Part shown: in pieces, positions 1 to 36,822 of the stretch
Numbering within the stretch: the first letter of the stretch is position 1
How the letters are laid out: the number at the start of each line of letters is the position of its first letter
From: Candidatus Binataceae bacterium
GTDB taxonomy: Bacteria; Desulfobacterota; Binatia; Binatales; Binataceae
DNA length: 36,822 bases
Assembly (NCBI GenBank): GCA_036495685.1
Contig: DASXMJ010000054.1
Location: 1-36,822, forward strand
Reading direction: 5' to 3'
Notes under the pieces: generated by a model
The model's input: the letters and a program-made list of their open reading frames with translations, nothing else
What the model was told of the DNA's origin: nothing
Databases searched by the model: none
Made by a program: the position numbers and the translations under genes

Positions 1-77
1 CGGGGTGCTAGTAGAGCCACGCTGCGCGGAGGACCAGGAACTGGGTGACTTAAGTACGACTCATTTGCAGATATCCT

Positions 78-86
78 TAATATAAG
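78..86 (+). promoter_or_regulatory. possible -10 region upstream of sdhC
   Basis: An AT-rich patch reading TAATATAAG, containing TATAAG, stands out in the GC-rich 165-base leader before sdhC. No convincing TTGACA-like element lies 16-18 bases upstream, so this is only a candidate -10 for the sdhCAB operon. The rest of 1-165 shows no gene. Confidence 0.25.
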
Positions 87-165
87 TTAGTCTACTTCCC
101 TGATTGGCCCGAAAACCCGAGCTCGTAGCGTCCGCCTGGAATACTGAAGAAGGCAGGATCTATAG

Positions 166-909
166 ATGGCAGCATCAAGTGCACCAACCGTGCGGGCAAC
201 AGAAAAATCCGTGATGCTTGCGACCCATCCGCTCGGAGCTTTCTGGGCAACCGCAGTTGGCAAAAAGCTCGTGATGGCGGTGACCGGCGCGATCATGATC
301 GCATTCGTGCTGGCCCACATGCTCGGTAACCTCAAGATTTTCGCCGGCCCCGATGAGATCAACGCCTACTCCCGGGCCTTGCGTACCCTGGGCCAGCCGG
401 AGCTCGGCTACGGCGATGCGCTGTGGATGGTGCGCGTCGTGCTGCTCACCGCCGTGACCCTTCACATCGTCGCCGCGGTGCAGTTGACCCGGCTCAGCTG
501 GAATGCGCGTCCCGTCACCTACCAGTATCGGAAAAGCGTCGAGACTACCTGGGCCGCAAAGACCATGCGCTGGGGCGGTTTGCTGCTCGCCCTGTTCATC
601 GTTTTTCATATCCTTCACTTCACGGTGGGCGCCGTCGGGTTCGCGCCCGGGCAGTACCGCGACCTCCATGTCTACCAGAACGTGGTCGCCGGATTTTCCG
701 TATGGCCGGTGGCAGTGCTTTACATCATCGCGATGGCGGCGCTTTGCCTCCACCTCGACCACGGCATCTGGAGCTTCTTGCAGACTTTCGGTTGGAGCAC
801 GACGCGCAACGTCGCGACGCTGCGCGCCATCTCACGGATTATCGCAATCGTGATCTTCGCCGGCTTCGTCTCGGTACCGCTCAGCGTGATGACCGGGTTG
901 GTCCGCTGA
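166..909 (+). CDS. sdhC: succinate dehydrogenase cytochrome b558 subunit (SdhC)
   Basis: Membrane anchor of succinate dehydrogenase/fumarate reductase, carrying haem b and the quinone site. The 247-residue protein has about five hydrophobic segments (roughly residues 33-55, 88-108, 135-157, 178-198 and 222-243). Membrane histidines that could ligate two haems include H51, H100, H148, H151 and H196. One long polypeptide replaces separate SdhC and SdhD, as in the Bacillus/Wolinella-type b558 family, which usually reacts with menaquinone. The ATG at 166 follows a GAAGAAGG-type ribosome site. Its TGA overlaps the sdhA ATG (TGATG), so the two are translationally coupled. The b558 assignment rests on size, histidine pattern and position before sdhA. 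Confidence 0.93.
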
Positions 910-2834
910 TGGAAGCCACGACGCTGGATGCCAAGATTCCCTCAGGTCCAATCGAAAGGAAGTGGGACACCTGCCGGTTCGAGATGAAACTGGTAAATCC
1001 CGCCAACCGCCGTAAGCACTCCATCATCGTGGTCGGCTCGGGTCTCGCCGGCGCTGCCGGCGCCGCTTCGCTGGGCCAGCAGGGCTATCACGTTGACTGC
1101 TTTTCCTATCACGACACTCCGCGGCGCGCTCATTCGATCGCCGCCCAGGGCGGAATCAACGCCGCCAAAAACTATCGCAACGACGGCGACAGCATCTATC
1201 GTCTGTTCTACGACACGGTCAAGGGTGGAGATTTCCGTTCGCGCGAAGCAAACGTGTACCGCCTCGCGCAACTGAGTGTGAACATCATCGATCAGTGCGT
1301 AGCGCAGGGCGTCCCGTTCGCGCGTGAGTACGGCGGGTTGCTCGACACCCGCTCGTTTGGGGGCGTGCAGGTGTCGCGCACCTTCTACGCCCGCGGACAA
1401 ACCGGCCAGCAGCTTCTGCTCGGTGCCTACCAGGCGCTTGAGGAGCAGATCGCCGCCGGCAGCGTGCAAATGCATGCGCGCAGCGAGATGCTCGATGTAG
1501 TAGTTGTCGATGGCAAAGCGCGCGGCATCGTGACGCGCGATCTGGTGACCGGCGCCATCGAGTGTCACGTCGCCGACGTGGTGGTGCTCGCGACCGGCGG
1601 TTATTCCAACGTCTTCAATCTGTCGACCAATGCTAAAGCATCGAATTGCACTGCCATCTGGCGTGCCTATCGTCGCGGCGCGTACTTCGCCAATCCGTGC
1701 TTCACGCAGATTCATCCGACCTGCATCCCGCTCACCAGCGAGCATCAGTCCAAGCTCACCCTGATGTCGGAGTCGCTGCGCAATGACGGCCGGGTGTGGG
1801 TGCCGAAAAGAAAGGACGACCGGCGCCCACCTAATGAGATTCCGGAAGACGAGCGCGACTACTACCTCGAGCGACGCTACCCGAGCTTTGGCAACCTGGT
1901 CCCGCGCGATATTGCATCGCGTGCTGCCAAGGAAATCTGCGACGAGGGCGGCGGAGTGGGACCTTCCGGGCAGGGCGTCTACCTGGACTTTCGCGATGCG
2001 ATCCAACGCATGGGCCCGGAGGCGGTGCGCGAGAAGTACGGCAACCTGTTCGAAATTTACGAAAAGATCACCGGCGAGGATGCGTACCGGGTGCCGATGC
2101 GCATTTACCCCGCGCCGCACTACACCATGGGCGGCTTGTGGGTCGATTACCACCTGATGTCGAACGTCCCCGGGCTGTTCGTGGCGGGCGAGGCGAATTT
2201 CTCGGATCACGGCGCAAATCGGCTGGGCGCCAGCGCCTTGATGCAGGGCCTCGCCGACGGCTACTTCATTATTCCTGCGACGGTGCCAAGTTACCTCGCG
2301 TCCAACCCGCTCCCCGCGCTGGACGCTTCGCACCCGGCCTTTCAGTCGGTGCGTGACGATGTCGACCAGCGTGTCGCTAGGTTGCTCGGCATCAATGGCA
2401 CACGCAGTGCGGATTCTTACCTTCGTCAGCTCGGCAAGATTGTCTGGGACGATTGCGGAATGACGCGCTCGGAAGCCAGCATCCGGCACGCACTCGGCGA
2501 AATTACCAAACTGCACGAGGAGTTCTGGCGTGACCTCCGCGTGCTCGGGACCGGCGAAGAGCTCAACCAATCGCTGGAGAAAGCGGGGCGAGTCGCAGAT
2601 TTCTTCGAACTGGCCGAGTTGCTGTGCATGGATGCACTGCACCGAAGGGAATCCTGTGGGGGTCATTTCCGCACCGAGAGCCAGACCTCCGAAGGCGAGG
2701 CGTTGCGCGATGATGCCCACTTCTCCTATTGCGCGGCGTGGGAATACAAGGGCGGCGATGGCGCCGCGCCTGCGCTGCACAAGGAGCCGCTGGTGTTCGA
2801 GTACGTGCATCTAGCGCAACGGAGCTACAAGTAG
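909..2834 (+). CDS. sdhA: succinate dehydrogenase flavoprotein subunit (SdhA)
   Basis: Catalytic flavoprotein of complex II, oxidising succinate to fumarate (or the reverse). The 641-residue protein has the FAD-binding GSGLAG at 43-48. The segment [11 protein letters not shown] holds His75, the probable covalent flavin attachment site. Family motifs QIHPTCIP and the substrate-binding [11 protein letters not shown] are also present. About 38 residues precede the dinucleotide fold, including [11 protein letters not shown]. That leader and the overall sequence resemble the Bacteroidetes-type SdhA that pairs with a b558 SdhC. The start at 909 is chosen because it overlaps the sdhC stop and gives this leader. 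Open frame further upstream only shadows sdhC. The stop is 2 bases before sdhB. Confidence 0.97.
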
Positions 2835-2836
2835 TC

Positions 2837-3634
2837 ATGAACCTGCATCTCAGAATCTGGCGCCAGCTCAAGTCCACTGCCCCCGGCGAGTTCAGGGACT
2901 ACCAGGTAAAAAATATCGCTCCCGACCTTTCCTTCCTGGAGATGCTCGATGCGCTCAACGAAGACCTGAGCGCGCAGGGCGAGCCCCCGGTGGCGTTCGA
3001 ACACGATTGCCGCGAGGGCATCTGCGGTTCGTGCGGATTTCTAATCAATGGGGTCGCGCATGGCGGCCAGCGCGGCACGACCGTGTGCCAGCTCTCGATG
3101 CGATTCTTCAAGGATGGGGACCGTCTGATCCTGGAACCGTGGCGCGCCGCAGCGTTCCCAGTCATCAGAGATCTGGTGGTCGACCGCTCCGCCTTTGACC
3201 GCATCGTCCAGGCCGGCGGCTTCATCAGCGCGCCTACCGGAAGTGCCCCCGATGCCAACGCGATTCTGGTTCCCAAGGAAGCCGCGGATACATCATTCGA
3301 TGCCGCCGCGTGCATAGGGTGCGGCGCCTGCGTCGCGGCGTGCCCAAACGCCGCGGCCATGCTTTTCACCGCGGCCAAACTGACCCACCTCAACCAGTTG
3401 CCCCAAGGTCAGCCTCAACGCGATCACCGCAGCCTGAGCATGGTTGCAGCGATGTCGCGTGAGGGGTTCGGCAGTTGCACCAACCATGGCGAATGCGAAG
3501 CCGTCTGCCCCAAGGAGATACCCCTGGAGTTCATCGGGGACATGAATCGCGACCTGATCCGCGCCAGCTGGCGTCGCCGCCGCGAGCCACTACCTGTCCC
3601 GTCGGCGGAATCTCCGAGCAATCGAGGATCTTGA
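2837..3634 (+). CDS. sdhB: succinate dehydrogenase iron-sulfur subunit (SdhB)
   Basis: Carries electrons from SdhA flavin to the quinone in SdhC. The 265-residue protein has a plant-ferredoxin-type [2Fe-2S] domain (C58, C63, C66, C84). A bacterial ferredoxin-like domain follows, with [12 protein letters not shown] (C159, C162, C165, C169) and [12 protein letters not shown] (C214, C220, C224) for the 4Fe-4S and 3Fe-4S clusters. All cluster cysteines are present. The ATG at 2837 lies 2 bases after the sdhA stop and gives the usual [10 protein letters not shown] beginning. The frame is open upstream into sdhA, but that part is shadow. It closes the sdhCAB operon. Confidence 0.97.
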
Positions 3635-3849
3635 AGCGTCTGTCCTCACCGCGCCACCCACAACGTGAGCTCCGCGCGCGGTATGCTCAGCGCATTGGAG
3701 AGTGCGGAGGTATTGCGCTCTTCGAGACAGGCGAACGACAATTCTTTGAGCTCCGCATGGTCGAACCTGACGATGACGCAATTGCTAAAGTGGCTGCGCT
3801 AGTTGACACTGGGAAAGGATCGCTGCGGCGACTTAAGATTGCTTCATAA
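3631..3849 (+). CDS. possible small hypothetical protein
   Basis: An open frame of 72 codons after sdhB, starting at a TTG that overlaps the sdhB stop. The predicted C-terminal half ([19 protein letters not shown] onward, then [15 protein letters not shown]) reads like a soluble alpha/beta protein. The first 25 residues are arginine- and proline-rich and look non-coding. There is no ATG and no strong ribosome site. I do not recognise a family. The frame ends at the start of the putative mdh promoter. It may be a real small gene with a misjudged start or simply an open intergenic frame. Confidence 0.25.
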
Positions 3850-3868
3850 GCAGATCCGCTAGTATAAG
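3839..3868 (+). promoter_or_regulatory. candidate promoter for mdh-sucCD
   Basis: TTGCTT at 3839-3844 and TATAAG at 3863-3868 are separated by 18 bases, about 37 bases before the mdh start codon. Both hexamers partly match the sigma70 consensus, and the position suits a transcript for mdh-sucC-sucD separate from sdhCAB. This is inference from hexamers and spacing only. Confidence 0.4.
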
Positions 3869-3904
3869 ACTCACTTTCAGGAAGTCCATTCAGGGAGATC
3901 ACCC

Positions 3905-4849
3905 ATGGCTCGGAGAAAAATTGCCTTCATCGGCGCCGGCAACGTGGGCGCCACCTGTGCGCACCTGTGTTTCCTGCGCGAACTCGGCAATATTGTCTTG
4001 TATGACATCATCGACGGCCTGCCCCAGGGCAAAGCGCTCGATATGGCCGAGAGTGCGCCCGTGCTGGGCATCGATGCCGAGGTAGTCGGTAGTACCGATA
4101 TCAAGGATATCGAAGGCGCCGATTGCTGCGTTGTTACGTCGGGGTCGCCGCGCAAGCCCGGGATGAGCCGCGACGATCTTCTTAAGATAAACGCCAAGGT
4201 CATGACTGACGTCGGTGCAGCAATCAAGCGGCACGCCCCCAACGCTTTCGTGATAGCGGTGACAAATCCTCTTGATGCCATGGTTACCCAGCTAAAGCGC
4301 ACAACCGGCTTCCCCAAGCATCAAATCGTCGGACAAGCCGGCGTGCTCGACTCCGCGCGCTATCGAACTTTCCTGGGTATGGAGCTCAAGGTGTCGGTCG
4401 AGAGCATTAACGCGATGGTGCTCGGCGGACACGGCGACGACATGGTGCCGGTCCGCAGCTACACCACCGTTGGCGGCATACCGGTCGAACGCCTCATCAC
4501 GGCCAAGCGCCTGGATGAGATCGAAGTCCGCACGCGCAACGGCGGCGGCGAAATCGTGAATTTGATGAAAACCTCGTCCTACTACGCGGCGGGAACTGCG
4601 GTATTCAAGATGGTCGAGGCATACATGCTCGATAAGAATGAACTGATGCCGTGTGCCGCGTATCTGGAAGGCGAGTACGGTGTCAAAGGGGTCTTCGCGG
4701 GGGTTCCGGTGGTGATCGGTGCCGGGGGGGTTGAACGGGTGGTCGAGATTCAGCTCACCGCCGGGGAAAAGAAGGCATTCGACAGTTCAGTCGCCCACGT
4801 GCAGGAACTCGTTGCTGCAATGGACAAGGTTATCGCGCAGGGTAACTGA
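3905..4849 (+). CDS. mdh: malate dehydrogenase (NAD, LDH-like type)
   Basis: Oxidises malate to oxaloacetate with NAD in the TCA cycle. The 314-residue protein begins with the Rossmann motif GAGNVG (10-15). It has the malate-type substrate loop with arginines ([11 protein letters not shown]), the NPLD motif and the catalytic-histidine motif GGHGDDMVP. Arginine rather than glutamine in the loop argues for malate over lactate. A GGGAG ribosome site precedes the ATG. It lies 17 bases before sucC, so mdh, sucC and sucD are probably one transcript covering adjacent TCA steps. Confidence 0.96.
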
Positions 4850-4866
4850 CCCGGAAGTTATCAAAC

Positions 4867-6030
4867 ATGAACATCCACGAATTTCAGGCCAAGCAAATCC
4901 TCGGACGCTTTGGCGCGCCAGTACCGAAGGGACAACCCGCTTCGACTCCCGACGAAGCCGCCGACGCTTTCAGGGCGCTGGGTCAGCCGCGAGCGGTCGT
5001 CAAGGCCCAGATTCACGCGGGCGGACGCGGCAAGGCCGGTGGCGTGAAACTGCTTTCCTCCGCCCAAGAAGCAAAAGACTTCACGGCCCAGCTTCTCGGT
5101 AAGACGCTGGTGACCCACCAGACCGGACCGCAGGGGAGGGTGGTGCGGCGCGTCTATGTCGAAGAAGCGAGCGACGTCGCGCGCGAGCTCTATCTTGGAA
5201 TGCTGGTCGATCGCAAAGCCGGCATGGTCTCCGTAATCGCTAGCACCGAGGGCGGCATGGATATCGAGGAAGTCGCTGCCAAGACTCCCGAAAAAATCAT
5301 CACCGAACCACTCGATCCTCTCCTCGGCGTGTCGCCTTTCCTCGGCAGAAAGATCGCATTCGCTCTAGGCCTCAGAGACAAGCAGGTTAATCAGTTTGCC
5401 GCGCTGCTCGGGTCGATTTACAAGGCGTTCCTAGAAACCGACGCCTCACTGGTTGAGATCAACCCCCTCGTGGTGACCAAGGATGGTCGAGTGCTGTGCC
5501 TCGACGCGAAAATGTCCTTCGACGACAACGGGCTCTTCCGTCATCCGGATATCCGCGAGCTGCGCGATCCGAACGAGGAAGACCCCGACGAGACCGAAGC
5601 CGCAAAGTACGATCTGAGTTACGTGCATCTCGATGGAAATATTGGGTGCATGGTGAACGGTGCAGGCCTTGCGATGGCCACCATGGATATCGTCAAGGTC
5701 TTCGGTGCCGAACCCGCCAACTTCCTCGATGTCGGCGGCGGCGCTAACACCGAGAAGGTTGCTGCCGCGTTTCGCATCCTCCTTTCTGACCAACGGGTTA
5801 AAGGTGTCCTGATCAACATCTTTGGGGGCATCATGCGCTGCGACGTGCTGGCACAGGGCGTGGTGGAAGCAGCCAGGCAGGTAAACCTGAACGTCCCTCT
5901 GGTAGTCAGGATGGAAGGAACCAACGTCGAGCAAGGTAAGAAGATTCTTGCCGAGTCGGGCATCAAGGTGATTCCGGCATCCGACATGGCCGATGCTGCG
6001 CGACGTATCACACAAGCGATCAAGGCCTAG
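4867..6030 (+). CDS. sucC: succinate-CoA ligase beta subunit
   Basis: With SucD, it converts succinyl-CoA, nucleoside diphosphate and phosphate to succinate, CoA and nucleoside triphosphate. The 387-residue length is normal. It opens with [12 protein letters not shown] and has an ATP-grasp domain ([15 protein letters not shown] near 46-60, LVEINPL and DAKMSFDDN). The C-terminal CoA-ligase domain includes the FLDVGGGA and [10 protein letters not shown] motifs. Start and length match the family. It lies 17 bases after mdh and 8 before sucD. I cannot tell ATP from GTP preference by eye. Confidence 0.97.
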
Positions 6031-6038
6031 GAATCGCA

Positions 6039-6926
6039 ATGAGCATTCTCGTCAACAAAAACACTCGGGTCCTCACCCAGGGCATCACCGGAGCGACCGG
6101 CCAGCTTCACACCCGAGCGTGCAAGGAATACGGCACCCAGATGGTCGGTGGTGTGGTTCCCGGAAAGGGCGGTACCGATTTCGAGGGCATTCCGATCTTC
6201 AACACGGTCGAAGAGGCGCGCAACGCGACCGACGCCAACGCGACGGTGAGTTACGTTCCTCCTCCGTTCGCCGCGGATGCGATCGTGGAGGCGGCGGCGG
6301 CAGGAATCGAGCTCATCATCTGCATTACGGAGGGCGTGCCAGTCCTCGACATGGTCAAGGTCAAGGCGTATCTGGCCGGCACCCGCTCACGCCTGATCGG
6401 TCCGAACTGCCCGGGAATCATCACCCCGGGCGAGTGCAAAATCGGCATTATGCCGGGCTACATCCACAAGCCCGGTGACATCGGCGTCGTCTCACGCTCA
6501 GGAACTCTCACCTACGAGGCGGTTTACCAGCTGACTCAACTGGGCCTCGGTCAATCGACCTGCATCGGTATTGGTGGTGATCCGATTGTCGGGACCACCC
6601 ACATCGATGCGTTGAAACTGTTCAACGAAGACCCCCAGACCCGCGCAGTTATCATGATCGGCGAAATCGGCGGAACCGCCGAAGAGGAGGCGGCGCAATA
6701 TATAAAGCAGAACTTTAAGAAGCCCGTAGTCGCGTTCATCGCCGGGCAAACCGCTCCCAAAGGCCGGCGCATGGGGCATGCCGGTGCGATCATCTCGGGG
6801 GGAAGTGGAACCGCCGCGGATAAAATCGCCGCGCTCAGGGCTGCCGGAATCTCAGTCGCGATGAGCCCCGCCGAACTCGGCATCACCATGAAGCAGGTGC
6901 TCGAAGGAAAGACGGCCCACCAGTAG
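6039..6926 (+). CDS. sucD: succinate-CoA ligase alpha subunit
   Basis: Alpha subunit of succinyl-CoA synthetase, which binds CoA and carries the phosphohistidine intermediate. The 295-residue protein has the CoA-binding Rossmann motif ([13 protein letters not shown]), [17 protein letters not shown] and SRSGTLTYE. The active-site histidine is in GHAGAI (His247). It follows sucC by 8 bases and precedes ndk by 113. A perfect 6-bp inverted repeat with a TTG loop (6926-6940) directly follows the coding region. It lacks a T-run, so it is not a standard intrinsic terminator. Confidence 0.97.
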
Positions 6927-7039
6927 TCAGCTTGGCTGACCTGACGTCTGGTGCCGGTGCGGGAAGAGCGGGGTGGGGTAAATCACAGTTAATCCGCGCT
7001 GCCTATGAAATCCTCCTAGATTTAACGGGAGCGAATTAA

Positions 7040-7456
7040 ATGGAACGAACCCTAGCGATCGTAAAACCCGATGCCGTCCAACGTGGCCTCGCCGGCGAAA
7101 TTCTCAAACGCATCGAAGCGCAGGGGCTCGCGGTAAGCGCGGTAAAGAAGCTCCACCTGACTCGCGCGCAGGCGGAACGGTTCTATGAGGTTCACAAGGA
7201 CCGGGCGTTCTACCAAACGCTGTGCGACTACATGACCTCGGGCCCAGTCGTTATAGCGGTGCTGTCCGGCGAGCAAGCTATCACCCGGTGGCGAACAGTT
7301 ATGGGTGCCACCGACCCGGCCAAAGCCGCAGCCGGCACCATCCGCAAAGACCTGGGAGTAGACGTCGAAAAAAACGCGGTACACGGCTCCGACGCTCCAG
7401 AAACCGCCGCGCGCGAAATAGCCTTCTTCTTTAGCGCCATCGAACTTCTGACCTAA
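7040..7456 (+). CDS. ndk: nucleoside diphosphate kinase
   Basis: Transfers the gamma phosphate of ATP to NDPs through a phosphohistidine. The 138-residue protein has the normal length, the start MERTLAIVKPDAV and the active-site motif NAVHGSD (His115). The usual ERPFY motif appears as DRAFY. GGGAG lies 10 bases before the ATG. Its place after sucCD fits the known functional link between succinyl-CoA synthetase and Ndk in exchanging ATP and GTP. The 143 bases to rlmN hold no recognisable gene. Confidence 0.96.
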   Translation: MERTLAIVKPDAVQRGLAGEILKRIEAQGLAVSAVKKLHLTRAQAERFYEVHKDRAFYQTLCDYMTSGPVVIAVLSGEQAITRWRTVMGATDPAKAAAGTIRKDLGVDVEKNAVHGSDAPETAAREIAFFFSAIELLT

Positions 7457-7599
7457 CCGATTGGGTCCGCGTTTGGGAAATTGGAGGCGGGCTGGAGCGC
7501 GGAGATTTCAAGCATTGCCCCCTGGCGGCGACTCGACGGGTAGCCACGGGTTCGACCTAAGCCTGCTTTGATCCGCGGTTTTCCGATAAAATCCCGCAC

Positions 7600-8691
7600 G
7601 TGACCGAAGCAATCGCAGCTGCTCGCGGAGAGGACACCGGATTAAACGCGCTGCGCGACCTGCGGGATCTCTCACTCGAGGAACTGGAAGAAACCGTGGT
7701 CGCTGCCGGCGAGCGGGCGTATCGGGCCCGTCAGATTGCGCATTGGCTGTATCGCCGCAACGTGGACTCCATCGATGCAATGCACGATTTGCCGGCAGCG
7801 CTGCGAGCTTTCCTCAACCATCGCTTTAGACTCCCACCGGCTCTGGTTGCGACGGTGCGTCGGTCCAGCGATGGCACCCGCAAACTCCTTGTACGTCTAA
7901 CCGACGGCGAGGAAATCGAAACGGTCATTATTCCCGCTGGCAATCGCATTACCCTCTGCATGTCTTCCCAAGTTGGTTGCGCCATGCGTTGTGCGTTCTG
8001 CGCAACCGCGCGCATGGGGCTGCATCGAAACCTCAGCACCGGCGAGATCGTCAGTCAGATTGGCGCGGCTCGCCAGGAGCTTGGCGCCGACGAGATCCTC
8101 ACCAACTATGTTTTCATGGGCATGGGTGAGCCGCTGGCGAACTATCCGCGCCTGTCGCAGGCGCTGAAAATCATGACCGCGCCCTGGGGAATGACGATCT
8201 CGCCGCGAAGAATCACGGTTTCTACGGTGGGTTTGCCGCCGACTATGGCTCGCTTGCTGGCTGAAACCTCGGTCAATCTGGCTGTGTCGCTGCATGCCAC
8301 AACGGACGAGGTCCGCAATCGCCTGGCGCCGATCAACCAACGTTATCCGCTAGCGCAACTGATCGAGGCTTGCTCGCGGCTGCCCCTTCGGCGCCGCAGT
8401 CGAGTCACCTTCGAGTACGTGATGCTCGCGGGAGTGAACGACTCGCCCGCCGACGCGAGCCGCCTAGTCAAGTTGCTGGCGCCGGTTCGGGCCAAAGTGA
8501 ATTTGATCTGCTTCAACTCGTTTTCAGGATCCGGCTTTCAGGCAAGCTCGCGTTCCACCCTGGAGGCCTTTCAAGCCATTCTGCATAAAGGTAACTTGAC
8601 GGCTACCATTCGCGAGAGCAGGGGACGCGACATTGCGGCCGCGTGCGGGCAGCTCTACGCAGAGCCTCATACAGAGACCTTAAGCCAATAG
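7600..8691 (+). CDS. rlmN: dual-specificity 23S rRNA/tRNA adenine-C2 methyltransferase
   Basis: Radical SAM enzyme that methylates C2 of A2503 in 23S rRNA and A37 of some tRNAs. The 363-residue protein has the radical SAM cysteines C127, C131 and C134 (CAMRCAFC), preceded by an N-terminal accessory domain of about 110 residues. It has FMGMGEPLAN and the C-terminal AAACGQL, whose Cys349 corresponds to the methyl-carrying cysteine of the family. The presence of both cysteine sets supports an active enzyme. The GTG start gives a normal length but has no strong ribosome site. It lies 61 bases before mtnP. Confidence 0.95.
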   Translation: MTEAIAAARGEDTGLNALRDLRDLSLEELEETVVAAGERAYRARQIAHWLYRRNVDSIDAMHDLPAALRAFLNHRFRLPPALVATVRRSSDGTRKLLVRLTDGEEIETVIIPAGNRITLCMSSQVGCAMRCAFCATARMGLHRNLSTGEIVSQIGAARQELGADEILTNYVFMGMGEPLANYPRLSQALKIMTAPWGMTISPRRITVSTVGLPPTMARLLAETSVNLAVSLHATTDEVRNRLAPINQRYPLAQLIEACSRLPLRRRSRVTFEYVMLAGVNDSPADASRLVKLLAPVRAKVNLICFNSFSGSGFQASSRSTLEAFQAILHKGNLTATIRESRGRDIAAACGQLYAEPHTETLSQ

Positions 8692-8752
8692 TCAATCTCA
8701 AGGACGGCTCCGCAGCGCGCGGCGACTGACTCCGCAGAGATCGGAAGGATAG

Positions 8753-9619
8753 ATGACCACAACCACAATCGGCGTGATCGGAGGAAGCGGCTTTTATCAG
8801 ATGCCCGCGCTGGAGCGGGTCGAGCAGATCGAAATCGACACGCCCTTTGGCAAACCTTCGGATCCGTTCTTGCGGGGCCGCATCGGGGACGCCGAAGTCA
8901 TATTTCTCTCGCGCCACGGCAAGGGTCATCGCATCTTGCCCAGCGAGATAAACTTTCGCGCCAATATCTTCGGAATGAAGACGCTCGGCGCGCAGTACCT
9001 GGTATCGGTCAGTACCGCGGGCAGCTTGAGAGAGCGGATCAAACCGGGCGAGATGGTGGTTCCCGATCAGTTTATCGATCACACTTGGCGACGCCCCAGC
9101 ACCTTCTTCGGCAACGGCATCGTCGTGCATGTTTCGCTCGCCGATCCGGTCTGTCGGCAGCTGTGCTCGGCCCTCGCCGCGGCGGCGCGCGGGGCCGGCG
9201 CAACGACCCATGAGGGAGGGACGTATCTCTGCATCGAGGGCCCACAATTCTCTTCGCGCGCCGAATCACACCTCTATCGTTCCTGGAACGCCGACGTGAT
9301 CAGCATGACCGCAATGCAGGAAGCGCGGCTCGCGCGCGAAGCTGAGCTTTGCTACGCAGTCCTGGCCCTCGTGACCGACTACGATTGCTGGCATGAGAGC
9401 GTCGCCGCGGTCGACATCGGAGAGATCTTGCGAGTCATGCGCCTCAACGTCGAAACCGCCCAGCAAGCGGTGGCCGGGCTCGCGCGGATCATCGCCGCCC
9501 GCGAGCGAACCTGCCCTTGCTCCAGCGCGCTGGAGGGCACCATTATCACCGACCGAAGCGTTATCCCCCCGCGACTCGTCGAGGATCTTCGGCCTTTAAT
9601 CGGCAAGTACCTGAAATAG
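8753..9619 (+). CDS. mtnP: S-methyl-5'-thioadenosine phosphorylase family protein
   Basis: Phosphorolytic cleavage of methylthioadenosine (or a related purine nucleoside) to adenine and sugar 1-phosphate. The 288-residue protein has the PNP/MTAP class 2 motifs IGVIGGSGFY, RHGKGH, STAGSLRERIKPGEMVVPDQFID, CIEGPQFSSRAES and MTAMQEARLAREAELCYA. GGAAGG precedes the ATG. It starts a close-packed run that continues with a PfkB-type kinase 33 bases on, which suggests salvage of the released nucleoside or sugar. The family also contains enzymes preferring inosine, guanosine or 5'-deoxyadenosine, so MTA specificity is inferred. Confidence 0.9.
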   Translation: MTTTTIGVIGGSGFYQMPALERVEQIEIDTPFGKPSDPFLRGRIGDAEVIFLSRHGKGHRILPSEINFRANIFGMKTLGAQYLVSVSTAGSLRERIKPGEMVVPDQFIDHTWRRPSTFFGNGIVVHVSLADPVCRQLCSALAAAARGAGATTHEGGTYLCIEGPQFSSRAESHLYRSWNADVISMTAMQEARLAREAELCYAVLALVTDYDCWHESVAAVDIGEILRVMRLNVETAQQAVAGLARIIAARERTCPCSSALEGTIITDRSVIPPRLVEDLRPLIGKYLK

Positions 9620-9652
9620 CTTTCTCGCTTGATGAAACGATAGGAGCACTCG

Positions 9653-10576
9653 ATGAGCATCGTGGTTGTAGGATTCTTGGCGTATGACACGGTCGAAACC
9701 GCTGCCGGCAAGGTTGAGGAAGTCATGGGGGGCGGCGGCAGCTATTTTTCAGTGGCGGCAAGGTTCTTTTCGCCGGTTAGCATCGTTGCGGTGGTGGGCA
9801 TGGACTTCCGGCAGAGTGATCTTACGTTCTTCAGCGAGCGGGGGATCGACATTCGGGGAGTGGTGACGCGCGAGGGAAAGACCACGCGCTGGCATGGCCG
9901 CTATCACGAGGACCTGAACAGGCGCGACACGATCAAGCTTTCGCTCAACGTGCTCGAAAATTTTACGCCCGAGTTATTGCCCGATCAGCGCCGCGCCGAC
10001 TACGCGTATTTGGCGCCCAACGATCCAGATCTGCAGGAACACGTGCTCGATCAACTGCAGAGCCCCAAGCTGGTGGCGGCGGACCTCTACGATTACTGGA
10101 TCGAAAACACTCGAGAGGGATTGGCCCGCGTCCTTCCCCGCATTCAGATCCTGCTGTGCAGTGATGGCGAGGCTCGCCTGCTGACCGGGGAGCACAATCT
10201 CGTTAAAGCCGGGCGCGCGATCCTGAAGATGGGTCCTGAAACAGTGCTCATCAAGCGCGGCGAATACGGGGTCCTCCAATTCAGCAAAGCGGGGATGTTC
10301 GCCGTGCCCGCCTATCCACTCGAAGATGTCGTCGATCCAACCGGAGCCGGGGATACTTTCGCCGGCGGGTTGATGGGATTCCTGGCGCGCCATGGCCGGA
10401 TGAGCGAATCCATTCTCCGTACCGCAGTCGTTTACGGGAGCGTGATGGGCTCCTTTGTCGTTGAGGACTTTTCCCTCCAGCGCCTCGAGAAACTCACCTG
10501 GGAGGAAATCGAAAAGCGCTACCGCGCCTTCGTCGAGCTAACCGACTCGCATCACGCGCGATGGATCTCTCAATAG
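9653..10576 (+). CDS. PfkB/ribokinase-family carbohydrate kinase
   Basis: ATP-dependent kinase of the ribokinase fold. The 307-residue protein has an N-terminal glycine-rich substrate region (EVMGGGGSYFSVAARFF, 23-39) and the catalytic signature DPTGAGDTFAGG, with the anion hole and base in GAGD at 231-234. The substrate is not evident. Candidates are a ribose-type sugar or a nucleoside, given its place 33 bases after an MTA/purine nucleoside phosphorylase. TAGGAG lies before the ATG. Its last 16 bases overlap the start of the following glycosyltransferase. Confidence 0.85.
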   Translation: MSIVVVGFLAYDTVETAAGKVEEVMGGGGSYFSVAARFFSPVSIVAVVGMDFRQSDLTFFSERGIDIRGVVTREGKTTRWHGRYHEDLNRRDTIKLSLNVLENFTPELLPDQRRADYAYLAPNDPDLQEHVLDQLQSPKLVAADLYDYWIENTREGLARVLPRIQILLCSDGEARLLTGEHNLVKAGRAILKMGPETVLIKRGEYGVLQFSKAGMFAVPAYPLEDVVDPTGAGDTFAGGLMGFLARHGRMSESILRTAVVYGSVMGSFVVEDFSLQRLEKLTWEEIEKRYRAFVELTDSHHARWISQ

Positions 10577-11499
10577 TCGTCCCGCTTTTTAACGAGCGCG
10601 ACAACCTGACTCCGCTCCACGCGGAGCTCGCGCGTACCCTCGCCGAGCTGGGACGGCCTTACGAGGTATTGTTTATCGACGACGGTTCCGACGACGGCAG
10701 TCTGGAAGTGCTGCGCACGATTGCCGGGACTGACTCGCGGGTCCGGGTAATCCGGCTGGCACGCAACTCGGGGCAGACCGCGGCACTCGCCTGCGGGTTT
10801 GCGCGCGCGCGCGGTGAGATGGTCGTAGCGCTAGACGCTGACGGCGAAAATGACCCGGCCGATATTCCCAAGCTGCTCGCTGCTCTGACCGACGGTTATG
10901 ACCTGGTCAGCGGATGGAGAACCGGACGCTGGGGGCAGGCGGCGCTGTCGCGGCGGTTGCCGTCGATCGCGGCGAACGCGCTGATTTCTCGCATTACCGG
11001 CGTCCGCCTGCACGACTACGGATGCACCTTGAAGGCCTATCGCGGCGACCTGGCGCGAGGGTTGCGCCTGTACGGCGAAATGCACCGCTTCGTGCCCGCC
11101 ATCGCTGCGGAGCAGGGTGCGCGCATCACCGAGGTCGAAGTCGGCTTCCGCCCGCGCACCTCCGGGGCCTCGAAGTACGGCGTGGGGCGCGGTCTGCGGA
11201 CGCTGCTTGACCTGATAACGGTCAAGTTCCTGTCCGGATATTCAACCCGGCCGATCCAGGTCTTCGGCACGATCGGCTTCGTTCTCGGTGCGCTGGGTTC
11301 ATTGTGGACCGCATGGCTGGTGTTCGAGAAAGTGGTTTTGGGTCATAACCTCGGCGACCGGCCGGCGCTGTTACTGGCGGTTTTGCTGGTGGTGGTTGGA
11401 GTACAATTCGTGAGCATCGGACTGCTTGGCGAAATGCTGGCGCGAACCTATCACGAATCGCAAGGCAAACAGACCTACGTGATCAAAGAGGAATTCTAG
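10561..11499 (+). CDS. family 2 glycosyltransferase, polyprenyl-phosphate type (GtrB/ArnC/DPM1-like)
   Basis: Transfers a sugar from a nucleotide donor, probably to undecaprenyl phosphate at the inner membrane. The 312-residue protein has a GT-A domain with SIVVPLFNERDNL, the donor-binding FIDDGSDDGS and the metal-binding DADGENDP. It also has the acceptor-loop RTSGASKYGVGRGLRTLLDL typical of the GtrB/DPM1 group. Two C-terminal transmembrane segments lie at about 236-258 and 265-290. It is followed 5 bases later by UDP-glucose dehydrogenase, so UDP-glucuronate or a derivative may be the donor. No flippase or polymerase is seen nearby, so the final glycan is unknown. Confidence 0.88.
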   Translation: MDLSIVVPLFNERDNLTPLHAELARTLAELGRPYEVLFIDDGSDDGSLEVLRTIAGTDSRVRVIRLARNSGQTAALACGFARARGEMVVALDADGENDPADIPKLLAALTDGYDLVSGWRTGRWGQAALSRRLPSIAANALISRITGVRLHDYGCTLKAYRGDLARGLRLYGEMHRFVPAIAAEQGARITEVEVGFRPRTSGASKYGVGRGLRTLLDLITVKFLSGYSTRPIQVFGTIGFVLGALGSLWTAWLVFEKVVLGHNLGDRPALLLAVLLVVVGVQFVSIGLLGEMLARTYHESQGKQTYVIKEEF

Positions 11500-11504
11500 G
11501 GCGC

Positions 11505-12812
11505 ATGAATATCGCAGTGGTAGGAACCGGCTACGTGGGATTGGTAAGTGGCACTTGCTACGCCGAGAACGGCAACGATGTCGCGTGTGTGGATATCGAT
11601 TCCCGGCGTATCTCCGCACTCACGGAAGGTAAGATTCCAATCTACGAACCCGGTCTGGCGGAACTGGTGCGCCGCAATCTGAACGAAGGCCGCATCCATT
11701 TTTCGCTCGATGTTCGTGGAGCGATCGGGCAATCGATAGTCACGTTTGTTGCGGTGGGAACACCGATGGGGCAGTCCGGGGCGGCCGACTTATCCAGCGT
11801 GTTCAGTGTCGCAGAGGAAATCGCCAAAGCGGCCCAGGGCTATCACGTTGTGGCGATCAAGAGCACAGTCCCGGTTGGCACCAATGACCAGGTAAAAGAC
11901 CTCCTGGTGCGGCTGGGCCGGGCGGATATCGATGTCTGCTCGGTCCCGGAGTTCCTCAAAGAAGGGTCGGCGGTGGAAGATTTCATGCGCCCCGACCGGG
12001 TGATCATCGGTAGCCGGTCCGATCGCGCGACCGCTATCTTAAAGGACATTCACTCGCCCTTTGTGCGCACCGACAATCCTATCCTGGTGATGGATCCGAA
12101 GTCCGCGGAGTTGTCCAAGTACGCGGCGAACTCGTTTCTCGCGGTCCGAATTTCCTTCATCAATCAGATGGCCAATCTTTGCGAAACGGTTGGTGCGGAC
12201 ATCAACGCCGTACGCCGCGGGATGGGTTCCGACCGCAGAATTGGATCGCAGTTTCTTTTCCCCGGCATCGGCTACGGCGGGTCGTGCTTCCCTAAGGACG
12301 TCCAGGCGCTCATCCATACCGCCGACCAGAAGCAACAGGATTGCTCGCTGCTCAAAGCGGCTGAGAGTGTGAATCTGCAGCAGAAACGGTTGCTGCCAAA
12401 GCGAGTTACAGAACATTTCGGCAACGACCTGAGCGGGCGCAGTTTTGCGATTTGGGGACTCGCCTTCAAGCCGCGCACTGACGATATGCGCGAGGCCCCC
12501 TCACTGGTGGTGATTGAAGAGTTGCTCGCGCGCGGCGCTAAAGTCCGGGTTCACGATCCGGAAGCGCTGGAAAGCGCCCGCAAGCTGCTCAATTCCAAAG
12601 TCAGTTTTCACAAGACTAACTATGAGGCCCTCAAGGGCGCGGATGCCTTGCTCATCTGCACCGAATGGAACGAATTTCGACGACCCAACTTCCAACGCAT
12701 CAAGGCCGAACTCAAGCAGCCCGTGATATTCGACGGCCGCAACCTGTATGATCCCGAACTAATGAAGGCGTTGGAGATCCGCTACTACTCGGTGGGAAGG
12801 CCGGCGGTCTGA
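11505..12812 (+). CDS. ugd: UDP-glucose 6-dehydrogenase
   Basis: Two-step NAD-dependent oxidation of UDP-glucose to UDP-glucuronate. The 435-residue protein starts with the Rossmann motif VVGTGYVGLVSG (5-16). It contains VPEFLKEGSAVEDF, the catalytic-cysteine motif GYGGSCFPKDV (Cys261) and the C-terminal KPRTDDMREAPS. It sits between a GT2 glycosyltransferase and a sugar-nucleotide epimerase, and its stop overlaps the epimerase start (TGATG). The three genes probably supply an acidic sugar to a cell-surface glycan. GDP-mannose dehydrogenase is a relative, but the motifs favour UDP-glucose. Confidence 0.93.
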   Translation: MNIAVVGTGYVGLVSGTCYAENGNDVACVDIDSRRISALTEGKIPIYEPGLAELVRRNLNEGRIHFSLDVRGAIGQSIVTFVAVGTPMGQSGAADLSSVFSVAEEIAKAAQGYHVVAIKSTVPVGTNDQVKDLLVRLGRADIDVCSVPEFLKEGSAVEDFMRPDRVIIGSRSDRATAILKDIHSPFVRTDNPILVMDPKSAELSKYAANSFLAVRISFINQMANLCETVGADINAVRRGMGSDRRIGSQFLFPGIGYGGSCFPKDVQALIHTADQKQQDCSLLKAAESVNLQQKRLLPKRVTEHFGNDLSGRSFAIWGLAFKPRTDDMREAPSLVVIEELLARGAKVRVHDPEALESARKLLNSKVSFHKTNYEALKGADALLICTEWNEFRRPNFQRIKAELKQPVIFDGRNLYDPELMKALEIRYYSVGRPAV

Positions 12813-13759
12813 TGGCTATGCGCATACTGGTCACCGGCGGCGCGGGATTTATCGGCTCTAGCACGGTTGATGCCCTGGTCAATGTGGGCGCGGGGGAGAT
12901 TGCGGTGCTGGACGATCTTTCCGCAGGAAAGTGCGAGCAACTTAATGCCAAGGCACGCCTTTACCAGGCCAATTTGTGCGACGCAGCCGCCGTCCAGGAC
13001 GTCATGGCGCGCGAGCGGCCCGAGGTCATCTATCATCTCGCGGCGCAGATGGATGTGCGCCGCTCGGTTGCCGATCCTGCCTTCGATGCGCAAGTTAACC
13101 TGGTCGGGTTTCTCAACCTGATGGAAGCCGGACGTCAGCACGGCCTAAAACGCTGCGTCGTTTCCTCCACCGGGGGAGCGATATACGGCGAACAGGAAAC
13201 CTTCCCCTGCGACGAGGACCATCCGTGCCGCCCGTTGAGCCCCTATGGCATCGCCAAGCTTGCGACCGAGAAATATCTGTTTTTCTACCGAGCCCAATAC
13301 GGGATCGATTACCTCGCACTGCGCTACGCCAACGTCTATGGACCACGGCAGGACCCACATGGGGAGGCGGGGGTGGTGGCGATCTTCTGCGGACGCATGC
13401 TCGAGGGCCAGCGCTGCACGATCTTCGGCGACGGGAAGCAAACCCGCGACTACACCTACGTAGGCGACGTGGTGCGCGCCAATCTCTACGCCCTGACGTC
13501 GAAGGCCTCGGGTCTCGCGCTCAACATCGGCACCGGCCGCGAGACCAGCGTCAACGAGTTGTATACGGCGCTGGCTCAAGTCGCCGGCGAAGCGCCGCTG
13601 GCGCAACATGCCGAGGCGCGTCCCGGCGAGCAGCTGCGCTCGGTGATATCGCCAGGGCGTGCGGCGGCGGAGCTGGGCTGGAAACCGGAAGTCGGGCTCG
13701 CCGAAGGATTGGAGCGGACCTTTAGCTATTTTCGCGATGCGCGCGGTCGCGGGCGTTAA
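12812..13759 (+). CDS. NAD-dependent sugar-nucleotide epimerase/dehydratase (GalE-like)
   Basis: Extended short-chain dehydrogenase acting on a nucleotide sugar. The 315-residue protein has the NAD motif GGAGFIG (9-15), the active-site YGIAK (Tyr145, Lys149) with upstream SSTGGAIYG, and the C-terminal motif [14 protein letters not shown] common to UDP-glucose/UDP-glucuronate 4-epimerases. Overlap with ugd suggests it works on UDP-glucose or UDP-glucuronate. Whether it epimerises or decarboxylates cannot be read by eye; 4-epimerase is the best guess. It ends 1 base before lepA. Confidence 0.88.
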
Positions 13760-13760
13760 C

Positions 13761-15559
<1,799 letters not shown>

Positions 15560-15563
<4 letters not shown>

Positions 15564-16324
15564 CGCCGCCCGTGGAAGATCCCGGGAGGGTACTCGCGTC
15601 GTCCGAGCAGCCTCCGGCTGACGACACCTTGCAAGTCGCCGCGTGGCCGAGGAAATCGGTCGCGCGTGAGTATCTCGAGGCGGTGCTAATCGCGCTGGCT
15701 CTCGCGCTGGTCATTCGCACCTTCTTCATACAGGCGTACATGATCCCCTCGGGTTCCATGGAACCGACGTTGCTGATCGGCGATCACATCCTGGTGAGCA
15801 AGCTGGCTTATGGGATCAGGCTGCCCGATTCGATTTTTGGCCTGCACCTCGTCGGCTTGCCACTCGGACGATACCTGGTGCACTTCGGAAATATCCACCG
15901 CGGTGATGTAATCGTCTTCGTTCATCCACAGGAGCGCGATAAGGATCTGATCAAGCGGGTGATCGGCCTCCCCGGCGACAAGGTCCAGATAAAAACTGGC
16001 CGGGTATGGCTTAACGGCAGTCCCATCAACGATCCACATGCGCACCTCGAGGTCCCCGATGGGCAGCGCTTCGAAGTTCCGCGCGACAACTTTGGCTTCA
16101 TGGACGCCAGCGGAGCCATCGTTGGTCCGCTCGAAGTCCCCGCGGGGCGCCTATTTGTGATGGGGGACAACCGCGATCATAGCGAAGATAGCAGGTATTG
16201 GGGATTTGCCGACCAGAACGACGTGGAAGGGCGGGCGCTGGTGATTTACTGGTCTTGGGACGGTGACGCAAGCGGGCTGTTGCCAATTCGATGGTCGCGC
16301 TTCGGCAGATCGCTCAGTGAGTAA
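15560..16324 (+). CDS. lepB: signal peptidase I, first copy
   Basis: Inner-membrane serine protease that removes signal peptides from secreted proteins. The 254-residue protein has a cytoplasmic N-terminus of about 33 residues, one transmembrane segment (about 36-58), the catalytic-serine motif PSGSMEPTL, the catalytic-lysine motif KRVIGLPGD, and [14 protein letters not shown] near the C-terminus. Serine and lysine are both present, so it should be active. The GTG start overlaps the lepA stop. A second signal peptidase follows 21 bases later. Confidence 0.95.
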
Positions 16325-16345
16325 GAAGATCGGAAGGGGTCGGGC

Positions 16346-17062
16346 GTGGCACAACCAGTGCGAGAGCTGAAGTCGACGGAACCGCCGCGCGCGAGTACCG
16401 GTTCCGCGTCCCCACGACAGAAATCGGCGGCGCGCGAATATGCCGAAGCGCTCGCAATAGCCCTGGTACTTGCGATCTTTATTCGCACGTTTTTTATCCA
16501 GGCGTACAAAATTCCCTCAGGCTCCATGGAGCCGACCCTGCTCATCGGCGACCATATTCTGGTCAACAAGATGATCTATGGGGTCCGCATGCCGGACTCT
16601 ATTTTAGGCCTGGAAATCCCGGGACTGCCGTACGGACAGTACCTGGTGCATTTCGAGGCGATCCATCGTAGCGACGTGGTGGTGTTCGTTTTTCCTCCCG
16701 ACCGCACCAAGGATTTCATAAAACGCGTCATTGGGCTGCCGGGCGACACCATCCAGGTGAAGAACGGACACGTATGGCTCAACGGTCAGAGGATGGATGA
16801 TCCCCATGGGCATTTCGAGGTTGCCGACGGGGACCGCTCGCCCATCTCACCGCGCGACAACTTCGGTCCGGTTCAGGTGCCCTCTGGAAAAATCTTTGTG
16901 ATGGGGGATAATCGCGACCGCAGTTACGATAGCCGGTTCTGGGGGTTTGTCGATAAAAACGACGTTGAGGGTAAGGCGCTGATAATTTACTGGTCGTGGG
17001 ACAGCGATCACGAGGGCTTGCTGCCGGTGCGCTGGTCACGCTTCGGGATGATCGTTCATTGA
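16346..17062 (+). CDS. lepB: signal peptidase I, second copy
   Basis: A second type I signal peptidase of 238 residues, clearly paralogous to the one before it. It has one transmembrane segment (about 31-53), [19 protein letters not shown] with the catalytic serine, KRVIGLPGD with the catalytic lysine, and GDNRDRSYDSRFWG. The two copies share long stretches near both catalytic motifs and differ in the N-terminus and in the loop after the lysine box. The GTG start has a GGAAGGGG ribosome site. It probably arose by tandem duplication and may have a different substrate preference. Confidence 0.95.
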   Translation: MAQPVRELKSTEPPRASTGSASPRQKSAAREYAEALAIALVLAIFIRTFFIQAYKIPSGSMEPTLLIGDHILVNKMIYGVRMPDSILGLEIPGLPYGQYLVHFEAIHRSDVVVFVFPPDRTKDFIKRVIGLPGDTIQVKNGHVWLNGQRMDDPHGHFEVADGDRSPISPRDNFGPVQVPSGKIFVMGDNRDRSYDSRFWGFVDKNDVEGKALIIYWSWDSDHEGLLPVRWSRFGMIVH

Positions 17063-17081
17063 CGGACGGAAGGAGGCTTGA

Positions 17082-17693
17082 GTGGCCGACCAAGCAGCGG
17101 ACCGATTAGGAACGATGCTCGAAGAACTGGGGGTGCGGTTCGAGTTGGTGATTGAAGCGGTAACCGGGTTTGGCGGCCGCATCGACTCGCTGCGCCAGGA
17201 ACTGCTCGGGCAGTTTGCGGAAGTCGGGGGACAGATTCGTTTCCTTTCCGACCAAATTGCGGAAAATCGCCGCGGCCTGGGCGTGCTCAGGTCGGACCTC
17301 GGCGCGGAGATGGTGCGGCTTGGTGAAACACTCGGTCGTACCCGCGTGGAATTCCGCGAACAGCTCAGCGCCGAAGCTACGCGCACCGTCGATACCACGG
17401 CCGCGCGCCTCACCACCGGCGCCGCCGCCGCCCAGGAGCAGGCGCAGCGCAATGCACAAACGATTGAGCACGAACTGGTGCGCGAAATGGCCGAAAGCGC
17501 CAAAGCATTGAAACGCGAACTTGCGTTGTCAGCCGAATCGACCACCAAGAAGCTAGCTATCGAACTCAACAAAACCAACAAAGCCCTGCTAAGCCTGGTA
17601 CAAAAGTTTGATCGTTTCGACGATCGGATCACCATTCAGACCAGGGATCAGGACCAGCGCTTGAAAAAGCTGGAGCGCAAGAAGAGCGCCTGA
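17082..17693 (+). CDS. coiled-coil hypothetical protein
   Basis: I do not recognise a named family. The 203-residue product is almost entirely helical and charged, with long heptad-like stretches. It opens with MADQAADRLGTMLEELG, continues with repeated glutamate/arginine/leucine blocks and has an alanine-rich centre (about 107-125). The C-terminus is lysine-rich (RLKKLERKKSA). No signal peptide or membrane segment is seen. A strong AAGGAGG ribosome site lies before the GTG start. It follows the second lepB by 19 bases and is probably the last gene of the mtnP-to-lepB transcript. A structural or chemoreceptor-like coiled-coil role is possible but unsupported. Confidence 0.75.
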   Translation: MADQAADRLGTMLEELGVRFELVIEAVTGFGGRIDSLRQELLGQFAEVGGQIRFLSDQIAENRRGLGVLRSDLGAEMVRLGETLGRTRVEFREQLSAEATRTVDTTAARLTTGAAAAQEQAQRNAQTIEHELVREMAESAKALKRELALSAESTTKKLAIELNKTNKALLSLVQKFDRFDDRITIQTRDQDQRLKKLERKKSA

Positions 17694-17714
17694 CCGTTCC
17701 ACCGCGCCCGCCCC

Positions 17715-17743
17715 TTGACCCGAAGATCGCGCGCGGTTACAAA
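17715..17743 (+). promoter_or_regulatory. promoter of the pyr operon
   Basis: TTGACC at 17715-17720 and TACAAA at 17738-17743 are separated by exactly 17 bases, a good sigma70-type arrangement. The expected transcription start near 17750 falls at the foot of the PyrR-binding hairpin, so the transcript would begin almost directly with the regulatory RNA. Confidence 0.65.
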
Positions 17744-17749
17744 AGAAGT

Positions 17750-17784
17750 AACCTTTAATCCGCTACTGAGATAGCGGGAAGGTT
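17750..17784 (+). promoter_or_regulatory. PyrR-binding RNA hairpin (anti-antiterminator)
   Basis: A two-stem hairpin. The lower stem pairs AACCTT (17750-17755) with AAGGTT (17779-17784). An internal bulge on the 5' side completes a TTTAA run (17754-17758). The upper stem pairs CCGCTA (17760-17765) with TAGCGG (17772-17777), closed by the hexaloop CTGAGA (17766-17771). The hexaloop fits the CNGNGA consensus of PyrR-binding loops known from Bacillus pyr leaders, and TTTAA in the internal bulge is also a feature of that family. It lies between a promoter and a terminator, 68 bases before pyrR. The structure was found by hand pairing. Confidence 0.85.
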
Positions 17785-17823
17785 GCACAGATGAATCACC
17801 TTTGCATTCAGCCTGGCTGCACC
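17781..17823 (+). promoter_or_regulatory. candidate antiterminator of the pyr leader
   Basis: Segment 17781-17790 can pair with 17813-17823: GGT with ACC, GCA with TGC and CAG with CTG, with small bulges. It would use the 3' arm of the PyrR hairpin and the 5' arm of the terminator, so it excludes both. That is the expected layout: without UMP-loaded PyrR the antiterminator forms and the operon is read, and with it the terminator forms. The pairing is imperfect and is an inference. Confidence 0.45.
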
Positions 17824-17841
17824 CGCAGTCGGGTTTTTTTT
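17812..17841 (+). terminator. intrinsic attenuator before pyrR
   Basis: CCTGGCTGC (17812-17820) pairs with GCAGTCGGG (17825-17833), nine pairs including two G-U, around a four-base ACCC loop. Eight T residues follow (17834-17841). It is the clearest factor-independent terminator in the window. It sits 11 bases before the pyrR start codon, so it must act as an attenuator and not as the end of the upstream unit. Confidence 0.85.
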
Positions 17842-17852
17842 CGCGCGCGGCG

Positions 17853-18395
17853 ATGAGCACCAAGCCGCAAATCGCCCTCGACGCTACCGCGGTCGCGCGT
17901 TCCATCAAGCGGATCGCGCATGAAATCGGGGAGCGCCACGGCGGCGCCCAAAACCTCGCACTCATCGGCATCGTGCGGCGTGGCGCCCGCTTGGCCGAGC
18001 GGCTCGCGGCCGAACTCGACGCGAACGGCGCGGGTAGCATCGCGGTCGGCACACTTGACATCTCTTCGTATCGCGACGACGGCAAAGGCAGCCCTGGAGA
18101 TCCTCGGCTGCTCGGTCGCGATATTCCTTTTTCACTGGACCGGAAGCGGGTCGTGCTGGTCGACGATGTTCTCTACACAGGGCGCACCGTGCGCGCTGCC
18201 CTTGACGCGCTCGCTGACCTGGGGCGCGCAGAGTCGATTCAACTGGCCGTATTGGTGGACCGCGGTGAGCACGAGCTGCCCATTCGCGCGGACTACGTGG
18301 GCAAAAATATCAGGGCGCCGGAAGGCCAGCGCGTATACGTACGCCTGGCCGAGGTGGATGGTGCCGATGCAGTCGTGATCGGAAACGGAAAGTGA
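17853..18395 (+). CDS. pyrR: PyrR: pyr operon attenuation regulator / uracil phosphoribosyltransferase
   Basis: Binds UMP/UTP and the pyr leader RNA to promote termination; many PyrR proteins also make UMP from uracil and PRPP. The 180-residue protein has ALIGIVRRGARLAERLA, TLDISSYRDD, the intact PRPP loop VVLVDDVLYTGRT (100-112) and the PyrR signature VDRGEHELPIRADYVGKNI. The ATG at 17853 is chosen because it follows the attenuator. An in-frame TTG at 17802 would translate through the terminator hairpin. Only a weak ribosome site is visible. It is the first gene of pyrR-pyrB-pyrC-carA-carB and is controlled by its own leader. Confidence 0.94.
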   Translation: MSTKPQIALDATAVARSIKRIAHEIGERHGGAQNLALIGIVRRGARLAERLAAELDANGAGSIAVGTLDISSYRDDGKGSPGDPRLLGRDIPFSLDRKRVVLVDDVLYTGRTVRAALDALADLGRAESIQLAVLVDRGEHELPIRADYVGKNIRAPEGQRVYVRLAEVDGADAVVIGNGK

Positions 18396-18414
18396 CGCGC
18401 GGCGCGCAAGGTTG

Positions 18415-20361
18415 ATGACCCGACTTGACAAAACCGACCTGGTATCGATCGACGATCTCACGCTGCCCGAGATCGAGCGGGTCTTCACGCTCGCGGACGA
18501 ATTTGCCGAAGCGCTCGCGCGCGGCACGAGCCTCGCGCTCGCCAACGGTTTGATCATGGCGACGCTGTTCTACGAGCCATCGACGCGAACTCGCTTGAGC
18601 TTCGAATCGGCCATGCACCGGCTCGGCGGTGCGGTCATCAGCTCTGCCGATATGCGTGCGAGTTCCGCCGTCAAAGGGGAGAGTCTGGCCGACACGGTAC
18701 GCATTGTAAGTGCCTACGCCGACCTCATCGTGCTGCGCCATCCACAGGACGGTGCCGCGCGGGTCGCGGCAGAGTATGCGCCGTGTCCGGTGCTCAACGC
18801 CGGAGACGGCAGTCGCGAGCATCCGACCCAAACCCTCTGCGATTTGTTTGTCCTGCGCCGCAAGAAGAAGAAGCTCAAAGGGCTCACGGTCGCGCTGTGC
18901 GGCGACCTGAAGTTCGGCCGCACCGTCCATTCCCTGATTTACGCGCTAGCCCGTTTCGGCGCGAACATCGTCGCGGTTCCGACCAGCGGGATGGACGTGC
19001 CGGCTTATGTCCTGGAGCGCCTGGCCGCGGAACGCAACTACAGCTTCTCCACGGTAACCATGGATGAGCTGAAATCGCTCGCCGGTGGACTCGACGCGCT
19101 GTATCTGACTCCCAGCGCTCCGCATCAGATGGCCCTTTTCACCGGCGACCTTGCACTCCACAAAGCGCCCGCGGGCGAGGCGCCGGCTTCGCTGGACGCC
19201 TTCTACGTTACCCGGCTGCAGAAGGAGCGGATGGCGGGTAAGGAAATCAAACCGGGCGATTACGTACGTTTCGATGCGCGGGCCCTCAAAACCCAGCGCA
19301 CCCATGAGGCGGTGGTCATGCATCCACTGCCGCGTACCGATGAGCTCGCGTACGAACTCGACACCGACCCGCGTGCAGTTTACTTCGAGCAGGCTGCCGT
19401 CGGCGTACCGGTGCGGATGGCGCTGGTCGCGTGGCTCATTGAACAAAAACGTGACCAGCGCACCGACGCGAAACCGGCGGGCCAAAGTATTCGCTTCAAA
19501 GCCGAGCCGTATCCCCGCTGCGCCAATTCTAACTGCATCACTCGTTTCGAGGGTCCGCACCTGCGTCCGCGTTTCAAGCTGGCGCGCAACATGGACCGAC
19601 AGGTGCTGCCGCTTCGCTGTGAATATTGCGAGCGGGAACTGAACGTCGAATTCGTCGGACATGCGCGCTCGCATCGCTACTACAAGTACGATGAGAATCT
19701 GTACGGCTATGTCCGACAATGGATCGAAGAACCATCTCTGGCGGTATTCGAAACCGTCAAGCAGGCCGAAGAACACGGCTACGAACCGTACCGGCGCGGA
19801 CCGCAGCGCGAAGTCATGAATTCCGACGAGATTGCGCTCGCGGTCGAATCGCTGGCAGACCAGATAGCTGCCGACGTCAGTGACCTGACCAATGTCTATC
19901 TGATCGGAGTAGTGAGCCACGGTGCAGTCCTGGCAACCCGCGTGCGCGACGTGCTCGAAAAGAAGAGTGGAACTCGCGCCCCCTGTGCGGCGGTGGATGT
20001 TTACCGGTCTCAGGAAGCCATCCAGGAGTTGGATGGTGGAGCTCCTTTCGGGGTCGAAGGTCGCACCATCGTGATCGTCGATGACGTGATCAACAGCGGC
20101 TGGACCGTACAACGCGCCATGACCATGATCTGGCAGTACGGTCGGCCGGCCGCGGTGAGGTTAGCGGTGCTGATTGACCGGGGCCACCGCGCGGTGCCGA
20201 TACGTCCGAACTACGTCGGCAAGAATATTCCTACCTCAGCGTCGGAACGCGTACAGGTTCGCCTCGCACCTTCGGGCCGCAACGGAAAACCCAAGGCGCC
20301 TGACCGCGCGATGATCTATTCGATGGTCGAGCCCGTTAAAACTGCAGAGCAGGTGAAATGA
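18415..20361 (+). CDS. pyrB: aspartate carbamoyltransferase fused to a PyrI-like zinc module and a PyrR-like domain
   Basis: Second step of UMP synthesis. The 648-residue protein is about twice the normal PyrB length. Residues 1-345 are the catalytic chain: EPSTRTRLSF (54-63) for carbamoyl phosphate, Lys87 of the 80s loop, HPTQT (136-140), KFGRT (166-170) and HPLPRTDE (303-310). An extra segment of about 34 residues (232-265) precedes TRLQKERM. Residues 369-405 form a zinc module, CANSNC and CEYC, like the C-terminal domain of PyrI. Residues about 468-620 resemble PyrR, with IVIVDDVINSGWT and DRGHRAVPIRPNYVGKNIPTS. The PyrI nucleotide-binding domain is absent. The ATG at 18415 is preferred to the adjacent TTG. 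The stop overlaps pyrC (ATGA). The fusion is one continuous frame. Confidence 0.95.
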   Translation: MTRLDKTDLVSIDDLTLPEIERVFTLADEFAEALARGTSLALANGLIMATLFYEPSTRTRLSFESAMHRLGGAVISSADMRASSAVKGESLADTVRIVSAYADLIVLRHPQDGAARVAAEYAPCPVLNAGDGSREHPTQTLCDLFVLRRKKKKLKGLTVALCGDLKFGRTVHSLIYALARFGANIVAVPTSGMDVPAYVLERLAAERNYSFSTVTMDELKSLAGGLDALYLTPSAPHQMALFTGDLALHKAPAGEAPASLDAFYVTRLQKERMAGKEIKPGDYVRFDARALKTQRTHEAVVMHPLPRTDELAYELDTDPRAVYFEQAAVGVPVRMALVAWLIEQKRDQRTDAKPAGQSIRFKAEPYPRCANSNCITRFEGPHLRPRFKLARNMDRQVLPLRCEYCERELNVEFVGHARSHRYYKYDENLYGYVRQWIEEPSLAVFETVKQAEEHGYEPYRRGPQREVMNSDEIALAVESLADQIAADVSDLTNVYLIGVVSHGAVLATRVRDVLEKKSGTRAPCAAVDVYRSQEAIQELDGGAPFGVEGRTIVIVDDVINSGWTVQRAMTMIWQYGRPAAVRLAVLIDRGHRAVPIRPNYVGKNIPTSASERVQVRLAPSGRNGKPKAPDRAMIYSMVEPVKTAEQVK

Positions 20362-21722
20362 CGGGGATCCTGTTGCGCGGCGGCTATGTAGTCGATCCGG
20401 CAACCCGGACCGAGGGCGTGTTCGACGTCCTCGCGGTCGACGACAAGATCGCTTCCATCGGCCCGTCGGGTAGCGTGTTGGCGCCTGAAGGCAGCGCTAT
20501 TGTCGACGCGCAATCGTGCTGGGTGCTGCCGGGGCTGATCGATGTTCACGTACATATGCGCGATCCCGGCTTCCCCCAAAAGGAAACCATCGCCAGCGGT
20601 CTCCGCGCCGCAGCCGCGGGTGGGTTCACCACGGTGGCCGCGATGGCCAACACCCGACCCGTCAATGATTCACCGCAGGTCACCGGCTATATGCTCGAAC
20701 GAGCACGCGCGACGCGCAGCGCGCAACTCGTCCCGGTAGCGGCCGTAACGCGTGGGCTCGAAGGACGGGCCGGCGTCGACTATCGGGCCATGACCGAGGC
20801 CGGCGCGCGACTCTTTTCCGACGATGGCATGCCGGTCGATGATGAGCCGCTCCTGACCCGCGCCCTGGATGAAATCAGCGCGCTCGGGTACGCGATTTCG
20901 TTGCACGAGGAGGACCGCAACCTTTCCTGCAATGGTGCAGTTAATGCCGGCGCTGCGGCCAAACGGCTGGGCCTCAAGGGTTACCCGAACGCGGCCGAAG
21001 CAGAGCGCGTCCAAAGAGATCTCGGCTTGGCGGTCGCGACTCGGGCACCGGTGCACATCGCGCACGTCTCGACCCGCGAATCGCTTGAGCTGGTACGCGA
21101 GGCTCGATGCCGGGGCGCGCAGGTCACCTGCGAAGTGACGCCCCATCATTTTGCGCTCGACGAGGCGGCGACGCTTCGCTGGGGTCCGAACGCTAAGATG
21201 AATCCGCCTCTCCGTGCACCAGGAGACGTAGAAGCGCTCCGCGCGGCAATCGCCGACGGAACCATCGACATGATTGCATCTGATCACGCTCCCCATGAAC
21301 CGGCCGCAAAGCATCTCGAGCAACTCACGGACTTCTTCAGCCCCAACCGCGATGCTGATCAGCTGCCACCGCGGGTGGCAGAACTCTTCGCGGACTGTGC
21401 CAACGGCGTAGTGGGTCTTGAAACGTCGCTGGGCTTAGCGCTGCAACTCGTGCACCGATCTTTGATCGGTGCGGCGCGTCTGGTTGAGATGATGAGCTTG
21501 AATCCTGCCCGCCTCCTGCGGCTCGAGCGCGGAACTTTGGCCACCGGCACCGTTGCCGACATTACCGTAGTCGACCCCAACCTCGAGTGGGCCGTGGAAC
21601 CGGATCGCTTTCGTTCAAAGAGTCGTAACACGCCCTTCATGGGAATGCGGCTTAAGGGAAGAGCGATTCTGACGATGGTCGGTGGCGAAATCGTATATGA
21701 CGCCCGACGTGGAGACGCTTGA
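20358..21722 (+). CDS. pyrC: dihydroorotase, type I
   Basis: Third step of UMP synthesis, interconverting carbamoyl aspartate and dihydroorotate. The 454-residue protein has the metal-binding HVHMRDPG motif (His64, His66), [26 protein letters not shown] and the catalytic aspartate in ASDHAPHEP (Asp309). Length and motifs are of the Aquifex/Bacillus type I class, members of which can form complexes with aspartate carbamoyltransferase. That is relevant because the upstream PyrB is unusual and the two genes overlap by 4 bases. Its stop overlaps the carA start. Confidence 0.95.
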
Positions 21723-22927
21723 TGGCTGCGCGCGATAAACGAGCCGCAATCCTGGCCCTCGCGGATGGAAACATCTATCGCGGTCTTGCATTCGGCGCGG
21801 TGGGCGAAGCCACCGGCGAGGTGGTGTTCAACACTTCGATGACCGGATACCAGGAAGTGCTCACCGATCCATCTTACAAGGGCCAGCTCGTGTGCATGAC
21901 CTATCCCGAGATTGGCAACGTGGGCGCCAATCGAGAGGATGTCGAGTCGCGCCGCGTTTACGTCGAAGGATTTATCGTCCGGCAATGCTGCGAGCGGCCA
22001 TCGAACTGGCGTTCCGAAGTCTCGCTCCACGAGTACCTGACAGAGGCGGGAATCGCCGGAATCGAAGGAATGGATACGCGCGCCCTGGTGCGCCACATCC
22101 GGACGCACGGAGCGCAGCAAGCCGTTCTTTCCAGCATCGATCTCGATCCGCAGTCGTTGGTCAGAAAGGCGCAGGCGTCGCCCGGGCTGGTAGGTCGGGA
22201 CCTGGTCAGAGAGGTTACGTGCCACGAGGCGCACGATTGGGACCTTGCGGATTGGGAGCTGGGGCAGGGCTACCGGGCCATGACCAAGGAAGAGCTGCGC
22301 GATGCGCCGCGCGTGGTCGCTCTCGACTACGGAATCAAGTTGAATATTCTGCGCCGGCTAGTTGCCAGCGGCTTTCGGGTGCGGGTGTTGCCGGCAAATT
22401 CGAGTGCACAACAAATTCTCGCGGAAAGCCCGGACGGGATTTTTCTTTCCAATGGACCGGGCGATCCAGCCGCGCTGCTGTATACGCATCAGGCCGTCGC
22501 AGGCGTGCTGGGAAAGAAACCGGTCTTCGGTATCTGCCTCGGTCATCAAATCCTGGGCCTAGCCCTGGGCGGGCGAACCTACAAGCTCGATTTTGGCCAT
22601 CACGGCGCGAACCATCCGGTGGTCGACCTGCGCAGCCAGCGAGTGGAGATCACTTCCCAGAACCACGGATTTGCCGTCGACACCGAGTCTCTGAAAGGAC
22701 GAGCCGAGCTCTCGCATCTGAATCTCAACGACCGCACCGTGGAAGGGATGCGCGGGCAGGGTGTTCCGTTCTTCTCGGTGCAATATCATCCCGAAGCGTC
22801 ACCCGGTCCTCACGATTCGAGTTATTTGTTTCGTCGCTTCAAGCGAGTGGTCGAGATGTTCCCCCGTTATGGCGTGGACACGCTCGATCGGGTTGCCGCC
22901 GAGGAGGCCGAAGACGCACGTGGATGA
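21722..22927 (+). CDS. carA: carbamoyl-phosphate synthase small subunit
   Basis: Glutamine amidotransferase subunit that supplies ammonia to CarB. The 401-residue protein has the N-terminal CPSase small-chain domain ([18 protein letters not shown]) and a class I glutaminase domain with the nucleophile in FGICLGHQ (Cys272), plus SQNHGFAVD and [10 protein letters not shown] with the catalytic histidine. The ATG at 21722 overlaps the pyrC stop (TGATG) and is preferred to the TTG one codon earlier. It ends 28 bases before carB. Confidence 0.96.
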
Positions 22928-22955
22928 CCGCTACCGTCGAGACTGAATTAGTAAC

Positions 22956-25900
22956 GTGCCGCTGCGCAAAGACTTGAAATCGATTCTGCTTATCGGCTCC
23001 GGCCCGATCGTGATCGGACAGGCCTGCGAGTTCGACTACTCGGGCACCCAGGCGATCAAGGCACTGCGCGAAGAAGGACTGCGTATCATTCTCATAAACT
23101 CCAACCCTGCGACCATCATGACCGACCCGGAACTGGCAGACCGGACCTATATCGAGCCGATGACCGCCGAGGCGATCGGCAAGATCATTGAGCGCGAGCG
23201 GCCGGACGCACTTCTCCCAACCGTGGGTGGTCAGACCGCTCTCAACCTTGCGATCGAACTCGCGGAATCGGGCGTGCTGGATCGTTTTAAGTGCGAACTG
23301 ATTGGCGCCAAGCTGCCAGCCATCAAGAAGGCCGAGGACCGGGACCTCTTCAAACAGGCGATGATCAACATCGGCCTCGAAGTGCCGCGCTCCTCGATCG
23401 CGCATTCGATGGACGATGCTGAACGCATCCGGCAGGACCTCGGACTGCCCCTGATTATCCGGCCGTCGCGGACCCTGGGCGGGACCGGAGGATCGATTGC
23501 TCGGGAACTCGACGACTATCGCGCCAAGGTGAAGTGGGGGCTCGAAATGTCACCCATTCATAAGGTGCTGATCGAGGAGTCGGTCGAAGGATGGAAAGAG
23601 TTCGAGCTCGAGGTGATGCGCGATATGGCCGACAACGTCGTCATCATCTGCTCGATCGAGAACCTCGACCCAATGGGGGTGCACACCGGTGACTCAATCA
23701 CGGTGGCGCCGGCACAGACCCTGACCGACAAGGAATACCAGATCATGCGCAATGCCGCATTGCGCATCATCCGCGAGATCGGGGTCGATACCGGTGGTTC
23801 CAATATTCAGTTCGCGATCGATCCCAACACCGGCAAGATGGTCGTGATCGAGATGAATCCGCGCGTCTCGCGGAGTTCCGCGCTGGCCTCCAAAGCCACC
23901 GGTTTTCCGATTGCAAAGATTGCCGCCCGACTCGCGGTCGGTTACCGCCTCGACGAGATCCCCAACGACATCACCCGCAAGACGCCCGCCTGTTTCGAGC
24001 CGACCATCGATTACGTGGTGACCAAGATCCCGCGCTTTACCTTCGAGAAATTTCGCGGCGCCGCCGACGAGTTGGGGCCGCAGATGAAGTCGGTCGGCGA
24101 GGTCATGGCGATCGGGCGGACCTTCAAGGAATCGTTGCAAAAGGCGCTGCGCTCTCTGGAAATCGGATCCTTCGGACTTGAATCCCACCTGAACGCAGCT
24201 ACTCGCGACGCCGCTTTGGCTGAGCTGCGCAAGGAAGTAAGCCGCCCGAGCAGTCATCGCCTCTTCCATCTGGCCGACGCGTTGCGTCTTGGCCTGGCGC
24301 GCGACGAAGCCTATCGCTTGAGCGCCATCGATCCGTGGTTCATCGACGCGCTAGCCGAAGTAGTGGCGGCGGAAACGCGCGTGGCGCGCGAGCCGCTGAG
24401 CGAGGCCTATTTTCGCGAATTCAAGGCGCTCGGATTTTCCGACCGCCGGATCGCGGATCTCCGCGGCACCCAGGAATCCGAGATCGCGCAGACCCGCCAG
24501 GCATTTAAGGTTGCGCCCGTATACAAGGCCGTCGATACCTGTGGCGCCGAGTTCCAGGCGTTCACGCCGTACCTCTATTCCACGTACGAAGGCGAGGACG
24601 AGGCGGAACCCGACCTGCGCCGCAAGGTGATGATCCTGGGTGGCGGACCCAATCGTATCGGGCAGGGCATTGAGTTCGACTATTGCTGTGTCCACGCGAG
24701 TTTGGCCCTCAAGGAGGCCGGGTTCGAAACCATCATGGTGAACTGCAACCCCGAGACGGTCTCGACCGACTACGACATTTCCGACCGCCTCTATTTCGAA
24801 CCGCTGACCTTCGAGGACGTGCTCGCCATCGCCGAGCGCGAAAAACCCATCGGCGTGATCGTACAGTTCGGCGGACAGACTCCACTCAAGCTCGCGGTTC
24901 CGCTCGCACGGGCCGGGGTGCCCGTCCTGGGTACGAGCCCCGATGCGATCGATCGCGCCGAAGACCGCGAGCGTTTCAACACCCTGGTCGAAAAGCTCGG
25001 ACTGAAGCAGCCGCGCGGGATTCTGGTACGCGGTCTGGACGAGGCGATCCGCGGCGCCAAGCAGATCGGCTACCCAGTCTTGATCCGTCCCTCGTATGTC
25101 CTCGGCGGCCGGGCGATGGAGGTAATTGGCGACGAGGCTTCGCTGCGCCGGTACGTCGCGCAGGCTTTCGAAGCCTCCGAACGCCATCCATTGCTCATCG
25201 ATCGGTATCTGCGCGGCGCCACCGAGGTCGATGTGGATGCGATAAGCGACGGTGAAACGGTGGTGGTCGGCGGTATCATGGAGCACGTCGAGCATGCCGG
25301 TATCCATTCCGGCGACAGCGCGTGTGTTCTGCCGCCGCGAAGCCTCACGCCGGACTTGCAACGTTCACTCACCGAGCAGACCAAATTGCTGGCACGCGAG
25401 CTGGGCGTGGTTGGACTGATTAATGTCCAGTACGCAATCTACGAGGGCGAGGTTTATATCCTCGAAGTCAATCCGCGCGCCTCTCGGACCATTCCGTTTG
25501 TCAGCAAGGCAATTGGGGTTCCGCTCGCCAAGCTCGCGGCCCTGGTGATGGCGGGCAAGAAGTTGAGCGAACTCGGGTTCACAACCGAACGAGTCCCCGG
25601 ATACGTGGCGGTTAAGGAATCGGTCTTTCCGTTTGCCCGCTTCGCCGGAGTCGATACGATTTTGGGACCGGAAATGAAATCCACCGGCGAAGTGATGGGC
25701 ATCGACTCGTCGTTTGCGATGGCGTTTGCGAAGGCGGAACTGGCAGCCGCATCGGACCTGCCGATGGCGGGGCTGGTGTTCATAAGCGTGCGGGATGAGG
25801 ACAAGACGTCGCTGGAACCAATCGTGCGCGGCCTGGTCGACATGGGCTTCGAGCTTATCGCCACCCGCGGGACCGCCGCGTACATCGCCAAGCTCGGTCT

Positions 25901-26162
25901 GAGATGCGCAGCGATCAACAAAGTCCTGGAAGGCAGTCCCCACATCGTCGATGCTATGCAGGCTGGCCGTATCGCCGCGATTATCAACACTCCCGACGAG
26001 AACGGCACGGCGGATTCTTTTTCGATTCGACGTACAGCGCTGGAACTTCGTTTGCCGTACTTCACCACCATGGCGGGGGCGACCGCCGCGGTCGAGGGAA
26101 TTCGCGCGCTAAAGAACGAACGTTTTGAGGTTCGCGCGCTGCAGGATTACCATCGCGGGTAA
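22956..26162 (+). CDS. carB: carbamoyl-phosphate synthase large subunit
   Basis: Makes carbamoyl phosphate from bicarbonate, ammonia and two ATP for pyrimidines and arginine. The 1068-residue length is standard. Two homologous ATP-grasp halves each begin with a GSGP/GGGP nucleotide fold ([20 protein letters not shown] near 11 and [18 protein letters not shown] near 557). A C-terminal MGS-like allosteric domain starts around residue 935 ([18 protein letters not shown]). That domain binds UMP or ornithine in some homologues, so feedback control is possible. The GTG start gives the normal [10 protein letters not shown] beginning. It is the last pyr gene of the operon, with recG 57 bases on. Confidence 0.96.
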
Positions 26163-26219
26163 AACTCGTCCTCGCCGATCTGGCACACCGAGATGCGCGC
26201 ACCAGTGGAAAGGAATCGG

Positions 26220-28346
26220 ATGCGCGCGACCGACGCTGCAAAGCCCACAGTCCGCAAATCGCACTCGCTGTCTCTCGAAACGAGCGTCGTAACCCTGTCA
26301 GGAATCGGCCCCAAACGGGCGGCGGTTCTCGCCGAACGCGGTATCGCAACCGTCCGCGACCTGATCTTTCATCTGCCGTCGCGCTATCAGGATTGGCGCC
26401 ATCTGACCCCGCTCAGCGCCTTGGTTCCCGGCACTGTCGCAACCGTCGAGGCCGAGCTTGGTGGGGTCAGCGAACGACCGATGTCGGGAGCACCGTGGAG
26501 GCGGTTGGCAAGCGGATGGTTAAGCAGCGGCGGCATCCGGGTTCGGGTGGTGTGGTTTAATCTGCCCGGCTACATGCGCGGAAAGATCCCGTCGGGCGAA
26601 CGCGTCCTCGCACATGGTCGTGTGACCGAGACACGGGAAGGAAATGTCGAAATCGTCCAACCCGAGATCCACCTTCTCTCCACGGGCTCGCCGCCCCCGG
26701 TTCGTCCTTACTACAACCTTCCCGCCGGAATGAGTCAGCGGGTCTTCGCCGGCATCGCGCGCAGCGCGCTTCGTGAGGTGGAGCAGCAGGTTGGTTCTTC
26801 TATTCCGGAGGACATGCACCACGACTTTCTCTCCGTGGCGCAGGCTCTTGCGGGGTTGCACCAGCCCTCCGCGGGTGCCGACGTAGGCGCGTTGAATGCG
26901 GAATGTTCGCGGGAGCACCTGTCGCTCGCGTTCGATGAGCTGTTCGCCTTCGAATTGGCGCTAAGCCTGGAACGGGAACGCGCGGCGCAACGGCCGGGGA
27001 TCGCTATCGAGAGCGGCGCCCAGAAGATTGGCGCCTGGCTCACGAGCTTGCCGTTTCGACTGACCGATGCGCAGGCCCGCGCGATCGGCGAAATCTCCGC
27101 CGACCTCGAGCGGCCCACGCAGATGAACCGCATGCTGCTTGGGGACGTGGGCAGCGGCAAGACCCTGGTTGCCTTCTGTGCCGCGCTAAGCGTGATCGAT
27201 GCCGGCTATCAGGTCGCGATGATGGCTCCGACCGAACTGCTAGCGGAGCAGCATCATGCGAGTTTTCAGCGCCTGTGCGGAAACCTCGCGATCCCAGCCG
27301 CGCTGCTGACTGGCAAGGTCCAAGGTAGCGCACGAGCGACGCTCCTGCGCGGCCTCAACTCCGGCGCCGTGCACATCGTGTTCGGCACGCAGGCAATCAT
27401 TCAGGAACGGGTACGAGTAAAGGGTCTGGGTCTCGGGATCATCGACGAGCAGCATCGCTTCGGCGTGTTCGACCGCGCGAAGCTGAAGGCCCTGGGCCCG
27501 GGGGCGAATCTGCTGATGATGACCGCTACCCCTGTACCAAGAAGTCTGGCCCTGAGCCTGTTTGCTAATCTGAATATTTCATTTCTTGACGAACTACCCC
27601 CAGGGCGCACGCCGGTGGAAACCCTGATCTTCAGCGAAACGGACCTAGACCGGGTCGAGGAGATCGTGCGCAGGGAGCTGGCCGCGGGTTATCGAGCTTA
27701 CTACGTGCTCCCGCGGATTGACGCGCCTGACGAAGAAATGCGCTCCGTCGCGGCAGCCGCCGAGCGTCTCAAACGGAGTACATTGAAGGACTATCGGGTT
27801 GAGGTAATGCACGGCAGGATGAACGCCACGGACAAGGAACGCGTGATGGCTCGCTTTCGCGATGGCGCGGTGCAAGTCCTCGTTTCAACCACCGTGGTGG
27901 AGGTCGGCATAGACGTACCGGAAGCGACCGTCATCGCAATCATCGCGGCCGAGCGCTACGGACTTGCTCAGTTGCATCAACTTCGCGGCAGGGTGGGGCG
28001 AGGGCGCGCGGCGGGGCGATGCTGCTTGGTAGCGTCAGGCGAAGCAGACGAGGTTGCGCGCGAGCGCCTGAGTTTGATGACCACCTGTATAAGCGGTGCG
28101 CAGGTCGCCGAGGCTGACCTAAAGTTGCGTGGCCCCGGCGACCTTCTGGGCGCAAGGCAGACCGGTGCGTTGCCGCTGCGTTTCGTCCACCTGGTGCGCG
28201 ATGACCGCCTTATACAGCGCTCGCGCGAGCTCGCCGAGGGGTGGCTCAGGCACGATCCCAACCTCCAAACTCCCTCATCGGCGGGCGCGCGCAAGGCGAT
28301 TCGCCGCATGCTCTCGCTGGGCTTCAGCCTCGGAGACGTCGGCTAA
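26220..28346 (+). CDS. recG: ATP-dependent DNA helicase RecG
   Basis: Branched-DNA translocase for fork regression and recombination intermediates. It has an N-terminal wedge/OB region (LSGIGPKRAAVLAERGI, then FHLPSRYQDW), Walker A GDVGSGKT, the RecG-type helicase box DEQHRFGVFDR, TATPVPRSLAL, and motif VI QLHQLRGRVGRGR, followed by the TRG-like C-terminus. I chose the ATG at 26220 (708 residues) because GGAAAGGA lies just upstream. An in-frame ATG at 26193 has no ribosome site and would add nine residues. The stop overlaps the NUDIX gene start (TAATG). Confidence 0.94.
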   Translation: MRATDAAKPTVRKSHSLSLETSVVTLSGIGPKRAAVLAERGIATVRDLIFHLPSRYQDWRHLTPLSALVPGTVATVEAELGGVSERPMSGAPWRRLASGWLSSGGIRVRVVWFNLPGYMRGKIPSGERVLAHGRVTETREGNVEIVQPEIHLLSTGSPPPVRPYYNLPAGMSQRVFAGIARSALREVEQQVGSSIPEDMHHDFLSVAQALAGLHQPSAGADVGALNAECSREHLSLAFDELFAFELALSLERERAAQRPGIAIESGAQKIGAWLTSLPFRLTDAQARAIGEISADLERPTQMNRMLLGDVGSGKTLVAFCAALSVIDAGYQVAMMAPTELLAEQHHASFQRLCGNLAIPAALLTGKVQGSARATLLRGLNSGAVHIVFGTQAIIQERVRVKGLGLGIIDEQHRFGVFDRAKLKALGPGANLLMMTATPVPRSLALSLFANLNISFLDELPPGRTPVETLIFSETDLDRVEEIVRRELAAGYRAYYVLPRIDAPDEEMRSVAAAAERLKRSTLKDYRVEVMHGRMNATDKERVMARFRDGAVQVLVSTTVVEVGIDVPEATVIAIIAAERYGLAQLHQLRGRVGRGRAAGRCCLVASGEADEVARERLSLMTTCISGAQVAEADLKLRGPGDLLGARQTGALPLRFVHLVRDDRLIQRSRELAEGWLRHDPNLQTPSSAGARKAIRRMLSLGFSLGDVG

Positions 28347-28846
28347 TGGCCAAAGACACTAGCAGCAAGAGCCCACGCCCAAAGCTGCCGGTCCGGCGCG
28401 AAGTATCCGCCGGTGGCCTGGTGTACCGTCGGCGGCACGACGGCGGACTTGAATTCGTGCTGATTCGCCCCAAAGGAGCCGACACCTGGGCGTTGCCGAA
28501 AGGTCATATCGAGAAAGGCGAAAGTGCCGAAGACGCCGCGGTGCGCGAGGTGCGCGAAGAAACCGGCCTGGAAGTAGGCCACATCGAACCGCTAGGCGAC
28601 GTGTCTTACGTTTTCTCGTGGCGCGACCAGCCCCAAGCTTCGCTGGTGAGAATTTTCAAGCGCGTGCGGTTCTTCACGATGGAATTTGCAGGAGGCGATT
28701 CAAAGGCTCACGACGGGGAGATCGAAGAAGTAGCGTGGTATCGAGCCGAAGAGGCCTGCCAACGTGCAAGCTACAAGGACGAACGCGGCCTGATCGGAAA
28801 GGCTATCTCATTATTGTCCAGGCGCGAGACCGGAGGGGTGGGGTAG
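28346..28846 (+). CDS. NUDIX hydrolase
   Basis: Pyrophosphohydrolase of the NUDIX superfamily. The 166-residue protein has a complete NUDIX box at 53-75, with its key residues in GHIEKGES and REVREETGL. The start EVSAGGLVYRRR and the LIRPKGADTWALPKGH context resemble the MutT/Ap4A-hydrolase-like subgroup. The substrate cannot be told from sequence alone. The ATG overlaps the recG stop, so it is probably co-transcribed with recG. Its last 36 bases overlap the end of the convergent lipoprotein gene on the other strand. Confidence 0.9.
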   Translation: MAKDTSSKSPRPKLPVRREVSAGGLVYRRRHDGGLEFVLIRPKGADTWALPKGHIEKGESAEDAAVREVREETGLEVGHIEPLGDVSYVFSWRDQPQASLVRIFKRVRFFTMEFAGGDSKAHDGEIEEVAWYRAEEACQRASYKDERGLIGKAISLLSRRETGGVG

Positions 28847-30145
28847 TTCGCTCCGGTTGCCGCTCTCGATTTGAGTCTCCGACCAGATGGATGGCTCCAG
28901 CGTTTCCATCGCTTGTGCCGCGGCGCCGATAGCCACCAACACCTCGTGGTCGCGATAGTCGACCTCGTGCCGCGTATTGCCGAGCAGTTTGTCCAGGGTG
29001 GTCGTGTAGACGGCCGCGAATTTGGCGGCGGTGCCGCTTTCCGCAAACACCAACAGCCATATTACCGAGATCTGGCGGCCGGATTGGAGGATGACCATCT
29101 GGTCGCCGGCCCAACGCCCCGCCAGCGCCACTTCCGGCGCGTCCTTGCCGAGGTTGCGCTGCAGGAGAATGCGCAGCAGCAGTTCGCCGTAGGTGTCGTC
29201 ATCCACCTTGCTCCAGGAACTCATCGTTCGCTCGTAACCGTGGATTGCCACCCTCACCGGGGGCTTCGGATGAACGAAGTAGTCGTCCGAGTGGATGACC
29301 TGATGCGTCGAGAGGGGAGGGTTCGCGTAAAGCGCGTCGACCGCCTTCCACCCTCCACGCCGATAAGCCTCCGCAACGAATCGGACGCCATCGGAATATT
29401 GGAAGACCAAGGGAATCGCCAGTCCGTCGGGGGTGTCGGGCGCTTCTTTCGTGAGCTCCTTGGCGATATCGGGAAGATACATGAGGAGCCCATCTATCAC
29501 CGAGGCGTCCATCCGACCAGCCACGTAGGCGTAGCCGGCCAGCGTCGCGTCACCTTCCGCAACTGACTTGAGCGCCAGCGCGCTGTCGTCGTTGTTCTTC
29601 ACCTGGTCGAGCTTTTTGTCGAGATCAAAATGTTGATCCTGGAGCGCGTGCGTAAGCTCATGAGCCAGCACCATTTCTCCGCCGACATCGTGCTGGGCGA
29701 CAAACTCGGCGGTGTTGGTGAAAAAGCCCAGGTTCGTGCCGCCGGCCACCAAAACCATTTCCTTGGAATGAGGATCGTAGAAACCTGCGACCTGGTTGCG
29801 CAGCAGTTTGAGCGATTCCGCCTTGAGGTCGATTCCGGAAGGGTACAGACCTACCAGCGCCCCGGCCGTGCCATCGGCTAGCAATTGATTTTCGGTGTAA
29901 TCGCGCATCAGGTCGCTTTCCATCTGCTGCTCGGCCTGGTCGCGATCTTTCACGACCAACGGCACCGGCCTGAGAAAGTTGAGTTGGCGGATTTGCTGAA
30001 GTCCTTGCTCGACCCTATCGACCTTGGGCTGATTGAGGGAATGGCCATTGACGAGGGCGTACGCGCAGCCCGCCAACAGAACCCCGCACGCCGCCGTCAC
30101 CAGGCGTCGCGCGGCACTCCGAGGAACGCCGAGATATGACGTCAT
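28811..30145 (-). CDS. lipoprotein zinc metallopeptidase, gluzincin-like
   Basis: I recognise the architecture but not a named family. The 444-residue product begins with a basic n-region, a hydrophobic stretch and the lipobox LLAGC (Cys27), so it is probably a lipoprotein of the periplasmic face. HELTH at 162-166, followed by a downstream EGDA (Glu197), forms a HExxH plus E zinc site as in gluzincins. The sequence around it is AHELTHALQDQHFDL, and SVAEGDATLAGYAY follows 28 residues later. The rest lacks known domains. The start overlaps the rlpA stop by 4 bases (ATGA), so the two are translationally coupled. A role in cell-wall or envelope protein turnover is inferred from that link. Confidence 0.8.
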   Translation of the reverse strand: MTSYLGVPRSAARRLVTAACGVLLAGCAYALVNGHSLNQPKVDRVEQGLQQIRQLNFLRPVPLVVKDRDQAEQQMESDLMRDYTENQLLADGTAGALVGLYPSGIDLKAESLKLLRNQVAGFYDPHSKEMVLVAGGTNLGFFTNTAEFVAQHDVGGEMVLAHELTHALQDQHFDLDKKLDQVKNNDDSALALKSVAEGDATLAGYAYVAGRMDASVIDGLLMYLPDIAKELTKEAPDTPDGLAIPLVFQYSDGVRFVAEAYRRGGWKAVDALYANPPLSTHQVIHSDDYFVHPKPPVRVAIHGYERTMSSWSKVDDDTYGELLLRILLQRNLGKDAPEVALAGRWAGDQMVILQSGRQISVIWLLVFAESGTAAKFAAVYTTTLDKLLGNTRHEVDYRDHEVLVAIGAAAQAMETLEPSIWSETQIESGNRSELPHPSGLAPGQ

Positions 30146-30888
30146 TCGCTTACGATGATGATGGGCAAGCCGAAACGCGAGCTCTGGTCAGCGCGCGCCT
30201 GTGCCTCTCGGCGCGTCGCAAACCCGCCCATCCGCACCCGATAATAGCGACGACTGCCCGCATCGACCTGGTCCACGCGAACGTCAGGATAGTACGCGGA
30301 CAGTTCGGAACGTAGATGATTCGCGTTGGACGAGCTAGCGAAAGAACCAAGCTGTACGAAATAGCGCGGCGGCGTTCCGATAGGCGAGGCACCCGGCGGA
30401 ACGGTCACCAAATCGAGTCTGACGCGCGCCGTCCCGGGTCCGGTCACGCCGAGGACCGTCGCTGCTTTGCGCGACAGGTCGATTTTACGGCCCTTCATGT
30501 AGGGGCCGTGATCGTTGATTCGCACCTCGACCGATCGCCCGTTATCGAGGTTGGTCACCATCACCTGGCTTCCGAGGGGATAGAGGGTCGAGGCGGCCGT
30601 CAGGTCATCTTGGTTGTAGATCTCACCACTGGAGGTCGCATGGCCGTTGAACCCCGGGCCGTACCACGAGGCGACGCCGAATTGCGAATATGGAGGAGCG
30701 GGGACCGCGGGTATCGAGGCGACAACCGGTGGGGCAGAGGGGGGGAGCGGTCGAGTTGTCGCACATCCGGCGAACACCAGGCTCGCGACGCCCGAAGCAA
30801 CCGCACCACGAAAGTGGCGACCTCCTTCCCGTACTTCCACCACCACACCCAATCCACACGAAATTATAGGCGACCGGGGGTGGGCCAT
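30142..30888 (-). CDS. rlpA: RlpA-like septal lytic transglycosylase lipoprotein
   Basis: Cleaves glycan strands lacking stem peptides during septation. A lipobox (LVFAGC) is followed by a proline-rich linker, a double-psi beta-barrel (GVASWYGPGFNGHATSSGEIYN ... VRINDHGPYMKGRKIDLS, with the conserved catalytic-region aspartate in NDHGPY) and a C-terminal SPOR domain (RYFVQLGSFASSSNA ... RVRMGGFATRREAQA). The start is uncertain. The ATG at 30888 gives 248 residues with an odd N-terminus. In-frame GTG codons at 30846, 30843 and 30840 would give a shorter, more typical lipoprotein signal. A TATAAT on this strand (30868-30863) also lies between these choices, which favours the GTG starts. It is the upstream gene of the pair with the metallopeptidase. 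Confidence 0.88.
   Translation of the reverse strand: MAHPRSPIISCGLGVVVEVREGGRHFRGAVASGVASLVFAGCATTRPLPPSAPPVVASIPAVPAPPYSQFGVASWYGPGFNGHATSSGEIYNQDDLTAASTLYPLGSQVMVTNLDNGRSVEVRINDHGPYMKGRKIDLSRKAATVLGVTGPGTARVRLDLVTVPPGASPIGTPPRYFVQLGSFASSSNANHLRSELSAYYPDVRVDQVDAGSRRYYRVRMGGFATRREAQARADQSSRFGLPIIIVSE
30863..30868 (-). promoter_or_regulatory. candidate -10 element for rlpA
   Basis: A perfect TATAAT on the minus strand, about 17 bases upstream of the GTG cluster at 30846-30838. The matching -35 region is weak (TTCATG at 17-base spacing). If it is used, the ATG at 30888 cannot be the rlpA start. Confidence 0.4.
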
Positions 30889-31294
30889 GAAGAGGGGTCG
30901 GCTGGGGCGATGGACTTAATTCCAACGCCGTCTGTCATTGCCCGGTTTCGCCAATGGCCAGAGCCGCTGTCATGCAGAAATGACTAACCCCGGCAATGGG
31001 GATGCCTACGGTGATCTCCGAGAAGGGGACGGACCGCTTATCCGCGAAGCGACGGCAGCAGAAGCGAAAGGTCGTTGTCTCCCCCTATCTGAAGCATTTA
31101 TTAGCAGCAGTCTCAGGACCCTCGCGAAAGCAGCTAAGCAGGGTTCGGAGGGCGGTTGCGACGTTGGTTGGAGTTGAGTCCGTCAAGGGTGCGCGGCCTT
31201 GAGGGGCTCGCTGCGGGCAACGACACGACAACGGGCCAACGCTGCTGCTCGAACGTGCATGCCTCTTCGGGCGCATGGTAGCATTCTGAGCGCG
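30889..31294 (+). other. 406-base divergent intergenic region
   Basis: Region between rlpA (minus) and the dGTPase gene (plus). It should hold promoters for both directions. The only coding possibility I see is a basic 66-codon frame starting with ATG at 31002 and ending at 31202 (MPTVISEKGTDRLSAKRR, then a lysine/arginine-rich stretch). It has no ribosome site and no recognisable family. No tRNA, repeat or terminator is evident. Confidence 0.5.
31002..31202 (+). CDS. possible small basic protein
   Basis: A 66-codon frame coding for a strongly basic peptide with an early RRQQKRK cluster and a second basic helix (SRKQLSRVRRAVATLVG). No family is recognised. The upstream region lacks a clear ribosome site, though it ends about 90 bases before the dGTPase start in the same orientation. 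Codon use includes TTA and CGA, which are rare among the neighbouring genes, so a chance frame is more likely. Confidence 0.18.
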   Translation: MPTVISEKGTDRLSAKRRQQKRKVVVSPYLKHLLAAVSGPSRKQLSRVRRAVATLVGVESVKGARP

Positions 31295-32455
31295 ATGCTC
31301 TTAAATCGGCAGGCCCTGGAGGAAGTCGAACAGCGGACCCTTGCGCCCTACGCGATGCTCTCGGCCAACAGTCGCGGGCGCCGATTCCCCGAACCCGAAC
31401 ATCCGATGCGGACCGCGTTTCAACGCGACCGTGATCGAATCATTCACTCCGCGGCCTTTCGCCGCCTCGAATACAAGACCCAGGTCTTCGTGAATCACGA
31501 GGGCGACTACTATCGAACGCGTCTCACCCACACCCTGGAGGCAGCGCAGATTACCCGAACCGTCGCGCGGTCGCTGGGGCTGAACATTGAGCTGGCAGAG
31601 GCGATCGCGCTCGCTCATGACCTCGGCCATACTCCATTTGGACACGCAGGCGAGCGCTTCCTGAACGAGTTGATGTCCCCGTACGGCGGTTTTGATCACA
31701 ACGCGCAGAGCCTGCGCACCGTCGATTGGATCGAAATCCGTTATCCGAATTTTCGCGGACTTAATCTTACTTTCGAGGTGCGCGAGGGCATCATCAAACA
31801 CTCTAATTTTCAGAATCGCCCCGCGGCGCTGGAGTTCGACCCCTCCACCTGGCCATGCCTCGAGGCGCAGATCGTCGACCAGGCTGACGAAATCGCCTAT
31901 CTGGCGCACGACGTTGACGACGGCGTGAAAGCGCAGATGTTGACGGGGGAGGATTTGAGCGCGTCGATGCTGTATCGGAGCGCATCCGTACAGGCGCGCG
32001 CGAGTGTTCGCGACGGCGATGTGCGGGTTATAGGGAGTCAGACCGTGATTCGAATGATCGATGCGATGTCTACGGACCTGGTTACACAGATTGCGTCGGA
32101 CTTCGAGCGCTCCTCGATTCGAAGCGTAGAAGGAATCAGGCAGGCCGGAAGGAGGCTGGCCGCGTTTTCACCGGAAATGGCGCAGCAAGTAGCGGAACTC
32201 AAAGAGATCATGCGCCAGCGACTTTACCGGCACTATCGAGTGAACCGTATGACGGAAAAGGCGGGTAGGGTGCTCGCCCGGCTCTTCGAAACTTATCTGG
32301 CTGAACCGGGCCAGATGCCCGAGCATATTCTCAAACGGGCTGAACAGGACCACGAATCAATCGCGCGTGTAGTCGCGGACTACGTGGCGGGAATGACCGA
32401 TCGCTTTGCGCTCGACGAATATCGGAAACTCTTCGACCCTGATGAGCGAGTCTGA
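31295..32455 (+). CDS. dgt: deoxyguanosinetriphosphate triphosphohydrolase-like protein (HD domain)
   Basis: HD-domain hydrolase that releases triphosphate from dNTPs. The 386-residue length fits the type 2 dGTPase-like family. Motifs include AFRRLEYKTQVF, RLTHTLEAAQI (first metal histidine), LAHDLGHTPFGHAGE (HD pair) and DQADEIAYLAHDVDD (downstream aspartate). The ATG at 31295 is chosen because it gives a family-like N-terminus (MLLNRQALEEVEQRTLAPYA). In-frame ATGs at 31199 and 31259 would add unlikely arginine-rich sequence. It overlaps the following TPR gene by 14 bases. Substrate preference among dNTPs is not predictable here. Confidence 0.9.
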   Translation: MLLNRQALEEVEQRTLAPYAMLSANSRGRRFPEPEHPMRTAFQRDRDRIIHSAAFRRLEYKTQVFVNHEGDYYRTRLTHTLEAAQITRTVARSLGLNIELAEAIALAHDLGHTPFGHAGERFLNELMSPYGGFDHNAQSLRTVDWIEIRYPNFRGLNLTFEVREGIIKHSNFQNRPAALEFDPSTWPCLEAQIVDQADEIAYLAHDVDDGVKAQMLTGEDLSASMLYRSASVQARASVRDGDVRVIGSQTVIRMIDAMSTDLVTQIASDFERSSIRSVEGIRQAGRRLAAFSPEMAQQVAELKEIMRQRLYRHYRVNRMTEKAGRVLARLFETYLAEPGQMPEHILKRAEQDHESIARVVADYVAGMTDRFALDEYRKLFDPDERV

Positions 32456-33038
32456 CCGGGCGTCGCGCCAGAAGCGCCATCGTGAGCGCCAAACGGTCGT
32501 TATCCGGCGAGAGGACCACGTGGGCGATCCGATCTCCATCGCGTGGCTGGTGCCGGCGGAGACACTAGGGGACGCAATCGTCGGTCGGCTGCACGACTAC
32601 CTGGGACGCAGAGTTCGCATCAAGAAAGCCGAGATCTCACGCGACACCATCGAGGTGCAGGTGGAAGTCCACGGGTGGCGCGAGGAAGCGAACCGGCTGG
32701 CCAGCGCGGCGCGAGATCTCTCGGAGAAGGGCGCCAAACGCGGTGCGCTCGCGATGTGCCGGGAGGCCTTGGAACTCGATTCGCTCAGCGTCGAGGCAAT
32801 GACCGCAATGGGAACCATACTGGCGGCCCTCGGGAAGGACGAAGAGGCTCTCGATGCCTTCCAGCACGCGCGCGAGTTCGGAGACGAGGGCGTGTCCGTC
32901 GTCCTGGCGATGCTAGAGGGCGCGATCCGTCTAGGCTGGCTCGCCTCCGCCGAGCGCTACGCCCAGGAGGCACTCCGTCTCGACCCGGAAAACCTCCAGG
33001 CTCGGGACGCACTGCACTCAATCAAACAGCGAATCTAG
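32442..33038 (+). CDS. TPR-repeat hypothetical protein
   Basis: The 198-residue product has an N-terminal region of about 85 residues with beta-rich character (QTVVIRRED, then RIKKAEISRDTIEVQVEV). It is followed by three tetratricopeptide-like helical hairpins, including the motifs KRGALAMCREALELDSLSVEAMTA, KDEEALDAFQHAREFG and SAERYAQEALRLDPENLQA. No signal peptide or membrane segment is seen. It overlaps the end of the dGTPase-like gene by 14 bases, so the two are probably translated from one message. TPRs suggest protein binding. The partner and job are unknown. Confidence 0.8.
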   Translation: MSESDRASRQKRHRERQTVVIRREDHVGDPISIAWLVPAETLGDAIVGRLHDYLGRRVRIKKAEISRDTIEVQVEVHGWREEANRLASAARDLSEKGAKRGALAMCREALELDSLSVEAMTAMGTILAALGKDEEALDAFQHAREFGDEGVSVVLAMLEGAIRLGWLASAERYAQEALRLDPENLQARDALHSIKQRI

Positions 33039-33234
33039 GTGTGACCCGTTCACCTTGTACGAGCAAGCCACCATGGGGCAGCGGAGCGTTGCTTGGGGTG
33101 CCATCGTCCATGAGCCGCAACTTTGGGCGTTCGTTACCATCGGGCGCATCGATCCGATTAAGGCGGATATAATCACGAGGCGGCTGAGTGCAGCTGTAGG
33201 CGGAACTGCCGGGTTATTCTACAAGTAGGGTCGG
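33039..33234 (+). other. convergent intergenic region
   Basis: 196 bases between the TPR gene and the convergent bacterioferritin gene. It contains a 51-codon frame at 33073-33228 (MGQRSVAWGAIVHEPQLWAF onward) without a ribosome site or recognisable family, and an isolated TATAAT at 33168-33173 without a -35. I see no intrinsic terminator for either gene. Confidence 0.4.
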
Positions 33235-33711
33235 TCAGCTCGCGCTGCCGGATTGCAGCTGAATGTAGTTCTCGATTCCGATCTGCTCGATCAGGTCCTT
33301 CTGGATCTCTATGAAATCGATGCTCTTTTCTTCGTCGCGCATAATTTCTTCGAGCAGGTCGCGTGTGACAAAGTCTTTCACCGTTTCCGTGTGCGCAAGC
33401 GCGGCTCTTATGTCGCCGAGCGCCTTCAGTTCTAGCTTCAGATCGCAGTCGAGGACCTCTTTCACGTTCTCCCCGATCTGCAGGTGGTCAAGGTCCTGGA
33501 GATTCGGCAGTCCTTCAAGAAAAAGAATCCGCTCGATGATCCGGTCCGCATGTTTCATTTCCTCGATCGACTGATCACGCTCGTACTTGCCTAGCTTGGT
33601 CACACCCCAGTGATCGAGCTGCTTGGCGTGCAGGAAGTACTGGTTGATCGAGGTCAATTCGTTGCGCAGTACGGTATTCAGAAACTGGATAACCTGGCCG
33701 TCACCCTTCAC
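33235..33711 (-). CDS. bfr: bacterioferritin with altered ferroxidase site
   Basis: Iron-storage protein that forms a 24-subunit shell with haem bound between subunits. The 158-residue sequence aligns closely with E. coli Bfr over its whole length. The haem ligand Met52 and ferroxidase ligands Glu18, Glu51, His54, Glu94 and Glu127 are present. The position of His130 is serine (DEEKSID where the family has DEExHID). This residue normally binds the second iron, so iron oxidation may be slower or altered. A GTG start with GGGGAG upstream gives the normal MKGD beginning. It lies 78 bases after bfd and is probably co-transcribed with it. Confidence 0.94.
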   Translation of the reverse strand: MKGDGQVIQFLNTVLRNELTSINQYFLHAKQLDHWGVTKLGKYERDQSIEEMKHADRIIERILFLEGLPNLQDLDHLQIGENVKEVLDCDLKLELKALGDIRAALAHTETVKDFVTRDLLEEIMRDEEKSIDFIEIQKDLIEQIGIENYIQLQSGSAS

Positions 33712-33789
33712 GGTCGTTTCTCCCCGCTGGCGAAGTCGAGGCTTGCGATGTCGAGCTTAGGGCATCGGCCCCGATCAAAGGAATGCGAA

Positions 33790-33993
33790 CTAGGCGTCGG
33801 AGGCGTGCGAATCCTGGCGCAGATCAACCCCGTTCCGTCCCGTCGTAAGCATATCGCGGAGGGCGGGCGCGCACTTGCCACACTTCGGCTTCACTCCCAG
33901 TGAGCGATAGAAGGCGGCCACGGAGCATGCGCCGGAATCGGTATGCGAGCGAGCCTGGCGATCGCTGATAGCGTTGCAGATACACACGTACAT
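33790..33993 (-). CDS. bfd: bacterioferritin-associated ferredoxin
   Basis: Small [2Fe-2S] protein that reduces the core iron of bacterioferritin and releases Fe(II). The 67-residue product has the BFD pattern of four cysteines: MYVCICNAISD (C4, C6) and KCGKC (C38, C41), with GACSVAAFYRSLGV between them. The ATG at 33993 follows an AGGA ribosome site and gives the usual MYVCICN start. The open frame continues upstream through the Fur box and is not coding there. A Fur site 31-49 bases upstream, and bfr next downstream, fit induction under iron starvation. Confidence 0.9.
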   Translation of the reverse strand: MYVCICNAISDRQARSHTDSGACSVAAFYRSLGVKPKCGKCAPALRDMLTTGRNGVDLRQDSHASDA

Positions 33994-34023
33994 GCTTTGA
34001 ATGTCCTGGCGGTGGCGCCCGTT

Positions 34024-34042
34024 GATAATGATAATGATTATC
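34024..34042 (-). promoter_or_regulatory. Fur box controlling bfd-bfr
   Basis: The plus-strand 19-mer GATAATGATAATGATTATC matches the classical Fur consensus at 18 of 19 positions. It sits in a longer palindrome, TTGATAAT at 34022-34029 and ATTATCAA at 34037-34044. It lies 31-49 bases upstream of the bfd start codon. On the minus strand it overlaps a GATAAT that could be the -10, with a weak TTGCAG 16 bases upstream, so Fur-Fe(II) binding would block transcription. Confidence 0.88.
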
Positions 34043-34129
34043 AAATTCTGCGTTTACCCTGCAAGACCCTGCGCCAACCCGCTCGAAAAAATGAGCCTAG
34101 CCCGAGACGCAGGGCGAACCCGCGGGGGA

Positions 34130-34886
34130 TCAGGCTCTTACCTGGGAGCGACGGAGCCATTCGTCGAGACCGATGCGGCCGAGCCGCGCCTCGCCCAACG
34201 GCACCAGCGATCGTTCCTCGACGCGGCCGCCCCAGTATCGGGCCTCGGGGTCGCTAACGACCTTTCGCGGGTCGCCGACCGCTTTCAGATAGCGGGAGAC
34301 GATTTCGTTGAATGGCGCTCGTTCCGGGCCGGCGATGTCGAGAATGGCGTTTCGGGGCCCCCCAAGCGCCACATCGGCGACAATGGGTGCAACGTCGTCC
34401 GCCGCGATGGGCTGGAACAGGCCCGGGCGAAAGCCTGACCAGGCTTCCCTGCGCACCTGAATCGGCGATGGCGCCGAGGAATTCCAGGAACTGCGTCGAG
34501 CGTACGATGGTGTAGGGTAGGCCGGAGCTCTCGATCAGTCTCTCTTGGACGACCTTGGCGCGGAAATAGCCATTGTCGGGCGAACGGTCGGTTCCGACGA
34601 TGGAGAGCGCGACATGGTGCCCGACGCCGGCGGCGGCTTCCGCCGCGAGAAGATTGCGGCCTGAGGTCTGGAAGAATTCCAGCACCGCCTTGTCCTCAAA
34701 AGAGGGCGAGTTGGCGAGGTCTATCACCACCGACGTGCCGGCCATGGCATCTTTCAGACCCTCGCCGGTGAGGATGTCGACGCCGGTCTTGGGCGAGGCG
34801 GCGACGACCTCATGGCCGCCTTGGCGTAGAATGGGGACAGTCTTCGAGCCGATGAGGCCGGTACCGCCGATGACGACGATCTTCAT
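34130..34886 (-). pseudogene. NAD(P)-binding (atypical SDR/NmrA-like) oxidoreductase, frameshifted
   Basis: The N-terminal part (34886 to about 34430) has the dinucleotide motif GGTGLIGS and reads well to IADSGAQGSLVRLSPG. It then runs out of frame into arginine-rich nonsense ending at 34254. The expected continuation (LFQPIAADDVAPIVADVALGG onward to GLDEWLRRSQVRA) is in the next frame and ends at 34130. Dropping one base in CCCGGG (34422-34427) joins the two into one protein of about 250 residues. This is either a true inactivating insertion or a sequencing error. AAGGAAG precedes the ATG. Neighbouring genes give no functional clue; the family is often involved in redox sensing or quinone/flavin-type reduction. 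Confidence 0.85.
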
Positions 34887-34959
34887 GGTTTATTCTTCCT
34901 TGTCGAAGACCGGAGACCCTTTGTTTCCATAGGGCCTACGGAATTTTTTACGCAACGTG

Positions 34960-34977
34960 AGCAGACTTGATTCTGCT
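34960..34977. promoter_or_regulatory. possible operator palindrome
   Basis: AGCAGA and TCTGCT form a perfect 6-bp inverted repeat separated by 6 bases, 74-91 bases upstream of the NAD(P)-binding gene start on the minus strand. Size and symmetry suit a dimeric regulator. No regulator gene is adjacent, and chance occurrence cannot be excluded. Confidence 0.3.
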
Positions 34978-35195
34978 GGACGAAACGCCAAGGACGACTG
35001 GCCTTAGACCTCCAGCACTTTCGCGGTCGGATGCTACCCACTTACAGTAGACCTGCCTTCACGGTTTCCACGCAAGAGATTTCTTAGATTGCCTGTGCTA
35101 TCGCCTTGTGGCCGTATGCTCGGCATTCCATGTCGGTGCGAATGGAAGATCGGCGACTGCACGGGTCGGTGGCGTATGGTCCAACCCCTCAAAGA

Positions 35196-35219
35196 CTCCG
35201 GCCTGGAGTTGTGCCGGAG
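35196..35219. repeat. inverted repeat in gene-free region
   Basis: CTCCGGC (35196-35202) and GCCGGAG (35213-35219) are perfect complements around a 10-base loop. No T-run follows on either strand, so it is not a standard intrinsic terminator. Its role is unknown. Confidence 0.4.
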
Positions 35220-35467
35220 GCCGTCTGATCGGCAAATCAAAACTGGCGCTACGCTCTAGTTGACATAATGTTGCTTATGCGAAGTACGCGTCGTGGGTCA
35301 AATCCCCGAGGGCGGTTCCATGCAGGTCTCCTCATTCGCGCCTCACCAAGCCACCCGAGGGTGGTCTCCCAAGGCGAGAGCAGTCGTCCAATTCTGATGC
35401 TCTGGAAGATCTCGATCGTCGCCCGTATCATGAAGCCCTTATGGAGCATTCGATTGATAGGAGCTCG

Positions 35468-36388
35468 ATGGTTGGTCGGTTGAGCTTCGCGGTATTCGTT
35501 CTCGTTCTGACAACTGCTCTGACAAAAAGCCGCGCTTGGGCGGGTCCCTCTACCGCATCGGCCAATGTTGCCGTCCCGAGTAACCCTGCCCGCGACGCCG
35601 CGCTGAAGGAGTATCTGCAGAAGAAGTTTCGGATAGGTAGCGCCAACGAGATCGCGCTGGGGCCCATGCAGAAAACCGCCTTGCCCGGCATTTACCAGCG
35701 TCAGGTCACCGTTACCAACGAAAAGGGCCAGAGCGTCACGGTTTCGCTTTTCAGCGATCAGAACGAAACCAAGGCTATCCTGGGCCAGTTTTACGATCTC
35801 GGCACAGATGCCTGGGGGCGAACCGATCTCGGGCCAGTGCATCTGGATGACCGCCCAACGTTGGGACCCCCCGATGCGCCCGTCACAATGCTCGAATTTG
35901 CGGACTTCGAATGCCCGTTCTGTGCGCATGCCTTCAGTGAGGTAGAGGCGCTCGCCAACACGACGTACAAGGGCAAGATTCGAGTCATCTTCAAAAACTA
36001 CCCCTTAAATGGGCACCCCTGGGCACGCACGGCGGCGATCGCGGCTGAATGTGCCCGGCTGCAGAATCCGGCTGCATTCTGGGATTTCGCACGGTACTTC
36101 TATTCCAACCAGGGACAAATCAACCCCGGCAACGTGCAAAAGAAAATCGACGAACAGGCCGCAAAGCTGGGCCTCGATGACACTGCCTTGAAGGCGTGCA
36201 TGGCGGCGCCCGCGGCCGCTCAGCGAGTCGCTCAGGATGAGGCCGACGGCAACGCTGTCCACGTATCGTCGACGCCAACCTTCTTCGTTAACGGGATACC
36301 GGTGGTGGGCCTGCCGGAGGGCAACGTTTTCGACTTCATCATCAACTCAGAACTGACCTCGGCCTCCGCGCACGCCGCTGCGCGATAG
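35468..36388 (+). CDS. exported DsbA-like thioredoxin-fold protein
   Basis: Probable periplasmic thiol-disulfide oxidoreductase. The 306-residue precursor has a signal peptide (MVGRLSFAVFVLVLTTALT followed by KSRAWA, cleavage likely near 25). An unassigned domain of about 100 residues follows (AALKEYLQKKFRIGSANEIALG, then VTVTNEKGQSVTVSLFSD). The DsbA-type thioredoxin domain has the CPFC active site (Cys149, Cys152) and the cis-proline motif STPTFFVNG. The N-terminal plus thioredoxin layout resembles proteins of the DsbC/DsbG or 'thioredoxin_4' groups. The ATG at 35468 follows TAGGAG and gives a clean signal peptide. A frame start nine codons earlier does not. No partner gene (DsbB, VKOR) is nearby. 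Confidence 0.85.
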   Translation: MVGRLSFAVFVLVLTTALTKSRAWAGPSTASANVAVPSNPARDAALKEYLQKKFRIGSANEIALGPMQKTALPGIYQRQVTVTNEKGQSVTVSLFSDQNETKAILGQFYDLGTDAWGRTDLGPVHLDDRPTLGPPDAPVTMLEFADFECPFCAHAFSEVEALANTTYKGKIRVIFKNYPLNGHPWARTAAIAAECARLQNPAAFWDFARYFYSNQGQINPGNVQKKIDEQAAKLGLDDTALKACMAAPAAAQRVAQDEADGNAVHVSSTPTFFVNGIPVVGLPEGNVFDFIINSELTSASAHAAAR

Positions 36389-36822
36389 CGCCATCGCCGC
36401 GAGACGGAAATTCTCCCGTCGAGTCGGAGAGGATCCGGTCGCCCTCCCCCTTCGCTGTAATCTCTCGTTGCCCTTGCCCGGGGAGCGCGATCCTAAGGTC
36501 TTGGGTTCGCCACAAAATGTCGCACGACACCGCGGAGAGCCTCGATCAGCTTGGCGGGTAAGAAGAGAGAGAGCGCTGTTTGGTATTGTCTAATGCTTGT
36601 GCCAGGCGCGTGAATCACGCCTCTTCCTGTCCCCTTGGCGCCAGTCATTCCGCAGCCGAGGGTCGTGAGTGGGCACGCCGCAGCTCGCTAACCGCGCTCG
36701 GCGGTGGCGACGGCAAGACCGCTTGGAGGCACTCCCCGAGGAGGCGCCTTCAATTCAGTGTGAGGAAGGAGTGGCGGAGGACCCCGGAACTAACACCGGC
36801 ATGCTGCCAACTGGCGGGGGCT
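36389..36822 (+). other. 434-base region without genes
   Basis: No supported coding frame up to the window end. A short hairpin (GACGG at 36403-36407 with CCGTC at 36416-36420) follows the DsbA-like gene without a T-run. An interrupted palindrome, GCGTGA-A-TCACGC, lies at 36608-36620. Neither is enough to name a function. Confidence 0.55.

Follow-up and report, generated by a model that had tools for sequence, protein, structure and literature searches.

The pyr locus and its leader

The window, by which we mean the whole stretch of 36,822 nucleotides analysed, belongs to a 4.7-Mb draft genome whose closest named relatives are Centralia_MAG_89 and Candidatus Binataceae MAGs. A preliminary description of this DNA had pointed to a Gram-negative-type, deltaproteobacterial or related lineage; the lineage is Candidatus Binatia, family Binataceae. 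The genes that follow the leader are:

17853..18395, + strand: pyrR, 180 aa (NF003549 PyrR, 204.9 bits; cutoff 138)
18415..20361, + strand: fusion gene for aspartate carbamoyltransferase (ATCase), a PyrI_C zinc domain and a second PyrR-like domain (Pfam OTCace_N, OTCace, PyrI_C and Pribosyltran; NCBIfam TIGR00670 and PyrR models)
20358..21722, + strand: pyrC (dihydroorotase), in the operon (domain and family profile matches)
21719..22927, + strand: carA, in the operon (ORF and sequence; a homologue follows pyrC in genome G037)
22956..26162, + strand: carB, in the operon (ORF and sequence)

The gene order 3' of the leader is therefore pyrR, fused pyrB, pyrC, carA and carB, and pyrR is the first gene after the leader in practically all loci of related genomes. 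Just 5' of the operon, positions 15560-17062 hold a tandem pair of signal-peptidase-I-like genes, and 17082-17693, upstream of the pyr promoter, encode a coiled-coil-like protein of 203 aa with no Pfam match. The leader itself consists of the following predicted features:

17715..17743, + strand: sigma70-like promoter, TTGACC (17715-17720), 17 nt, TACAAA (17738-17743)
17748..17786, + strand: predicted PyrR-binding hairpin with the hexaloop CTGAGA (17766-17771) and a 5' CUUUAA bulge (fold z and covariation)
17779..17782, + strand: AAGG, predicted Shine-Dalgarno sequence (SD) of the leader ORF, paired within the 3' strand of the hairpin (anti-SD energy in the window, -7.1 kcal/mol)
17791..17856, + strand: predicted leader ORF MNHLCIQPGCTRSRVFFRARR*, 21 codons, running through the terminator; its TGA overlaps the pyrR ATG (ATGA)
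17811..17841, + strand: intrinsic terminator, hairpin 17811-17834 and T8 tract 17834-17841; the 5' arm begins 20 nt after the leader start

The leader is compact, as described earlier, with promoter, hairpin and T8 terminator in succession before pyrR. Although a strict promoter scan of the window returned no site, the sigma70-like promoter is present where it had been proposed, and TTGAC is kept in 42 of 55 related leaders. Because of this conservation, and because in most related leaders 5-13 nt separate the end of the -10 element from the CCTT strand, it is likely that the transcript begins at or close to the hairpin base, as the preliminary description had suggested.

A conserved PyrR-type hairpin

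The hairpin, with its CTGAGA hexaloop and the internal TTTAA that had been noticed before (here part of CUUUAA on the 5' side), has a minimum free energy of -19.2 kcal/mol (z -5.4), a value equalled by none of 200 shuffles. Among pyrR upstream regions gathered from 57 related genomes, nearly all contain a hairpin with a 5' CUUUAA, a CNGNGA-type loop and a 3' AAGG. In 39 distinct sequences, standard pairs occupy 95.6% of the pair cells, and 82 double changes were counted; shuffles gave 27, and sliding the strands gave no more than 14. A lack of covariation in relatives had been named as grounds for refuting the earlier proposal; the covariation is present, and the reading as a pyr leader of the PyrR type in a lineage of Gram-negative type is upheld. 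Throughout Binatia, and in other families of the phylum, this hairpin is preserved in front of pyrR and shows strong covariation.

A covariance model of the hairpin alone (R1, 41 nt long) detects a single site in the genome itself, with no second PyrR site, and recognizes the element in 46 of 247 genomes from the phylum. The sites examined precede pyrR, the exceptions being a contig-end site and, in G037, an additional site preceding pyrC. At the latter (L092), a PyrR hairpin stands before pyrC-carA together with a leader ORF and no visible terminator. R1 also recovers established pyr leaders, scoring 40.1 bits in B. velezensis and 42 bits in Paenibacillus; judged by these matches, therefore, the Binataceae hairpin is the same element as the Bacillus/Paenibacillus PyrR site. 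The other proposed check, a search with the Rfam model of the PyrR-binding site, gave a different outcome: under gathering and E-value thresholds, RF00515 stayed below its gathering score both in the window and throughout the remainder of the genome, but it does match the B. velezensis and Paenibacillus leaders. With its 115 positions, RF00515 also takes in the structure downstream of the hairpin in Firmicutes leaders, and a model of this composition overlooks the PyrR element in this genome.

A predicted leader ORF overlapping pyrR

The preliminary description had missed the predicted leader ORF, which takes its SD from the hairpin's 3' strand and has a stop codon that overlaps the pyrR start. 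AAGG was seen in every loop-bearing locus scored, and a start codon lies 3-11 nt 3' of it in all 50 leaders, which represent 30 genera; two further loop-bearing loci (L032 and L036) were set aside because the pyrR start could not be assigned. The loci scored are related and the shuffles are uncorrected for kinship, and with this in mind an ATG follows AAGG by 4-9 nt in 41 of the 50 leaders (3.6 expected by composition), and in 34 of them the leader stop, counted under a fixed rule, shares 4 or 1 nt with the pyrR start (shuffled mean 5.9, maximum 14). The overlap is present in 19 of the 30 genera, despite a distance from leader start to pyrR that varies from 59 to 172 nt. No ATG after AAGG occurs in any of the four Firmicutes control leaders.

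Openness of the frame was dropped as evidence for the ORF: the leader frame is open in 42 of 50 cases, the pyrR frame in 39 and the third frame in five, and the near-equal openness of the pyrR frame makes this weak evidence. In the window, pyrR is devoid of an SD of its own (SD energy 0.0), since the T tract and a CG run fill the place where it would lie; the same holds for other loci in which the terminator abuts pyrR. In four Binatia leaders (L042, L044, L054 and L057) and several from other families, the ORF ends before the terminator or there is no start codon. Most leaders in the other families of the phylum do have an ORF, and the layout there is less uniform on account of these early stops and missing starts.

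A terminator without an antiterminator

The terminator had been described correctly, with eight T residues ending 11 nt before the pyrR ATG at 17853; it folds with -17.5 kcal/mol (z -5.2 against shuffles). It is found inside 47 of the 50 leaders, and in Binataceae its 5' arm lies 18-25 nt past the leader start codon; L031, L034 and L040 have a leader and no terminator. We also considered that it might terminate the upstream gene, and rejected this because hairpin and terminator stay with pyrR as the upstream sequence changes from locus to locus.

These distributions bear on the possibility that PyrR merely represses translation of the coupled leader-pyrR pair, much as in mycobacteria, with a terminator that is constitutive or a relic. 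Such repression would be in keeping with the location of the SD inside the hairpin in all loci, with the three leaders devoid of a terminator, and with three other Binatia loci (L048, L051 and L056) in which there is no terminator and the hairpin SD serves pyrR directly, as it also does in Nonomuraea (L113). However, a terminator that is retained in nearly all leaders, and in Binataceae within the stated 18-25 nt of the leader start, is unexpected for a relic, and we regard this explanation as improbable.

The preliminary description further proposed an overlapping candidate antiterminator, and hence an attenuator of the Bacillus style, and suggested folding of the alternative structures as a check. 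We scored the fold of the hairpin 3' strand with the terminator 5' arm as a z value against shuffles. In the window, the fold can be drawn but is no better than shuffles (z -0.25), and it is not conserved: the mean z is +0.26 in 47 Binatia leaders, none of which falls below -1.9, and +0.53 in 30 leaders of the phylum outside Binatia, again with none below -1.9. Four Firmicutes control leaders could be scored in the same manner and yielded -1.95, -2.37, -4.05 and -4.11. As these values are clearly low and those of Binatia are not, the same test separates the two mechanisms. In a Bacillus-type device, PyrR would stabilize an anti-antiterminator, and in its absence the hairpin 3' strand and the terminator 5' arm would pair as antiterminator. 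The shared PyrR-binding element, the terminator downstream of it and a drawable alternative fold all fit this account, but the antiterminator scores do not, and the leader ORF and the stop/start overlap are left unexplained by it; it appears very unlikely to apply here. Thus, the PyrR-type hairpin and the terminator of the earlier proposal stand, and its antiterminator does not. Comparison of the related sequences shows the layout of hairpin, predicted SD and leader ORF, overlap, terminator and no antiterminator.

A proposed ribosome-coupled mechanism

The leader of the window combines, in its sequence, a PyrR hairpin, a leader ORF for which translation is predicted and a terminator, with no antiterminator, and we propose that it is probably a ribosome-coupled PyrR attenuator with a translated leader ORF. 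Transcription would begin at or near the hairpin base. When pyrimidine nucleotides are plentiful, PyrR-UMP would hold the hairpin and hide the AAGG SD of the 21-codon ORF; with the leader untranslated, the terminator 20 nt past the start codon would fold and transcription would stop. Any read-through RNA would still be without pyrR translation because pyrR, which has no SD, would depend on leader ribosomes arriving via ATGA. When pyrimidines are scarce, the hairpin would be accessible to ribosomes; having entered the leader by a few codons, a ribosome would cover the terminator, RNA polymerase would continue, and the leader ribosome would reinitiate at pyrR through the ATGA overlap. In this scheme we infer the binding of PyrR, the nucleotide signal and the effect of the ribosome on termination. 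The stability of the hairpin without protein (-19 kcal/mol) counts against the scheme. A prediction that follows from it is that translation of the leader matters and the encoded peptide does not.

An ORF translated through an intrinsic terminator is also the layout of E. coli pyrBI, in which the signal is UTP-dependent pausing and PyrR takes no part. Conceivably, UTP-sensitive pausing of the polymerase could likewise set the closeness of the ribosome at the terminator in the Binatia leaders independently of PyrR, and the window does have the requisite likeness in its ORF and T8 tract. Nevertheless, 5' of the ORF stands a covarying PyrR-type hairpin with a CNGNGA loop, which covers the SD of the ORF, and pyrR heads practically every locus, so that we consider a pyrBI-like device highly improbable.

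The ribosome-coupled PyrR attenuator proposed here has a closer parallel in Thermus. For the pyrR-pyrB-bbc-pyrC locus of Thermus strain ZO5, Van de Casteele et al. are said to have found, in 1997, a PyrR site and a terminator before pyrR and no antiterminator, and reportedly proposed that a translating ribosome blocks the terminator. The two would thus share the PyrR site, the terminator before pyrR, the lack of an antiterminator and the ribosome model. The Binatia leaders differ from this reported description, to which the comparison is confined, in belonging to another phylum and in having an SD in the hairpin strand and an ORF that ends in an ATGA overlap with pyrR. A literature search found no paper on the pyr leaders of Binatia. 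Ribosome-coupled PyrR attenuation, apparently proposed once, for Thermus, is now backed by comparison in Binatia and several other families, with statistical backing for the layout over about 80 leaders.

In Mycobacterium smegmatis, Fields and Switzer reportedly showed in 2007 that PyrR represses translation by SD occlusion. There the first gene of the operon has its SD covered by the PyrR hairpin, exactly the arrangement seen in L048, L051 and L056, whereas most Binatia insert a leader ORF and a terminator between SD and pyrR, and the SD in the window serves the leader ORF rather than pyrR. The pyr attenuators of Bacillus (RF00515) comprise a PyrR-binding hairpin and a downstream terminator (PMC7430163). 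Binatia have the same hairpin with a terminator downstream, but with a leader ORF instead of an antiterminator and a score below the RF00515 gathering score. One RNA element would serve three outputs: an antiterminator in Firmicutes, a coupled leader and terminator in most Binatia, and direct SD occlusion.

Two PyrR domains and the identity of the reader

Of the Binatia loci examined, 40 carry the PyrB-PyrI_C-PyrR' fusion, namely all 35 of Binataceae and five others; in the window, the PyrI_C-like zinc domain of the fusion has the form CxxxxC...CxxC. The fused PyrR-like domain keeps DRGHR..GKNIPT in nearly all copies, and H140 (Bacillus numbering) is retained in 25 of the 26 sequences from Binataceae. 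Its PRPP loop, in contrast, is broken, with NSGWT (the form in the window) or a close variant replacing YTGRT. The free PyrR shows the reverse: H140 and GKNxPTS are missing in all 40 fusion loci (17853-18395 in the window; L004-L059), whereas H140 is kept in all 52 loop-bearing loci without the fusion. The free protein nonetheless scores as a member of the PyrR family and has the PRPP loop of a UPRTase, TGRT being present in 35 of 35 Binataceae. At T18, T41, H140 and R141, which we take to be the RNA-contact residues of canonical PyrR, the free PyrR of the window has K, R, E and H, with R146 and K152 retained. RNA binding by the free PyrR of Binataceae is thus uncertain, because T18, T41 and H140 differ from the canonical protein.

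With a support of 0.998, the free PyrRs of the fusion genomes fall into a single clade, so that the loss of H140 and the motif would be one event, followed by relaxed constraint. Since the RNA element is still conserved, some PyrR domain must still read the hairpin; the reader may be the free PyrR in its altered form, the domain fused to ATCase, or the two together. The reciprocal pattern, in which the fused copy keeps DRGHR..GKNIPT and the free PyrR has lost H140 and GKNxPTS and kept its PRPP loop, speaks for the fused domain as the RNA-binding regulator of Binataceae, with the free PyrR mainly an enzyme or partner subunit. However, a single evolutionary event underlies the pattern, and the fused domain has an acidic first-helix region; we therefore regard this assignment as rather doubtful. 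If true, the enzyme of the first committed step would bind the leader of its own mRNA.

In Binataceae, C-G as the closing pair of the hexaloop is often replaced by A-U or by an A/G mismatch, and this occurs beside the PyrR changes T18K, T41R and H140E. It is possible that these changes in RNA and protein reflect co-evolution.
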